A stretch of DNA of 64,000 nucleotides from Nitrospirota bacterium (lineage in GTDB: Bacteria > Nitrospirota > Thermodesulfovibrionia > Thermodesulfovibrionales > UBA6898): assembly GCA_021783515.1 (NCBI GenBank), contig JAJXTV010000009.1:1-64000 (forward strand). The letters are read 5' to 3'. The first letter of the stretch is position 1. Each line of letters opens with the position of its first letter. A program made the position numbers and the translations under genes. Shown here piece after piece: positions 1-64,000 of the stretch. Below the pieces are notes generated by a model. The model worked only from the letters and a program-made list of their open reading frames with translations. It ran no database searches and was not told where the DNA came from.

Positions 1-82
1 GTATCTCGCCGGCAAGAAGAAGGGTCCCGAAGCGGCAAAGAAGGACGAAGGCGGGGAGAGTCCCGGCGACAAAAAAAGCTGA
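1..82 (+). CDS. C-terminal tail of an unidentified protein (partial)
   Basis: The reading frame enters from outside the window and ends at TGA 80-82. Only about 26 residues are visible. They are rich in Lys, Glu, Gly and Asp and end in GESPGDKKS, which looks like a disordered charged tail. A strong intrinsic terminator follows 19 bases later, so this is the 3' end of a plus-strand transcription unit. The tail has no recognisable domain and I cannot name the protein. Confidence 0.6.
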   Translation, partial: YLAGKKKGPEAAKKDEGGESPGDKKS

Positions 83-100
83 GTCCTCCCTAGCCAGGGA

Positions 101-128
101 AAAGGCCCCTTCCGGGGCCTTTTTTTTT
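101..128 (+). terminator. Intrinsic terminator
   Basis: A perfect GC-rich hairpin (AAAGGCCCC, loop TTCC, GGGGCCTTT) runs directly into a run of nine T. It closes the transcription unit of the partial gene at the left edge. Confidence 0.93.
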
Positions 129-203
129 GCTTTCTCGCCTTCCGGAAAAGAAGGAACCCGATATGCTATCCTTATCGAAACCGCAACGAGGAGGCCGCAG
201 GCG

Positions 204-401
204 ATGGAGAAAACGGATCTTGAGGCTCAACTGAAGGGTCTCGAGGCGGACCTGGAAGATCTCGAAGAGACGATCAGCTTCAATCTCTCCCACAGCTCTG
301 CCCATATCGGCGGGGCCGAGGTGAGAAGGGATCAGGAAATTCTCGAGGAGATGAGACAGGAGGTCGCCCGGCTCCGGGCCCTGCTGAAAGAACTGGAATG
401 A
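204..401 (+). CDS. Small coiled-coil protein
   Basis: A 65-residue acidic protein, not recognised. A Shine-Dalgarno sequence (GAGGAGG) lies 10 bases before the ATG. Residues 1-25 and 42-65 are Leu/Glu/Lys-rich with heptad-like spacing, consistent with two short helices or a helical hairpin. Its TGA overlaps the ATG of the DUF2284 gene (ATGA at 398-401), so the two are translationally coupled and probably act together. No catalytic or metal-binding residues are visible. Confidence 0.7.
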   Translation: MEKTDLEAQLKGLEADLEDLEETISFNLSHSSAHIGGAEVRRDQEILEEMRQEVARLRALLKELE

Positions 402-994
402 AGGAGCGGCCAGCTGCGCCGGCCGGCAATGACGTCGAGACCGCGGTCATCGAGCATACCGCGGGGGACGGGACCGTATATTACGTTGAGCATTTCCAAA
501 AGACAATCCTCCCGGCCGATATCGATTCCCATGCCGCCAACATCCTTGGCTGCGAGGCCTGCCCCCAGCATGGCAGAAATCTGGCGTGTCCGCCCTTCAG
601 CCCGCCCTTTCCAAGGCATATCGGCCTGAAAACCAGCGCCAGGGTGACCGGATACCGGGTATCGCTCGAACAGTTTCCGGGACAGACGCAGGAGGAACGC
701 TATCACGCCGCGTTCAGGGAGATGCGGGGGCTGCTCGTGCAGGAGCTCCTTGAGGAAAGAAGGCGCGGGAGAGTAGTCGCCGGGGCAGGGGCCTGTCTGG
801 CATGCGAAGAATGTGCGGCCGCTCAGGGCGAAAAGAAATGCAGGAACCCTGCGGCGATGATCTATAGCCTCGAGTCGATGGGGGTGAATCTCGTCGCGCT
901 GAGCGAAAAGGCGCTCGATCTCCGTCTTCAGTGGAGCGGCAGCGGCGGCATGGCAGACCATGTAATCGCCATCGGGGCCGTCTTTTACGACTAA
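398..994 (+). CDS. DUF2284-type predicted metal-binding protein
   Basis: A 198-residue protein of the DUF2284 family, annotated elsewhere as predicted metal-binding. Cysteines cluster in two groups: LGCEACPQHGRNLACPP near residues 50-65, and a second group near residues 130-148 (ACLACEECAAAQGEKKC) followed by RNP. This pattern suggests Fe-S or zinc binding. The family has no established reaction, so I infer only a cytosolic metal-binding role. It is coupled to the preceding coiled-coil gene by a 4-base overlap. A minus-strand exosortase-like frame converges on it and its open frame runs antisense through much of this gene. Confidence 0.85.
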   Translation: MKERPAAPAGNDVETAVIEHTAGDGTVYYVEHFQKTILPADIDSHAANILGCEACPQHGRNLACPPFSPPFPRHIGLKTSARVTGYRVSLEQFPGQTQEERYHAAFREMRGLLVQELLEERRRGRVVAGAGACLACEECAAAQGEKKCRNPAAMIYSLESMGVNLVALSEKALDLRLQWSGSGGMADHVIAIGAVFYD

Positions 995-1448
995 CGCGAA
1001 TTAGCGCCTTCTTGCCCGTGAACCGGGACAATTCTGATTTGCCGTTGACCCATAATACCCACATCAGAAAGACTAAAACAGCAAAAAGGCCCTGCCATAG
1101 ATATAAATGCACAAGCCTGAAGGCGCTGCCGAAATAACGACCGACGAAACCGAGGATGCCGAGCCTCAGAATATTCATTGCGAATATCGAGCCGACGCCT
1201 GTAAGTATGCCGATTCCCTTATAGTAAATTGGATGCCCCTGAAACGCCAGGACAGCCGTGAGGAAGATTAGAACATAAAGCAACGCCGTGCACTCGAAGG
1301 CAATCTTCATTGTGAAACCAAGAAAAGTTGCCTCCGTATCAGAGCTCGAAACAGGAATCATGAATAATTTCCAGAAGTCCGCGACAGCCAATGCCGTGAA
1401 CCTCTCGGAGTCGTGGAAGAGCAAGTGGGGTATCTGGGCGAGGCTCAA
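714..1448 (-). CDS. Exosortase/archaeosortase-family protein, damaged ends
   Basis: The convincing part is 1000-1526: a polytopic membrane protein with the exosortase triad, Cys in FECTALLYVLIF, Arg in NILRLGILGF and His in VHLYLWQGLF. It most resembles the short exosortases that process IPTL-CTERM tails (XrtH type). Exosortases cut C-terminal sorting signals in the inner membrane. Both ends are odd. The frame is open upstream to 1526, encoding a plausible first TM segment (WKFLGLFILYIGVF), but has no ATG, GTG or TTG before the TTG at 1448. No stop occurs until 714, about 90 residues inside the antisense of the DUF2284 gene. The gene may be decaying, use an unusual start, or contain an error. 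It lies downstream of and parallel to the surface-protein gene at 1620-3533. Confidence 0.6.
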   Translation of the reverse strand: MSLAQIPHLLFHDSERFTALAVADFWKLFMIPVSSSDTEATFLGFTMKIAFECTALLYVLIFLTAVLAFQGHPIYYKGIGILTGVGSIFAMNILRLGILGFVGRYFGSAFRLVHLYLWQGLFAVLVFLMWVLWVNGKSELSRFTGKKALIRVSRKRRPRWRLHGLPCRRCRSTEDGDRAPFRSARRDSPPSTRGYRSSPQGSCISFRPERPHILRMPDRPLPRRLLSRAFFPQGAPARAAPASP

Positions 1449-1561
1449 AAAGACGCCTATATAGAGGATGAAAAGACCGAGGAACTTCCAGTTATAGTAT
1501 CCGGCTGCGTCTTCGGGTAATGTGATTTAGCTTCTTATAAAAATAACTTTTCCTTGTTAAT

Positions 1562-1591
1562 GACCGGCGGCAGTCATTCCTGCCGCCGGTC
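1562..1591 (-). other. 12-bp perfect hairpin between surface-protein and exosortase genes
   Basis: GACCGGCGGCAG and CTGCCGCCGGTC form a perfect 12-bp stem around a TCATTC loop. On the minus strand it sits 28 bases after the surface-protein stop. No clean T run follows in that direction, so it may be a 3' stability element or weak terminator that lowers read-through into the exosortase frame. Confidence 0.6.
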
Positions 1592-1619
1592 TGCTGATTA
1601 TGTCTAAATCTTCCTCTTT

Positions 1620-3533
1620 TTACTCAGTCCCTTGCTGCGTATTCCGCCTGCGGCGCTGGCGGATGCCCATCCATACGCCGTATGCCGCCATCAACACACC
1701 CACAGTCACCTCAACGGGGATGCTTCCAACGGGAACACTGGGAGCGGCGGCAGCAACGAGATTGGTTGCAGCACTGGTGGCGGTGGTTCCCGCCTTAGAG
1801 CCAACGCTTTCGGTCCCTGTTATTATTGTAGTTTCTGAACTTGGGGGAGTGGCTCCCGCCGGGGAAGAAGTTGTTAAGGTTGCAGTGCACGTTCCTCCCG
1901 GCGCAATGTTTGTGCAATTGCTGCTTACTGTCGACCCATTAAAGTTAGCGTTGGGCGTGGCAGGGGTGTCTGCGGCCGTAAACGTAATATTTGCGTTGGC
2001 GCAGCCAACCGTGTCGGCATTGGTTACGGTAATCGTATAACTGGTGCCCCCTCCCGGTGTCACATTGCCGCTTGTGGGGCTCCAGGCGCTAAAAGTCGGA
2101 GCGTTTGTCGTGCAGCCGGCTGCTGCGGTAGTGTACGAGAAAGGATAACTTGCCGCCATATGGTTGCCAGCCACATCAGTCACACCAGTTCCTACTGTCA
2201 CCGTATATGTCGTCGAAGCCGCCTGTCCGCTGGTCGTGAAGGTAGCCGTCGCACCGGAGCAGGAAGAGAGAGCCAAGCCTCCTCCGCTTATTGTTATATT
2301 GGTCGTGTTGACTGTAGTACAGTTTACGTTTTCGGCCCAGGTAATCGTAACGTTGCCATTGACAGCAATATTAGTAGCGGCGTTTGCAGGCGTCGTTGTG
2401 CTCACGGTAGGGGCTACCCTGTCCACCGTGACATTGATGCCTGCCCCAGGTGTTTCAACGTTGGAGGATGAGTCGGTCGCCCTGCGTATTATGTTGTAGC
2501 TGGTTGACTGAACAGTCGGCAGTGTCCAGCTGTAGCTCCAGGTAACGCTTGCGCCCGGGCACCCGGTACACGTCGCCGCGTTCCATGTCGTGCCGCCGTC
2601 GGTCGAGACCGAGATGCTCGATACGGCGACGTTGTCGGTCGCCGTTCCGCTTATCGTAGTCGGACTGGCAGAGGCGAGATTAAAGACAGTGCCGGTTGTG
2701 GGAGAGGTTATTGAAGATGACGGCGGAGTCGTGTCTGACGTTCCGGCTGCCTTAAAGAGAACAATTGCACCCACCCACCAGTCGGCGATTGCGTTTCCAA
2801 CATTTATATACGCGGTCCCGGCACTGTTCACCAAAGACTCCGTTGCGCCCATGCGTTCCGCGCTGCTTAGATATGTCTGACCGATTTCAGAGATGGTAGC
2901 GCCCGCCGGCCCGGTGTAACCGCTAAAGGCGGTAGAGCCCGTGGCATTATGATAAGCTGCAAACCAGAGCTCGTTTGCCGCTGCGCTCGTGGCATTACCG
3001 CTAAGCATGGGTAACGTGTTGGCGGTTGCATCAGCCCCCGCCCCATCCAAGGGGCTTGTGGTTGCAACACCGGAGTATTCCGCGAAGACCATGCCGCTGG
3101 CGGTATCAAAAAACGGACTGGGCGTTACCGTATAGGTTATACTGGTAAGACCGCCGGGGTTGCTCGCCCCAGGCAAATACCAAATGGAAACAATGCCTAT
3201 CTGTCCGTTCACCTGTTCTCTTGCTTTAGTCAATGCGATATTGCCGGGATTGGCAACGACGCTGAGACCATTCAAAGAGGCCGAGTCACCGCCGGCGATC
3301 GCAACCACCAGCAGATTATTGGCGCCCGTTGCAGCAAAATTGACGGTGCCGGTCGAAGGAGCTATTCCAGTGTCTACGGACACTGTCTGTACCCTCGCAA
3401 TCGCCGCCTCGGCGTTCGTCGTGCAGAGATTAAGCAACGCCGTGGCGAGCAGGAACATAACAGCAAACGCGATACAGGCCGACAGGCCTGATTTCGCAAA
3501 GCCGAGCTTTCCGATTCTTGAAGCCCTTTCCAT
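1620..3533 (-). CDS. Exported Ig-like surface protein with C-terminal sorting-type tail
   Basis: 637 residues. An N-terminal signal segment (about 12-44, cleavage near NAEAA) leads into a Ser/Thr/Ala-rich beta-sandwich protein. Residues near 280-370 and 370-470 look like bacterial Ig-like domains; the second begins APTVSTTTPANAATNIAVNG, typical of Big_5 domains. The C-terminus is a short spacer, a hydrophobic stretch (VTVGVLMAAYGVWMGI) and an Arg cluster (RQRRRR), the layout of an exosortase or rhombosortase sorting signal, although no PEP or IPTL motif is clear. GGAGG lies 10 bases before the ATG. The exosortase-like gene lies directly downstream on the same strand, so enzyme and substrate may be a pair. 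Likely surface-anchored or secreted; the ligand is unknown. Confidence 0.85.
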   Translation of the reverse strand: MERASRIGKLGFAKSGLSACIAFAVMFLLATALLNLCTTNAEAAIARVQTVSVDTGIAPSTGTVNFAATGANNLLVVAIAGGDSASLNGLSVVANPGNIALTKAREQVNGQIGIVSIWYLPGASNPGGLTSITYTVTPSPFFDTASGMVFAEYSGVATTSPLDGAGADATANTLPMLSGNATSAAANELWFAAYHNATGSTAFSGYTGPAGATISEIGQTYLSSAERMGATESLVNSAGTAYINVGNAIADWWVGAIVLFKAAGTSDTTPPSSSITSPTTGTVFNLASASPTTISGTATDNVAVSSISVSTDGGTTWNAATCTGCPGASVTWSYSWTLPTVQSTSYNIIRRATDSSSNVETPGAGINVTVDRVAPTVSTTTPANAATNIAVNGNVTITWAENVNCTTVNTTNITISGGGLALSSCSGATATFTTSGQAASTTYTVTVGTGVTDVAGNHMAASYPFSYTTAAAGCTTNAPTFSAWSPTSGNVTPGGGTSYTITVTNADTVGCANANITFTAADTPATPNANFNGSTVSSNCTNIAPGGTCTATLTTSSPAGATPPSSETTIITGTESVGSKAGTTATSAATNLVAAAAPSVPVGSIPVEVTVGVLMAAYGVWMGIRQRRRRNTQQGTE

Positions 3534-3578
3534 TTGATTTACCTCCTGTTCATAATTTCTAAGACATCCCAGGGCTTC

Positions 3579-3665
3579 CTATGGGCAACCCAGTATCTTT
3601 TTGATTATTTGTCCCGTGTCATTTATGGATTGAGCTACGACTTTCCTGATTATTATCCTGCACAC
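3579..3665 (-). CDS. Possible 28-residue leader ORF
   Basis: A GTG-started frame of 28 codons, preceded by a strong ribosome binding site (GAGGAGG, 4-5 bases upstream), ends 45 bases before the surface-protein ATG. It reads VCRIIIRKVVAQSINDTGQI... and ends in GCP. The basic and hydrophobic N-terminus could be a short peptide product, or translation of this leader could tune expression of the gene below. Only the SD strength and open frame support it. Confidence 0.35.
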   Translation of the reverse strand: MCRIIIRKVVAQSINDTGQIIKKILGCP

Positions 3666-3795
3666 GTCAACCTCCTCTATTTACCCAAAATACTCCTATA
3701 ATATTTTGGAGGGACGATTTCTTTTTGTCTGTCGGGAGATATTGACTTTTTGAATTTTTTTGGAACCTATCTCAAAATTGGCAATTCGGGAAAAG

Positions 3796-3871
3796 CCGTC
3801 ACCCCCGTGAAAACGGGGGGCCACTTTAATATGCTTTGAAAATAGATTCCCGCCTGCGCGGGAATGACGAG
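3796..3871. repeat. Tandem REP-like palindromes
   Basis: Two hairpins lie 26 bases apart: CCCCCGT-GAAA-ACGGGGG at 3802-3819 and ATTCCCGC-CTGC-GCGGGAAT at 3846-3865. The second, followed by GACGAGAA, is a common palindromic repeat type between genes in environmental proteobacteria and Nitrospirota (from memory). The pair lies between the response-regulator 3' end and the upstream region of the surface-protein gene. No T run follows, so it resembles a BIME/REP element rather than a standard terminator. Confidence 0.7.
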
Positions 3872-3910
3872 AATAAAGAACGGCCAGGCGGATAAATCAA
3901 TTTTGAGAAG

Positions 3911-4564
3911 TTATTTGAGGGGCGTGAGTCCGTACTGGATGGCAAACTTGACGAGTCCCGGGACATCGGTAATGTCGAGCTTATGCATCAGCCTGCTCCG
4001 GTAGGTATCGACAGTCTTTGGAGAAAGGCCAAGCACATGGGCGATTTCCGCGCTCGAACGGCCCTCGACCACATACTGGAGGATTTCACGCTCACGGCGG
4101 CTGAGGCTCATCAGCGGCGTCGGGGCATTAGGCTTCAGCGCCCTTTGTTTGCAGTCCAGGACCACCTTTTCAGGGATCTTTTTCGACCAGTAAAAGACGC
4201 CCCTGCCGACGGACATGACCGCATCCAGGACTTCAGCCCCGACCGATTCCTTGAGCAGATATCCCTGTGCGCCCGCGTCGAGAGCGCTGACTATATGCTC
4301 GGTCGTGGAATACATCGAAAGGATGATGACCTTTGCGGACGGGTGATTTTTTTTGATCACGCGCGTCGCCTCGATGCCGTTCATCTGCGGCATCGCCAGG
4401 TCCATTATGATTACGTCGGGGCGGAGCTTTTCGACGAGTTCGACGGCGTCGCGGCCGTTGTCCGCCTCTCCCACGACAGTTATGGCAGGGTCGGCTTCCA
4501 GTAGCAGCCTCAGGCCGTCGCGGAGCACCGCATGGTCGTCGACCAGGAACACCGTGATCTTCAC
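3911..4564 (-). CDS. NarL/FixJ-type response regulator
   Basis: 217 residues, cytoplasmic DNA-binding regulator. Residues 1-120 are a receiver domain: VFLVDDH acidic pocket, phosphoacceptor Asp in [10 protein letters not shown], Ser/Thr in ILSMYS and Lys in YLLKES. Residues 150-212 are a LuxR-type HTH ([20 protein letters not shown], then [14 protein letters not shown]). The start is GTG at 4564, which overlaps the TGA of the kinase gene (GTGA); GGAGG lies 7 bases upstream. The overlap and order show that it is the partner of the upstream kinase. A longer in-frame start at 4669 would lie inside the kinase gene and is not needed. Target genes are unknown; the nearest candidate is the surface-protein gene downstream. 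Confidence 0.95.
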
Positions 4565-6615
4565 AGCCCGACCTCCACGACAACGCGCGTGCCGCTGCCC
4601 GGGGACGCCTGGACGCGCAATATGCCCCCTATGGCATCGGCCCGCTCGACGATATTGATAAGGCCCCATTTATTGTCAGCTCTCTGGAGCAGCGGATCAA
4701 AACCGATCCCGTCGTCAGCAATCTCTAGGCGAAGGGTCGGCCCATCCAGCCGCATCGACACCGTCACTCGCGTCGCCCTGGCGTGCTTGGCGACATTGGT
4801 CAGCGCCTCCTGTGCTATGCGAAACAAGGCGTTTTCGATCATCGAAGAGGGCCTGGGGGATATAGCCTCCGCCTCTATCTTCACGGCGATGCCGGTGCGC
4901 TGGGAATACATCTCTGAATACCATTTCAACGCCGCCGACAACCCGTAATCATCCAGCACCGGCGGCCGCAGATTGGCCATGACATTCCGCGTCATCTCAG
5001 TGGTCTGCCCCACGAGGGCGATCGAGTCGGCAATCCGGGAACGCACCGTTTCGGGCAGCTCATCGGCCGTCTGCGAAAGAATGAGGCTCAGGTTTATTCC
5101 AAGAACGGACAGTTGCTGCCCCACCTCATCATGCAGCTCCTGCGAAAGCCGCTTGCGCTCATTCTCTTCCGCTTCAGCCAGCCGCAGGGCAAATGCCCGG
5201 AGCTGCTCCTCGGATTTCCGAAGCTCTTTGGTCCTGTCCTCCACCCTTTGCTCAAGCGTGTCATTCATCTCTTCCAGCTCTTCCTTGGCAAACCTCAGCT
5301 CCTTCTCGGCCTGGGTCCTTTCATAAACCTCATCGGTCAGCTTCCCGATGTTCTGCTTCAGCTGGGTCGCCATGCTGTTGAATGCCCCGGTCAGCTCGCC
5401 CACCTCGTCCCACCGCCTGACGGTCAGGGCCTTTTCCCATTCTCCCCTGGCGAGCGCCCTGGCTGAGGCGTTGAGCTCCAGGATCGGTTTCACCACCCAG
5501 TTAGCTATCATGACCGCACCGGCGGAAGACAGGATTAGGGCGAAGATGATCAGGACAACCGCAACACGGTTCATCGAACTGATCCTGCCCGTGAAGTCAG
5601 CCTCCGGGACCACAATGCCGATCAGCCAGTTTATACCCTCGTTGTTGCTATACGGCGCGATATTGAAGAAGAGCCGCCTGCCGGAGGCATCGATGATGAA
5701 ACGCCGCTCCTCCTTTATTTCCTTGAGGTTCGTATGAATGCCTTCAAGAAAGGAGGCCGCGGCAGTCAACAGCGGATCGCTGCTTTGAGACAGGGAGAGG
5801 CGTCTTATATCGAGGGAGGCCCTATCGGCGATGATAAACGGCATTTCATTTGCCGATGATGCGATTACAAGCCCGCTCGAATCGACAATAAATACCTTCC
5901 CTGAACGCCCGATTTCGAGCCCCCTGAGGAAATCGCTTATAAGAGAAAGAGGCATGCCGGTATTAACGACCCCCAAAAGTTTATTGCTGCCGTCATAATA
6001 TGGGGAAGCCAAAGATGTATTCATGCGCGGCGAGGCGACCGACACCCTGATATCGGTCATGATCGGCCTGCCCGCCTCTGCCGCTTGCTTATACCAGATG
6101 CGCTTGCGCGGGTCGAAAGTCTGCTTTTCGACCAGCACCCGTCTCGACGGATACCCGTCTTTGTCGGGCCTGTAACGTCTATAGATGCCGTTACGGGTCA
6201 TAAATATGTAATCCTCCTGGATATTTGCGCCGATCGAGTTGCCGAGGCTGTCGGCAAATCCCATGGCCCCGTAATTCCTGTGCGCCTGCCCAAGGTCCCA
6301 GAAGTAATGCGCCATCCTGTTTGTGTCGCCGATATTTATGAAGCCATGATGCAGCATCTGAATGTTCATCTCATTTATTGCCGACGCCGTCCCGAGATAG
6401 GATCTCAGATGCCGGCGTATCCCGTTAGACAACTCGGCGCAGAGTTGCTCCGCAACATCATCGACCGACTTTTGGCCTACACTGTAAGAAATATATCCTA
6501 TCGTCCCCACGGCGATCAGGATTTGGCAGACCGACAATACAATAAGCAAGGTCCTGAATGAAAGGCTCTTTAGGCGCACTCCCAAACGAAGGGCTGCTGC
6601 TGCGAAAAACGACAT
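4561..6615 (-). CDS. Membrane sensor histidine kinase (dCache-HAMP-HisKA_3)
   Basis: 684 residues from ATG 6615. A first TM segment (about 17-42) is followed by a large periplasmic sensor region containing a dCache-like domain ([11 protein letters not shown]), a second TM (about 355-385), HAMP, a coiled coil, HisKA_3 with the phospho-His in [12 protein letters not shown], and a HATPase ([19 protein letters not shown]). It phosphorylates the coupled NarL-type regulator. The start was chosen because the open frame beyond it is not protein-like and because a TACAAT box lies 5 bases before the ATG with no Shine-Dalgarno, suggesting a leaderless message. The sensed ligand is unknown; dCache domains often bind small organic molecules. 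Confidence 0.93.
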
Positions 6616-6620
6616 ATTAA

Positions 6621-6626
6621 ATTGTA
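6621..6626 (-). promoter_or_regulatory. -10 box abutting kinase start (leaderless candidate)
   Basis: TACAAT on the minus strand is separated from the kinase ATG by only TTAAT, so transcription would begin at or next to the ATG. No Shine-Dalgarno is present. The -35 match is poor, so this is moderate support. Confidence 0.4.
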
Positions 6627-7038
6627 ACACGGAAGTATCGGTAAAAGATTCCCGCTGGGCTGAAAGAAGGGCTTGCGGACAGAGTGCGAAAAGGCCTGTG
6701 CCGCGCGCTCTCCTGTGTCGCAGACGCGCTCCAGGATCATGAATAGGAAAAATAGGGTCACCCATTAAAGGCCACCCTGTCAAGAGCCCGCAATAATCCG
6801 CTCGCAAAAAGAGTCTTTTTACGCCTTTGTCGTCAGCTACCATCTCTTCGCTACACCTGAGGTTTTCACCGATCCATGATAAGGTTAATATAAATAACAA
6901 TAGTTGCCGTTTTTGGCATCACTATGACTTTCCAATTGCCCTTGCGTGTCCTCTGAAAAGAGTCCCGCCAGTCTTTTATGCCATCCGGTGTAGCTCCTGG
7001 GCTCAAAATGAGGTATCCTGTGTAAAGAGGAGGACGCC
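6627..7038. other. Intergenic region between kinase and 7039 gene
   Basis: About 410 bases without a supported gene. It is AT-richer around 6860-6910, which is suitable for divergent promoters. Open frames here are short and not protein-like. I see no terminator, repeat or structured RNA that I can name. Confidence 0.4.
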
Positions 7039-7236
7039 ATGGAACACAGACATGAGTACGAAGCGATCTACCATCCCAATCCTTCGGTCCCTGCCAAAGC
7101 GATCGGGATCAAGGCGGCCGAGATGAGAAGGTGTAAGACCTGCCTTAAAGAAATGCCCTTTGTAAGGATCAAAAACGGCTGGGAGCCCCTCTTCGAGGAT
7201 GCGGAATCGGGCGATCAGGGGATTCTCCTGGCGTAA
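7039..7236 (+). CDS. Small CxxC protein
   Basis: 65 residues with a good ribosome binding site (GAGGAGG, 6 bases before ATG). It has one CxxC knuckle (RCKTCLKEMPF) near residue 35 and several His/Glu residues at the N-terminus (MEHRHEYEAIYH). No family recognised. It is monocistronic in appearance, with a convergent PAS gene downstream. A redox or metal-binding role is possible but unproven. Confidence 0.65.
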   Translation: MEHRHEYEAIYHPNPSVPAKAIGIKAAEMRRCKTCLKEMPFVRIKNGWEPLFEDAESGDQGILLA

Positions 7237-7327
7237 GCGGCGGGAGCGGGGAAGGACGCGTCACTCCTGCACAATGATGCGATTCATCTTTTCCCTCCCA
7301 TGACGATCGATACAACTTCGGACGCAG

Positions 7328-7906
7328 CTATTTCGGCTCAATAAACTTCCGGGAGCATTCCTCGCACATACCGTGCGTAAAGTCCAGTTCGAGGTACCTG
7401 CCGAAATACTCCTCCACGCTATGCCAGTAGTTTTCACCGTCGCGGATCTTCCGGCACCAGGCGCAGATGGGGACGATATTTCTCAGCTCAAAGAGCTCGC
7501 TGATGTCCTCGAGTATGAGGAGGGAATAGTCACGGCCGCCGTGACGGAAGGGCGACGTCGTCACAAGATAATGTATGTCCTCCGTCTCGCCGTCTCTTTC
7601 GAAGGTCATCCGGGTCTTTCTGCGGTGGACCTTTTTGCCTCTGATCGCCTCGCCGACTGAATTTCTGACGACGCAGTCCCTGCAGGAGCCGGCATGTCCG
7701 CAGCCTTCGGCAGATTCCTTCGAGTGGATGCATTCGAGGACGTCCCCCCCGCGCTCCATGATGATTTCCTCGCCGCCGGTGATCGCCGCCGCCGCCGAAT
7801 TCCGATAGAGTATCCGCACCTCGTCATCGACGACAAAAAAGGGCGACGGGATCGCATCGAAGATGTTCCTCAGGAAGTCCGAATCGGAAAAAAGTTGTTT
7901 CTTCAT
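7328..7906 (-). CDS. PAS-domain protein with Cys-rich C-terminal motif
   Basis: 192 residues. Residues 10-130 are a PAS domain (NIFDAIPSPFFVVDDEVRIL) with an inserted Cys cluster (CIHSKESAEGCGHAGSCRDC), which could hold a metal or Fe-S centre. The C-terminus carries the motif IVPICAWCRKIRDGENYW, then HGMCEECSRKF, a CxxC pair often found at the end of PAS/GGDEF sensors. There is no kinase, cyclase or HTH output domain, so it probably acts as a stand-alone sensor or partner. The gene is divergent from the glycosyltransferase that starts at 7952. Confidence 0.85.
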   Translation of the reverse strand: MKKQLFSDSDFLRNIFDAIPSPFFVVDDEVRILYRNSAAAAITGGEEIIMERGGDVLECIHSKESAEGCGHAGSCRDCVVRNSVGEAIRGKKVHRRKTRMTFERDGETEDIHYLVTTSPFRHGGRDYSLLILEDISELFELRNIVPICAWCRKIRDGENYWHSVEEYFGRYLELDFTHGMCEECSRKFIEPK

Positions 7907-7951
7907 CGCTTTTGCGGCGCCTCCAGATTACAGTATAATGAAAAAAAGCCC

Positions 7952-8845
7952 ATGAGGAAAGACTACTCTTCATTCCCGCCGATCGGCATAATCGCCTACT
8001 CCGATTCATATTCCGAGCCAGACCCGCGGGTCTGGGGAGACTATTGGCTCAAGGAGAACCTGCTGAGGGAATTCTCGGCTCTCGGGTACCCGGTCGACAA
8101 CCTCCGGCCGAAGGTGCTGCTTCATCTCTTCGGGGAGCCGCTCGAAAGGGTGCCCGATGACGTTTATTCCGTGCTCTGGATCCACAGCCATCCCGACTGG
8201 ATCACGCCTGAGATACTGAGGCGATACCGGAAGATCTACTGCATCTCCGACCGTTTCTGCCGAAAGCTGCGGACTGCCGGTTTTGACGCCGGGCATCTCA
8301 TGGTCCCGACCGCAATGACCCCCCTGCGGCGCGACAGGGAATATGACGTCGTCTTCGTCGGCAACACGAAGCAGGGCATGGCGAGAAAGATCGTGAGGGA
8401 CCTCGGGGACGTCCCCTGCCGGGTGAAGGTATGGGGATGGGGATGGAAGGGGTTGATCCCGGATGAATGGTACGGCGGAGAATATTACGAAAACAGCCTG
8501 CTTGGCGGGCTGTATGCGGCTTCGGGAGTCGTCCTCAACGACCACCACGAGGACATGCGGAGGGAGGGGTTCATCAACCCGAGGATCCTCGACGTGCTCG
8601 CAAGCGGAGGGTTCGTGGTGTCCGACAGCGTGGCCGGACTGGATGAGCTGTTTGACGGAAGCGTGCCCGCATACCGGGATGCGGAAGACCTCCGCCGGAT
8701 TATCACACGCTATCTCCGGGACGATGCGGCAAGGGCCGCCCTTTCCGAGAGGGGAAGAAGAATCGCGCTTCTGCATACCTTCAGGGGCGTCTGCGAAGAG
8801 ATCGCAGGACATATAGAAACTGTTTCTGATACAGTAATTACGTGA
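7952..8845 (+). CDS. CgeB-like GT-B glycosyltransferase
   Basis: 297 residues from ATG 7952; the frame extends further upstream but into the divergent PAS gene. A TATAAT box at 7934-7939 lies just upstream, so the leader is very short. Motifs typical of the CgeB/Glyco_trans_1_2 group are visible: YDVVFVGNTK in the centre, then REGFINPRILDVLASGGFVV and SVAGLDELF, the nucleotide-sugar binding C-half. It probably transfers a sugar to a surface polysaccharide or protein; donor and acceptor are unknown. Its stop overlaps the GTG of the CinA-like gene. Confidence 0.85.
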   Translation: MRKDYSSFPPIGIIAYSDSYSEPDPRVWGDYWLKENLLREFSALGYPVDNLRPKVLLHLFGEPLERVPDDVYSVLWIHSHPDWITPEILRRYRKIYCISDRFCRKLRTAGFDAGHLMVPTAMTPLRRDREYDVVFVGNTKQGMARKIVRDLGDVPCRVKVWGWGWKGLIPDEWYGGEYYENSLLGGLYAASGVVLNDHHEDMRREGFINPRILDVLASGGFVVSDSVAGLDELFDGSVPAYRDAEDLRRIITRYLRDDAARAALSERGRRIALLHTFRGVCEEIAGHIETVSDTVIT

Positions 8846-9585
8846 ACGACTGTCGGATCATAAAGACCGCCGGGATCATCATCATCGGCAACGAGATCCT
8901 GTCGGGGAAGGTCCAGGACTCCAACTCCTTTTATCTCGTCTCCGAGCTGAGGGCGCTCGGGGTGAACATCGTGCGCATATCGGTGATACCGGACGAGATC
9001 GAGACGATAGGCAGGGAGTGCCGTTCGTTTTCCGAGAGCTTCGATTACGTCCTCACCTCGGGAGGGGTCGGCCCGACTCATGACGATATCACAATCGCCG
9101 GGATCGCATACGGGTTTGGAGTGCCGGTAATCAGACATCCCGCGCTCGAGGAACGGTTCCGGTCCCGCTACGGCGGATCGCCGGGCGATTCGATCATGAA
9201 GATGGCGGAGGTGCCGGAAGGCGCGGAGGTGGTGGATTTCGGAAACTCCCGTTTTCCGCTCGTCGTCTTCAAAAACATCTTCATCTTTCCCGGCATTCCC
9301 CAGTACCTGAGGGAAAAGTTCTCCCTCATCAAAGAGCGTTTCCGCTGCTCCGCCGTCTATCTGAAGAAGCTCTTTCTGGACGCGGAAGAATCGGACATCG
9401 CAGCCGCGCTGAACGGGATAGTCGACAGAAACCATGACGTCTCCTTCGGCTCCTACCCCGTGCTCGACAACCCGGAATACCGGATCGTCATCACTGCGGA
9501 GTCCAGGTCGGAAGATTCGTTAAAGATCGCCTTCGGCGAGCTCCTTGCCGCCCTGCCGGGGCGGATCATCGTCCGGACGGAATAG
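8842..9585 (+). CDS. CinA/MoaB-like molybdopterin-binding-fold protein
   Basis: 247 residues, GTG start overlapping the previous stop. The N-terminal 170 residues are a MoCF_biosynth domain (AGIIIIGNEILSGKVQDSN; TSGGVGPTHDDIT), as in the N-terminal half of CinA. The C-terminal nicotinamide-deamidase domain of CinA is absent, so this is a stand-alone COG1058-type protein. These are linked to NMN or ADP-ribose pyrophosphatase activity; the exact role here is not clear. It is followed after 8 bases by the HsdR-N-like gene. Confidence 0.85.
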   Translation: MNDCRIIKTAGIIIIGNEILSGKVQDSNSFYLVSELRALGVNIVRISVIPDEIETIGRECRSFSESFDYVLTSGGVGPTHDDITIAGIAYGFGVPVIRHPALEERFRSRYGGSPGDSIMKMAEVPEGAEVVDFGNSRFPLVVFKNIFIFPGIPQYLREKFSLIKERFRCSAVYLKKLFLDAEESDIAAALNGIVDRNHDVSFGSYPVLDNPEYRIVITAESRSEDSLKIAFGELLAALPGRIIVRTE

Positions 9586-9593
9586 GAGGCGGC

Positions 9594-10157
9594 GTGGGCC
9601 ACAAAAGGATACTCGGCAAGACGACCGACTTCATCACCGGCCGCGAGATCACCGACACCGACGACGAGCGCTACCGGCAGAAACTGGCGCGGTTTCTCGT
9701 CGAGGTGAAAGGGTATGAGAAGGACGATGTCCTCCCGAAGCGGAGGATCGAGATGGAGATAGAGGGCAGGAGGGCGCTGTCGATGGTCGACTTTGTCGTG
9801 AGCGTATCGGGAAGGCCCTTCATGGTGATCAAATACGGGCCGGGTTCGCTCGTCACCCGCGAGCGGCCTGCGCTTGCCGCCGCAAGGATAATGGCGGGCT
9901 GCGAGGCCCCCCTCACCGTCGTCACCAACGGAGAGGACGCCGAGGTCCTCGATACTGTCTCGGGGGCGCTGCTTTCGACCGGGATCGACTCGATCCCCGG
10001 CAGGCCGGCGGCCGAGGAGATGGTGAGGAAAACGGCTGGCCGGCCGCCGTTGTCTGCGAAGCAGATCGAGGCGGAAAAGAGGATCCTCTCGGCCTACGAT
10101 TATCTGGAGCACGACCTGGAGTGCGACGCCGACTGGTGCGAGCCCGGGGCAGAGTAA
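9594..10157 (+). CDS. HsdR N-terminal-like (HSDR_N_2) protein, copy 1
   Basis: 187 residues, GTG start with AGGAGG 5 bases upstream. It resembles the stand-alone N-terminal nuclease-fold domain of type I restriction R subunits (PF13588). Elements seen: GYEKDDVLPKRRIEMEIEGR, ALSMVDFVVSVSGRPFMVIK (the D...K of a PD-(D/E)xK-like core), SLVTRERPALAAARIM and VVTNGEDAEVLDT. There is no helicase part and no modification or specificity gene nearby, so it is not a classical restriction enzyme. A paralogue lies at 11576-12187. Function unknown. Confidence 0.8.
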   Translation: MGHKRILGKTTDFITGREITDTDDERYRQKLARFLVEVKGYEKDDVLPKRRIEMEIEGRRALSMVDFVVSVSGRPFMVIKYGPGSLVTRERPALAAARIMAGCEAPLTVVTNGEDAEVLDTVSGALLSTGIDSIPGRPAAEEMVRKTAGRPPLSAKQIEAEKRILSAYDYLEHDLECDADWCEPGAE

Positions 10158-10191
10158 GGAATTCACTCGCCCGTTGCACAAATATCGACAG

Positions 10192-10226
10192 ACGCTCTCC
10201 CCGCCGGTATGCATCGATGCGGCAAG
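10192..10226 (+). repeat. Partial copy of dispersed repeat
   Basis: CTCTCCCCGCCGGTATGCAT followed by CGATGCGGCAAGG. The same core recurs near 28,931-28,963 (minus), 47,878-47,914 and 49,702-49,738. It lies between two convergent genes and is non-coding. Confidence 0.45.
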
Positions 10227-10231
10227 GTCAC

Positions 10232-10975
10232 CTACACCTCCTGCAGCTTCGGGATGAGCGGTGTCTTGCCCTCGCTCAGGATATCTCCCTTGATGCCGAT
10301 CACAATCTCGTGATACGGGATCTCCTTTTTGGAGGCCTGGAGCGCCTGCTTGGCGACATAGGCGAGCCCCCCGCAGCACGGGACCTCCATCCTGAGGACC
10401 GTAACGCTCCTGATCGCATTTTGTGTGAACATCCCGGTGAGTTTTTCATAGTAAAACTGGGCGTCGTCCAGCTTCGGGCAGGCGATCACCACCTTCTTGC
10501 CTTTGATGAACCGGCCGTGGATGTTCGCCACCGAAAAGGCGGTGCAGTCGGCCGCAAGAAGAAGGTCGGCATCGTTGAAATACGGGGCGGCCGTTGCGAC
10601 GAGTTTCAGCTGGATCGGCCAGTTCGTGAGTTCCGGGCCGGAATCGGCCGCAGCACCTGGGCCGGCGGCACTCTTTTCTCCGAAAGAGACCGCCTTCGTG
10701 CCGGGACAGCCGCAAGGCTCCTCCTTCTTCCTCACCTCGCGGACATGCCTTTCCGTCGCCGCCTCGTCGAAGACATACGACTCCCTCTGTACGATCGTGA
10801 GCGCGCCGGTGGGACAGCCGCCGAGGCATGCGCCGAGCCCGTCGCAGTATATCTCTTTCACCAGCTTCGCCTTGCCGTCGACGATCTGAAGGGCCGCCTC
10901 GGCGCAGTCGACCACACAGTTGCCGCAGCCGTTGCACTTGTCCTCGTCGATATGGATGATGTTTCGTATTGCCAT
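10232..10975 (-). CDS. 4Fe-4S ferredoxin-domain protein
   Basis: 247 residues from ATG 10975 (GGGAGG 8 bases upstream). Residues 5-65 carry two 4Fe-4S motifs (CNGCGNCVVDC; CDGLGACLGGCPTGAL). A linker holds CGCP, and the C-terminal 120 residues contain a conserved domain with TAAPYFNDADLLLAADCTAF and MEVPCCGGL. This layout is common among anaerobes (ATP-binding/4Fe-4S proteins annotated as iron-sulfur cluster-binding). It probably moves electrons in the cytosol; the partner is not visible. It converges with the upstream HsdR-N-like gene. Confidence 0.88.
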   Translation of the reverse strand: MAIRNIIHIDEDKCNGCGNCVVDCAEAALQIVDGKAKLVKEIYCDGLGACLGGCPTGALTIVQRESYVFDEAATERHVREVRKKEEPCGCPGTKAVSFGEKSAAGPGAAADSGPELTNWPIQLKLVATAAPYFNDADLLLAADCTAFSVANIHGRFIKGKKVVIACPKLDDAQFYYEKLTGMFTQNAIRSVTVLRMEVPCCGGLAYVAKQALQASKKEIPYHEIVIGIKGDILSEGKTPLIPKLQEV

Positions 10976-11114
10976 CGGATTGACCTCCCGCGTTCTTGTT
11001 ATACTCCAGTATAGTTGATTCCCTCTCCCGCGTTCTATGATATGGATCATCCCCGGCAAGCAGGCCGCGGCTCGTGCTATAATACTGAAGATTTTACTCT
11101 ATCAAGGAAGTGGT

Positions 11115-11345
11115 ATGAAGAACTGTTATTTCTGCCAGGAGACCGAGGACCTCGAAGACTGGGTCCATCCCGAAAACGGGACGCGGCATTTCTTCTGCGG
11201 GTATTGCTTCAGGACGATCGTCGGGGTCTGCGGCGAATGCGGCGGCATCCTGAGCAAGCTCGACCCGATCGGGGTGAACGCGGAGGGGCAGAGGATCTGC
11301 TACAAGTGCAGCGCCGCGCATGACATGGCGGAAGACGATATCTGA
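11115..11345 (+). CDS. Small zinc-ribbon protein
   Basis: 76 residues with four CxxC knuckles: CYFC, CGYC, CGEC and CYKC. This predicts two zinc ribbons. A TATAAT at 11078-11083 and an AAGGAAG SD precede the ATG at 11115; a longer frame from 11037 has no such support. It starts a tight plus-strand set (11115-12187) with a small helical protein and an HsdR-N-like protein. No known family name; nucleic acid or protein binding is possible. Confidence 0.75.
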   Translation: MKNCYFCQETEDLEDWVHPENGTRHFFCGYCFRTIVGVCGECGGILSKLDPIGVNAEGQRICYKCSAAHDMAEDDI

Positions 11346-11385
11346 GGCTTCTCGACAACGACCGGCAAAGAGCAAGGAGCAAGGC

Positions 11386-11574
11386 ATGTCCGATATCAGC
11401 GAAGAAGAAAAATCCCATATGATAGAGACCTCTTTCGAGGTCGACCGCGTCTACCTTAAGGCCCTCGACGACCTCAGGGACGAGTTGACCGGCCAGGGGA
11501 TCGACATCGATTCGGGCGAGGGACGGAAGGTCTTCGTCCGTGCGGTCCGGAAGCTCAACGAGAGATTCATCTGA
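11386..11574 (+). CDS. Small helical hypothetical protein
   Basis: 62 residues from ATG 11386 (AAGGAG 9 bases upstream). It is acidic and probably helical (EVDRVYLKALDDLRDELTGQ). Its stop TGA (11572-11574) is one base before the GTG of the next gene, so the two are coupled. Not recognised. Confidence 0.65.
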   Translation: MSDISEEEKSHMIETSFEVDRVYLKALDDLRDELTGQGIDIDSGEGRKVFVRAVRKLNERFI

Positions 11575-11575
11575 C

Positions 11576-12187
11576 GTGAAATGCGGAAGGCCTTCCTTTC
11601 TCGACCCCCGCGCCGGCGCCTCCCGCGCCGATGAAAGCCCCCGTCCGGTCCTTCCCGACACGCTTACCGACCGCCTCACCGGGGATGTTATCCCGTTTTC
11701 GAACAGAGACAACATCCGCCAGAAGATTCTGGGGTTCCTGCTGGATGAAAGAGGCTTTCATAAGGAGGACTTCAGAGTCGACAGGGAGATCTGCTTCGAC
11801 CTCGACGGGCAGAAATTCGTCTCGCTTGTCGACATCTCCGTCGTCTTTGACGGCAGGACGGTGATGGCCTGGAAGTGCGCCTCAGGCTCGCTCGTCTCGC
11901 GGGAGCGGCAGATTATCGCCTCGGCGAGGCTCCTGGAGGATTACGTCGTCCCTTTTGCCGCGGTGACGAACGGGGCGGATATCGAGGTCCTCGATTCCCT
12001 TTCGGAAGCAGTGTCCGCCACCGGCTTCGCCGGAGTGCCGTCGCGCGATGAACTGATGAAGGCGGCCGAAGGCGCCCTCTTCAGGCCGGTCAAGGGGAGA
12101 AAGATCGTAAACGAACAGCGCATCCTCTACACCTACGACGGCATCAGCTGCCCTGTCTCCTGCAAAACGTCACCCGAAAAATCATAA
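11576..12187 (+). CDS. HsdR N-terminal-like (HSDR_N_2) protein, copy 2
   Basis: 203 residues with GTG start at 11576, one base after the previous stop; an upstream in-frame start at 11540 would overlap the neighbour. It is clearly a paralogue of 9594-10157: shared elements include RQKILGFLLDERGFHKEDF, FVSLVDISVVFDGRTVMAWK, SLVSRERQIIASARLL and VTNGADIEVLDSLSEA. The core is PD-(D/E)xK-like, although the Lys motif reads AWK here. The first 35 residues look disordered. It lacks helicase and methylase partners. Function unknown. Confidence 0.75.
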   Translation: MKCGRPSFLDPRAGASRADESPRPVLPDTLTDRLTGDVIPFSNRDNIRQKILGFLLDERGFHKEDFRVDREICFDLDGQKFVSLVDISVVFDGRTVMAWKCASGSLVSRERQIIASARLLEDYVVPFAAVTNGADIEVLDSLSEAVSATGFAGVPSRDELMKAAEGALFRPVKGRKIVNEQRILYTYDGISCPVSCKTSPEKS

Positions 12188-12463
12188 CCCCGTTGCCATT
12201 CCTGCAGTAACTCTCCCTTTGCATGCATATCGCCACGGAAGCGAAGCGGGCGGCACTATTCGTCACACCGGCTTGTCCGGAGTCTCCCTGAAGAAGGATC
12301 CCCGACAAGCCTGCCGGCCGGCAGACAGGCGGGAAGGACGATCTCTGAAGGCCGTTCTTGCCGCCCCTCCTCTTCCCCGGCAAATCCTTATCATTACTGC
12401 TATAATAGTCTACCCATGTTCAGGAAATATTCTCATACCCTCCGCCGGTACCGGGATCTGTGA

Positions 12464-14116
12464 ATGGACATTAAGGTCAGCAGCTTCATAGTCAGGTATC
12501 TCGAGAGACTCGGGGTGGAACATGTCTTCGGCATACCGGGCGCCCATATCTTACCCGTGTTCGACGCCCTCTACGACTCGCCGGTCCACTCGGTCCTCAC
12601 CAAGCACGAGCAGGGGGCATCCTTCATGGCCGGCGGCTATGCGAGGCAGTCGGGAAAGGTCGGCGTCTGTATTGCGACGGCGGGCCCCGGCGCGACGAAC
12701 CTCGTCACCGGCCTCGCCAACGCCTATATGGACCATCTCCCGGTCCTGGCGATCACCGGCGAGACCCCGACCTATTCGTTCGGCAAGGGCGCGCTCCAGG
12801 AGAGCTCCGGAGAGGGCGCCTGCATAGACCAGTCCGACATCTTCAGGGGGATCACGAGATACAACACCATCGTCCAGCGGACCGATTACCTCCTGAACGT
12901 CCTGAGAACGGCGACCGGGATTCTCACTTCGAAAAATCCCGGACCGGTGCTGCTGAGCTTCCCCTACAACATCCTGAAAGAGACGGTCGACGAAGGACTT
13001 CTCGACCAGATCCATTTCGAAAACGGCAGGCTTACGACGGCAGAGGACACCATCCCGGCCGGAGAGATCCTTTCTTTCGTGCGGTCTGCGGCCCGCCCGG
13101 TCATTCTCGCCGGACACGGGTCGGTCCTCTCCGGCGCCGGGGATGAGATCGCGCAGTTCTGCGAAAGGACCGGCACGCCTGTGGCGACGAGCCTGAAGGC
13201 GCGGGGCATACTCCCGGAATCTTCAGACCTTTCGCTCGGGGTCCTCGGCATCACCTCCAAGGAGGTGGCCTTTCGCTACATCTCCGAAAAGGCCGACCTC
13301 GTCATCGTCGCCGGTGCGAGCTTCGGCGAGCGTACGAGCTATAACTGGAACAACAAACTCCTCGAAGGCAAAAAGATCGTCCAGATAGACAGCGACGAGG
13401 CCCAGCTGAATAAGGTCTTCACCGCCGATTTTGCGATCCATGGAGACGTGAAAAGGTTTTTCGCGATCATGAACAGGGCGCTTGCCGGAGAGCCGATCGG
13501 CCGCAAGGAGACGGACTCGGCGTCCGAGTTCAAGGTGAGATACCACAACCACGACATCAAGGACAACGAGTTCATCCTCGTCAGCAGGTTCCTTTCGAAT
13601 CTGAACCGCCGCGCAGGCGGAGAGGCGCTGATCTTCGACGACAACATCATCTATATGCAGCGGTTTTTCAGTATTGCCGGGAGCGGAAGCTACTTCCCGA
13701 ATTCCGGGATCTCGTCTCTCGGCCATGCGATCCCTGCGGCAATCGGCGCGCGTTTCGCCTCCGGAAGGCCGGTCATCGCGCTTCTCGGCGACGGCGGATT
13801 TCAGATGTGCTGCATGGAGATCATGACCGCGGTCAACTACGGCATCCCCCTTACGGTGGTGATGCTGAACAACTCCTCCCTCGGGCTGGTGAGAAAGAAC
13901 CAGTTCTACAACTATAACGGGAGGTTCATTGCGAGCGAATTCGTCAACCCCGACTACCGGAAGCTTGCCGGCTCCTTCGGCATCGAGTACTTCAGGGTCG
14001 GGACCGAAACCGAAGCGGACGGGGTGTTCGACAAGGTCGACTTCAGGGACAAGACGAATCTCATCGAGCTGATCCTGAACAAGAACGAATTCCCCACCTA
14101 CTCCTCGGGGAGATGA
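12464..14116 (+). CDS. ThDP-dependent enzyme, acetolactate synthase-like
   Basis: 550 residues. Three-domain ThDP enzyme: N-terminal PYR domain with the catalytic Glu (VLTKHEQGASFMAGGYARQ) and AGPGATNLVTG; a central FAD/transhydrogenase-like domain; and a C-terminal PP domain with the ThDP motif LGDGGFQMCCMEIMTA ... LNN. It resembles IlvB and other 2-oxoacid decarboxylases, but there is no small regulatory subunit nearby, so acetolactate synthesis is not certain. A TATAAT at 12401-12406 precedes it. A GT-A-like gene follows after 9 bases, which suggests a shared specialised pathway rather than branched-chain amino acid synthesis. Confidence 0.85.
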   Translation: MDIKVSSFIVRYLERLGVEHVFGIPGAHILPVFDALYDSPVHSVLTKHEQGASFMAGGYARQSGKVGVCIATAGPGATNLVTGLANAYMDHLPVLAITGETPTYSFGKGALQESSGEGACIDQSDIFRGITRYNTIVQRTDYLLNVLRTATGILTSKNPGPVLLSFPYNILKETVDEGLLDQIHFENGRLTTAEDTIPAGEILSFVRSAARPVILAGHGSVLSGAGDEIAQFCERTGTPVATSLKARGILPESSDLSLGVLGITSKEVAFRYISEKADLVIVAGASFGERTSYNWNNKLLEGKKIVQIDSDEAQLNKVFTADFAIHGDVKRFFAIMNRALAGEPIGRKETDSASEFKVRYHNHDIKDNEFILVSRFLSNLNRRAGGEALIFDDNIIYMQRFFSIAGSGSYFPNSGISSLGHAIPAAIGARFASGRPVIALLGDGGFQMCCMEIMTAVNYGIPLTVVMLNNSSLGLVRKNQFYNYNGRFIASEFVNPDYRKLAGSFGIEYFRVGTETEADGVFDKVDFRDKTNLIELILNKNEFPTYSSGR

Positions 14117-14125
14117 GAGCCTCCT

Positions 14126-15991
14126 TTGAGCGGGCCGCGCGTCTTCCATAACCTCGAGCGGTTCTTCTCCCGATATCAGGACGATCCATCCTCGGCAGCG
14201 CTTGCGTCGGAGTTCCGTGCGGAAGTGCTGCCCGCCCTGACCCGGAAATCGCCGGAATCTTCCCGGGCCGCAAGAGATCTCTACGAGCGCGCGCTCTTCT
14301 TGCTGGAAAAGGACGCGGCCGATAACGGATTCGAAGAGACCGCTCTTGACCTGCAGCGGGGGATGTACCGAGAACTCGAAGGGGTCCTCTCCTCCGCCGA
14401 ATTCACGCGCCATCACTTCGTTGTCGTAGTGCCTGTCGCCGACAGACCGCTCATGCTCCGGAATTTTCTCGACAGTCTGGCGGAGCAGCTGCATGCCTTC
14501 GGCTACGGAGGGGCCGCCGCCGGCTCCGGACCGGTGACCGTATTCGTGATCGACGACAGCAACGATCCGTCAAAGGCAATGCAGATACGAAAGATCGCTG
14601 AAGAGGCATCCGCCGGGCGTCTTCCTGCACATTACGTCGGCCGGGCCGGGCAGGAGGGGATATTAAAAGCAGTCCCCGCCGGCCTCCGCAAGAAACTCTC
14701 GGGGCTGATCGGCGATTTCGGAGACAGTGTCCCCGGCCACAAGGGCGCCTCGGTGACTCGCAATATCGCCTATCTCTATCTCCTGTCACGCCTGGGGGAA
14801 TTCCCGGAGAAGACGCTGCTTTGGTTCATCGACAGCGACGAGGAATTCAAGGTGAAGGTGAAAAGGGGAGAGGAGATAAAGGACGTTTCCTTCATAAACT
14901 ACTTCTCCGTCCTCGACAGGATATTCGGATCTTCCGATATCGAGGTGCTCACCGGAAAGGTCGTCGGCGACCCTCCGGTGACCCCGGCGGTCATGATCAA
15001 TACCTTCCTGGAAGATACGATTGCGTTTCTCGCCGGCGTCGCGGCGGCGAAGCCGGATGACGGCTGCATCTTCCACGGCGATCGCTCTCCGGTCCCCTTC
15101 TCGGCGGAATATCACGATATGACCGGATTGTTCGGCTACCGGAGGCAGGCCTCTCCGAAGGAATATCACTGCAGTCTGACCAGCCGGCATACGGTGCGTG
15201 ATTGCTTCGATGATTTTTCGCGGAGGGCCTCGGGGTTCTTCTCCGGCCTCCATCCGACGAGGACGCAGTATTACGTGCACGACAGGGACCCGCTGAAGAC
15301 GACGCAGGCGAGAACGGTCTATACCGGCAATTACGTAATCAGAAAGAGCGGCCTCGCATATTTCCTGCCGTTCGCGGGGCTGGGGCTGAGGATGGCCGGC
15401 CCCACCCTCGGCCGTATCCTCAGAAAGAGGATCGGCCCGAAATTCGTATCGGCAAACCTCCCGCTCCTCCATAAGCGGACCCTTCCCGGAAAATTTAAGC
15501 ACGAGTTCAGAAGCGGCATACGGAAGGGAACAGACTCGCTCGACCTTTCCGCGGAATTCGTCAGGCAGTTCTGGGGGGACGTGATGCTCTTTTCTGTCGA
15601 GGGGCTAACGGATGCCGATTATCCTGACGATTGTGACGAAACGGCGATCCCGGGCGCGGTGGAAAAGACGCAGGAGAGGATATGGCGGCTTTACCGGGAA
15701 CACCAGACGGAGGTCGGCGGAAAGATATCGCGAATAAAAAGGCTCCTCGAAGATCCGGGGCGGTGGTGGAACCTGAGAACCGGGACGGAAGAGTCCGTCA
15801 GAAATCTCTTCGGCTTCTGCGGCGTCGCCGAAAGGAATTTCGGGCCCGACTCCGCGGCCCTCGGGAAGATCTCCGGACAGATCGAAAAAGGATCGATGAC
15901 GCGGGACATCGTCCGCGCCATTGGGTCCTTTCAGGAGGATGACCGGCTCTGGCGTGAGGCACTGAAAGCGCTGTCCGGGGGCCGCAGATAA
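14126..15991 (+). CDS. Large GT-A-like glycosyltransferase-type protein
   Basis: 621 residues, TTG start 9 bases after the ThDP gene. From residue 90 it reads like a GT-A fold: HHFVVVVPVADRPLMLRNFL, then VFVIDDSNDPSK (nucleotide-sugar site), VTRNIAYLYLLSRL and WFIDSDEEFKV (a DxD-like metal site). The C-terminal 200 residues are helical and unassigned. It is larger than ordinary GT2 enzymes and I cannot name its donor or acceptor. Coupling to the ThDP enzyme suggests joint work on a sugar or lipid product. Confidence 0.7.
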   Translation: MSGPRVFHNLERFFSRYQDDPSSAALASEFRAEVLPALTRKSPESSRAARDLYERALFLLEKDAADNGFEETALDLQRGMYRELEGVLSSAEFTRHHFVVVVPVADRPLMLRNFLDSLAEQLHAFGYGGAAAGSGPVTVFVIDDSNDPSKAMQIRKIAEEASAGRLPAHYVGRAGQEGILKAVPAGLRKKLSGLIGDFGDSVPGHKGASVTRNIAYLYLLSRLGEFPEKTLLWFIDSDEEFKVKVKRGEEIKDVSFINYFSVLDRIFGSSDIEVLTGKVVGDPPVTPAVMINTFLEDTIAFLAGVAAAKPDDGCIFHGDRSPVPFSAEYHDMTGLFGYRRQASPKEYHCSLTSRHTVRDCFDDFSRRASGFFSGLHPTRTQYYVHDRDPLKTTQARTVYTGNYVIRKSGLAYFLPFAGLGLRMAGPTLGRILRKRIGPKFVSANLPLLHKRTLPGKFKHEFRSGIRKGTDSLDLSAEFVRQFWGDVMLFSVEGLTDADYPDDCDETAIPGAVEKTQERIWRLYREHQTEVGGKISRIKRLLEDPGRWWNLRTGTEESVRNLFGFCGVAERNFGPDSAALGKISGQIEKGSMTRDIVRAIGSFQEDDRLWREALKALSGGRR

Positions 15992-16130
15992 TCCGCCCGG
16001 ACGGGGGTCTATCTCTTTCGTCGCGCACGATCTCACTTCGCGGAAAGGTCCCATACGTTGACCCGGCGCGGGCCTTGTCGGGCCCGGTCCTCCGGCCGGC
16101 AACCCGCGGCATTTGGCGGTACAATAAGGC

Positions 16131-17939
16131 ATGGGCAGATTCGCCGCAGCGCTTTTATCGGTCTTTATTCTTGTCAGCCAGGCAACGGCGGCGTCCGATT
16201 TCAGGTTCTCTCCGCGGCAGAACAAGGCTCACCTTATACACTGGCGGCAATGGGGCACAGCCCCCTTCTCCGAGGCAAAGCGGCTTCAGAAACCCGTCCT
16301 TCTCGCTCTGAGCGCAGTTTGGTGCCACTGGTGTCATGTGATGGACGAAACAACATACTCCGACTTGGACATCATCGCGTACATCAATGAACACTTCGTC
16401 CCCGTGAGGGTCGACGCCGACATGCGGCCCGACGTCGACAGCCGTTACAATCAGGGCGGATGGCCGAGCACCCTCGTCCTTACCGCGGCCGGTAATATCG
16501 TCCGCGGAGGCACCTATGTCCCGGCGGAAGACATGGCCGCCTGGCTAGGAAAAGGCGTTGCGGAATTCCGGAGCGGAGAAAGCGGCGTCACGGAGAAGAA
16601 GGGGCCCGAAAGAACGGAGAGAGCGGCGCCCGGGGCGGCGGACCTGAGGGCGGCGATCGGCGCACTGAGGTCGGCATTCGACGGTCGGCACGGCGGCTTC
16701 GGGCCGGGCCAGAAATTTCCGAACCCCGGGGCGATCGATTTCCTTCTTTCCGAATTCTCGCGGAGCGGGGACAAAGGGACCAGGGAGATGATCACCCTGA
16801 CGCTCGACGGGATGGCGGCGGGGAAGATACGAGACGACGTCGCCGGAGGTTTTTTCCGCTACGCGACCCGGCCCGACTGGTCTTCGCCCCATTACGAAAA
16901 AATGCTCGGTCTGAACGCGGGGATTGCGGCAAACTATGCGGCAGCCTATCTGGCCCTGGGCAATGACGGCTACCGGACGGTAGTCAAGGAGACGACTGCC
17001 TATATCATGAACACTCTCTACGACCGGAAGACCGGGGCCTTCTACGGGAGTCAGGATGCCGACGAAGGGTATTACGCCGCAAAGAAGCGGTCCGGCCCGG
17101 CGCCCCGCGTCGACACCACCATCTATGCCGGTCCGAACGCCGAGATGATTACCGCCCTCGTGGCGGCGGCCGGCGCGACCGGATCGAGGGAATATCTCAG
17201 AGAGGCCGAAAAAACGGCCGGGTTCATGCTCAGGGACCTCTACTCCGGGGGAAAAGGGGTCTACCGGTATTACCGTGACGGGGGCAAACATCTGCCGGGC
17301 CTGCTCGACGATAATGTCCTCTTCGGCGGCGCTCTGATCGATCTCTACAACGCCACCGGGCAGAAGAGATACATCGGGGCGGCCCGGGACCTCGCCAATC
17401 TCCTCGTCAAAAAGTTCTTCGATAATCGGCAGGGCGCCTTCAGGACGAGTATCAATACGGCCGTCGCCGGGCCTTCCGAACCGGTGGGGCTCATGGAGTA
17501 CAACACCGTTGTCTCGAACCTCAGGGCAGCCGTCCTTTTATTGAGGCTCTCCGCGTATCAGGAGGACGCCACGCTCAAGGGGCCGGCGGACAGCGCGATC
17601 GCCCGGACGAGAGACGACTGCCTGAGGCTCGGACCTGCAGCCGGGATTTGCGGGACCGCCTTCGAATGGCTGCTCCGGGAGCCCCTCGATGTCGTGATCG
17701 TCACCGCCGGAGGGGCTGAGAGGTTCATCGATGCGGTAAACGGGACCTATATCCCCCTGAAGGTGGTCAAGGTGCTTTCGCTGAAGACGGACAAGGCCGC
17801 TATCAGACGTCTCGGCTATCCCTTGAGGGAGTCCCTTTACCTCTGCTCGAAGAAGAGATGCTTTGCCGCCGTCGGCGATCCGTCCGGGGTGGCGGCCGAG
17901 GTGAGAAGATACCGGGAGAGGCTGAAAGAGAAACGATAG
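16131..17939 (+). CDS. Exported DUF255 thioredoxin-domain protein (YyaL/SSP411-like)
   Basis: 602 residues. A signal peptide (1-21, cleavage after ATA-A) precedes a thioredoxin-like DUF255 domain with the active-site motif WCHWCHVM near residue 65, then an (alpha/alpha)6-type barrel region (GGFGPGQKFPNP; GGFFRYATRPDWSSPHYEKM; DADEGYY), as in the YyaL/spermatogenesis-associated 20 family. Most homologues are cytosolic, so the signal peptide is unusual and places this one in the periplasm. A TACAAT box lies 5 bases before the ATG, again suggesting a leaderless transcript. Function of the family is not settled. Confidence 0.88.
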   Translation: MGRFAAALLSVFILVSQATAASDFRFSPRQNKAHLIHWRQWGTAPFSEAKRLQKPVLLALSAVWCHWCHVMDETTYSDLDIIAYINEHFVPVRVDADMRPDVDSRYNQGGWPSTLVLTAAGNIVRGGTYVPAEDMAAWLGKGVAEFRSGESGVTEKKGPERTERAAPGAADLRAAIGALRSAFDGRHGGFGPGQKFPNPGAIDFLLSEFSRSGDKGTREMITLTLDGMAAGKIRDDVAGGFFRYATRPDWSSPHYEKMLGLNAGIAANYAAAYLALGNDGYRTVVKETTAYIMNTLYDRKTGAFYGSQDADEGYYAAKKRSGPAPRVDTTIYAGPNAEMITALVAAAGATGSREYLREAEKTAGFMLRDLYSGGKGVYRYYRDGGKHLPGLLDDNVLFGGALIDLYNATGQKRYIGAARDLANLLVKKFFDNRQGAFRTSINTAVAGPSEPVGLMEYNTVVSNLRAAVLLLRLSAYQEDATLKGPADSAIARTRDDCLRLGPAAGICGTAFEWLLREPLDVVIVTAGGAERFIDAVNGTYIPLKVVKVLSLKTDKAAIRRLGYPLRESLYLCSKKRCFAAVGDPSGVAAEVRRYRERLKEKR

Positions 17940-18005
17940 CAGGGAACAGACCGACGGATTCACCGGCGTGAGCACCGGCGCCCCGATCGCCCGGGAGCTG
18001 ATGTA

Positions 18006-18992
18006 TTACAAGCCGTGAAGGTGACGGAGTACCGATGGCTGGCGGAGCAGGGATGTATGCGCGTGGAAGGTCCTCCCGGATGAGGCCTTCGTGGCCGTAA
18101 TTGTGTCGTTATCTGACTCTGCGGGGTATACAGAAGGCCCGGCCTCGTTGCTGATGATCTCCGAGCCGAGGGCGAGCAGGCCCTCCGATTCCATCCACAT
18201 CACCCGCCTGCTCGGCGCCCCGAGAACGGCGACGATGAGGGTCTCGCCCCCGCGGGCGCCGGCGCAGACAAAACAGTGCATGGCGTCTCTCGTATATCCC
18301 GTTTTCCCGCCGAGGATATCTTCGTCTGCCCATAAAAGCTTGTTGGTGTTCCTGATATATTTTGTCTTCCCCGATTCGGTAGTGACCCTGGCCTCTCTCG
18401 TCGCGAGAATCTCTCTGACGACCGGATGCCGAATCGCCTCCCTCATGATATTAGACAGGTCGCGGGCGGTAATCTGCTGGCCCGGTCCCGGAAGGCCGTT
18501 TGCATTAATATAGCGGGTATTCGTCGCCCCCAGCTCGGCCGCCTTCCTGTTCATCAGCACCGCAAACTGCTCTTCGGAGCCGGCCACCTCTTCGGCAAGG
18601 GCGACCGCCGCATCGTTTGCGGATTTCATCAGCATGGAGTACAGGAGCGTACCGACCGTCACCTTCTCTCCCGCCTTGAAGCCGACCCTCGTGCGGGCGG
18701 TATGTGCCGCTGTTTTGCTTATCGTCACGACCCGGCCGAGGTCCGGATTGCTGTCGAGGACGACAAGGGCGGTCATCAATTTGGTGGTGCTTGCCGGCAG
18801 GAGTGTCTCGTCGGGGTTCTTCGCATAGAGCACCCTTCCGGTCCCTGCCTCCACCACCACGGCCGCCCTCGATCTAATGCCGGCGGCAGAGGCAGCAGGG
18901 ATGCACAAAAAGAGAAGAAAGACGCACAGGAATAGTTGCATCGAGATATGCCGGATTCTCAGTCCGGCAGTTTTTTCCGCCCCCCCTCTCAA
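18006..18992 (-). CDS. D-alanyl-D-alanine carboxypeptidase (S11 family)
   Basis: 328 residues; TTG start at 18992 is supported by AAAGGAGG 10 bases upstream (an ATG lies 17 codons in). A signal peptide (MQLFLCVFLLFLCIPAASA) exports it. The three penicilloyl-serine transferase motifs are present: SxxK in PASTTKLMTAL, SxN in LMKSANDAAVAL and KTG in LGGKTGYTRDA. It trims the terminal D-Ala of peptidoglycan pentapeptides in the periplasm. The C-terminal beta domain and amphipathic membrane anchor of PBP5/6 are not evident; the C-terminus is low complexity. Confidence 0.92.
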   Translation of the reverse strand: MRGGAEKTAGLRIRHISMQLFLCVFLLFLCIPAASAAGIRSRAAVVVEAGTGRVLYAKNPDETLLPASTTKLMTALVVLDSNPDLGRVVTISKTAAHTARTRVGFKAGEKVTVGTLLYSMLMKSANDAAVALAEEVAGSEEQFAVLMNRKAAELGATNTRYINANGLPGPGQQITARDLSNIMREAIRHPVVREILATREARVTTESGKTKYIRNTNKLLWADEDILGGKTGYTRDAMHCFVCAGARGGETLIVAVLGAPSRRVMWMESEGLLALGSEIISNEAGPSVYPAESDNDTITATKASSGRTFHAHTSLLRQPSVLRHLHGL

Positions 18993-19076
18993 CGCGCCGA
19001 TACCTCCTTTGTGAAGCAGACTTCAAGGATTTTTTATATTATGGAGCAAAATGAGATTAAACCGCTGTAATCCGCA

Positions 19077-19388
19077 TCACATTTGCTGAAAACCCCGCTG
19101 GATGTGCGGGATGCGAGCGGAAATCACGGAGCGGCGTCCTTCATTGCCGCGACAAGTCAACGTGCCCGGTATGCAACCCTTTTTCTGTTCCCTTACCAGA
19201 AGATGAAAATGGTTAGGCATCAAAGACCATGCATACACTATCCACGACTGATTGGATGCAAGCTCCGCCAGCCGCCCCAGGCAGTCCTCCCGGTCACGGT
19301 CGTCCCGGAATATCAATCCCCGTTCAACTCCCCTGGCCATTACGTGATGCAACACCCCCGCAGCATCAAGCCTCGCTTGTCTGGGCAT
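19077..19388 (-). pseudogene. RAYT/IS200-like transposase fragment
   Basis: The first 65 residues match Y1 transposases of the REP-associated (RAYT) group: MPRQARLDAAGVLHHVMARG, RDREDCLGRLAELA and the HUH motif in LMPNHFHLLVR. After that the sequence loses similarity and stops; the region with the catalytic Tyr is missing. It is therefore a truncated or frameshifted remnant. Confidence 0.8.
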
Positions 19389-19458
19389 AAAGCTATACTA
19401 GATATGTTGCTTAAGTTGGCAACGTCCCCTACTCCCCTACTCGCTTCAGTCCCCCACG

Positions 19459-20091
19459 TCACTTATGGACCGCAAATGCCCGATAAAAAATCGTCCCGTA
19501 CCTTGGCAATGAGTCATAGGGGGTTTGAACCGTGGCCAGGTTGCCGAGATAAAAGGTATCCCATTTCTCCACGTACTGCCAGATGGGTTTGCCGCCAGCA
19601 GTGACGCACTTGAGGGCAAATCCGGGAGTGGGAAAACTCTTCCTAATCATACCTCGGTCCAATACACACGCGTCCTCCATCTCGGAGCGATAGCTCCAAT
19701 CTGGAAATATATTTACCACGGTATCCAAGCTGTCCGCGTACGAGCGGTACACAACTTTTGTCGGCGCACCGGCCATATCCTCGTCAAAATTAATTATGAC
19801 GACTTTGTAAGTCTTTCCTCCTGTTCGTATGCACTTATTGATTGCGCTCTTTATAAGTGCATGCTGACCGGACCGACACCCGTAAACGCCGGGGGTTTCT
19901 CCGTCACCCACCGCCATCTGCTGCCCCATCCCCTCACTCAACTTCTCAAAGGCCTTTTCTCCCCAATATGCACCTCCGCAGGCAGACAGCGACTGTGCAT
20001 CGAAATGATTTGCCTTGATTGAGACAGCATGGCCACCACCACAACCCGCAAGAAGTGCAACCAACAGAACCAGCATGATTTTGATATTCAT
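19459..20091 (-). CDS. Putative lipoprotein, unknown function
   Basis: 210 residues from ATG 20091 (GGAGG 6 bases upstream). A lipobox (LVALLAGC, Cys at about 17) follows a hydrophobic segment, so it should be lipid-anchored, processed by Lsp and by the Lnt encoded in this window. The mature part has several Cys, probably in disulfides (ACGG, YGCRSG, KCIRTGG, DACVLDRG, KCVTAGG). No family recognised. It lies in an accessory patch next to the transposase remnant. Confidence 0.75.
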   Translation of the reverse strand: MNIKIMLVLLVALLAGCGGGHAVSIKANHFDAQSLSACGGAYWGEKAFEKLSEGMGQQMAVGDGETPGVYGCRSGQHALIKSAINKCIRTGGKTYKVVIINFDEDMAGAPTKVVYRSYADSLDTVVNIFPDWSYRSEMEDACVLDRGMIRKSFPTPGFALKCVTAGGKPIWQYVEKWDTFYLGNLATVQTPYDSLPRYGTIFYRAFAVHK

Positions 20092-20246
20092 AACACCCTC
20101 CATCACCCCCCCGAAAGGGAAATATAGTGCCGGCCCACCCCGAAAGCGTTTCCTGGTCGGCGCAATAAAGATAAAACATAGGCGCAAAATATTCAACTCC
20201 ATTACGGGCAGGATTTCCAGCCGCCCCCAGCGGTATACTATTCTTC

Positions 20247-20540
20247 ATGGCGGGGAAGTTAATGATAACGGTCGACATGCCACAATCCCTGGCGGAGGTC
20301 ATGGAGGCAATCCATGCTACCAGCGGGGCGACTGCATCCCTCATGCTCTCAATGGCTCTGGAGTTTTTCGATGAGCATGCGTCGCTCGAAAAGGTCGGGG
20401 GTGACCGGGTTCCCGTAAGGTTCTATGTGACAACCCTTGAGAAGCGGAAACTGGAGAAGGTCTCCCGGCACCTTAAGACGAGCATATCCGAAGTGGTGAG
20501 GACAGCACTGGCGAGGAAACTTGGAGGTACCGCTCAATGA
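20247..20540 (+). CDS. Ribbon-helix-helix (CopG-like) protein
   Basis: 97 residues (an alternative ATG at 20262 is better placed relative to GGGGAAG). The C-terminal half reads VRFYVTTLEKRKLEKVSRHL then SISEVVRTALARKL, a typical RHH strand-helix-helix DNA-binding unit. The N-terminal half may be a second helical module. Its stop overlaps the ATG of the next gene (ATGA), the usual layout of an antitoxin followed by its toxin. It may autoregulate the pair. Confidence 0.7.
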   Translation: MAGKLMITVDMPQSLAEVMEAIHATSGATASLMLSMALEFFDEHASLEKVGGDRVPVRFYVTTLEKRKLEKVSRHLKTSISEVVRTALARKLGGTAQ

Positions 20541-21382
20541 GAAGGCTGGTCCTCACCTACGACATAGCGAACCTCTCGACATTCTACGAGGAGAAGACGG
20601 TTCCTTGGGCCAATGCTGAGTTCACCGCCGTCAAGAACTTCACGGGAACCCTAAGGCTATGGGAGGACGGCGTCGAGCCGGAGCAGGTCTGGGAGGCGAA
20701 AAAGAGACTTGAGGAGAGGGCTGAGGCCTTCGGTGTTGCCATGAGATATCAGCACAACCATGGCATATCACTCAAGTTACGGAAGTGGCCCACATATCAC
20801 TTCACCGGGCAAGAATATCCTCTACGGTCGGAGCGGGAGTTTGCCGAATTCATGGATTACATGAGGGGGAAACAGTCTGCGGGCATCAGAATCTATTGCG
20901 AAATGCCGATGCCAGAAGTGCACATGACTATCTCATCTGCACCTGCCCCGCTGCCTGAGAGCATGCCTTCAATCCCTCCTGACATTCACTGGATGGCAGA
21001 AACCCTAGTGGCGGCGGATAGGCTGTCGGAGCATCCCGACTTGGTGATGAAACTGGCGTTCCTAGTGCTGGACCTGGATGACTTCAAGAAAGTCATCCGC
21101 AGGAGTGAACGGGGAAAGGATGAGTATAAATGGTTTAGTTTCGTGCGGGACTTCGTCTCCCATCCGATATGTCATAGGAAGAAAGAAATGGTGAAAGATA
21201 TAGGGAACGCGTTACCGTCATCAAGGACACGTTATAACAATGGCACAGAGGCCGTCCAATTCCGCAGGAACGACAAAAACCATATTGCCTTCGTGGCGAA
21301 GCACGCCCGCTACGCCCTTCAGCGTGCCAAAGAGCTGTTTAGCGACATGGTGAAGGCGGAGGGCGGGTTTCTAAGAGACTAA
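20537..21382 (+). CDS. Unknown protein with HEPN-like motif, coupled to RHH gene
   Basis: 281 residues, unrecognised overall. The C-terminal third is helical and contains FSFVRDFVSHPICHRKKEM, matching the Rx4H signature of HEPN ribonuclease-type domains (R-D-F-V-S-H), followed by a conserved-looking helix (AFVAKHARYALQRAKEL). The N-terminal part has no named domain. Translational coupling to an RHH protein suggests a toxin-antitoxin-like cassette, although it is long for a toxin. HEPN assignment is inference from a short motif. Confidence 0.6.
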   Translation: MRRLVLTYDIANLSTFYEEKTVPWANAEFTAVKNFTGTLRLWEDGVEPEQVWEAKKRLEERAEAFGVAMRYQHNHGISLKLRKWPTYHFTGQEYPLRSEREFAEFMDYMRGKQSAGIRIYCEMPMPEVHMTISSAPAPLPESMPSIPPDIHWMAETLVAADRLSEHPDLVMKLAFLVLDLDDFKKVIRRSERGKDEYKWFSFVRDFVSHPICHRKKEMVKDIGNALPSSRTRYNNGTEAVQFRRNDKNHIAFVAKHARYALQRAKELFSDMVKAEGGFLRD

Positions 21383-21417
21383 TTCCGACCCCCGCCATCC
21401 TGGGTTCGGAGAAAATT

Positions 21418-21472
21418 AAAGGGGACAGGCTAGGGACAGGCTGTTTTATTAGCTAACCAGCCTGCCCCCTTT
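21418..21472. repeat. Imperfect long inverted repeat
   Basis: AAAGGGGACAGGCT and AGCCTGCCCCCTTT form a 14-bp stem with one mismatch around a 27-base loop, which repeats AGGGACAGGCT. Similar sequences often flank RAYT/IS200-like elements (from memory), in keeping with the transposase remnant 2 kb away. Confidence 0.55.
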
Positions 21473-21560
21473 GTTCACTTTGCAGTTTCTCGATTATTAA
21501 GACTGAGGGCCGCCCAAAGCAGATACCTGGCATGCCCGGGCGTATTCCTCCGAAATTGCT

Positions 21561-22511
21561 TTAGCTTGCATCCGTTCTCTGTCTCCGCAGATAATAAGCC
21601 GCCCCAAGTCCTGCAAGCGCCATGAAGATTAGCATACCCCATCCGTTTACCGCGGGGACCGCAGGCGCCGCGGATGCGACGCCGTCGACAGTGACCGCAT
21701 ATACGGCATAGCCGGCGTCAGGATTGCTTCCGTTGGAAAACGTGATATTGGTGAGCGTCTTGCCGTTGACATCAAACCCCAAATTGGAAAGCAGTAAGGG
21801 CGCGGTGATGACCGCTTCGGTAACCAGCAGGTCTGCGTCGGGATCAGCCATGTCCACATTGCCGCTTCCCTTGAAGGTGCCGGGCAGGTTCTGCTGCAGA
21901 AGCACGCCGGACCCCGGCGCGCCGGGCTGCCCGTCGAAGGGCCCGAACCAGTCGGGGCCATTAAGCGTTACCACTGCGGAACTGCCGTCGCTGAAGCTCA
22001 ACGTGACATCAAAATTTCCGCCCCCGTTGCTAATGTTATAGAGAACGCCTATCTTCGATGAGCCCGTCATAAGAATGGCCGGCGACACCGGATTGTCGGC
22101 GGAACTCTGATCAGGGTTAGGAAGCCAGCTGGGCTGAATGCCTATGCTATCGCCATTTACGACCGCATCGAACGCGTGGCTTCCGCCATCGACGGTATTA
22201 CGGTTGCCGACGTGGACGAGGTCCAGCGCACCGGCGGAATTGACTATGGTATATACCAGCTGACTGTTGGGACTCGTCATGCCATGAAAGGCGCCGACAC
22301 TCCCGTCAATGACCAGGGCGCGGTCTGAGATCGATCTGAATCCAGCAGGGGCGTCGGGCACCCCTTCTTCGCCCGGATGGACCATGCCGTTGAAATTATA
22401 GTTAAGCGCAAGAGGAAACTGCGCCGCCGATGCCTGCCAGACGGACGACAAGAGAACGAGTGACGCGATAATGCTATAAACCGAAGCCTGAATGAAAAAC
22501 CTTTTCCCCAT
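21561..22511 (-). CDS. Exported protein with IPTL-CTERM-like sorting tail
   Basis: 316 residues. Signal peptide (cleavage near WQASA-A) and a beta-rich central domain of unknown function (GVLYNISNGGGNFDVTLSFS). The tail VPAVNGWGMLIFMALAGLGA, followed by AYYLRRQR, has the plan of an IPTL-CTERM signal: Pro, then WG, a hydrophobic helix with AGLGAAY, and Arg-rich end. It should be processed by an XrtH-type exosortase and then sent to the outer surface. GGGAGGA lies 10 bases before the ATG. A similar tail ends the protein at 44602-45570. Confidence 0.85.
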   Translation of the reverse strand: MGKRFFIQASVYSIIASLVLLSSVWQASAAQFPLALNYNFNGMVHPGEEGVPDAPAGFRSISDRALVIDGSVGAFHGMTSPNSQLVYTIVNSAGALDLVHVGNRNTVDGGSHAFDAVVNGDSIGIQPSWLPNPDQSSADNPVSPAILMTGSSKIGVLYNISNGGGNFDVTLSFSDGSSAVVTLNGPDWFGPFDGQPGAPGSGVLLQQNLPGTFKGSGNVDMADPDADLLVTEAVITAPLLLSNLGFDVNGKTLTNITFSNGSNPDAGYAVYAVTVDGVASAAPAVPAVNGWGMLIFMALAGLGAAYYLRRQRTDAS

Positions 22512-22851
22512 CTCTTTGCTGATCCTCCCTCAATTCATTTGGATATTCGTTTGCTTTGCCCTGGTCCTTCACCAATAACATCCGCAAACGCCAATACAAA
22601 ACAATCGGCAACGATTAAACGAATCCTTTTTGGAACGGCCGTCCCTTCCAAATAAAGTGCTGGATTATATCAGGTATGGGCCGCCGATGTATACTGCCAT
22701 TTTGTCCGGATTGCCCGTCAGGCAGACCTAAAAGACGCTATTTCCTGAGACCGGAGCCATAATCGCCAGGACGCCGCATTTATTCCTTTTCCCCCCTTTA
22801 CACCTCTCGCCCGGTTCTGTCGGGAGCCGCTAAAGACGTTTATGGCGGCGA
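22512..22851. other. Intergenic region upstream of sorting-tail gene
   Basis: 340 bases with no supported gene. It should hold the promoter of the minus-strand surface-protein gene. An imperfect palindrome GGAACGGCCGTCCC at 22632-22645 could be a regulator site. No clear terminator for katG is visible. Confidence 0.35.
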
Positions 22852-25487
<2,636 letters not shown>

Positions 25488-25997
25488 ATGGAAAAGAACA
25501 GTTTCTGGTCTCCGTACGTATCGGGTATAGGTCTTGGATTGACCCTCCTGGCCACTTTCTACGTCATAGGGAAAGGCCTCGGCGCATCGAGCGCGTTTTC
25601 TATCGTCTCTGCCGTGGCCGCGCAGAAGATAGATCCGGAATACGCGGGCAGCCTGAAATATTTTTCGCGCTACCTTGGCGGAGGCTCGCCGCTCAGGGAC
25701 TGGATCGTCTTTGAGCTCATCGGCCTTTTCATCGGCGCGCTCACCGGGGCCCTTGCAGGCCGCAGCTTCGGACTCAAACTGGACAGGCCCTCTCACATGA
25801 CCGGCGGCATGAGGATCTTCACCGCCCTGACCGGAGGCGTCCTGCTGGGCTTCGCCGCGAGGCTTGCGCGGGGGTGCACAAGCGGAGTCGCCCTTACCGG
25901 GGGCGCCCAAATGGCGTTAGCGGGATGGGTGTTCGTGATGGCGATGTTCGTGAGCGGCTTTATATTCGCCGCCCTCTTCAGGAGGTTATGGTCATGA
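25488..25997 (+). CDS. YeeE/YedE-type transporter half, N-terminal
   Basis: 169 residues with about four TM segments. The motif ARLARGCTSGVALTGGAQMA near residue 125 carries the conserved Cys of YeeE/YedE (TsuA) proteins, which take up thiosulfate-like sulfur. AAAGGAG precedes the ATG. It forms a pair with the next gene, which overlaps it; together they equal one full YeeE, so the transporter is split into two polypeptides. Located in the inner membrane. Confidence 0.88.
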   Translation: MEKNSFWSPYVSGIGLGLTLLATFYVIGKGLGASSAFSIVSAVAAQKIDPEYAGSLKYFSRYLGGGSPLRDWIVFELIGLFIGALTGALAGRSFGLKLDRPSHMTGGMRIFTALTGGVLLGFAARLARGCTSGVALTGGAQMALAGWVFVMAMFVSGFIFAALFRRLWS

Positions 25998-26575
25998 ACG
26001 CTCCCCTTTACGAGTACGGTCTCTTCGGCGAGGGCACGGGCCTTATCGTGGCCGTCGTCATAGGATTCTTCTTCGGATTGTTTCTCGAACGAGGAGGTCT
26101 CGGCAATCCCCACAAGCTTACCGGTGTGTTTTATTTGACGGATTTTGCGGTGCCGAAGGCGATGTTCACGGCGATACTCGTCGCCTCTTCGGGCCTTTAC
26201 CTGCTTGGGGACCTGAAACTCCTCGACATGACGAGGCTCTGGATCGTGCCGACGTTCTTCTGGCCGCAACTGGTCGGCGGGGCCCTGTTCGGCCTGGGGT
26301 ATCTCGTCGCGGGATATTGTCCCGGCACGGCCGTAGCCGCTCTCGCAAGCGGTCGGCTCGACGCCCTTGTCACGATGGTCGGGATGGTTGCCGGGTCGCT
26401 CCTGTTTGCCGTAGTCTATCCGGCCGTCGAGAATTTCTATCAGACCTCCGGCATGGGGGCCGCTACGCTGCCTGATCTCCTTGGCGTGAGCCATTGGGCA
26501 GTGCTGGCTTTCGTCGTGGTGATGGCAGCGGGGATGTTCTACTCGATGGAGCGATACGAAAGAAAGGCCCGTTAA
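25994..26575 (+). CDS. YeeE/YedE-type transporter half, C-terminal
   Basis: 193 residues, polytopic. The conserved Cys motif is GYLVAGYCPGTAVAALASGR. ATG 25994 overlaps the previous stop and sits 8 bases after GGAGG; another ATG at 25988 is too near the SD. As the second half of a split sulfur-compound permease, it probably supplies sulfur for cysteine or sulfur-relay pathways; cysK and DndC are encoded elsewhere in the window. Substrate is inferred from the family only. Confidence 0.88.
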   Translation: MNAPLYEYGLFGEGTGLIVAVVIGFFFGLFLERGGLGNPHKLTGVFYLTDFAVPKAMFTAILVASSGLYLLGDLKLLDMTRLWIVPTFFWPQLVGGALFGLGYLVAGYCPGTAVAALASGRLDALVTMVGMVAGSLLFAVVYPAVENFYQTSGMGAATLPDLLGVSHWAVLAFVVVMAAGMFYSMERYERKAR

Positions 26576-26628
26576 CTGCATGATGCATCCGCCGGGAACT
26601 TTCGCGTCTCTCTTTTGCATGCGAATGA

Positions 26629-28077
26629 ATGAACGCCGGTAATATCTCAACCCTCATCCTGGCCGCCCACTGGATCATCGTCATCGGGCTGTCGGTACGG
26701 GTGATCATGCGGCGGCCACCGGTCAGCGTTGCTGCGGCATGGCTGGCGGTGGCGTTCAGCGTGCCCTTTGTCGGCGCTATCTTATATCTGCTCTTCGGGG
26801 AAAAGCGTCTCGGCCGTCGGAGGCTGGCACGGATCAAGGCCAGGGCCTCGGATGTGGGCAACTGGCAGCAGACTCTGAGGGACCAGGTTGCTCCGGAGCC
26901 GCCCCAGGCAGACCAATCGGCCCTCCCGCTGCTCCGTCATACCGAAAAAGTCCTCGGTTTTCCCGCCCTTCCGGGCAACCGTATAGAGCTGCTGAGCGAC
27001 TTCGGAGCGGTCTTCGACCGCTTGGTCGCCGATATCGACGCGGCCCGGGAAACGGTCCACCTCTGTTTTTACACCTGGCACGAGGGCGGCCGTATAGCCG
27101 ATATCGTTAATGCGCTCCTCCGGGCGGCAAAACGGGGCGTCCGCTGCCGGGCGCTCGCCGACGCCTTCGGGAGCAAACACTTCCTCAAAAGCGGCATGGC
27201 CGGCCGGCTGCGCGATGCCGGCGTCGAGTTGGCTGCCGCTCTTCCGACGGGGCTTCTCCGCACGCTCATCGGGCGGGCGGATCTGCGCAATCACCGCAAG
27301 GTCGCGATCATCGACGATCGCATCGCCTACACGGGAAGCCAGAACCTGGTCGACCCCCATTTTTTCAAGCGGGAGGCGGGGGTGGGGGAGTGGGTCGACG
27401 CGATGGCCCGCATCACCGGGCCGGCCGCCGGTTCACTCGACGCGGTGTTTTGCCTCGATTGGTCCGTAGAAACAGGCGCCGACTTCGAGCGTCCCGCTGC
27501 TTTGTCCGATCAGGCAGCTCCTTCGGAAGGATCACTTATACAGATAGCTCCTTCAGGTCCGGACCTCAGGCCCGAGGCGATCCACCAACTGCTTCTGGCC
27601 GGCATCTACTCGGCCGGGAAAGAACTCGTCATGACGACGCCGTACTTTGTGCCCGAGGAGTCGCTGCTGACAGCCCTGCTGTCTGCCGCTCTGCGGGGAG
27701 TGGAAGTAACCCTGATCGTTCCGGCCCGCAATGATTCCCTGCTGGTCCGCTATGCCAGTGTCGCCCACTTCGAAGACCTCATGGCCGCCGGCGTCAGGAT
27801 CGCTCTGTACAAAGGCGGTCTCCTGCACACCAAGAGTCTGACGATCGACGGGAAGACGAGCATATTCGGTTCGGTCAACCTCGACATGAGGAGTCTCTGG
27901 CTCAACTTCGAGATCTCCCTTTTCGTATATGACAACGCCTTCACCGGCAGGCTCAAATCTCTCCAGGAAGGCTACCTTGGAAACTCTGACCTTCTCGACC
28001 CGGATCGATGGAGGCGCCGGTCCGCATGGCAGCGATTCAAGGAAGATACCTGCCGGCTGCTCGCACCGCTGTTGTGA
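26629..28077 (+). CDS. cls: Cardiolipin synthase (PLD family)
   Basis: 482 residues. Two N-terminal TM segments precede two phospholipase D (HKD) motifs: NHRKVAIIDDRIAYTGSQN and LHTKSLTIDGKTSIFGSVNL. It joins two phosphatidylglycerol molecules to make cardiolipin in the inner membrane. Length fits ClsA-type enzymes. No clear Shine-Dalgarno is seen before ATG 26629. It converges with the MtfA-like gene, with only 4 bases between them. Confidence 0.94.
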   Translation: MNAGNISTLILAAHWIIVIGLSVRVIMRRPPVSVAAAWLAVAFSVPFVGAILYLLFGEKRLGRRRLARIKARASDVGNWQQTLRDQVAPEPPQADQSALPLLRHTEKVLGFPALPGNRIELLSDFGAVFDRLVADIDAARETVHLCFYTWHEGGRIADIVNALLRAAKRGVRCRALADAFGSKHFLKSGMAGRLRDAGVELAAALPTGLLRTLIGRADLRNHRKVAIIDDRIAYTGSQNLVDPHFFKREAGVGEWVDAMARITGPAAGSLDAVFCLDWSVETGADFERPAALSDQAAPSEGSLIQIAPSGPDLRPEAIHQLLLAGIYSAGKELVMTTPYFVPEESLLTALLSAALRGVEVTLIVPARNDSLLVRYASVAHFEDLMAAGVRIALYKGGLLHTKSLTIDGKTSIFGSVNLDMRSLWLNFEISLFVYDNAFTGRLKSLQEGYLGNSDLLDPDRWRRRSAWQRFKEDTCRLLAPLL

Positions 28078-28081
28078 TGGA

Positions 28082-28867
28082 TCAGGCGCGGGTTACGCGG
28101 CCTGCCGGGTCCTGGCGGTAATAGGCGCTGAGGACGCGGTAGAGGTCCGGGGCATGCTTGCGGAGGGCGACGGGACGGTCGAAGAACTCCTCGGTCGCCA
28201 CGGCGAAGAACTCCGCCTCGTTCGTCGCGCCGTAGGCGTCGAGAAAGGTCTTTTCGCCCTCCTCGGCGAGACGGCGCAGCCGCAGGAATTCGTAGGAGCA
28301 GACCTCCACCCATTCGGCGAACTGCGCGCGGTCGGCGATAACGGGGGTACCGTCGGCGGCCCCGTCGAGCATATCGAGCTTATGGGCGAACTCGTGGTAT
28401 ACCACGTTATGTCCCTGCTCCGGGTGGCGCGCCCCATGAAGGACGGCGTCCCAGACGAGGACGACGGGGCCCTGGAGAAAGGCCTGGCCCAGAAGGGGGA
28501 CCGGAGCCGCTAGCGGGGCGGTCGCGATCTCGAACATGCCGGGACGGCGCTCGGGAGGCACCACGGTCGAGGGGTAGACGAGGATCGTCTGCACGTTCCG
28601 GTAATAGTCATGGGGGAGTCCCAGCTGCATGAGGCAGGCCTGGGCCGCGATGGTGACGCGGATCTCATCGTCGAGCTCGAGCCCGCCGCACCCCTCCCAC
28701 TGCTTCTCCTCGAGGAAGACCTGTATCATCGCGCGCAGCTCGGCCTGCTCGGCGTCGTCGAGCATACGGTAGTGGGCCACGTTTGCGCGCACAAAGGCCT
28801 CCCATTCGGGGGGAAAAGGCCGTTTGCGCGCCTCGGCGCGGCGATGGTCGCGGAGCCAGTGAAGCAT
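28082..28867 (-). CDS. MtfA-like zinc metallopeptidase
   Basis: 261 residues matching the MtfA/DUF980 family. The zinc site is VVYHEFAHKLDML (HExxH) with downstream acidic residues in NEAEFFAVATEEFF. MtfA binds the Mlc repressor in enteric bacteria and has peptidase activity; in other phyla its target is unknown. Cytosolic, no signal peptide. The start ATG 28867 has no strong SD. Confidence 0.9.
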   Translation of the reverse strand: MLHWLRDHRRAEARKRPFPPEWEAFVRANVAHYRMLDDAEQAELRAMIQVFLEEKQWEGCGGLELDDEIRVTIAAQACLMQLGLPHDYYRNVQTILVYPSTVVPPERRPGMFEIATAPLAAPVPLLGQAFLQGPVVLVWDAVLHGARHPEQGHNVVYHEFAHKLDMLDGAADGTPVIADRAQFAEWVEVCSYEFLRLRRLAEEGEKTFLDAYGATNEAEFFAVATEEFFDRPVALRKHAPDLYRVLSAYYRQDPAGRVTRA

Positions 28868-29218
28868 CGGAACTAGTCTAACACAGCGAAGCCGCAGGCC
28901 GAAGTGTGGATGGGATCATAACGCCTTGTTTCCCCTATCGATGCATACCGTCGGGGAGGGTGTCTCTCACATCCTTTCTGATGCAGCAGGATTTGACGCG
29001 GCATGGCGTCGAGGATTCGGGACCTCACAGGAAGTCGTGTCGCCGGCGGTCCCTTTACACGTGGCCTCCGATGCGCCAAGGAATGGCCACGAAAGGCTTT
29101 TCGTGCCTCCCGCCCCGTCTTCACGGCGTTGTTTATGCAGTCGGGGGGTTTGCCGTGGCAACCTTCCAGCTGCCCGTGCCCGCGCCTTTTCCGCTTCTTT
29201 CGCTTCTGCACATGCGCG
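28868..29218. other. Intergenic region holding repeat copy
   Basis: About 350 bases without a supported gene. It contains the 28,930-29,131 copy of a dispersed repeat described separately. Open frames that cross it have no family resemblance. Confidence 0.45.
28930..29131 (-). repeat. Dispersed intergenic repeat, long copy 1
   Basis: This non-coding segment aligns with 41,975-42,144. A 45-base block ending CATGGCGTC matches at about 33 of 45 positions. It is followed in both by exactly 52 less similar bases and then GGC(C/T)TCCGATGCG(C/G)CAAGG, and later by GGCGTTG. Most differences are transitions. Its end also matches the short copies at 10,192, 47,878 and 49,702. Confidence 0.5.
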
Positions 29219-30004
29219 TCACCTCCCCTGGGCCAATATCCGGAGCAGCGCCTTCTGGTTTGGTGCGGCAAAGGGAGTTGAAGCCGGCACCCGCGACAGT
29301 ATATCCAGCAACCGCTCAGTCTTTCCGGCCGCCGGCGGCAGATGTGCCGAAAGGACCGTTTTCGGGGCGATCTGCCGGATCTTCTCCAGCGTCTGACTGA
29401 ATCTGGCCGGCTCGACCATATGGACCCATGGGCTGTCAGCGCCGGCCCAGGCGATCATTCCCTGAGACAGCACCTCTTCCGGCAGATCGTCCGCATTCAG
29501 GGCCGGCGACGGGATGATGGCGCCGAAGCAATCGGCCGAGAAGAAGGTCTCCGATTTGCCGTCGTAGATGCCGATGGTGGTCGGGTTATCGAACAGGGGC
29601 GGCCTCACGGCGGTCAGCGTGCGGTCGCCGGCATCGATGCTCTCTCCCGGATTCAGCCAGCAGACCCGATCCATCGGCACCGGCCATGCGGTGCTCACCC
29701 TCAGTGCCGCCAGGGAGTTTGCCGCAAGCCGGGCGGCGGGCGCCGCATCGAGGACCTTCCGGAGGTTGCCGGTGTGGTCCGCGTCGTCATGGGTAAGCCA
29801 GACCCACTTCAGCTCGCGGGGATCGATGACCGATTCCAGCGCCTTCATGAAATCCGCGCCGTCGATCCCCATCCCGGTATCGACGAGTACCGGCTCCTTC
29901 GCCTTGATGACAAAGGCGTTGACCGGAAGGAATCCCGCCCCCGGGATAGGAAAATGCGCGGGGAGGACCCCGATATCCTTCATCGCCTGATAGGGTTTAT
30001 CCAT
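29219..30004 (-). CDS. MBL-fold metallo-hydrolase
   Basis: 261 residues. Metallo-beta-lactamase fold with metal motif WLTHDDADHTGNL (HxDxDH in place of the usual HxHxDH), later Asp in FFSADCFGA and His in LSAHLPPAAG. The variant second His is like that of flavodiiron-type MBL domains, so a diiron centre is possible. No flavodoxin domain is attached. It may be an esterase, a sulfur dioxygenase-like enzyme or an oxygen/NO-related enzyme; I cannot tell which. Confidence 0.87.
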   Translation of the reverse strand: MDKPYQAMKDIGVLPAHFPIPGAGFLPVNAFVIKAKEPVLVDTGMGIDGADFMKALESVIDPRELKWVWLTHDDADHTGNLRKVLDAAPAARLAANSLAALRVSTAWPVPMDRVCWLNPGESIDAGDRTLTAVRPPLFDNPTTIGIYDGKSETFFSADCFGAIIPSPALNADDLPEEVLSQGMIAWAGADSPWVHMVEPARFSQTLEKIRQIAPKTVLSAHLPPAAGKTERLLDILSRVPASTPFAAPNQKALLRILAQGR

Positions 30005-30188
30005 TGTCGGCTCTCCTTCCTTATGAAAAGTGTATCACCTCCGGGATGCCGCGAAAAGAAATTTGTGGCGGAAGTTTTCTCCCTTATTGCAGCGCGGGCG
30101 CTGCGGAAGGCTTTTCTGGCCACTCCGCCGCCTCCGTGGTAATATCTATGTAAATATTAGGGTCAATAAATGAAGGAGGATACCTGAC

Positions 30189-30689
30189 ATGGAGGCAACC
30201 AAAGGCGCAAAGATCGCGGGAAATATACGGAAGAGCGTGGAGGCGATGGAAGGCCTCTGCAGGGGGACCGACGAGGATACCGCCTCGAAAAGACCGGCCG
30301 GCCGCTGGTCGCCGAAGGAGATACTTTCACACCTCTGCGGCCCTGAAGGGGTAGGAATGCTGCCGGCAGTCCGCGCCTTCATCGACCAGGACACCCCGAG
30401 ACTCGATCTCCATCCCGAAGATCCTTTCTTTACCGAAGGCCGCAGCCGGATGACCTTTGAGGAGCTTCTTGCCCTCTTCGGGAAGGAATATGCCCGGCTT
30501 GCGGAGTTCGTGGGAACGCTGACGGAAGAACAGCTCGGGCGGAAGGCCCATGTGCCCGTCTTCGAGAAGGCGCCCTGCGGGCAATATCCGACCCTCGCCG
30601 GCTTCCTCGGCATCCTCGCCGAGCATCACCTCGAATTCCATATCAATCATATGAAGGAGGTCCTGCAGGCGCTCGGAGTATCCTTATAA
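30189..30689 (+). CDS. DinB-like putative metal-dependent protein
   Basis: 166 residues with a good SD (AAGGAGG). It is a four-helix DinB/YfiT-type protein: WSPKEILSHLCG gives the first metal His and LAEHHLEFHINHMKEVL the HxxxH pair. Family members bind a divalent metal and some are bacillithiol or mycothiol transferases. The thiol substrate here is unknown. It seems monocistronic. Confidence 0.87.
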   Translation: MEATKGAKIAGNIRKSVEAMEGLCRGTDEDTASKRPAGRWSPKEILSHLCGPEGVGMLPAVRAFIDQDTPRLDLHPEDPFFTEGRSRMTFEELLALFGKEYARLAEFVGTLTEEQLGRKAHVPVFEKAPCGQYPTLAGFLGILAEHHLEFHINHMKEVLQALGVSL

Positions 30690-30726
30690 GAGAGAGCCGG
30701 GGCGGAAAGATCGCCGGGCGCTTCAC

Positions 30727-30885
30727 TCAGTGAGATTCAATCCTCTTGAGAGATTCCTCCCTGACCCAATAAGTGCCCTGGCCGTTCATGAATTTAATCC
30801 TGAGCGTCTTCCAGTCGAGCGACCTCTCCAATACCTGGACCTTTTCATCTCCTTTGAGCTTCAGGACACGTCCGCTCGTGACCAT
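30727..30885 (-). CDS. Small basic protein, 52 residues
   Basis: A frame from ATG 30885 to TGA 30727: MVTSGRVLKLKGDEKVQVLE, then RSLDWKTLRIKFMNGQGTYW and a helical end. It has the alternating pattern of a small beta-barrel (SH3- or KOW-like) and good codon use. The SD (CGGAG) is adjacent and weak. Not recognised; could bind nucleic acid. It lies just beyond the MerB-like gene on the same strand. Confidence 0.5.
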   Translation of the reverse strand: MVTSGRVLKLKGDEKVQVLERSLDWKTLRIKFMNGQGTYWVREESLKRIESH

Positions 30886-31004
30886 CTCCGAAAGCCTGTC
30901 GTTTCTGCCCGACGCTCTTGCCGCCGGTTTGCAATGTTATGGGTTTCATTTATTATTTGTATAAAGGCGCATAACTCAGCCCTGCGGGCTGAGAGACGCT
31001 CCCG

Positions 31005-31769
31005 TCACTTGAGGAAGGAGGCGAATATCTCCTTCCCATATTTCAGGGTCTCCCTGAGTGAGTAAAGCTCGCCTTTTCCCAGATCGGGATTCCTCTTTCT
31101 CCATGCGGCCGCGTGCGCCCTGGAACAAAAGAAGTTCATGTACGGGCAGAAGGTCTTTGCCGTGCATCCGCATTCCCCGCTGTCGCTGACGAACTGAACG
31201 ATGCCTCCCGGATCGGACGAGACTATTACGCCGCCTTTCATTCTGATGGTCATTTCGTTTTCGCATTCAGGGCAGCGGGAGTGCACCGCAAGAGGGCTCT
31301 CAAGCATGAAATGGATGCCGAGGGCGTCGGTGGCGCAGAGGGCGTAGACCTCATGCCCGTCCTGAAATACCACCCTATGGCGCGTCTCCTCCGCGGAAAA
31401 CGGATACGAGGAAATGATCCTGTCTCCTTCCTTTGTCACTATGTCCGCCTCGTTCAGTCTTGCGACGATTCTCCTGGCGGCGCTGACGGAAGACAGCTTC
31501 ATCTCGTCCTTCAGGCCAACCAGCGTCGGCGGCCTGCCAGTTGCCGCAAATTCTCTGAGAATATATTTTCTCCCGGCGTTCTCCAGGGGACTGAGACCCG
31601 CCCCGGCGATGAGGCCCCGCACCGTTTCTGAAATCCGGTCCAGCAGCTGCTTCCCGGCCCGCCTTCCGGAGGATCCGTCCTGCCGTGAAGTCCGGCAGGC
31701 CCTGACCGCCTTTCTCAGCGTCGCCTCCGTCGGGACATTCGAGAGTCCGCCAGACTCTCCCCGGAACAT
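31005..31769 (-). CDS. Alkylmercury lyase (MerB)-like protein, likely C-terminal part of a UGA-recoded fusion
   Basis: 254 residues if started at ATG 31769. From residue 55 it resembles MerB: a winged-helix-like region, then RHRVVFQDGHEVYALCATDA with the catalytic Cys and Asp three residues apart (C96/D99 of MerB), CPECENEMTIRM and CPYMNFFCSRAHAAAW where the second catalytic Cys would lie. MerB cleaves C-Hg bonds. The first 25 residues (MFRGESGGLSNVPTEATLRKAV) instead look like the end of a thioredoxin-like domain whose beginning is in the upstream frame. The ATG has no properly spaced SD and lies one codon after an in-phase UGA, so this is probably translated as part of a single 31005-32402 product. 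Confidence 0.8.
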   Translation of the reverse strand: MFRGESGGLSNVPTEATLRKAVRACRTSRQDGSSGRRAGKQLLDRISETVRGLIAGAGLSPLENAGRKYILREFAATGRPPTLVGLKDEMKLSSVSAARRIVARLNEADIVTKEGDRIISSYPFSAEETRHRVVFQDGHEVYALCATDALGIHFMLESPLAVHSRCPECENEMTIRMKGGVIVSSDPGGIVQFVSDSGECGCTAKTFCPYMNFFCSRAHAAAWRKRNPDLGKGELYSLRETLKYGKEIFASFLK

Positions 31770-31775
31770 CCTTCA
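31741..31775 (-). promoter_or_regulatory. In-frame UGA with SECIS-like hairpin
   Basis: UGA is at 31775-31773. The mRNA downstream forms a perfect 7-bp stem GAGAGUC/GACUCUC (31759-31753 with 31747-31741) with loop UGGCG. The loop begins 20 nt after the UGA and has G at its second position. A lower GGG/CCC pairing extends it. Bacterial SECIS elements have just this size and spacing (loop 16-37 nt from UGA). Structure is read by eye. Confidence 0.55.
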
Positions 31776-32402
31776 GGAAAACCCGACCGCCCCCTGCGGC
31801 TGAAGTTCTTCTCCGTTTATAAATACCGACGGAGAGCCGGTCACCCCGAGGGCCGCCGCCTCGGCCTCGCCGATCCGATGAAAACTCACCTCCGCTTCAG
31901 TCTTTTCAGCGGTCAATGCACGGTCGATGTTATGCCTCAGCGCGCCTTCCGAACCGCAGTCCCCCGACATATAGCAGTCGATCTTCATAATATCCGCCCC
32001 CTTACAGCTGTCGAGCGCATCGAGCACAGGACACTCGCTCACCCGTTTGTCTTCCGTACACGTTTTCGTGAGGGATTCGAGCGCATCCCTCATCCTCCGG
32101 AGCATCCCGATCTTCCCGTCTATTTCGGCAATCTTGCTCTCGGCCTTTCTCTTTACGGCGCCGCAGGCAGCAGTCGGATCGAGTTTCAGGGAAAGGAGCT
32201 CTGATATCTCGCACAGAGAGAAGCCGAGTTCCTGGGCGTGCCTGATAAAACGGATACGCGTGACCGAGTCGCTGAGGTACTGGCGGTATCCCGATTCCTT
32301 CCGTTTCGGGGAAGGCAGAAGCCCGCGCTTTTCATAGTAGCGGACCGTGTCGATACTCACCCCGGCCTCTTTTGCCGCCTGACCTATCTTCAGATACTTC
32401 AC
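31773..32402 (-). CDS. MerR-type regulator fused to thioredoxin-like domain (ends at in-frame UGA)
   Basis: 209 residues from GTG 32402 (AAGGAG 6 bases upstream). Residues 1-70 are a MerR winged helix (LKIGQAAKEAGVSIDTVRYY). The Hg(II) triad is present with exact MerR spacing: Cys in TAACG, then 35 residues to Cys in KTCTE, then 9 to Cys in VSECPV. Residues 135-209 are thioredoxin-like: KIDCYMSGDCGSEGALRHNI and the cis-Pro motif GVTGSPSVFINGEEL. The frame meets UGA right after GAVGFS, where related domains have a Cys (GLSCRVYR type, from memory), and continues in the same phase into the MerB-like part. A full product would be 465 residues. Confidence 0.85.
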   Translation of the reverse strand: MKYLKIGQAAKEAGVSIDTVRYYEKRGLLPSPKRKESGYRQYLSDSVTRIRFIRHAQELGFSLCEISELLSLKLDPTAACGAVKRKAESKIAEIDGKIGMLRRMRDALESLTKTCTEDKRVSECPVLDALDSCKGADIMKIDCYMSGDCGSEGALRHNIDRALTAEKTEAEVSFHRIGEAEAAALGVTGSPSVFINGEELQPQGAVGFS

Positions 32403-32418
32403 CGATATCTCCTTATTT

Positions 32419-32451
32419 ATTATAAACTCTTGACCAGAGTCCAGAGTCAAG
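32419..32451 (-). promoter_or_regulatory. MerR-type promoter/operator
   Basis: On the minus strand TTGACT (32450-32445) and TATAAT (32424-32419) are separated by 20 bp, the over-long spacer that MerR-family activators correct by twisting DNA. The dyad CTTGAC/GTCAAG (32429-32451) lies across it. It drives the MerR-thioredoxin-MerB locus, implying autoregulation. Confidence 0.85.
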
Positions 32452-32501
32452 GGTTTTCCGGCATCAGAGTCCGGTAACGGGATTGCGGCTATAATTGAAA
32501 C

Positions 32502-33530
32502 ATGCGCGATATCGACGGCAGCTACGGAGAGGGCGGCGGGCAGATCCTCCGGACCGCGCTGGGCCTCTCCTGCCTCCTGCGGAAACCCTTCCGGCTCTTC
32601 AACATCCGAAAGGGCAGGAGAAAGCCGGGCCTCATGCCCCAGCACCTCGCCTGCGTCCGGCTGCTCGCCCTGATCTCAAAGGCAAAGGTGCATGGCGCAG
32701 ACGTCGGCTCGACGGAGCTGCTCTTCGAGCCGGGAGAATCCGGGTCCGGCGACTATTTCTTCGACATAGGCACGGCCGGCTCGACTTCGCTCCTCCTGCA
32801 GGCGGCCGTTCCTCCGTTGATCTTCGCAAAGACCCCCTCCCGCATCACCCTCGCCGGCGGCACCCATGTCCCCTTCAGCCCGCCGTTTCAGTTCATAAGC
32901 GAGGTCTTTCTCCCTATGCTCGGCAGACTCGGGATAGGGGTTTCGGCCTCGCTCGACCGCTACGGCTTTTATCCAAAGGGCGGGGGAAAGATCTCGGCAG
33001 TCCTGAATCCCTGCCGAAAGATATGCGGCATTTCTTTCGAAGAACCGGGCGCTATCGTCTCGGTGAGCGGCGTCTCTGCCGTTGCCGGCGGACTTCCCCC
33101 GAGCATCGCCGAGCGCCAGAAGAGGTCAGCCGGGGCGGCCCTTGCGGGGATGCCGGTGAGGCCGTCGATAGAGGCGCTCCGGGTCGATACCTATAGCCCC
33201 GGAACCTTCGTGTTTCTCAAGGCCGAAACGGAGACCTCGGTCTCGGGCTTCTCTTCTCTCGGGGAAAGAGGAAAAAGGGCAGAGACGGTCGGGGAAGAGG
33301 CGGCGAGGGAACTCCTCCGCCATCTTGAAGCAGGCGGGTGCCTCGACCCCCGCCTCGCCGATCAACTGGTCGTCTATCTCAGCCTTGCAGAAGGCCCTTC
33401 GTCATTCACCACATCGCGCATCAGCGGACACCTTCTGACGAACCTCATGGTGATCAAGACATTTCTCGGTACCCGATTCCTGGTCGAGGGAGAAAAAGAA
33501 AGGCCCGGCAGAGTAAAGATTATCCCTTGA
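32502..33530 (+). CDS. rtcA: RNA 3'-terminal phosphate cyclase
   Basis: 342 residues. Hallmarks of RtcA: IDGSYGEGGGQILRTALGLS at the N-terminus, HGADVGSTELLFEP, GTAGSTSLLLQA, and GGGTHVPFSP-like segment, with the C-terminal adenylylation region (ISGHLLTNLMVI; the nucleophilic His). It converts RNA 3'-phosphate to a 2',3'-cyclic phosphate using ATP. RtcB and RtcR are not nearby. A TATAAT at 32490-32495 ends six bases before the ATG and there is no SD, so the message may be leaderless. It is divergent from the MerR locus. Confidence 0.95.
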   Translation: MRDIDGSYGEGGGQILRTALGLSCLLRKPFRLFNIRKGRRKPGLMPQHLACVRLLALISKAKVHGADVGSTELLFEPGESGSGDYFFDIGTAGSTSLLLQAAVPPLIFAKTPSRITLAGGTHVPFSPPFQFISEVFLPMLGRLGIGVSASLDRYGFYPKGGGKISAVLNPCRKICGISFEEPGAIVSVSGVSAVAGGLPPSIAERQKRSAGAALAGMPVRPSIEALRVDTYSPGTFVFLKAETETSVSGFSSLGERGKRAETVGEEAARELLRHLEAGGCLDPRLADQLVVYLSLAEGPSSFTTSRISGHLLTNLMVIKTFLGTRFLVEGEKERPGRVKIIP

Positions 33531-33572
33531 CTCCTGCCGGACAAGACACATACAATCATTGAGGGTAAAAAA

Positions 33573-33648
33573 TGGTGGGCAGTCGCAGAATCGAACTGCG
33601 GACACGAGGCTTTTCAGGCCTCTGCTCTACCGACTGAGCTAACTGCCC
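33573..33648 (-). tRNA. tRNA-Phe (GAA)
   Basis: Full cloverleaf of 76 nt with encoded CCA: acceptor GGGCAGT/ACTGCCC, D arm TAGCTCAGTCGGTAGAGC, anticodon stem GAGGC/GCCTC with loop CTGAAAA (anticodon GAA) and T arm with TTCGATT. A T run follows directly on the minus strand and probably terminates transcription. Confidence 0.97.
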
Positions 33649-33691
33649 ACGGTCTTACATGATACCCTTTCATTTTTTTGATTGTCAACTG

Positions 33692-35239
33692 ATGAGAGAT
33701 TCTCTGGCAAAAAAGGCAGGCGATTATCTCCCCGCGGTGATCTCGGGGATACTGGTCGTATTGTCTTTTCCGGTCTTCGATCTTTATCCGCTGGCCTGGG
33801 TCGCTTTTGTCCCCTTCCTTCTTTCTCTCTGGGGAAAAACCCCGAAGAAGGCCTTCCTTGCCGGCTATGTCTTCGGCCTCGTCTATTTCTTCGGCACGCT
33901 CTACTGGATATATTATTCGATCAACCACTACGGGGGCGTCTCCTTTTTGTCGAGCCTCTCGATCGTGGTGCTCCTCTGTCTGTATCTCGGCCTCTACCCG
34001 GCCGTCTTTTCGCTCCTCTTCGTCAAGATGATCAGGAGGACCGAACTGCCGGCCCTCGTCATCGCGCCGGTATTGTGGGTGGCCCTCGAGTTCCTCCGCT
34101 CCTATGCCCTGACCGGTTTCCCCTGGGCAAGCATCGGGTACAGCCAGTACCGGTTCCTTCATATGATCCAGGTGGCCGACATCACCGGCATCTACGGCAT
34201 ATCCTTCCTCGTCCTGGCGGTCAACGGCGCGGCCGCCGATCTCTTTCTGCTCAGAAGGCGGGTCTCCGAGATGCCCCTTTTCCCGACCTCTTACACCGTC
34301 GTCGGGTTTGCGCTCCTCGTTCTGGCGGCCGTCGCGGCGTTCGGCTACGGCCAATGGCGGCTGAGCCAGGAAAGGCCGGGGAACACACTCCGGGTGAGCC
34401 TTGTGCAGGGAGACATCGAGCAGGACGAAAAGTGGGAGCCGTCATACCAGGGCAAGGTGCTGGACACCTACTTCGACCTCTCCCGGAGGGCAGCCGGCTC
34501 CTCCCCCCGGCTGATCGTCTGGCCCGAGACGGCGCTGCCGTTCATATTCGGCGCCGACGCGGCCCGCACGGAAAAGCTGATCGGGTTCGAGCAGGGGCTG
34601 GGGACGGACCTCCTTACCGGGACGATCCTTCTCAGACAGCAGTCGGCAGGCAGGACGCTGCTTTCCAACAGCGCCATCCTCCTGGACAAGGAAGGGAAAA
34701 ACGTCTACGAGTATGATAAAATACATCTGGTACCCTTTGGCGAATACGTTCCCCTCAGAAGCGTCCTGTTTTTTGTCGACAAGCTCGTCACCGGAATCGG
34801 CGACTATGTCCCCGGGAAGGAATATATCAGGGCGGAGACGGACTTCGGCAGCTTCGCCACGCTGATCTGCTATGAGATCATCTTCCCCGGGCTGGTGAGG
34901 AAGTTCTATACAAAGGGCGGTGATTTCATCCTGAATATCACCAATGACGCCTGGTTCGGAAGAACGTCCGGCCCGTACCAGCATTTCGGCATGGCGGTCT
35001 TCCGGGCGATCGAAAACAGAAAGCCGGTCATACGCTGTGCGAACACCGGCATTTCAGGGTTCATCGACAGCGACGGAAGGGTCCTCGCAAGGACGCGTCT
35101 CTTCGAGAGGGTCGTCCTGCCGGGCGCGGTAAAGACCGATGAAACGCTGTCGTTTTACACGAAATACGGAGATCTTTTTTCGTATCTCTGCATCGTAATA
35201 TCGATAGTAATCTCTCTTAACATAAAAATGTGGAGGTAG
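33692..35239 (+). CDS. lnt: Apolipoprotein N-acyltransferase
   Basis: 515 residues from ATG 33692 (a longer start at 33659 begins close to the divergent tRNA). Six to seven TM segments are followed by a nitrilase-like periplasmic domain with the E-K-C triad: Glu in WPETALPF, Lys in YDKIHLVPFGEYVP and Cys in LICYEIIFPG. It adds the third acyl chain to lipoproteins, consistent with a Gram-negative envelope and the lipoproteins at 19459 and 51735. It is followed at once by prfB. Confidence 0.96.
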   Translation: MRDSLAKKAGDYLPAVISGILVVLSFPVFDLYPLAWVAFVPFLLSLWGKTPKKAFLAGYVFGLVYFFGTLYWIYYSINHYGGVSFLSSLSIVVLLCLYLGLYPAVFSLLFVKMIRRTELPALVIAPVLWVALEFLRSYALTGFPWASIGYSQYRFLHMIQVADITGIYGISFLVLAVNGAAADLFLLRRRVSEMPLFPTSYTVVGFALLVLAAVAAFGYGQWRLSQERPGNTLRVSLVQGDIEQDEKWEPSYQGKVLDTYFDLSRRAAGSSPRLIVWPETALPFIFGADAARTEKLIGFEQGLGTDLLTGTILLRQQSAGRTLLSNSAILLDKEGKNVYEYDKIHLVPFGEYVPLRSVLFFVDKLVTGIGDYVPGKEYIRAETDFGSFATLICYEIIFPGLVRKFYTKGGDFILNITNDAWFGRTSGPYQHFGMAVFRAIENRKPVIRCANTGISGFIDSDGRVLARTRLFERVVLPGAVKTDETLSFYTKYGDLFSYLCIVISIVISLNIKMWR

Positions 35240-35241
35240 TC

Positions 35242-36373
35242 ATGATTGTCCAGTCGGAATTGAAGGAAGAGCTTGTTTCCCTGAGGGCCAAAGTCGAGGC
35301 GCTCCGAGGTTATCTTTGATGTCGCCAGAAAAAAAGAAGAGATAGCGCGGCTCGCGGCCGACCTCGCGAAGGAAGAGGTCTGGTCGTCGCCCGAAAGATC
35401 GAAGGAGCTCTTCAAGGAAAAGGCGCGGCTCGAAAGCACGGTGAGTCCCTTCGAGGCGATCGACAATAAGCTGTCGTACGTCGAGGAATCGATCGGCATA
35501 CTCGAAGAAGAAGGCGGCGACGTCTTTTTCAAGGAGATCAAGAAGGACGTCGAGTCCCTGCGCGAGGAGATCGAAACGATCGAGCTCCGGAACCTCCTTT
35601 CCGGAGAGCTCGACAAGAGCAACGCGATCCTCACGATCCATCCGGGCGCGGGAGGCACCGAGAGCCAGGACTGGGCCCAGATCCTGATGAGGATGTATCT
35701 GAGATGGGCGGAGCGCTCCGGCTATGAGGCGAAGATCGTCGACCTGCAGCCGGGAGACGAGGCAGGCATCAAGGGCGCCACGATCACCTTCAGCGGCGAT
35801 TACGCCTACGGATACCTCAGCTGCGAGGCCGGCGTCCACAGGCTGGTGAGGATCTCGCCCTTCGACGCCAACAAGCGGAGGCACACCTCGTTCGCCGCAG
35901 TGATCGTCTACCCCGAGATCGAAGAGGACATCGATATCGAGATACGGGAGGAGGACATCAAGATGGACACCTACCGGGCGTCCGGCGCGGGGGGGCAGCA
36001 CGTCAACAAGACGTCGTCGGCGGTCCGCCTCACCCATATCCCGACGGGCATCATCGTCGCCTGTCAGAACGAGCGGTCCCAGCACAAGAACAAGGCTGTC
36101 GCGCTGAAGATTATGAAGGCCCGGCTCTACGACCTCGAGAGGAAGGCGAAGGAAAAGAAGATGGAAGACATCGTCGGCGACAAGAAGGGCATCGCCTGGG
36201 GCAGCCAGATCAGGTCCTACGTCCTTCAGCCCTACCGGCTCGTAAAGGACCACCGTACCGGCCTTGAGGTAGGAGACGTCGATTCGGTCCTCGACGGGGG
36301 GATCGACAGGTTCATCAAGGAGTACCTCAAGACGAGGGCGAGCCAGGCAAATTCGGCGGGAGGGGGGGGCTGA
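35242..36373 (+). CDS. prfB: Peptide chain release factor 2, with programmed +1 frameshift
   Basis: Translation starts at ATG 35242 (GGAGG upstream), reads 25 codons to CUU UGA (UGA at 35317-35319), shifts +1 and continues from GAT at 35318 to 36373, giving about 376 residues. The GGQ catalytic loop (ASGAGGQHVNKTSSAVRLTH) and the RF2 anticodon-like SPF motif (VRISPFDANKRRH) are present. RF2 releases peptides at UGA and UAA. The frameshift makes its synthesis autoregulatory, as in most bacteria. Confidence 0.97.
35303..35320 (+). promoter_or_regulatory. RF2 autoregulatory frameshift site
   Basis: CTCCGAGGTTATCTTTGAT: an internal SD-like GAGG, the slippery CUU and the UGA stop, matching the classical prfB recoding signal except for a shorter SD match than the AGGGGG of E. 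coli. Confidence 0.93.
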
Positions 36374-36374
36374 G

Positions 36375-37385
36375 ATGATCAAAGAGGCGATAGGCCTGCT
36401 CGTCGGCGGCATCGATCTGTCCGAGGCCGAAATGGCCGAATGCATGGGAGAGATCATGGAGGGCAGGGCGACGGACGCCCAGATCGGCGCCTTCCTCACC
36501 GCGCTGCGTCTGAAGGGCGAGACGGTCGACGAGATCACCGGGGCGGCCAGGATCATGCGGGAGAAGTCCGCCAGGATCAAGGCGCCGGAGGGCGTCCTCG
36601 ACACCTGCGGCACCGGCGGGGACATGGCCCATACCTTCAATATATCGACCGTTGCGGCGATAGTCGTCGCCTCGGCCGGCGTGCCGGTCGCCAAGCACGG
36701 AAACAGGGCGATGTCGAGCAAGTCGGGAAGCGCCGACGTGCTCGAGGCGCTCGGGCTGAAGATAGACCTGCCGCCGGAGAGGGTCGAGCAATGCCTCTTC
36801 GAGACAGGCTTCGGTTTTCTCTTTGCTCCGCTGTTTCATCCGGCGATGAAATACGCGATCGGGCCCAGGCGCGAGATGGGCATCCGCACGCTCTTCAATA
36901 TCCTCGGTCCGCTCACGAACCCGGCCGACGCGAAAAGACAGGTCCTCGGCGTCTTCACCGACAAGCTTACCGGGCCGCTCGCCCGAGTGCTCGGGAACCT
37001 CGGGGCCGAGGACGCGCTGGTAGTGCACGGGGAAGACGGACTCGACGAGATCACGGTCACGGACGGGACGAAGGCGGCGCGGTTCGCAGGCGGCGCGGTA
37101 GAGACGATGTATTTCGCCCCGGAGGACTTCGGCCTCCCGAGGGGGAGTGTGACCGATCTGGCCGGCGGGGACAAGGACGAAAACGCCCGCATCGCGCTCG
37201 CGATTCTCGGGGGCGAAAAGGGGCACAGAAGAGACATCGTCCTGATGAATTCGGCCGCGGCGATCGCCGTATCCGGAAAGGCCGCCGTCTTTACCGAGGC
37301 CTTCGAGATCGCGAAAGAGGCGATCGATTCCGGCCGCGCCATGGCGAAGCTCGAGGAGATCAAAAAGGTCTCGAACAGCCTCTAA
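36375..37385 (+). CDS. trpD: Anthranilate phosphoribosyltransferase
   Basis: 336 residues, one base after prfB. Motifs: LDTCGTGGDMAHTFNISTVA (PRPP glycine loop), AKHGNRAMSSKSGSADVLEA, and RTLFNILGPLTNPA. It transfers phosphoribosyl from PRPP to anthranilate in tryptophan synthesis. Other trp genes in the window (trpB2 and trpF at 54.5-56.5 kb) are far away, so the pathway is dispersed. Confidence 0.95.
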   Translation: MIKEAIGLLVGGIDLSEAEMAECMGEIMEGRATDAQIGAFLTALRLKGETVDEITGAARIMREKSARIKAPEGVLDTCGTGGDMAHTFNISTVAAIVVASAGVPVAKHGNRAMSSKSGSADVLEALGLKIDLPPERVEQCLFETGFGFLFAPLFHPAMKYAIGPRREMGIRTLFNILGPLTNPADAKRQVLGVFTDKLTGPLARVLGNLGAEDALVVHGEDGLDEITVTDGTKAARFAGGAVETMYFAPEDFGLPRGSVTDLAGGDKDENARIALAILGGEKGHRRDIVLMNSAAAIAVSGKAAVFTEAFEIAKEAIDSGRAMAKLEEIKKVSNSL

Positions 37386-37392
37386 CAAACCG

Positions 37393-38592
37393 ATGTCCGA
37401 CATCCTGAAGATCTTCGCCGTCTTTTTGCTCACCCTTTTGCTCCTGAGGAGAAAGCTCTACATAGGGTATGTCATGCTGCTCGCCTCCGGACTCATCGCC
37501 CTGATGTACCGGATGGCGCCGGCGCTGGTCCTCAAGACTGCCCTCCGGGCCGCCACCAGCGGCATTACGATCAAACTCCTCCTTGCGCTCTCGCTGATCA
37601 GGATACTCGAAGTCGTCCTCCGGGAGCAGAAGGTGCTTTCGTCGATGATGTCCTCGGTCAGGAATTTCTTCAGAAGCAGGAGGGTGGTGATCATATCGAT
37701 GCCGATGCTGATCGGGATGCTCCCCTCCCTGGGAGGCGCCTATTTCTCCGCGCCGATGGTGAAAGAGGCGACGGAAGGGCTCGGGATGAGCCGGGAGGAG
37801 AAGGCCTTCATCAATTACTGGTTCCGCCACCCCTGGGAATATGTCCTGCCGCTTTATCCCGGCATCCTGCTTGCCGCGGCGATATCCAACGTGCCGCTCT
37901 ATGGGCTCATCTCCCACAATGCGCCGTACGCGCTTGCGCTCCTGGCAACCGGTTTCATCTTCAGCATGAGGGAGATGCGGACGGTCCCGGAGAGCGCCGC
38001 CGCGCCGGGGGGGGCGAAACAGTACGCATGGCTCAGCTTTCTGCCGGTCGCCGCGGTCCTTCTTCTCGTCGTCGCCGTGCGGGTCGAGCTTCACTACGCG
38101 CTCCTTGCCGTGATCGTGCCGCTCGTGCTCCTCTACCGCTACCGGCCTGCCGGACTGCTGCGGCTCACCCGTCACGGCTTCGCCCTCGAGGTGATCGTCC
38201 TGATCTTCGGGATCATGCTCTTCAAAGAGGCGATGGAATCATCCGGCGCGGTCAGGAACCTGAGCGCCTTCTTCGTCGAAAAGGGGATCCCTGCTCTGCC
38301 GATCCTCTGCCTCCTCCCGCTGATCACCGGACTTCTGACAGGCCATACCGTCGGGTTTGTCGGGAGCACCTTCCCCCTTCTGATCAGCATCGCCGGGGGC
38401 GCGCCCGTCGTCGAGATGTCGCTCGCCTTCGCGGCAGGATACGTCGGCGTGCTGCTTTCGCCCGTCCACCTCTGTTTCGTCCTGACGAGGGAATATTTCA
38501 AGGCCGACCTCTGGGGCGTGTACAAAAAGACCATACCGGCGAGCCTCATCATCTTCTGCACGGCGATTATCGAGTATCTGCTCCTGCGGTAG
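37393..38592 (+). CDS. DUF401 family membrane protein
   Basis: 399 residues, about ten TM segments. It matches the DUF401 family, distantly related to GntP/ion-transporter-like permeases. Notable segments: LPSLGGAYFSAPMVKEATEG, FINYWFRHPWEYVLPLYPGI and LTGHTVGFVGSTFPLL, with re-entrant-like Gly/Pro motifs. Substrate unknown. It starts 7 bases after trpD, so it is likely co-transcribed with lnt-prfB-trpD. Confidence 0.85.
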   Translation: MSDILKIFAVFLLTLLLLRRKLYIGYVMLLASGLIALMYRMAPALVLKTALRAATSGITIKLLLALSLIRILEVVLREQKVLSSMMSSVRNFFRSRRVVIISMPMLIGMLPSLGGAYFSAPMVKEATEGLGMSREEKAFINYWFRHPWEYVLPLYPGILLAAAISNVPLYGLISHNAPYALALLATGFIFSMREMRTVPESAAAPGGAKQYAWLSFLPVAAVLLLVVAVRVELHYALLAVIVPLVLLYRYRPAGLLRLTRHGFALEVIVLIFGIMLFKEAMESSGAVRNLSAFFVEKGIPALPILCLLPLITGLLTGHTVGFVGSTFPLLISIAGGAPVVEMSLAFAAGYVGVLLSPVHLCFVLTREYFKADLWGVYKKTIPASLIIFCTAIIEYLLLR

Positions 38593-38725
38593 TCGATCGT
38601 GTGCAATGTTCGGATTTACTCTGAGCCGGAAGTATCTTCCGCGCGAGCAGAAGCCGAGGGCGTTTATCTTCTCTTCGAACCTCGACTTGTTCCTGAAGAC
38701 GCCTGGCAAGCCTCGGCGGGGAAGC

Positions 38726-39874
38726 TCACTCCTCTTCCCCTTCCTCTTCCCCTCCGAGGTCCATCTTGAAGGCGATATGACGGATGAGGTCCTTGTTCGA
38801 GACAACGCCGAGAAGCTTCCCTTCCTCGACCACCGCAAGGCGGCTGTTTCCGGTCCTGCTCATCAGCCCGAGGGCCATGAGGGCGTCGTAATCGGGAGGG
38901 ACCGAATTGCGGGCAGAGAGCCCGACGGCGACGTCGCCGACCGTCTTGCGCTCCCACTCCTTGCGGGGGACCCCCCGGACCTGCCTCGTGCTGACGCAGC
39001 CTTCGAGCCTTCCGTCGCTCGCCACCGGAAACATCTTGAAATGAAATTTGTAGATGTAATCTTCTACAAGGCGCGCGATCGTGAGCGACGGCGGGACGGT
39101 CATCGGGTCTCTTTTCATGATCTGCTCTACCGGGGTGCCTTCGAGCGCCGTACGTACGACCAGCTGCTGATAGGAAGACTCGGCCGCCCTTCTGAGAAAC
39201 ATGCCGATCAGGAAAAGCCAGAGGCCGCCAATGATGTTCCCGAAGAGCAGGTTGACCACGCCCGCCACGATCATGAGCAGGCCGAAGCCCGTGCCGATCG
39301 TCGCGGCCCGGTGCGTTGCCTGGGGGAGGTTCTTCTTCCATCTCCAGAGCGCCGCCCGCAGGATTCGGCCGCCGTCAAGCGGAAATGCCGGGAGGAGATT
39401 GAAGACCGCCAGCACCCAGTTGATCGAGGCGAGGTAGCTCAGAACGCCTTCGATCTGGAGCGGCCAGCCCGCGCGCATTCCGGCTGAATAGACCGCATAG
39501 AAGAGCGCGCCCAGAACGATGCTCGACGCGGGGCCCGCCGCCGCCATCAGGAACTCGACCCTGGGGGTTTCCGGCTCTCCGCTCATCTCCGCCACCCCGC
39601 CGAAGACGAAAAGCGTGATGCCGTCCATCGGCAGGCCGAGGCGCCGGGCGACAAGCGAGTGGAAGAATTCGTGGACGACGACCGAAAGAAAGAGGCCGAG
39701 AGCCCCGCAGACGCCCATGAGCCAGAAGGAGACAACGGACAGGTCCCGATATTCCTGAGGGAATATGCCGGCGGCGAGGCTCCAGGTGACGAGAACGGCG
39801 ATGATCAGCCAACTGGCGTCCGCCCTCACCCTGAAGCCGAAGATCGTAAATATGGTCAACCGTTTCCCGAACAT
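38726..39874 (-). CDS. Site-2 protease (M50) with CBS domain pair
   Basis: 382 residues from ATG 39874 (AAAGGGGGG upstream). Six TM segments hold the zinc site VVHEFFHSLVARRLG (HExxH) and the third ligand in NLLPAFPLDGGRILR. The C-terminal part (about 245-375) has two CBS modules (PVEQIMKRDPMTVPPSLTIA; GLMSRTGNSRLAVVEEGKLL) which likely sense nucleotides. It is a Rip/SpoIVFB-type intramembrane protease that cuts membrane-bound regulators. The acidic tail (GGEEEGEEE) is unusual. Divergent from recN. Confidence 0.94.
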   Translation of the reverse strand: MFGKRLTIFTIFGFRVRADASWLIIAVLVTWSLAAGIFPQEYRDLSVVSFWLMGVCGALGLFLSVVVHEFFHSLVARRLGLPMDGITLFVFGGVAEMSGEPETPRVEFLMAAAGPASSIVLGALFYAVYSAGMRAGWPLQIEGVLSYLASINWVLAVFNLLPAFPLDGGRILRAALWRWKKNLPQATHRAATIGTGFGLLMIVAGVVNLLFGNIIGGLWLFLIGMFLRRAAESSYQQLVVRTALEGTPVEQIMKRDPMTVPPSLTIARLVEDYIYKFHFKMFPVASDGRLEGCVSTRQVRGVPRKEWERKTVGDVAVGLSARNSVPPDYDALMALGLMSRTGNSRLAVVEEGKLLGVVSNKDLIRHIAFKMDLGGEEEGEEE

Positions 39875-40027
39875 CTGTCCCCCCTTTGGTCCTGGCGCGG
39901 GTATCGGGCCCCATGCCCCCAGCTTAGCATGTATGAACGCAATTTCAAGCGGCAGGCAAACTCCGCCGCCGGGACCCTTCGATTTCATGTTTGTGGTATA
40001 TTTAAGAGGGACTCTTCGGACCGCATC

Positions 40028-41692
40028 ATGCTGAAAGAACTCAGGATCAGGAACCTCGCAATCATCGACGACCTTTCCGTAAGGTTCGAAAAGGGGCTGA
40101 ATGCGTTGACCGGAGAAACGGGCGCCGGCAAGTCGATCATCGTCGATGCGCTCGGACTCGCGCTCGGAGAGCGGGCCCAGTCGGACTTCATCCGGTCGGG
40201 CGAGGCAGAGGCCTCCGTGCAGGCGTATTTCGAACTGGAGGACTACTCCCTCCTTCCCGATATCGGGATCGATCCCTCCGGGGGAATCGCGCTCAGACGC
40301 ATGCTGTCCGCGGGCGGAAAGAGCAGGGCCTATGTCAACGACGTTATGGTGACTCTTCAGGCTCTGTCGTCGATAGGCAGCGCGCTGGTAGATATCCTGA
40401 GCCAGCACGAGCATCAGAGCCTCCTTGCTCCTGACCGGCAGAGGGATCTGGTCGATTCCTTCGGAAAGCTCCATCGGGAGCGGGAGCAGGTCGAAGCGTT
40501 TTCCCGCGAGACCGGGGAACTCGCGGCCAGATGCGCGACATTGAGGGAAACGGCGAGGGAGCGCGAGCAGAGGCTCGATTTCCTGAGGTTCCAGGCACAG
40601 GAGATCGACGCGGCCGGCCTGAAGGAAGGCGAAAAAGGGGCGCTCGAAGAGGAAAGAAGGATCCTCGCGAACCTGACGAAGCTGACCGGGCTGACCGCCG
40701 AGTCCTATGCAGTGCTGTATGAATCCGAGGGTTCATGCTCGGAAAAGCTGGCGCAGGTGATTTCACGGCTGCGCGACATATGCGCCATAGACGGCGGGAT
40801 GGAAGATACTCTCCGGCTCCTTGAAGCGGCGCTGCCGCTCGTCGAAGACGCGTCTCTGGCTTTAGGGAGATACCGCGACAAATTCGACTTCGAGCCGGGC
40901 AGGCTCGAGACGATCGAAGACAGACTCGACGTGATAAAGAAGCTCGAAAGGAAATACGGGGAGGACGCCTCTGCGGTTCTTGCCCACCGCGATGCCGTCC
41001 AGAAAGAACTGGATGAGATCGAGTCGGCCGACGAGACGCTGGCCGGGGCCGAGGCCGCGCTTGAAGCTAAAAGGGCCGCGCTCGTGAAGGAGGCGCTTGA
41101 GCTTTCGGCAAAGCGGTCGAAGGCGGCAGGGAAGATCGAAAAACTCGTCGCCGCAAGCCTCGCCGACCTGGCCTTCGGCAGCGCCCGCTTCGAGATAGCG
41201 GTGAGCCGCCAGAAGGACGCCGACGGAAACTACCGGATAGGGCCGACGGGGCTCGACTCCGTCGAGTTCCTTTTTTCGGCGAACCCGGGAGAACCTCCGA
41301 AGGCGCTTGCGAAGATCATATCGGGGGGCGAGCTTTCGCGTGTCATGCTCGTTCTCAAGACAATACTCGCCGACGTCGACAATACGCCGGTGCTGGTCTT
41401 CGACGAGGCCGACGCGGGGATAGGAGGAAAGACGGCGGAAAGCGTGGCAAAAAAACTCGGGACGATCTCGAAACGGCGCCAATTGCTCTGCATCACCCAC
41501 CTGCCCCGCATTGCGAGTATGGCGGATTTCCACCTCAGAATCGAGAAGAAGGAAAAAGACGGCAAGGTCTCTGTGCGGATAAAAGAGCTTTCGGCGAGGG
41601 AACGGCAGGACGAGATCGCCAGGATGCTGAGCGGCACGGTCACCGAGATCTCCCGAAGACATGCGGGAGAGCTTCTGGAAAGGGTAAAATGA
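40028..41692 (+). CDS. recN: DNA repair ATPase RecN
   Basis: 554 residues. SMC-like: Walker A in LTGETGAGKSIIVDALGLAL, two coiled-coil arms (about 150-370), the signature IISGGELSRVMLVLK and Walker B VLVFDEADAGIGG. It acts in double-strand break repair with RecA. The 3' end overlaps the ferredoxin gene (ATGA at 41689-41692). Confidence 0.96.
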   Translation: MLKELRIRNLAIIDDLSVRFEKGLNALTGETGAGKSIIVDALGLALGERAQSDFIRSGEAEASVQAYFELEDYSLLPDIGIDPSGGIALRRMLSAGGKSRAYVNDVMVTLQALSSIGSALVDILSQHEHQSLLAPDRQRDLVDSFGKLHREREQVEAFSRETGELAARCATLRETAREREQRLDFLRFQAQEIDAAGLKEGEKGALEEERRILANLTKLTGLTAESYAVLYESEGSCSEKLAQVISRLRDICAIDGGMEDTLRLLEAALPLVEDASLALGRYRDKFDFEPGRLETIEDRLDVIKKLERKYGEDASAVLAHRDAVQKELDEIESADETLAGAEAALEAKRAALVKEALELSAKRSKAAGKIEKLVAASLADLAFGSARFEIAVSRQKDADGNYRIGPTGLDSVEFLFSANPGEPPKALAKIISGGELSRVMLVLKTILADVDNTPVLVFDEADAGIGGKTAESVAKKLGTISKRRQLLCITHLPRIASMADFHLRIEKKEKDGKVSVRIKELSARERQDEIARMLSGTVTEISRRHAGELLERVK

Positions 41693-41937
41693 AAGGGAAA
41701 ATAACAATCAATACCGACCTCTGCAAGGGCTGCGGGTTCTGCGTCGATACCTGTCCGTTTGGCGTCATATCCATCGGAGAGCGGTTCAACAAGAGCGGGT
41801 TTTTCCCGGCGGTCGCCTTGCATATAGAAAAGTGCACCGGCTGCGCGATGTGCGCGCGCATGTGCCCCGAGATAGCGATAGAGGTGTACCGGAGCGGAAG
41901 GACGAAAGCGGCGGGGAAAGCGAAACGGAAGAGATGA
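41689..41937 (+). CDS. 2[4Fe-4S] ferredoxin
   Basis: 82 residues with two clusters: CKGCGFCVDTCP and CTGCAMCARMCP. It is similar to the delta subunits of 2-oxoacid:ferredoxin oxidoreductases, but the alpha, beta and gamma subunits are not adjacent. The tail is basic (KAAGKAKRKR). It is coupled to recN by a 4-base overlap, an odd pairing that may be chance. Confidence 0.9.
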   Translation: MKGKITINTDLCKGCGFCVDTCPFGVISIGERFNKSGFFPAVALHIEKCTGCAMCARMCPEIAIEVYRSGRTKAAGKAKRKR

Positions 41938-41974
41938 AAATGAGCAGCCTTGCAATTTTTCAGACCTGCATAGA

Positions 41975-42144
41975 AGGCATCCCTTACAGCCTTCTTGATG
42001 CGATGAGATCTGATGCAGCATGGCGTCAAAAACAGCCTGCTTTATCTTATATTATGCACTTCTTTGGCGCTACAGACGCGGCTTCCGATGCGGCAAGGTA
42101 TCGCTGCAGGAGGTTTTCGGGCTGCCCTCTACGCCAAGGCGTTG
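41975..42144 (-). repeat. Dispersed intergenic repeat, long copy 2
   Basis: Non-coding segment aligned to 28,930-29,131: shared block ending CATGGCGTC, then 52 bases, then GGCTTCCGATGCGGCAAGG and GGCGTTG. It fills most of the gap between the ferredoxin and PLP-enzyme genes. Differences are mainly transitions, as in ageing repeats. Confidence 0.5.
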
Positions 42145-42210
42145 CTACCGGTGAGGTGCAGTCAATATGAAATCAGCGAGGGAGAGATAAGTTGCGAGGC
42201 ATGAGGGATA

Positions 42211-43422
42211 ATGTCGGGTATGAAAAATAGGGCAGGCAAAAGGAAGTCGCCCGGTTTCGGGACGGTGGCGGTCCACGGCGGCGAAGAGGGGAAGTTCGCC
42301 TTCGGTCCCGTCAGCACGCCGATCTACCAGACGAGCACCTTCACCTTCGACAGCGCCGAAGAGGGCGGCGAGGTGGAAAAAAGGGGAAAAGACGGGTTCA
42401 TCTATACGAGGATCGGAAATCCAACGGTAAGAGCCTTCGAGGAGAAGATGGCGCTCCTCGAAGGAGGGGATTCCTGCGTCTCTTTTTCCTCCGGCATGGC
42501 TGCGCTGTCGGCCGTCTTTCTCGAACTCCTGAAGCCCGGGGACGAAATCATCTCCAGCAGCCGTATCTACGGAGGGTCGAAGCTCTTCTTCGCTCATATC
42601 CTCCAGAAGCTCGACTGCAAGGTGAGGCGCTTCGGGCCGTATGACGACCTGAAGAGGGTGATACCTCCCCTCATAAACGAGCGGACGAAACTCATCTTCT
42701 TCGAGACGCCTTCAAATCCCGAGCTGAGCATCATAGATATCGGCCTGATCGCAGGTCTCTCAAGGAAACACAGGATCGTTTCGGTGATCGACAACACCTT
42801 CGCCACGCCTTATCTGCAGAGGCCGCTGGGCATGGGGATCGACTGCGTCGTGCATTCGGCCACAAAATATATCGGCGGCCACGGCGACGCCATCGGAGGC
42901 GCCGTCGTCTCGACGAAAAATTTCGTATCGGCGATCAGGTCAAATACCCTCCAGCACCTCGGGGGCTGCCTCTCGCCTTTCAACGCGTGGCTCTTCCTGC
43001 GGGGGCTCAAGACGCTTCATGTGAGAATGGATCGCCACTGCGAAACCGCCGCATCGGTCGCAGGGTTTCTCGCGGGGCATCCGAAGGTCGGGACGGTGTT
43101 CTTCCCGGGGCTCAGGACCCATCCGGGCCATCGCATCGCAAAGAGGCAGATGTCGGGCTTCGGCGGCATGGTCTCGATAGGGCTCGAAAACGGAAGGGCC
43201 TGCAGAAAGTTCATAAACGGCCTTCGGCTCTGCAGGACCGGCGTGAGTCTCGGCGACGCCGGGACGCTCGTCCTTCACTTCGCCTCGATGTTTCATCCGA
43301 AATTGTCCGACGCCGCATGCCGGAAGATCGGCGCCGACCCGACGCTGATCAGGATATCGACCGGCCTCGAAGACGCAGCCGACATCATCGGGGATATGAA
43401 GAATGCCCTGGCGACGCTCTGA
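42211..43422 (+). CDS. Cys/Met-metabolism PLP enzyme (methionine gamma-lyase/cystathionine gamma-synthase-like)
   Basis: 403 residues. PLP lysine in SATKYIGGHGDAIGG, with YTRIGNPTVRAFEEKMALLE, SFSSGMAALSAVFLELLKPG and FETPSNPELSIID typical of the family. It acts on sulfur amino acids. The motif set is nearest to methionine gamma-lyase or O-acetylhomoserine sulfhydrylase; sequence alone does not decide. CysK is at 52 kb. No SAM riboswitch is seen upstream. Confidence 0.92.
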   Translation: MSGMKNRAGKRKSPGFGTVAVHGGEEGKFAFGPVSTPIYQTSTFTFDSAEEGGEVEKRGKDGFIYTRIGNPTVRAFEEKMALLEGGDSCVSFSSGMAALSAVFLELLKPGDEIISSSRIYGGSKLFFAHILQKLDCKVRRFGPYDDLKRVIPPLINERTKLIFFETPSNPELSIIDIGLIAGLSRKHRIVSVIDNTFATPYLQRPLGMGIDCVVHSATKYIGGHGDAIGGAVVSTKNFVSAIRSNTLQHLGGCLSPFNAWLFLRGLKTLHVRMDRHCETAASVAGFLAGHPKVGTVFFPGLRTHPGHRIAKRQMSGFGGMVSIGLENGRACRKFINGLRLCRTGVSLGDAGTLVLHFASMFHPKLSDAACRKIGADPTLIRISTGLEDAADIIGDMKNALATL

Positions 43423-43504
43423 AATTCCCCTACCGGCAGTCATCGAGCGGCCTGAGGATTGCGGGCATTCCGGAAATCGCTTCGGATGTCGACGACCAAT
43501 CAGC

Positions 43505-44443
43505 ATGATGACGGCGGCACTTTCCCTTATTGCGGCTATCGTCATGGCGATGCCCGGACCGGTATTTGCTCAGGCAGCCATGTCGCGATTCCTCCTCATG
43601 GGTGACGGGGAGCTTCATCTGAAAAACGTCAAGACGGGTGACGAGGTCCGGGCCAATCTCCTTTCCCCCGACGGGTCCTTCAACGAAGAGGGTCTGGCAG
43701 AAATTGACAGGGTCTTCGGTTTCCCTTCACACAAAAAAGGGGAGCACATGTCGCTGCGCATGCTCTTCATGCTCGATTATTTTTCGGACCTCGTGGCGCC
43801 CGGAAAGACAATCAACATAGAATCGGGATATCGCAGCCCGGAGTACAACACAAAACTTCGCGATGCAGGGGGGATCGTGGCAAAGACGAGCACCCATATG
43901 GACGGCATGGCGCTCGATTTCAATATCGAAGGAGTCGACGGCAGGCGGTTATGGGAGCTTATCAGGAGTAAAGACTGTTGCGGCGCAGGCTACTATGGGG
44001 GGGAAGATGTCCACCTCGACGCGGCGCGGCCGCGGTTCTGGGAGGCGGCCACCTCAAAGGTGACCACGGATGAGAGTGACTTTAACCGGCGTATCTATCT
44101 TTCCACCGATTACGACCTCTACCATGCGGGCGAACCGGTGCGGCTCTCCTTCACTTCCGTAAGCAATTTCGGCTTCGGCGTCAGAAGAGAGGTTTCGATC
44201 ATAAAAGACTCATCGGAGGATCTTGTAGTCGCAAAGGCCGATATAAGGTCGCCGGACAATTCCGCCTGCGTCATGATAAACGATCGGGCGGCGGCGCGGT
44301 CCCTGCATTTCTTTCTCCCCGAAAGCCTTATTGAAGGAAGCTACCGCATAAAAGTCGATTTCTGCAACCGCCCCTTCGCGCAGATGCCTGAAGAACGCAT
44401 TTCAAACAAGATCGAGATCCCGCCCAGCCATGCAAGGCGCTGA
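43505..44443 (+). CDS. Exported DUF882 / M15-type peptidase
   Basis: 312 residues from ATG 43505, which gives a clean signal peptide (MMTAALSLIAAIVMAMPGPV...FAQA); the longer frame from 43403 would overlap the previous gene. The DUF882 domain (about 40-190) has the M15-like zinc motifs SGYRSPEYN, THMDGMALDFN and DVHLDAARPRFW. These enzymes cleave peptidoglycan cross-links or peptides in the periplasm. The C-terminal 120 residues form an added beta domain of unknown role. Confidence 0.87.
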   Translation: MMTAALSLIAAIVMAMPGPVFAQAAMSRFLLMGDGELHLKNVKTGDEVRANLLSPDGSFNEEGLAEIDRVFGFPSHKKGEHMSLRMLFMLDYFSDLVAPGKTINIESGYRSPEYNTKLRDAGGIVAKTSTHMDGMALDFNIEGVDGRRLWELIRSKDCCGAGYYGGEDVHLDAARPRFWEAATSKVTTDESDFNRRIYLSTDYDLYHAGEPVRLSFTSVSNFGFGVRREVSIIKDSSEDLVVAKADIRSPDNSACVMINDRAAARSLHFFLPESLIEGSYRIKVDFCNRPFAQMPEERISNKIEIPPSHARR

Positions 44444-44481
44444 GTTATAAGCCTTTTCCCCTTGGCAAGATAATCCAAATA

Positions 44482-44510
44482 TTGACTTTGCCGCTCCCGT
44501 GTGGTACATT
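44482..44510 (+). promoter_or_regulatory. Sigma70-type promoter
   Basis: TTGACT (44482-44487), 17-bp spacer, TACATT (44505-44510). Expected start near 44517, giving an 85-base leader for the sorting-tail protein gene at 44602. Confidence 0.8.
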
Positions 44511-44535
44511 TTCGTGCAGTACCGTCTGCCACGCG

Positions 44536-44556
44536 GACCTGCGGCGTCCGCAGGTC
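44536..44556 (+). other. Leader hairpin
   Basis: GACCTGCGG-CGT-CCGCAGGTC, a perfect 9-bp stem in the 5' leader of the 44602 gene. No T run, so it is not a terminator; it may stabilise the mRNA or bind a regulator. Confidence 0.6.
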
Positions 44557-44601
44557 TGATGATTTAATCAACGCATATTTTCTTTTGCTGAGGGGGAATG
44601 G

Positions 44602-45570
44602 ATGAAGAAGATGAAGAAAGGGTTCGTTGTTTTGTTGGCTGCATTGGCGCTCATCGTCATGAGCATATCGTCCGAGGCTGCGATACTATCGACAGCTGTC
44701 GAAGTAACCGGCCTGCCGCTCAGTACGTCTTATGATACTCCGATGGCAGTCGCGTATATCCCTTCCTTCGCCCGGTATTATTCAGGTGACGGAGACGGCA
44801 CAAGCTCTCCTGCGCGTGTGTGGGACTCAACAGGGACTGTGATCGGCACATCGACCACGGGCGTAGACAACCGGGGCGTCTTCTTCAATCCCAACACATC
44901 TCTTTTAGAGTCCGTATCATACAGTTCCTGCTGCTCGTCCGGTCCGGTGTCAGGAATCCAGTCGCTCACCTTGGACGGAGCGGGCAGTTATACGGGGACC
45001 AACACTCAACTCCTGGCGGCTCCCATTGCAGGGTTCGGGTCAAACGATCAGACCATGCCTTCCTATGATCCTGCGACCAACAGACTCTATGCCAAACAGT
45101 CAGGAACTGCCGACGTCAATGTGGTGGACAGGACAACCGGCGCGCTTATTACGACGATCACCCTTGACCTGGCGGCTGCCGGAGTGACCGCCTCCGACGT
45201 GAATGTCAATTTTGTCGGTTTCACCGGAGTTGCCGGCGAAGAGCTGGCTATCTTCGACTTCACCAATCGCCGCGCGCTGATCTTCAACCTGACCGGGGGA
45301 TACGTCGGCGCAAGCGCCCTCCCGGCCGGCTTGACGGTTGATTGGTATGACAGCAACTACGGCAACGGGTATGCAAACGGCCTTTTCTTCATCTTTGATA
45401 CGGCTGTCGGCGCGAATGGTACCTACCGCGGCTTCCAGGTCGTTCAGGCTGCGCCGGCGGTTGCGGAGCCTGTCCCGACAATGACCGAATGGGGTATGAT
45501 AGCCTTCATGGTGCTTGCGGGATTAGGCTCGGCCTATTTCCTTACGAGACGGAGAAGAATAGAGAGCTAG
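44602..45570 (+). CDS. Exported protein with IPTL-CTERM-type sorting tail
   Basis: 322 residues. Signal peptide (cleavage near SSEA-A). The middle resembles a beta-propeller-like surface protein (TQLLAAPIAGFGSNDQTM, NRLYAKQSGTADVNVVDRTT). The tail PVPTMTEWGMIAFMVLAGLG, followed by SAYFLTRRRR, is a near-canonical IPTL-CTERM signal (P-T-M-x-E-W-G, hydrophobic helix, Arg cluster), the substrate of XrtH-type exosortases. GAGGGGG precedes the ATG. Flanked by its own promoter and terminator, it is monocistronic. Confidence 0.9.
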   Translation: MKKMKKGFVVLLAALALIVMSISSEAAILSTAVEVTGLPLSTSYDTPMAVAYIPSFARYYSGDGDGTSSPARVWDSTGTVIGTSTTGVDNRGVFFNPNTSLLESVSYSSCCSSGPVSGIQSLTLDGAGSYTGTNTQLLAAPIAGFGSNDQTMPSYDPATNRLYAKQSGTADVNVVDRTTGALITTITLDLAAAGVTASDVNVNFVGFTGVAGEELAIFDFTNRRALIFNLTGGYVGASALPAGLTVDWYDSNYGNGYANGLFFIFDTAVGANGTYRGFQVVQAAPAVAEPVPTMTEWGMIAFMVLAGLGSAYFLTRRRRIES

Positions 45571-45589
45571 GAAGCTTCACGAATCCGGC

Positions 45590-45619
45590 AAGGGCGAGGT
45601 TTTAACCTCGCCCTTTTTT
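45590..45619 (+). terminator. Intrinsic terminator
   Basis: AAGGGCGAGG-TTTTAA-CCTCGCCCTT followed by T run, 20 bases after the sorting-tail gene. Confidence 0.93.
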
Positions 45620-45741
45620 ATTGTCTCTTTCACGCTGCAATCCGCAACGGGGTTTGATCTCTGGTCTTAACCCCACTTCTTTCCCATGGCGTGAGCGTCT
45701 CCAGGGGAAAAAGCTTCGTCGATGGAGTCGCGAAACAGGAA

Positions 45742-47136
45742 TCAAGAATGCTCCCCCCCTGTCATCGGCCGCGGGTCTAACAGCCTGTCGAGCTCTTCCT
45801 TCGCAATCCCTGTCATCTCGGCCGCGACATCCTTGATTGCCCTCCCTTCCGCATAGGCCTTTTTCGCTATCGCGGCAGCCTTGTCGTACCCTATCTTCGG
45901 GGTGAGCGCCGTGACGAGCACCGGGTTGCGGACGAGAGCGTCGTCGATCCTCTTCGTGTTTATCGTAAAGCCGGCAACCGCCTTCTCCGCAAGAAGAGCC
46001 GCGGCATTCCCGAGGATCGCGACGGACTGAAGGACGTTGTGGCAGATGAGTGGGAGCATCGCGTTCAGCTCGAACTCGCCCCGGCTGTTTGCGATCGTCA
46101 CGGCCACGTCGTTTGCGATCACCTGGACGCAGGCCATGACCGTGGCCTCGGCGATCACCGGATTGACCTTGCCGGGCATGATGCTCGAGCCGGGCTGAAG
46201 CGCCGGGAGGCTGATCTCCGAAAACCCGGCGAGCGGACCGCTGTTCATCAGCCGGAGGTCATTTGCGATCTTCAGAAGGGACGAGGCTGTCGTCTTGAGC
46301 GCCCCGCTGAATTCGGTCACGTTGTCCATCGTCGCCTGCGAGGCGAAATGGCTGTCCGACTCTGAGAAGGTAAGCCCCGTTCGGCCGGAGAGCTCTTCGG
46401 CCATCTTCTTCCCGAACTCAGGGTGGGTATTGATCCCTGTGCCGACGGCGGTGCCTCCGACCGCCAGCCTTTGCAGTCCGGCAAGGGAAGCCCTAATGCG
46501 CTCTTCGCCCTGCCTCACCTGATACGCCCAGCCGCCCAGTTCCTGGCCAAAGGTTACGGGCATCGCATCCATCAGGTGCGTCCTGCCTGTCTTGACGACA
46601 CCCGCAAGCTCATCGGCCCTTTGTTCGAGCGTGGATCTGAGACGGGCAAGCCCGGGGAGCAATACCCCTGCCGTTTCGATGCAGGCGCTGACATGGATCG
46701 CAGCCGGGATCACGTCATTAGAAGACTGGCCGAGGTTCACGTGGTCGTTGGGATGAACGTGCCCTGAGCCGGTCTCCTTTCCCATCAGCTGCGACGCGCG
46801 GTTGGCGATCACCTCGTTTGCGTTCATGTTCGTCGAGGTGCCGGACCCTGTCTGGAAGATATCGATCGGGAAATCCCCGTCCCATCTCCCGGAGGCGACC
46901 TCGTCGGCCGCCTGACGGATACCGCAGGCCCTGTCTTTGTCCAGAAGCCCGAGTCCCGCATTCACGTCCGCCGCGCAGCCCTTGATGAGGCCGAGTGCGC
47001 GGATGAAGACGCGCGGAAAGCGTATCCCGCTCACCGGAAAGTTCTCGATCGCCCGCTGCGTCTGCGGCCCGTACATAGCCCCCTCCGGCACCTTCACCTG
47101 CCCGAGGGAGTCTTTTTCAATGCGATATCCCGTCAC
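45742..47136 (-). CDS. fumC: Class II fumarate hydratase
   Basis: 464 residues, GTG start with GGGGAGGAA 6 bases upstream. Signature GSSIMPGKVNP and the upstream site TGSGTSTNMNANEVIANRAS are present. It hydrates fumarate to malate. It follows sdhB by 13 bases on the same strand, forming a succinate to fumarate to malate set, while a malic enzyme gene starts divergently at the other end. Confidence 0.96.
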   Translation of the reverse strand: MTGYRIEKDSLGQVKVPEGAMYGPQTQRAIENFPVSGIRFPRVFIRALGLIKGCAADVNAGLGLLDKDRACGIRQAADEVASGRWDGDFPIDIFQTGSGTSTNMNANEVIANRASQLMGKETGSGHVHPNDHVNLGQSSNDVIPAAIHVSACIETAGVLLPGLARLRSTLEQRADELAGVVKTGRTHLMDAMPVTFGQELGGWAYQVRQGEERIRASLAGLQRLAVGGTAVGTGINTHPEFGKKMAEELSGRTGLTFSESDSHFASQATMDNVTEFSGALKTTASSLLKIANDLRLMNSGPLAGFSEISLPALQPGSSIMPGKVNPVIAEATVMACVQVIANDVAVTIANSRGEFELNAMLPLICHNVLQSVAILGNAAALLAEKAVAGFTINTKRIDDALVRNPVLVTALTPKIGYDKAAAIAKKAYAEGRAIKDVAAEMTGIAKEELDRLLDPRPMTGGEHS

Positions 47137-47149
47137 GCTATTCCTCCCC

Positions 47150-47851
47150 TCATCCTCTCTTCTTCAACGCCATCCTCTTCATCTTGGAGATATGCCCGGT
47201 GATATCGATCTCCTTCGGGCAGACCTCGACGCAGTTGTAGATCGAATGGCATCTCCAGATCCCATGAGGGCGGGCGATGATCTTCAGTCTCTCGCCTATG
47301 GCCCTGTCCCGCGTGTCGAGGACAAACCGGGCCGCCTTCAGTATCGCCGCGGGACCGAGATACTTCCTGTCCGCCCAATAACTCGGGCAGGAAGAGGTGC
47401 AGCAGCCGCACATGATGCAGGTGATCGCCTCGAGGATCCTGTGCTGCTCCTCCTGACTCTGGAGCCGTTCCCTCTCGGGAGGAGGCTCCTCGTTTATGAG
47501 CCGGGGCAGCACCTCGCCGTTCTTTCCGAAAAACGGGTCCATGTCGACGACGAGGTCCTTGATCACCGGGAACGCAGGAAGAGGCTCGAATTCGATCGTG
47601 TCGGGCATGTCCTTCACAAGCGTCTGACAGGCGAGCCGGTTTTTGCCGTTGATCTTCATCGCACAGGAGCCGCAGATCCCGTGAGCGCAGGACCTCCGGT
47701 AGGTGAGGCTCCCGTCGATCGAGTCCTTCACCTTCGCGAGACCGTCCAGCAGCCTCTGGAAAGGCTCCACCTGCACGGCATATTCCTCCCACCTCGGGGC
47801 GGCATCTCTCTCCGGGTCGAACCTCTTTATCCTGAAAGTACAGTTCTTCAT
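47150..47851 (-). CDS. sdhB: Succinate dehydrogenase/fumarate reductase iron-sulfur subunit
   Basis: 233 residues. [2Fe-2S] ligands in CAHGICGSCAMKINGKNRLAC, then 4Fe-4S and 3Fe-4S ligands in CIMCGCCTSSCP and CHSIYNCVEVCPK. It passes electrons between the SdhA flavin and a membrane or soluble partner. No cytochrome b or anchor gene is adjacent, so the third subunit must lie elsewhere. A repeat fragment lies in the 71-base gap to sdhA. Confidence 0.95.
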   Translation of the reverse strand: MKNCTFRIKRFDPERDAAPRWEEYAVQVEPFQRLLDGLAKVKDSIDGSLTYRRSCAHGICGSCAMKINGKNRLACQTLVKDMPDTIEFEPLPAFPVIKDLVVDMDPFFGKNGEVLPRLINEEPPPERERLQSQEEQHRILEAITCIMCGCCTSSCPSYWADRKYLGPAAILKAARFVLDTRDRAIGERLKIIARPHGIWRCHSIYNCVEVCPKEIDITGHISKMKRMALKKRG

Positions 47852-47877
47852 GCCCTCAGTTAAAGTTGTATGCGCCC

Positions 47878-47914
47878 ACGCTCTCCCCGCCGCTCATATG
47901 CAACGATAGGGTTA
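47878..47914 (+). repeat. Partial copy of dispersed repeat in sdhA-sdhB gap
   Basis: CACGCTCTCCCCGCCGCTCA followed by TATGCAACGATAGGG; matches the cores at 10,192, 28,931 (minus) and 49,702. Confidence 0.45.
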
Positions 47915-47922
47915 ACATCAGC

Positions 47923-49647
47923 CTAGTATTTCCTCTCCACGGGCTTGAACTTCGTGATCGAGACCGGCTTATGCCGCAGCTCGATCCCTTTTTCGGTCCT
48001 GAAGGCCAGGGTATGCTTCAGCCAGTTCACGTCGTCCCTCTTGGGGAAGTCTTCCCGCGAATGCGCCCCCCTGCTCTCCTCCCGCCTGAGGGCGGAAAGC
48101 GCGATCACCTCCGAAAGCGCAAGGAGGTGCGAAAGCTCGATCGCCTCGAGCACCTCTGTGTTGAACCGTTTCCCCGCATCTTTGATGCCTATGCCGGCGG
48201 CCCTTCTTTCGAGTGCCCTGATCTCTGCAACCAGCTTTTCGAGGTCCTCCCTGTGCCTGAAGACAGAGCACTCATCCGTCATCCTCTTCTGAAGTTCGCT
48301 CCTTATCTCCGGGGCCTTCTCGGTGCCGCTCCTCCCCTGCATCGACGCATGGCCTTCGACAGTCCGCCGGGCAAGATCGCCTCCGATGCCCCCTGGCTCG
48401 GCCGATTTCAGAAACCTTCCTATCTCCATGCCGGCCCTCCTTCCGAATACCACGGTATCGAGAAGAGAGTTGCAGCCGAGCCTGTTCGCCCCGTGGACCG
48501 AGACGCATGCACATTCCCCCGCTGCAAAAAGCCCCTCGACGACACCGCCCTTTTCGTCTTTGAAGACCCTGCCGTCGATGTCTGTCGGGATGCCTCCCAT
48601 CGCATAGTGCGCAGTCGGGAGGACCGGGATCGGCGCTAGGGCAGGATCGAGGCCCATGTAGATCTTGCAGAAGGTGGTGATCTCCGGAAGCCGCTCCTCA
48701 AGTATCCCCCTCTTAATGCCCCTCAGATCGAGGTGGACGAAATCCCTTCCGTCTATGCCCCTGCCCTCCCGGACCTCGGTCATGATCGCCCGTGAGACCA
48801 TGTCCCTCGGCGCAAGGTCCTTGATAGTCGGCGCGTACCGCTCCATAAAGCGCTCGCCCTCGCGGTTGACCAGGATGCCGCCTTCTCCCCTGGCCCCCTC
48901 GGTGACAAGGATCCCGAGGCCGTACAGCCCGGTCGGATGGAACTGAAAAAACTCCATGTCCTGAAGCGGAACGCCAGTGCGGAAAAGTATGCCGAGGCAG
49001 TCGCCGGTGCTTGCGATCGCATTCGAAGTCGTCTTGTATACCCTGCCGTATCCCCCGGAGGCGACGAGCGTGGCCTTTGCGCTGAACATGTGGATCTCGC
49101 CGGTCTTTATCTCGAGGGCGATCACCCCGCCGCACCCGCCTTCTTCAACGGCGATATCGAGAACATGAAATTCGTCGAAAAACTTCACCCCCTGCAGGCC
49201 CGATTGCTCGTAGAGCGCAAAGAGGATCGCATGGCCGGTCCTGTCGGCGGAATAACAGGCCCTTCTGACGGCCGCCGCCCCGAAGTCCCTCGTATGCCCT
49301 CCGAACCTTCTTTGGGCGATCTTTCCTTCGGGGGTCCTCGAAAAAGGGACCCCCATATGCTCCAGTTCAATGACCGTCCTGATCGCGTCTTCGCACATCA
49401 CCTCGATTGCGGCCTGGTCGCCGAGGAAGTCGCTGCCCTTGGCGGTGTCGTAAAAATGCCATTCCGGCGAGTCCGGCTCCTCGTTGCCGAGCGCCGCGGC
49501 GATGCCCCCCTGGGCAGCGGTCGAATGCGAGCGGGTCGGGTAGAGTTTCGTAAGCACTGCCACCGTCCCATGCTTTGCCGCCTCGATCGCGGCGCGCAGG
49601 CCGGCCAGACCGGAGCCGATGATGACGGTGTCGAAATTGTGGGTCAT
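47923..49647 (-). CDS. sdhA: Succinate dehydrogenase/fumarate reductase flavoprotein subunit
   Basis: 574 residues. FAD-binding [16 protein letters not shown] and [15 protein letters not shown] (the covalent FAD His), catalytic region [11 protein letters not shown] and [20 protein letters not shown]. It interconverts succinate and fumarate on the membrane face. The promoter TTGAAG-16-TATAAT ends six bases before the ATG with no SD, so sdhA appears to be leaderless. Head of the sdhA-sdhB-fumC operon. Confidence 0.96.
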
Positions 49648-49653
49648 GAATCC

Positions 49654-49681
49654 ATTATACAGGAAGAGGGAGATTCTTCAA
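49654..49681 (-). promoter_or_regulatory. sdhA promoter (leaderless)
   Basis: Minus strand TTGAAG (49681-49676), 16-bp spacer, TATAAT (49659-49654). The -10 box is six bases from the sdhA ATG, so transcription should begin at the A of the start codon. Confidence 0.65.
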
Positions 49682-49701
49682 CGAGGGCTGCAGAGGGTCT
49701 G

Positions 49702-49738
49702 TCGCTCTCCCCGCCTCCGTAGCACTGATGTATGCAAC
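49702..49738 (+). repeat. Partial copy of dispersed repeat
   Basis: TCGCTCTCCCCGCC followed by TATGCAACAG after 14 intervening bases; the most diverged of the short copies. It lies between the divergent sdhA and malic enzyme genes. Confidence 0.35.
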
Positions 49739-49841
49739 AGAAAGTGTTTACTCCCGGTATGGATTGAGGGATAATGGTCTCGACAATCCTGATTTTGAAA
49801 GGGCAGGGGTAAATATTCCCCTTACGCAAGGAGAATCGAAG

Positions 49842-51248
49842 ATGACACAGGTCCCGGGGCCGAGCTACAGCATCACGATCAGGGTGGAGATAGAAAACCG
49901 GATAGGCATGTTCGCCGAGCTGGCGTCTGCGATCAGCCAGGCCGGGGGCGACCTCGGCTCGGTCGACATCGTCAGGGTCGAAAGGGGAAAGGTCGTCAGG
50001 GACATCACGGTAAATGCACGAAGCGAAGAGCACGAGAGGACGATCGTAAAATCGATCAGGGGCATCCCGGGGATCAAAGTCGTCAGGGTGATGGACCGCA
50101 CATTCCTCGCCCATCACTGCGGCAAGATCGAGATATGCCCGAAGCATCCGATCCGCGACAGGGACGACCTCTCGAAGGTCTACACGCCCGGAGTCGCCAG
50201 GGTATCACTGGACATCAGCACCCACAGGGAGCACGTCTTTCGCTATACCATAAAATGCAACTCCGTGGCGATCGTCACCGACGGAACCGCAGTGCTCGGC
50301 CTGGGGGATATCGGTCCCGAGGCAGCGATGCCGGTCATGGAAGGAAAGGCGATGCTCTTCAAGGAATTCGCGGGGATCGACGCCTACCCGATCGCGCTTG
50401 CCACAAAAGAGCCGGAAGAAATTATCGCGACGGTGAAGAACATCTCGGTCCCCTTCGGAGGGATAAATCTGGAGGACATCTCCGCGCCCCGCTGCTTCGG
50501 CATCGAGCAGAGGCTGCGGAAGATGCTCGACATCCCGGTCTTCCATGACGACCAGCACGGCACCGCGGTCGTCGTCCTGGCCGCGCTGATCAACGTCGGG
50601 AGGCTTCTGAAGAAGGACATCAGAAAGATGAGGATCGTGATCTCCGGCGCGGGCGCGGCCGGCTCGGCAAACGCCTTCATGCTCTCGTCCTACGGCGTGA
50701 AGGATATCATCGTCTGCGACAGGTCAGGGGCGATCTACAAGGGAAGGAGGGCCAATATGAACGCCTACAAGAGGCTCCTGGCCGGAAAGACTAACATCAG
50801 GAAGATACGCGGCTGCATCTCCGAATCAATCGTTGGGGCGAACGCCTTCATCGGCCTTTCGGCGCCTAATGTCCTCTCTCCGGCCGATGTCGGAAGGATG
50901 GCGAAAAACCCCGTCGTCTTTGCGCTCGCCAATCCGGACCCCGAGATCGCGCCGGAAGACGCCGCCCCGCTGGTGAGGGTCCTCGCAACCGGCAGGTCCG
51001 ACTACCCGAACCAGATCAACAACATGCTCGGCTTCCCCGGCATATTCCGGGGCCTCCTCGACGTCCGGGCGAGGGGCGTCAACGAAGAGGTGAAGTTCGC
51101 CGCCGCAAAGGCGATCGCTTACACCGTGAAGGACGACGAGCTCCACGAAGACTACATTATCCCCAGCATCTTCGACAAAAGCGTCGTGTCGGCCGTGGCG
51201 CATGCGGTCGCGGACGCGGCAAGGAAGACCGGGCTGGCCAGACATTAA
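49842..51248 (+). CDS. NAD-type malic enzyme with N-terminal ACT domain
   Basis: 468 residues from ATG 49842 (AAGGAGAA 6 bases upstream; a longer start at 49728 runs into the repeat). Residues 8-80 are an ACT domain ([20 protein letters not shown]), likely an amino acid sensor. The rest is malic enzyme: [48 protein letters not shown] and the NAD fold [14 protein letters not shown]. It converts malate to pyruvate and CO2. Placed back-to-back with sdhAB-fumC, it links the C4 branch to pyruvate. Confidence 0.94.
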
Positions 51249-51280
51249 GGAGCGTCGCCCGGGTCATTACAGGTCCGCCC

Positions 51281-51499
51281 TTATGAAGGCGCCATCCTCT
51301 TGACGGCAGACGTGTTGTCGGCCCCGGAAGGCCGCACGGCTTCCTCATGCATGAATTCCCCGGGGCCTGCAAGACTCGGACAACGCGTATACCACGTCCT
51401 GAAGCAAAAGCTCTCCAGTTCCTGAATGTTCGGGACATGCACCGCATCCGGCGCAACGCAGATGCCAAAATACCCTTCTCTGAAATATGGACAGCTCAT
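51281..51499 (-). CDS. Small Cys-containing protein
   Basis: 72 residues with a strong SD (GAGGAGG, 4 bases before ATG). The N-terminal 42 residues have spaced cysteines: MSCPYFREGYFGICVAPDAV, then SFCFRTWYTRC. This looks like a small metal- or Fe-S-binding family; the last 25 residues appear disordered. Not recognised by name. Confidence 0.65.
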   Translation of the reverse strand: MSCPYFREGYFGICVAPDAVHVPNIQELESFCFRTWYTRCPSLAGPGEFMHEEAVRPSGADNTSAVKRMAPS

Positions 51500-51734
51500 G
51501 ACGCCTCCTCGATTCCTTGGTAGTATTCGTTTCCCAGAATAACAGGGACATTTGAAGAAGATTTGAACTCTTTATGAATAAATCGTGAATTTCAGCCCGG
51601 AGTCTTCCGCCAGAGGAGATTTCCTCCCCTGACCGGGCGATAGGACAATCAAAGAGGCGTGATATACTTTGGATGGCCGGGACGCAAGACTGAAAGAACT
51701 ATGGGGAAATGCGGCGGGTCACTGACGCGACGGA

Positions 51735-52301
51735 TCAGGACGCCGGCTTCCAGTCGTTGCCGACCTTCCTGACCTTCAAAGTCCTCGCCTCTTTCCTCTT
51801 GAGTTTCTCTCCAAAACATTCGCAATACTCGTTCAGGCAAAGGAGCGAATAAAAAGGCTCGATCCGCTCGTATCCGGTCACGTATCTGATCGTTGCAACG
51901 GAGGTGTCCTTGTCGAAATCCACCTCTTCTATCTTCCTGAACACCTCGTTGCACACCGCGCCGTCGTACATCACAAAAGAGTCCCGCACATAGACGCCTG
52001 TAAGGAGTCCCTCGCTTTTTTCGGTCGGGACGTAGGTCCTGTTCTTTGCGTCGCCCCCGGCTGCCGCATCTTCTTTGATATATCCTTCCGCCGCAAGCTT
52101 TTCGACGCCCTGGATGAATCTCGGGATGTCGGGATTGCCGGCATTTCCGGCGTGGGTCATGTTGAACACAGGCTGAGGATATGGCACGGCCCGGAGGACC
52201 ATCTTCTTTGCCTCATCGTCGGAGATCTTCTGGCTGCAGGACAGGAGCAGGACAAGCGTCCAGAAAGACAAAAGGGGGAGTACAAACGAAGCGCTGCGCA
52301 T
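51735..52301 (-). CDS. Putative lipoprotein
   Basis: 188 residues. Signal with lipobox LLLSC (Cys near 22). Mature part mixes helical N-terminus (DDEAKKMVLRAVPYPQPVFN) and a beta domain ending in KVRKVGNDWKPAS. CLNEYCECFG could bind metal or form disulfides. No named family. Likely periplasm-facing and lipid-anchored. Confidence 0.78.
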   Translation of the reverse strand: MRSASFVLPLLSFWTLVLLLSCSQKISDDEAKKMVLRAVPYPQPVFNMTHAGNAGNPDIPRFIQGVEKLAAEGYIKEDAAAGGDAKNRTYVPTEKSEGLLTGVYVRDSFVMYDGAVCNEVFRKIEEVDFDKDTSVATIRYVTGYERIEPFYSLLCLNEYCECFGEKLKRKEARTLKVRKVGNDWKPAS

Positions 52302-52441
52302 GATGTTACCTCTTCATCGATTGCTGAACTCAGGATATGGATTATACCTGAACACCGAAGCAAAACGCACTATGGAAAAACTCTCCAGTATCATAGAGCC
52401 TCAAAGGCGGGGAGAGAGCCCGAAAAGCCTTTCGTTTCGCC

Positions 52442-53374
52442 TTACGGCGATTCAGACGCAAAAAGGCCCGTGCTCAGGTACCTCTCGCCCCGGTCCGGAA
52501 GGACGACGACCACCTTCTTTCCCTTGCCGAGCCTCCCTGCAACCTTTAAGGCGGCCCACATCGCAGCGCCGGAGGAGATGCCGCAGAGCAGGCCCTCTTT
52601 CCTGGCGAGCAGCCGGGTCGTGTCGGCGGCGTCGTTGTCGGCAACCGGGATCACCTCGTTATAGATCTTCGTATTCAGCACCCCCGGGACAAAACCGGCG
52701 CCGATGCCGGCGATCTTGTGGGGGCCGGGGCCGCCTCCGGAAAGCACCGGGGATGTGGCGGGCTCGACCGCCGCGATCCAGATATCGGGGTTGCGCTCCC
52801 TCAGCACCTCGCCGATGCCGGTAATCGTGCCTCCCGTGCCTACCCCGGCCACGAAACCGTCCGGCGGGCCTCCGAGGTCGTCCACTATTTCAACAGCGGT
52901 CGTCCTCCGGTGGACCTCCGGGTTCGCCGCGTTTTCGAACTGCTGGGGCATGAAGTAGAATCCCGGGTTGTCCCGATGGACCTCCGCCGCCTTGTCGACC
53001 GCGCCCTTCATCCCCTTTTTGCCCTCGGTCAGAACGAGCTCTGCGCCGTATGCCTGAAGCAGCTGCCTCCGCTCCATCGACATGGTATCCGGCATCGTAA
53101 GAACCAGCTTATATCCCTTCACCGCAGCCACCATCGCAAGCCCGATCCCGGTATTACCGCTCGTCGGCTCGATGATCGTGCCTCCCGGCTTCAACTTGCC
53201 GTCTTTTTCCGCCGCCTCGACCATGGCAAGCGCGATCCGGTCTTTCACCGATCCCCCGGGGTTGAACCCTTCGATCTTCGCCCATATCTCCGCATCCGCA
53301 GGACCGGTCATCCGGTTTATGCGCACAAGGGGCGTATTACCGATAAGCTTCAGGACATCGTCGTGCAGTCTCAT
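52442..53374 (-). CDS. cysK: Cysteine synthase A
   Basis: 310 residues from ATG 53374 (GGGGAGG upstream; the 8-codon longer start lacks SD). PLP Lys in [32 protein letters not shown], and [13 protein letters not shown]. It makes cysteine from O-acetylserine and sulfide. It ends with the usual short C-terminus. Together with the YeeE pair and the Cys/Met PLP enzyme, it shows an active sulfur assimilation set. Confidence 0.96.
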
Positions 53375-53494
53375 AGTGCCTCCCCTTCCTGCCGTCAAGG
53401 CCCTCCCATAGAGACGATGCGGCAGGGTCTAGGGGAATTATAGCACAGCCTCGAAAAAGCTGTTCCCAACGAAAAGCCCGATAGTGTAAAATCG

Positions 53495-54343
53495 ATGGTA
53501 ATGGACTTCACGATCACGAAATCCACCGGACAAAAGGAGAAATTCGAGGCCCGGAAGCTGACGGAATCCCTCATCCGTTCCGGCGCTCCGCCTGACGTGG
53601 CCTCCGAGATCGCCAGGGCGGTGGCCCGCGAGATGCCTCCTTCCGCTCATACCAGGGCGATCTACAGGATGGCGCGGAGGCTCCTGAAGAAATACAGCGC
53701 CGTCTCCGGGATGAAGTATTCGCTCAAGAAGGCCATCTCTTCTTTGGGGCCCTCGGGCTATCCGTTCGAAAAATATATGGCAAGGGTCCTCCGTTCTCAT
53801 GGATACAAGGCGGAGGTAAACAAGATAATTCAGGGATACTGCGTGAGTCACGAGGTGGATGTCGTCGCAACAAGGGAGAATGAGTACGCCGTCGTCGAAT
53901 GCAAATACCATATCAACGGCGGCACCCCTACAGACGTAAAAGTGGCCCTTTATGTGCACTCGAGGTTCGAAGATATCCGGAAGGTGTTCGCACGGATACC
54001 GGGCGAGGAGAACGCGGACTATCAGGGCTGGCTCGTGACGAATACCCGGTGCACCACCGATGCGATCCGGTATGCGGAGTGCGCCGGGCTGAAGATCGTC
54101 AGCTGGAGATACCCGGCAAAGGAGAGCCTTGAAAAGATGATCGAAGAAAAGAGACTCTATCCGGTGACGGTGCTTCCGGCGGCCAGGAAGAAGACTCTCG
54201 ATTCGCTCTTCAACAACGACATCATCCTCGCCCAGGAAATCGCAGACATGGGCGAAAGAGATTTTCTGAGAAGAAGCGGCCTTGACGAAGCCACCGCCCG
54301 GGCGATCAAGCGGCAGGCGGATGCGCTCTGCCCCTGCGGATAA
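53495..54343 (+). CDS. ATP-cone and Mrr-like nuclease fusion protein
   Basis: 282 residues. Residues 1-85 are an ATP-cone (TKSTGQKEKFEARKLTESLI), usually an allosteric nucleotide sensor of ribonucleotide reductases. Residues 95-210 are a Mrr-type PD-(D/E)xK domain: YPFEKYMARVLRSHGYKAEV, then Asp in SHEVDVVATRE and the ExK in AVVECKYH. The last 60 residues contain a helix-hairpin-helix-like end (RRSGLDEATARAIKRQAD). A (d)NTP-gated DNA nuclease is a reasonable inference. It stands alone with no methylase. Confidence 0.88.
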   Translation: MVMDFTITKSTGQKEKFEARKLTESLIRSGAPPDVASEIARAVAREMPPSAHTRAIYRMARRLLKKYSAVSGMKYSLKKAISSLGPSGYPFEKYMARVLRSHGYKAEVNKIIQGYCVSHEVDVVATRENEYAVVECKYHINGGTPTDVKVALYVHSRFEDIRKVFARIPGEENADYQGWLVTNTRCTTDAIRYAECAGLKIVSWRYPAKESLEKMIEEKRLYPVTVLPAARKKTLDSLFNNDIILAQEIADMGERDFLRRSGLDEATARAIKRQADALCPCG

Positions 54344-54401
54344 CGTTTCATAACGCTTCCGGCCCGGCCTTCGCCCCCGTCCATTATCGGCTAATTTCGG
54401 G

Positions 54402-54438
54402 CCTTCCGGGGCACCTGCGGCCGACCGGAAGGTTTTTT
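54402..54438 (+). terminator. Intrinsic terminator
   Basis: CCTTCCGG ... CCGGAAGG, 8-bp stem with 15-base loop, followed by TTTTTT. It ends the ATP-cone nuclease transcript. Confidence 0.85.
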
Positions 54439-54525
54439 CTTTTTCTCCTTTTTTATGCTATCTTAACCTATTGACCGGCATCGAAAGCCGACCGTAAATA
54501 CATAGAGAATAACCGGAGGCAAACT

Positions 54526-55878
54526 ATGCAAGAGACAAAGATCGTGCTCCCCGACAGAGAGATCCCGAGGCAATGGTACAACATAGCGGCTGACATGCCG
54601 AACCCGCCCAAGCCGCCGCTTCATCCCGGGACAAAACAGCCTGTCGGTCCCGACGACCTCAAGGCGATATTCCCGATGGCGCTCATCGAGCAGGAGGTTT
54701 CTACCCAGCGGTGGATCGACATCCCCGAAGAGGTCCTGAAGATATACAGTCTCTGGAGGCCGTCGCCGCTCTACCGGGCGCACCGGCTCGAGGCGGCTCT
54801 CAAGACACCGGCAAAAATCTACTACAAATACGAAGGGGTGAGTCCGGCGGGCAGCCACAAGCCGAACACCTCGATCCCGCAGGCATACTACAACAAGCAG
54901 GCCGGCATCAAGAGACTCGCCACCGAGACCGGGGCGGGCCAGTGGGGTTCCGCCCTCGCTCTTGCCGGCAACCTTTTCGGACTGGACATCACGGTCTACA
55001 TGGTAAAGGTGAGTTTTAATCAGAAGCCTTACCGGAGGATCGCCATGGAGACATGGGGGGCGACGGTCCACGCGAGCCCTTCCACGGTGACGAATTCGGG
55101 AAGGAAGATCCTCGAGGCCGATCCCGACAGCCCCGGAAGCCTCGGCATCGCCATATCGGAGGCGGTCGAGGACGCCGCGACCCATGACGACACGAATTAT
55201 GCCCTCGGCTCGGTCCTGAACCATGTGCTTCTGCATCAGACGGTGATCGGGCTGGAGGCCAAGAAGCAATTCGAAATAGCCGGCGATTATCCGGACGTCG
55301 TCATCGGCTGCTGCGGCGGGGGCTCGAACCTGGGCGGGGTCAGTTTCCCCTTCCTCCAGGACAAGATCCACGGCAGGAAACTGCGTGTCGTTGCGGTCGA
55401 GCCGATATCCTGTCCTACGCTTACCAAGGGAGAATTCAGGTACGACTTCGGCGATACGGCGGGGCTGACCCCGCTTATGATGATGTACACCCTCGGCCAT
55501 GACTTTATGCCGCCGGGTATCCACGCGGGAGGGCTGCGGTACCATGCCGATGCGCCGCTCGTATGCCAGCTCTACAGCGACAAGCTGATCGAGGCGGTTG
55601 CCTATGGGCAGACGCAGGTTTTTGAGGCGGCGATACAGTTCGCTAAGACCGAGGCGATCATCCCCGCGCCCGAGAGCTCGCATGCGATCAGGGCCGCAAT
55701 CGACGAGGCGCTCCTGGCGAAGGAAGAAGGCAAGGAAAAGACGATCTTCTTCAACCTGAGCGGCCACGGATATCTCGACATGACCGCCTACGGGGATTAC
55801 CTCTCAGGCAAGCTCGTTGACTACGCGTATCCGGACGAGAAGATCAAAGAGGCCCTGGCGAAACTGCCGGTGATCTAG
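54526..55878 (+). CDS. trpB2: TrpB2-type tryptophan synthase beta chain
   Basis: 450 residues, longer than TrpB1. PLP Lys in [20 protein letters not shown], with [19 protein letters not shown] and [15 protein letters not shown]. TrpB2 enzymes make tryptophan from serine and indole, or use O-phosphoserine, often without TrpA. No trpA is adjacent. A terminator upstream and trpF downstream make a small trpB2-trpF unit. Confidence 0.95.
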
Positions 55879-55893
55879 AATGAGAAATTATGT

Positions 55894-55919
55894 AGGGGCG
55901 GACTACTGTGCTCGCCCCT
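55894..55919 (+). other. Hairpin between trpB2 and trpF
   Basis: AGGGGCG ... CGCCCCT, 7-bp stem with a 12-base loop. No T run. It resembles short GC palindromes scattered in many genomes; it may adjust trpF expression. Confidence 0.5.
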
Positions 55920-55926
55920 GTTTCTT

Positions 55927-56544
55927 ATGGTAAAGGTCAAAATCTGCGGTATCACGAATCTCGAAGACGCCCTCGCTGCGGTCGACTTTGGGGCCGACGC
56001 CCTCGGGTTTGTCTTTTTCAAGGGCAGCCCCCGTTTTATCTCGCCGGAAGCCGCAGCAGCTATCATCGGAAAACTTCCGCCTATGGTACAGACGATCGCC
56101 GTTGTGGTGGACGAATCGCCTGAAGACATCGTAAAGATAGTTTCGGCCGCCGGTGCCGGGGTGGTCCAGCTTCACGGAGACGAACCGCCGGGGGCCTGCA
56201 GTATATGCAGGAGGGTCATCAAGGCTATCAGGGTAAAATCCCTCGACAGTCTTTCGCCCCTGGCGCGCTTCAAAGACCGCGTCTCCGCATTTCTTCTTGA
56301 TACCTACACGCCGGAGAAACTGGGCGGCACCGGGATGATCTTCAATTGGGACATCGCAGTCGAGGCGAAACGCTTCGGAAGGATCATCCTTGCGGGAGGA
56401 CTTACCCCCGACAATATCGCCGGAGCGGTGAGACATGTGAGACCGTACGGCGTCGACGTGAGCAGCGGAGTGGAGCTGACCAAGGGGAAGAAAGACCTTC
56501 AGAAGATGAAATTGTTTATCGAACGGGCTAAAGGGGCGATTTAG
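55927..56544 (+). CDS. trpF: Phosphoribosylanthranilate isomerase
   Basis: 205 residues. Motifs: VKICGITNLEDALAAVDFGA, ALGFVFFKGSPRFISPEAAA, LLDTYTPEKLGGTGM and LAGGLTPDNIAGAV, then VDVSSGVE. TIM-barrel enzyme of tryptophan synthesis, the step after TrpD. Confidence 0.95.
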   Translation: MVKVKICGITNLEDALAAVDFGADALGFVFFKGSPRFISPEAAAAIIGKLPPMVQTIAVVVDESPEDIVKIVSAAGAGVVQLHGDEPPGACSICRRVIKAIRVKSLDSLSPLARFKDRVSAFLLDTYTPEKLGGTGMIFNWDIAVEAKRFGRIILAGGLTPDNIAGAVRHVRPYGVDVSSGVELTKGKKDLQKMKLFIERAKGAI

Positions 56545-56578
56545 CGGTTAAGCGGGAGCTGGCCGGGACCGGCTATTC

Positions 56579-56749
56579 TCAGATCTCTCCCTGCCTTAAT
56601 TTTTCTCTTATCTTTTTCTCTTTTTTCCCCAGGTAGAGTTCGTTGAACTTGTTGATCTCCTCAAGCCACTTGAGTTTGTCTTGCACCGGCAGCTTCATGT
56701 ATTCCAGGATCTTTTCATCCTCCAGGGTATAGGAAAAGCCCTTATTCAT
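56579..56749 (-). CDS. Small partner protein of nucleotidyltransferase
   Basis: 56 residues, ATG at 56749 overlapping the NTase 3' end by 8 bases. MNKGFSYTLEDEKILEYMKL, then LKWLEEINKFNELYLGKKEK and a basic end (REKLRQGEI). Helical and charged. Small proteins of this pattern often accompany this NTase type (from memory). Translation is coupled (ATG inside GGGGGAGAATGAA). Confidence 0.7.
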   Translation of the reverse strand: MNKGFSYTLEDEKILEYMKLPVQDKLKWLEEINKFNELYLGKKEKKIREKLRQGEI

Positions 56750-57245
56750 TCTCCCCCGCCATAAAGCGCTCGACCTTCCTCAGCATTTCGATGTCACTCG
56801 TGTCCTGTTCCCTGCCGCTTGCTTCCTTCATCTTAATGATATCTTCAACCGAAGCGAGAAAAATCTCGACGTCCGCCGCCTTTTTGACAACCTTGTGCTT
56901 ATAAGATATCCCAAAATCGAGGGGATGGACAAGAACGATATCAATCACCTTATACTCCTCTTTCTTGTTCCGGAAGCTGAATGCCTTCATATTCCTTTCT
57001 TCCGTCCATTCCTTCAGCTTTTCCTTGTCTGCCATGTCATCGGGGTTGACCGGGAGCCTCGGCACGTAACCGAGCTCTTTCAATATCCTGTTTATCCTGA
57101 GGATATTGTCTTTATCGGTCGCAATAATGATATCGATATCCTGAGTAAGTCTTGGAACGCCGTAGAGGTTGACCGCCAGTCCTCCGACGATGAGATATTT
57201 CACCCCGTCGCGATAAAACCGCTCCAACACGTCAAAGTAGAACAT
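56742..57245 (-). CDS. AbiEii/MNT-like nucleotidyltransferase
   Basis: 167 residues from ATG 57245 (AGGAAAT 5 bases upstream; a TTG at 57266 is possible). NTase core: YLIVGGLAVNLYGVPRLTQD then IDIII, with the second acidic strand VIDIVLVHPLDF. Such enzymes are stand-alone or toxin-like in two-gene modules. Paired with the 56-residue helical protein. It sits at the border of the AT-rich Dnd region and may be part of the same defence island. Confidence 0.85.
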   Translation of the reverse strand: MFYFDVLERFYRDGVKYLIVGGLAVNLYGVPRLTQDIDIIIATDKDNILRINRILKELGYVPRLPVNPDDMADKEKLKEWTEERNMKAFSFRNKKEEYKVIDIVLVHPLDFGISYKHKVVKKAADVEIFLASVEDIIKMKEASGREQDTSDIEMLRKVERFMAGENE

Positions 57246-57525
57246 GGTATTTCCTATTGTAGTCAATTTGGCGCAAAAAGATGAGTTTTTTCTCCGGCGT
57301 TTTCATCTGTGCAATTCGACCGCGGCCGGAGGATGATTTCTTCTCGAAAAAATGGATATCCTGCCCCTCTTCAGAAAGCATGCATGCCACAGCCAGATTT
57401 GAGACCCGCCCCCGCATCGTCTGCTTTTTATTGTATTATTTTGCTCCCTATCGTAAAATTAACGGCAGTGGTGGCATAAGGGGATAACCTTCATACTTGA
57501 GGAATCTGGATCGGAGCTGGAGACT

Positions 57526-58830
57526 ATGGCTGTAGGTGACGTAAGGCGCAAGACATCGAACTTCATTGATGACATAACCGAAGAACTGAAAATAGCCTAC
57601 ATGGAAGATGCGCGACCTTGGGTGATCGGCTTCAGCGGCGGAAAAGACTCCACCGCACTCGCCCAGTTTGTCTTCTATATGCTCATGGACCTCTCTAAAA
57701 AAAGCCGACATAAGAAGGTCTTTATCATCGCCTCCGACACTCTCGTCGAAATGCCCTCCATCGAGGACCGCATCAAAAAGGAAATTGCTCTTATGCAGAC
57801 GGCGGCGTATGAGAAAGGGCTTCCTATCGAGGTTTACGGGGTCTCGCCCGTGCTGCATGATAGGTTTTGGGTAAATCTTATCGGAAAAGGTTATCCATCA
57901 CCAAATACTCGTTTTAGGTGGTGCACAGAGCGGCTGAAGATAAACCCGACGAGCAGATTTGTCCGCGAAAAAGTTTCTCAGTTTGGCGCTGTCGCTATTG
58001 TTCTTGGATCAAGGATATCTGAAAGCAGCACAAGGGCGCAGGTAATGGAAGCGTATCGTATCGAAGGTCAAAGATTCAGGCCTCATCGTGACTTGACTAA
58101 GGCATGGGTTTATATGCCCATACAGAATTTATCGACTGAACAAGTATGGGATTATCTTTTGACAGTTGATAACCCATGGGGCGGCGATAACGAGGGGCTT
58201 GCGATGCTCTACAGGATGGCGAGCGGCGGTGAGTGCCCCATGGTAATTGATGAGAGTACTCAGCCGTGTGGAAACAGCCGATTCGGATGCTGGTGCTGCA
58301 CTGTGGTTGACAGAGACAAATCAATGGAATCTCTCGTTGCCTCGGGAGAAGAGAAATTCAGACCGCTGCTTGAGTTCAGAGACCATCTCCGGCGTATCAG
58401 AGACGAGGATTGGGCGCGGATGAATACCCGGAAAAATGGGACAGCAGGAAAAGGCCCTTTTACTCATGCAATCAGGCACGATCTTTTGAAAAGGCTTTTA
58501 CAACTTCAGAAAGAAGTTGATGAAATATTAATCCAAGGGGACGAACTTGCCGCGATAACGGAGATGTGGGCGATTGAAGGTCAGCCCGTCGACATGGTAG
58601 AGCGCATATGGCGGCATGTTTTCGAGGAGGAGCCAATGCCAGAGGGGAAAGAGAATCCAGCGCTTTCAAAAGAAGAGCAGTTGCTTGAGGACATTTGCAT
58701 GGAGCACAACATTCCTTTCGAGATGATGAGGAGATTGAGGGACCTCGAAGAAGAATATGGATCGCTAAGGCGAAGGCACGGCTTGCCGGATTTGATGAGA
58801 GAAGCGGTAAAATCGAGCATACGAGAATAA
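57526..58830 (+). CDS. dndC: DNA phosphorothioation protein DndC
   Basis: 434 residues. PP-loop of ATP pyrophosphatase/PAPS-reductase type: VIGFSGGKDSTALAQFVF. Cys residues in RFRWCTERLKINP and FGCWCCTVVDRDKS hold the Fe-S cluster or act as sulfur carrier. DndC is needed to swap sulfur for a non-bridging backbone oxygen in DNA. First gene of a plus-strand operon dndC - TM protein - dndB - dndD - dndE/ATPase. No dndA is seen; a housekeeping cysteine desulfurase may serve. Confidence 0.93.
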   Translation: MAVGDVRRKTSNFIDDITEELKIAYMEDARPWVIGFSGGKDSTALAQFVFYMLMDLSKKSRHKKVFIIASDTLVEMPSIEDRIKKEIALMQTAAYEKGLPIEVYGVSPVLHDRFWVNLIGKGYPSPNTRFRWCTERLKINPTSRFVREKVSQFGAVAIVLGSRISESSTRAQVMEAYRIEGQRFRPHRDLTKAWVYMPIQNLSTEQVWDYLLTVDNPWGGDNEGLAMLYRMASGGECPMVIDESTQPCGNSRFGCWCCTVVDRDKSMESLVASGEEKFRPLLEFRDHLRRIRDEDWARMNTRKNGTAGKGPFTHAIRHDLLKRLLQLQKEVDEILIQGDELAAITEMWAIEGQPVDMVERIWRHVFEEEPMPEGKENPALSKEEQLLEDICMEHNIPFEMMRRLRDLEEEYGSLRRRHGLPDLMREAVKSSIRE

Positions 58831-58831
58831 T

Positions 58832-59491
58832 ATGCATAGGGGAAATGGCGTTCTAAAGATAATCGCTGTATCCCTATTCATTTTTGTTTGCGGTCAGTTG
58901 TTAATCAAATATGGAATACCTTATGTCGCGTGGCTTTCCTCTCCGTCTCTCCCGGTCGTTATAAGCGAGAATGGTAAGCAGCCCAATATAGCAGGAACTG
59001 ATGATCAGGAGAAAGTTTCAAAGAACACGAAACCAATACCTAAAATGCAAGAGCAAGAAAAATCACTCGGGGTGGTCAGTAAGTTGCCAACAACTTATGA
59101 CATCCAATCAATCGCGAAGTTATATGAGACTTTTGCAGGGTTTATTACCACGCTCCTTACAATTATTTCTGCTCTCGGCGTATTATTTGCCTATATTATT
59201 CGTAAGAACATTAGGGAACTGGAGACAGAAATTAAAACAAAGGGAGAAACACAGATCAGTGAAATGAAAAAAGCTATGACGGAATGGGAAGGTACTTTTT
59301 CTGGCAAGTTGACAGAAATCGACAACCTTAAGGAAGAGACAGAAAGCAACTTAAAGAGACTGGAAGATTTCTTAGCTGATTCTGTGCCGGAGAAAAAAGT
59401 TGAAAGTCCACAGGAAAAGGCGCAAGAACTTGACCGCGATGAAGATTTGAAAGATATGGGTAGCGATATGAGAACTGAGAATGGAAAATAA
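58832..59491 (+). CDS. Two-TM coiled-coil protein inside dnd operon
   Basis: 219 residues. TM segments at about 8-27 and 98-125 (FAGFITTLLTIISALGVLFA) and a C-terminal coiled coil with an acidic tail (ELETEIKTKGETQISEMKKA; LKEETESNLKRLEDFLADS). It begins one base after the dndC stop and overlaps dndB by 11 bases, so it is an integral operon member. No such membrane gene is part of the classical dndBCDE set. Function unknown; it might tether the modification machinery to the membrane. Confidence 0.8.
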   Translation: MHRGNGVLKIIAVSLFIFVCGQLLIKYGIPYVAWLSSPSLPVVISENGKQPNIAGTDDQEKVSKNTKPIPKMQEQEKSLGVVSKLPTTYDIQSIAKLYETFAGFITTLLTIISALGVLFAYIIRKNIRELETEIKTKGETQISEMKKAMTEWEGTFSGKLTEIDNLKEETESNLKRLEDFLADSVPEKKVESPQEKAQELDRDEDLKDMGSDMRTENGK

Positions 59492-60707
59492 CGGCAAAAT
59501 AGAAATAGCAGTGTTAGAGGTTAAGCAAGGTGATTTCACTTTTTATGTCAGTGCTGTGAACGTCGGTAAGCTTCTCAAAATATGCAAACCGCTAGATGAA
59601 TTGAAGCCGGATCAAAAAGACTATACTCCAGCCCAAGTTGATAACTTACAAAAAGCTCTAGAGCAGCCCTCCTTTAGCAAAGAAATCGACAGTATCATCT
59701 CGGATGTCCCCATCGAACCTTATCAACGGGTATTAAACGAGACTAGAGCAAAAAAGATTGCTCGCTATCTCAATGAACCAGAATCAATTTTCCCTAATAG
59801 TATAATATTAGCAGTTGACCCAGAGATTGCGCCCGAACTTAAACTGAAAGAAGGCCAACTATTTCTTTCGATTCCCGTTAGTCAGGATACAGCCGTAATT
59901 TTGGATGGGCAGCATCGGCTTGCAGCGTTTAGATATGCTGATGAGAATTTCAAAACAACGCGCTTTGCGGATTTTACTGTAGTGGTAACTTTTCTTTTCG
60001 ACATTCCTTTTTATTTACAGGCAGAAATTTTTGCTGTCATAAATGGAACTCAAACAAAAGTAAACAGGTCTATTGTTTATTCCCTGCTGGGCTATAGAAA
60101 TCAAGCCAGCAATTTATATAGAGGGGAAATGGCTGTTTATAGATTTAGCCATTATATGACCAGAATTCTCAATTCGTCAAAAGTATCGCCATGGTGCGGG
60201 CTGATCAAGATGAGAGGGACAGGCCGTGGCCTTGTAACGCAGGCTGCTATTATAGACCACCTGAAAGACCTATTAACGCCGCGAGTTTTTTCACAAAGAC
60301 TCAATTATTATCCAGTGCTATATGAATATTACAAAGAGCAGCGTGTTAATGAGCTTGCCAAGTACTTGATAATTTATTTTGGCGGAATAAGAGCAGCATG
60401 GCCTAATTATTGGGGCAGTAAGACGTCGCTGCTCTCTAAAACCAACGGAGTCGCAGTAATGTTTCGTATTCTGCATGATTTGGTCATAGTTAAGGATGAG
60501 TTAACCAATTTCAAGGTTGATGATATCGCTGCATACTGGCGGCTAGTGCAGGCAAATAAAATAGAAGTTCCACCGGCAGGGGGTTCCAAGGGCTACCAAG
60601 ATCAATTATATTACGAGTTTGTAAAAGAAATGAGAATAGATTTAGTCGTAAGGGAAAAAAAAGATGTAGTGAAAAATAGGCTGAGGGAAATTGGAGGCCT
60701 GATTTAA
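59481..60707 (+). CDS. dndB: DndB-like DGQHR-domain protein
   Basis: 408 residues. The DGQHR motif is intact in TAVILDGQHRLAAFRYADE. N-terminal part resembles ParB/DndB-type sequence, followed by a helical C-terminal half. DndB is the regulator/ATPase of phosphorothioate systems that binds the dnd promoter and sets modification frequency. Here it is third in the operon, not first. Confidence 0.85.
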   Translation: MENNGKIEIAVLEVKQGDFTFYVSAVNVGKLLKICKPLDELKPDQKDYTPAQVDNLQKALEQPSFSKEIDSIISDVPIEPYQRVLNETRAKKIARYLNEPESIFPNSIILAVDPEIAPELKLKEGQLFLSIPVSQDTAVILDGQHRLAAFRYADENFKTTRFADFTVVVTFLFDIPFYLQAEIFAVINGTQTKVNRSIVYSLLGYRNQASNLYRGEMAVYRFSHYMTRILNSSKVSPWCGLIKMRGTGRGLVTQAAIIDHLKDLLTPRVFSQRLNYYPVLYEYYKEQRVNELAKYLIIYFGGIRAAWPNYWGSKTSLLSKTNGVAVMFRILHDLVIVKDELTNFKVDDIAAYWRLVQANKIEVPPAGGSKGYQDQLYYEFVKEMRIDLVVREKKDVVKNRLREIGGLI

Positions 60708-62735
60708 TTGCTCTGGAGAAATTTAAACATTGCTAAGCTTGAAATGATGAATTTCAAACGATTCTACGGCCATCATTCGCTTGATCTTCTGACAGATCCC
60801 GAACATGACAAGAATCTCATTTTGATCGGTGCTGAAAATGGGATGGGGAAGACTTCTATCCATGAGGCAATAAACTACGCATTCTATGAGTTCCCCGATC
60901 TTCCCAAAATTACCACAAAACCCGACTACCTGACCGCCGTAAGTGACCGCCTGAATCACAGAGCTCTCGATGACGGGGAAACAGAATACTGGGTTGCCTT
61001 AGATCTTATCGCTTTTCCTCAGGGAACCCAGCGAGCACTGAGAATAGAGCGCAAATGGGATGTGGACCTACACACAAGAAGGATTATTGGCTCCAAGCTG
61101 GATATCTTTGAAAATGGCCGGCTCATCGATTGGGTGGGGGACGAAGCATATCAGGATTTTCTCCGAAGCATCCTCCCACCGACAATCTCACCCTATTTTT
61201 TCTTTGATGGCGAAAAGATTCAGGAGTTCGCCGAAGATGAAAATTTTGAACGGATGAAGGAAGGCATTTTGGATATCCTTCATATTAATGTTTATCGCAC
61301 TCTCATAACTGACCTAAAAAGACATGTGATTGATGCAATCGAAAAAAGCGAGGTGCAGCCTTTTGAGAATGATGATTTATATAAACTGCTCGAAGAGGCA
61401 GAAAGGCTCGAAGCTGAAATACAAAAAAAACAGGAGCGACTTGAGGAAAACAAGAGAGAGCAAGACGAGACTCATATAGGAATCAAGGTCCTCGATGAGG
61501 AAGTGCGGCGTATTGCTAGACCCGGCACGCCAAAGAGGGATTCGTTACTCACTGAAAGAACGCATGCCGAAGATGCATTAGACGGAATTAAACAGGCGAT
61601 TGATGAGTCGATTGACAATCTTCCCTTACTGATGTCAGGAAAACTACTTGCGCTGTTAGAAGAAGCTTTGTTGGATGAACAGGCAAACAGGGGACTCTTA
61701 GAAAAGAATGAGATATTTAGGGGGAAAATCTCCAAAATCGAGAAGGAGGTTTTTGGTGTTCATCAAGATGTGCCTGCGGAATATAAACTGAGCAAACAGC
61801 AGAGCAAGCTATACCGCGAATTGTTTAGAGATATTAGCTGCAAAGTTTTCGAGTTGTCTTCAGACAAAGCGAAACCCATCTTACATGATATTGGCTCCGG
61901 AGAAAGGCAACGGATAATCGGCCGCATTTCAGCGGCGCAAACTGCCATTCCCGGCATTATAGAAAATCTTGATGCCAGGGAAAGACTCAATAGCGACCTA
62001 CGTTCAATAGACAACCAATTAAAAGCATCGGCTGATGATCCTCAAATTTCCGAGATGCTCGAAAAATTGGGGCTGTTGCGAGAAAAGATAGGAGGCTTTC
62101 AGCAGGAGCAAACGTCACTTGAGGCGGATCTGCAGAGACTTAACGCCGACCTTGCTAAAAGACGCAAGCAAATTGAAGACAGGCAGAGCAAAAGAGAAGC
62201 CACAACAAAGGCAAAAAAAGCCATCCGCTTGGCGCAAGATACGCAAAAGGCATTGCATGCTTTTATAAAAAAACTCGCCCCAGAAAAGCTATCGCTTCTA
62301 AAAGACAATTTTGAATACATGTACCATCTTCTTAGAAAATCTGAAGACCCGGTTCATAGAATTGAGATAGATAGAGATACCTGGCGGATCATACTCTACG
62401 ATAGCAAAAATAGACCTCTTGAAAAGCGGGTTTTTTCTGCTGGCATGAAGCAGATGTATGCTCTCTCTCTTCTTTGGGCGCTTTCGAAGGCTTCCGGCAG
62501 GGATTTTCCTATCGTAATCGATACGCCTGTAGGAAGATTGGACAGGCGAAACAGATGGTCTTTGTTTGAAAAATATCTACCTCACGCGGGCCATCAGGTA
62601 ATCGTCCTTTCAACCGATACCGAGGTGGATATTGAGGCCACAAAAAAACTTGCGCCACATGTTGCGAAGCAATATCGACTTGAATACGAGCCATCGAAGG
62701 AATCAACGGTGATTAGAGTTGGCTATTTCTTTTAG
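60708..62735 (+). CDS. dndD: DNA phosphorothioation ATPase DndD
   Basis: 675 residues; TTG start directly after the dndB stop. SMC/RecF-like: Walker A in LIGAENGMGKTSIHEAINYA, a long central coiled coil (about 215-540), signature near RVFSAGMKQMYALSLLWALS and Walker B FPIVIDTPVGRLDRRNR. It supplies ATP-driven DNA work in sulfur insertion. GC is clearly lower than upstream genes. Confidence 0.94.
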   Translation: MLWRNLNIAKLEMMNFKRFYGHHSLDLLTDPEHDKNLILIGAENGMGKTSIHEAINYAFYEFPDLPKITTKPDYLTAVSDRLNHRALDDGETEYWVALDLIAFPQGTQRALRIERKWDVDLHTRRIIGSKLDIFENGRLIDWVGDEAYQDFLRSILPPTISPYFFFDGEKIQEFAEDENFERMKEGILDILHINVYRTLITDLKRHVIDAIEKSEVQPFENDDLYKLLEEAERLEAEIQKKQERLEENKREQDETHIGIKVLDEEVRRIARPGTPKRDSLLTERTHAEDALDGIKQAIDESIDNLPLLMSGKLLALLEEALLDEQANRGLLEKNEIFRGKISKIEKEVFGVHQDVPAEYKLSKQQSKLYRELFRDISCKVFELSSDKAKPILHDIGSGERQRIIGRISAAQTAIPGIIENLDARERLNSDLRSIDNQLKASADDPQISEMLEKLGLLREKIGGFQQEQTSLEADLQRLNADLAKRRKQIEDRQSKREATTKAKKAIRLAQDTQKALHAFIKKLAPEKLSLLKDNFEYMYHLLRKSEDPVHRIEIDRDTWRIILYDSKNRPLEKRVFSAGMKQMYALSLLWALSKASGRDFPIVIDTPVGRLDRRNRWSLFEKYLPHAGHQVIVLSTDTEVDIEATKKLAPHVAKQYRLEYEPSKESTVIRVGYFF

Positions 62736-62743
62736 AGGAAATC

Positions 62744-64000
62744 ATGGGATTATTTAAGACATCGGCTGATGCTAAGAATTACCTCGAATCATTCAGAAGG
62801 GCCACAGGCTTGCGGCCCAATATATGGGCAAGGGCGGCATTAGGGTATTCTTTATCCTTTGAATCATATCCTGACGACAATAATTACGACTCAAACGGCC
62901 AAGAATTTCCGCGCGAGGTCTTTTATGGAAAAGATGAACAGGTTTTCCTTGCACTTTTGAGACAAAGGCATGGTATTACGCAGGATTCCGATATCAATAA
63001 ATTGGTAAAGCTTCACGTTGAGCGGGGCATCCGCCACCTGTGGAAAGAATTCGAGCGAGTCGGCAAAAAAGGCGATGACTTTCTAATATCTCTTCTTGAA
63101 ACCGCTAGTAAGATGGCGCCTGCCGGTGCTTACGCCGGAGCCAGGACAGAATACGTTAATGAGTCAGCCGACTTTTCAGTAAGTGTCGAAATCGGCGAAG
63201 ATTCTAAAACGGGGAATCCCTTGTCTCATGTGCTCAATGCGCCAGGCTTATCGCCTCACATTGCGATAATGGGCCGCACGAGAAGCGGCAAGACAAGGAC
63301 GGGCCTCGGCATTCTTGAAAAGATAGATGCTCACACAAGCCACGCAATTCCCTTTTTGATTTTTGATTATGCTAAGGGAGACATTGCAGACAACAAGGAA
63401 TTTACGACGACAACCGACGTTTCTGTTGTTCGGCTTCCCAAAGAAAGAATCCCAATGGCGCCGCTTGCCTTATCTTCATATGACGATGAAGAGATCAAAT
63501 TGGCGGCACGGCGTTTCGTTGACACGATAAAATCAGTTGTTCGGCTGGGACCTAAGCAGGTTGATACGTGCTTAAGAATAATCAAAGAGGCATACAACAT
63601 AGCAGCCGGGTCAGCGCCTGACATTGAAGATGTACTTTCGGTTGCCGAAGAAATCTATGAGACCGAAGACAAGGCACCTGACTCCTTATTGGTCACCTTG
63701 CGAGATTTTGCCGACTTTCCAGTTTTTCGCTCTGCAAAATACGGAGAGAGTCACGATTTTCTTCAAAAGGGCCATGTGATTGATCTGTCGAAACTGCCAG
63801 AGGGCCTAAGAAAGATTTGTGTTTTCTTGATCCTCGACAGGATCTATTCGGAGATCATGGAAAGGCAGAATGCCCCGATTGATTCCAAAGGGTATAGACA
63901 GATGCGACTTATCATCGCCATTGATGAGGCCCACAACTACCTGCCCTGCAAACAACCCACCTTGGAAAAGTTTGTCCGGGAATCCGCATCCAAGGGCGTT
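62744..64000 (+). CDS. dndE: DndE fused to HerA/FtsK-like ATPase (partial)
   Basis: Frame open from ATG 62744 (AGAGGAAA upstream) to the window edge, 419 codons seen. Residues 1-115 are DndE: YLESFRRATGLRPNIWARAA, then EVFYGKDEQVFLALLRQRHG and HVERGIRHL, a nicked-DNA binding fold. From about residue 150 comes a HerA-type ATPase: SPHIAIMGRTRSGKTRTGLG (Walker A) and LIIAIDEAHNYLP (Walker B). Ordinary DndE is about 110-130 residues and alone. The fusion suggests DNA translocation coupled to DndE. The C-terminus and any following genes are missing. Confidence 0.88.
   Translation, partial: MGLFKTSADAKNYLESFRRATGLRPNIWARAALGYSLSFESYPDDNNYDSNGQEFPREVFYGKDEQVFLALLRQRHGITQDSDINKLVKLHVERGIRHLWKEFERVGKKGDDFLISLLETASKMAPAGAYAGARTEYVNESADFSVSVEIGEDSKTGNPLSHVLNAPGLSPHIAIMGRTRSGKTRTGLGILEKIDAHTSHAIPFLIFDYAKGDIADNKEFTTTTDVSVVRLPKERIPMAPLALSSYDDEEIKLAARRFVDTIKSVVRLGPKQVDTCLRIIKEAYNIAAGSAPDIEDVLSVAEEIYETEDKAPDSLLVTLRDFADFPVFRSAKYGESHDFLQKGHVIDLSKLPEGLRKICVFLILDRIYSEIMERQNAPIDSKGYRQMRLIIAIDEAHNYLPCKQPTLEKFVRESASKGV

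Follow-up and report, generated by a model that had tools for sequence, protein, structure and literature searches.

Several described systems share parts with the locus considered here. The MerB lyases of mer operons (plasmid MerB and MerB2) have the same fold as its lyase part, with a C96-D99-C159 triad. The SAO system (SaoL/SaoT), which is linked to selenium, also pairs a MerB-like lyase with a selenoprotein of thioredoxin-like type, but as separate proteins; passages of PMC13188914, citing Haft and Gwadz 2023, give the selenocysteine motif as 'CU' in SaoL and 'UxxC' in SaoT. Passages of that paper and of PMC9312934 also record selenocysteine in a MerT-like protein, a putative mercuric reductase, HgcA and HgcB as well as SaoL, and those searched list neither a thioredoxin(Sec)-MerB protein nor a MerR fusion. 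Actinobacterial 'alkylmercury lyase family proteins' (for example WP_006438313.1, Nocardia farcinica plasmid) show the same thioredoxin-MerB arrangement from end to end, at about 31-33% identity, but with Cys in place of selenocysteine. The same thioredoxin-like domain, with its Sec/Cys position, appears as family DF (NF049942, 'hypothetical protein DF') in the deep-Sep paper, which reports the DF selenocysteine in Desulfosediminicola flagellatus only and mentions neither mercury nor MerR (PMC12013277).

How does the present locus compare with these? It lies in the window, the whole 64,000-nucleotide stretch that was analysed, in the genome of a sediment-type bacterium of the phylum Nitrospirota. 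A single minus-strand frame runs from a GTG at 32402, preceded at 6 nt by the Shine-Dalgarno sequence AAGGAG (32409..32414, minus strand), to the stop TGA at 31007-31005, and its sole interruption is a UGA at 31775-31773. With that UGA read as selenocysteine, the gene (31005..32402) would encode 465 residues. MerR and the thioredoxin-like portion upstream of the UGA account for 209 residues; beyond it the same frame runs on to 31005, giving 254 further codons to the stop when counted from an ATG at 31769. The sequence-only reading had seen MerR, thioredoxin-like and MerB-like parts in one frame, and Pfam and NCBIfam agree on all three. It described the thioredoxin-like domain as cut by the UGA, resuming in the same phase and closing with the tail FRGESGGLSNVPTEATLRKA, which is how the sequence reads, and it observed that the ATG downstream of the UGA has no spaced Shine-Dalgarno sequence; AAGG in fact abuts this ATG with zero spacer. 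A second start may lie at an internal ATG at 31988, eight bases after the Shine-Dalgarno-like UAAGGGGG (31997..32004, minus strand), from which the thioredoxin(Sec)-MerB portion alone (327 aa) would be made. Identity to relatives is 56-58% across this whole 327-residue span, on either side of the UGA, and because of this the continuation of the frame past the UGA is not a matter of chance. Annotation software would split the gene in two, since the UGA looks like a stop.

Does the UGA encode selenocysteine? Conservation, a Cys partner, RNA structure and the decoding machinery together indicate that it almost certainly does (residue 210, 31773..31775, minus strand). The thioredoxin-like domain was found at E<=1e-5 in 55 of 396 Nitrospirota genomes, nearly all of which carry one TGA within it, and the aligned sequences place this TGA in one shared column, within GFSUR[ML]F, flanked on both sides by strong identity. 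Matches that lack a TGA occur in three Nitrospirota genomes only, and all are weak. A homologue with a genuine stop would have spoken against selenocysteine; among relatives with a confident match, none was seen to end at this column, and the UGA is kept, with coding homology downstream, in more than 50 Nitrospirota genomes, chiefly in small genes that encode about 100 aa. The Cys partner that the sequence-only reading proposed does exist: plasmid proteins of Nocardia, Rhodococcus and Streptomyces (L094, L095, L096) have TGC at the UGA column and align along the full 327-residue thioredoxin-MerB stretch. A real stop or a recent pseudogene was also considered, and rejected on the strength of the conserved UGA and the conserved sequence beyond it. 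No phage homologues were found.

The genome can supply the decoding apparatus that the same reading proposed looking for, as selA, selB, selC and selD are all present. selA and selB sit on one contig and the tRNA-Sec has the anticodon TCA. The selD gene (L053, G000:C22:1771-2688) has its own in-frame UGA near the N-terminus, in SCAGU (SCAGUAAK), and is itself a likely second selenoprotein gene of this genome.

The UGA is followed by a SECIS-like stem-loop (31733..31771, minus strand; -18.7 kcal/mol), in keeping with bSECIS elements in that it stands just downstream of the UGA and has a G in the apical loop. Its upper hairpin spans 31759-31741 (minus strand), and the apical GG, 22-23 nt downstream of the UGA, is invariant in the sequences compared. 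The bacterial hairpin was tested by hand, an Rfam scan of the area having shown only a tRNA above gathering score. The RNAalifold consensus is weak (4 pairs, no double changes), since the paired bases do not keep one register from sequence to sequence, and a per-sequence synonymous-codon test was therefore used instead. In stability the hairpin exceeds at least 75% of its synonymous recodings in 26 of the 30 sequences (p<=0.25) and at least 90% in 19 of the 30 (p<=0.1); these sequences are mutually related, so that pooling them does not yield an exact p. A few sequences use different codons here, and in them the 5' arm pairs again in a shifted register. The signal was weaker (mean p 0.34) when an earlier version of the test took in a longer region, and the window hairpin alone, compared with dinucleotide shuffles, has z = -1.8.

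The thioredoxin-like domain itself (31692..31988, minus strand; C143, C149 and U210) is supported by NF049942, AlphaFold2 (AF2) and Foldseek. The NCBIfam model NF049942, 'DF family (seleno)protein', matches across the UGA (residues 143-232, E=4.6e-10), and at 39-44 bits (E 4.6e-10 to 1.7e-11), below the curated cut-off of 70, the domain is a relative of this family and is not filed as a member. The AF2 model of this part has a mean pLDDT of 86, and its best Foldseek matches are thioredoxins, with weak E-values. The last helix, which completes the fold, lies after the UGA, so that termination at the UGA would leave the fold incomplete.

At the amino terminal end, the MerR domain (31989..32402, minus strand; 138 codons) is matched by the Pfam MerR HTH and MerR-DNA-bind families (PF13411, PF09278). 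The model for Hg(II)-sensing MerR, TIGR02051, gives 127 bits, below its cut-off of 150.85, yet is the best-scoring model. The Hg(II) cysteines are at the 35 and 9 residue spacing noticed in the sequence-only reading: Cys80 (32165-32163), Cys115 (32060-32058) and Cys124 (32033-32031), all on the minus strand. A MerR-type promoter and operator (32419..32450, minus strand) precedes the gene and was identified from the sequence and by comparison with four related genomes (L049, L050, L051, L052), where a similar element precedes merR. It consists of a -35 TTGACT (32450-32445) and a -10 TATAAT (32424-32419) separated by 20 bp, an over-long spacer typical of Hg(II)-sensing MerR operators, with the dyad ACTCTGGACTCTGGTCAAGAGT (32447-32426) placed between them. 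The Hg(II) cysteines and the operator are intact, and since MerR keeps C80, C115 and C124 and the operator stands before its own gene, Hg(II) should control expression. The operator lies in a 99-bp gap between the fusion gene and the divergent rtcA (RNA 3'-phosphate cyclase, 32502-33530, plus strand).

The lyase noted behind the thioredoxin-like domain is a clear match to the MerB catalytic domain (31023..31400, minus strand): Pfam PF03243 covers residues 335-460 with E=4.8e-31 and 107.8 bits, against a gathering score of 27. Alignment to MerB and MerB2, including the MerB structures 5c17 and 1s6l, shows an intact Cys-Asp-Cys triad in which Cys356 (31337-31335), Asp359 (31328-31326) and Cys419 (31148-31146; all minus strand) are the equivalents of C96, D99 and C159. 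The MerB equivalogs NF033555 and NF009710 reach 57-62 bits against cut-offs of 193-200, and the SaoL model NF040728 reaches 73.4 bits against a cut-off of 140. The full-length AF2 model, with a mean pLDDT of only 70, matches MerB2 and the metal-sensing MerR structures CadR, PbrR and CueR. Compared with MerB of mer operons, the lyase is fused to the selenocysteine-type thioredoxin domain and MerR, and the genome has no MerA over the cut-off; its selenocysteine is found solely in the thioredoxin-like domain and not in MerB, whereas passages of PMC13188914 place the SAO motif in both SaoL and SaoT. CPEC and CGC motifs are additional features of the MerB part, and are absent from the actinobacterial proteins.

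Where did such a fusion come from? The selenocysteine form of thioredoxin-MerB, without MerR, was found in three other Nitrospirota genomes, as the closing gene of mer operons. The order is merR-merA-thioredoxin(Sec)MerB in SKS1.bin124 (G002), whose reductase qualifies as a true MerA (530 bits, with the cut-off at 454), and merR-merT-merP-merA-small ORF-thioredoxin(Sec)MerB in WY3.bin163 (G020), with merT and merP recognised by eye. In BP4.bin67 (L057) the contig begins inside merA, and the end of that gene is followed by a small ORF and thioredoxin(Sec)-MerB. One more genome, G011 (L051:5215 onward), has the selenocysteine-type thioredoxin behind merA; the match stops shortly beyond the linker by which the relatives continue into MerB, G011 gave no match to a MerB part, and perhaps it lost its lyase part. 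In Actinomycetota the Cys-type thioredoxin-MerB goes with a separate merR. In Nocardia and Rhodococcus this regulator stands directly upstream and has the 35/9 cysteine spacing seen in the window; merR overlaps the lyase gene by ATGA in these two genera and in Mycobacterium, and in Streptomyces the regulator is divergent and does not overlap. In the window the MerR frame passes directly into the thioredoxin-like domain via a short linker. A search of 150 relatives with the entire protein turned up no further in-frame MerR-thioredoxin-MerB, and since no other searched genome shows MerR in frame, the evidence for the triple fusion comes from a single assembly. Judged by this distribution, thioredoxin(Sec)-MerB is an older fusion and the join with MerR is the rare part.

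Taken together, the features described are those of a gene that is probably an autoregulated organomercury-detoxification gene making a selenoprotein. The MerR domain would occupy the operator immediately upstream of its own gene, and Hg(II) bound to C80, C115 and C124 would turn on the promoter with the 20-bp spacing. SelB and tRNA-Sec, guided by the downstream hairpin, would then decode the UGA at 31775 as selenocysteine. The MerB domain (C356-D359-C419) could break the C-Hg bond, and the thioredoxin-like domain (C143, C149, Sec210) might accept organomercury or the resulting Hg(II) or pass either on, or else keep the MerB cysteines reduced. Most simply, Sec210 with C143 and C149 would form a high-affinity mercury relay or a reductant beside the lyase. 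That mercury is the substrate we infer, and the idea draws support from the thioredoxin(Sec)-MerB genes adjoining true mer genes in G002, G020 and L057. Could a single 465-residue chain be both regulator and enzyme? Conceivably, one polypeptide is activator and selenoenzyme at once, with MerB-released mercury handed to the Sec/Cys domain and from there to its own MerR cysteines, so that the product drives its own expression; it would then destroy methylmercury in a predicted methylmercury producer, the genome also carrying hgcAB. This more elaborate scheme is put forward tentatively.

Some features count against the favoured explanation: MerR is in frame in one draft genome only, an SD-like site and an ATG stand inside the gene at 31988, and the MerR, MerB and DF-family scores are all below the NCBIfam cut-offs. 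The fate of Hg(II) is also left unexplained, because the genome has no MerA over the cut-off. The internal start raises the prospect of two products, a full-length MerR-led chain acting mainly as regulator and a thioredoxin(Sec)-MerB enzyme begun at ATG 31988. The placing of UAAGGGGG is as this would need, and thioredoxin-MerB is a protein of its own in the relatives and in actinobacteria, with the merR overlap already described; the open MerR-thioredoxin frame and the short linker, however, are what a true fusion predicts, and we consider the two-product arrangement somewhat doubtful. That the join of MerR and thioredoxin is an assembly error is very improbable. It was seen once, in a draft genome, but it lies inside a 103-kb contig with operator, MerR, thioredoxin and MerB in order, GC3 is even over the three parts of the gene (0.70, 0.71 and 0.72), and the actinobacterial gene pairs show that adjacency of MerR and thioredoxin occurs naturally.

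The protein might also be a selenoprotein devoted mainly to another organometal(loid), such as organoarsenicals. Pairs of merR and Cys-type thioredoxin-MerB adjoin arsM on a Mycobacterium gallinarum plasmid (L097, L108) and arsR-ACR3-arsC in Rhodococcus qingshengii (L096), hinting at an organoarsenic or mixed metal(loid) duty, and one standalone selenocysteine-type thioredoxin gene (L059) has, as judged by eye, a permease-like gene on one side and ArsR-like and ACR3-like genes on the other. Such a role is nevertheless unlikely here, given a MerR with the Hg(II) spacing, an intact MerB triad, and nearest relatives that place thioredoxin(Sec)-MerB behind merA, in one case with merT and merP. Least credible of all is the mechanical ORF call, under which the UGA, as in most genes, stops translation and leaves a 209-aa MerR ending in a truncated thioredoxin, with a 254-aa MerB made separately from ATG 31769. 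Against it stand the UGA and downstream protein sequence shared by so many genomes, the Cys at this column elsewhere, the hairpin, the selenocysteine machinery, an ATG lacking a spaced Shine-Dalgarno sequence and the thioredoxin helix encoded beyond the UGA. In L097 a second copy of the Mycobacterium gene is annotated at just 501 bases and is apparently broken.

Selenocysteine would sit within the very protein that is predicted to degrade organomercury. Mercury is held more tightly by selenolates than by thiolates, and for this reason the Sec and Cys forms of thioredoxin-MerB offer a natural test of what selenium contributes.

The genome (3.16 Mb, 98.7% complete, a draft of 48 contigs) has one MerB, that of the fusion gene, and three MerA candidates, none above the MerA cut-off. 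It also carries hgcA (393 bits, motif NVWCAAGK) and hgcB (123 bits), both above NCBIfam cut-offs; the two share a contig with the fusion gene and lie about 48 kb from it (C8:79997 onward, within region L103:3740-5298, that is C8:79739-81297). Two Nitrospirae genomes with hgcAB and merB were reported earlier, and the presence of both in one genome is seldom reported (PMC9948709). In one survey HgcAB was absent from all MerB-only genomes (PMC8261052), a finding that the source genome, with MerB, hgcAB and no MerA over the cut-off, would contradict. HgcA is above cut-off in 54 of 150 genomes of the order, and is present in the source genome (G000), G002 and G020, which carry thioredoxin(Sec)-MerB, and in G011, with its selenocysteine-type thioredoxin behind merA. 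The occurrence of HgcA alongside these genes in four related genomes is a lead and not a correlation. The co-occurrence with hgcAB bears on methylmercury turnover in anoxic sediments.

There is a consequence for annotation as well, as such merB genes, like the short Nitrospirota thioredoxin selenoprotein genes, are likely mis-called, truncated at the UGA. The standalone thioredoxin-like genes of Nitrospirota (L040, L043-L048, L059, L061, L076-L093) are mostly about 100 aa, probably missed or truncated by annotation, and match the DF-family model as relatives only; all have the UGA.
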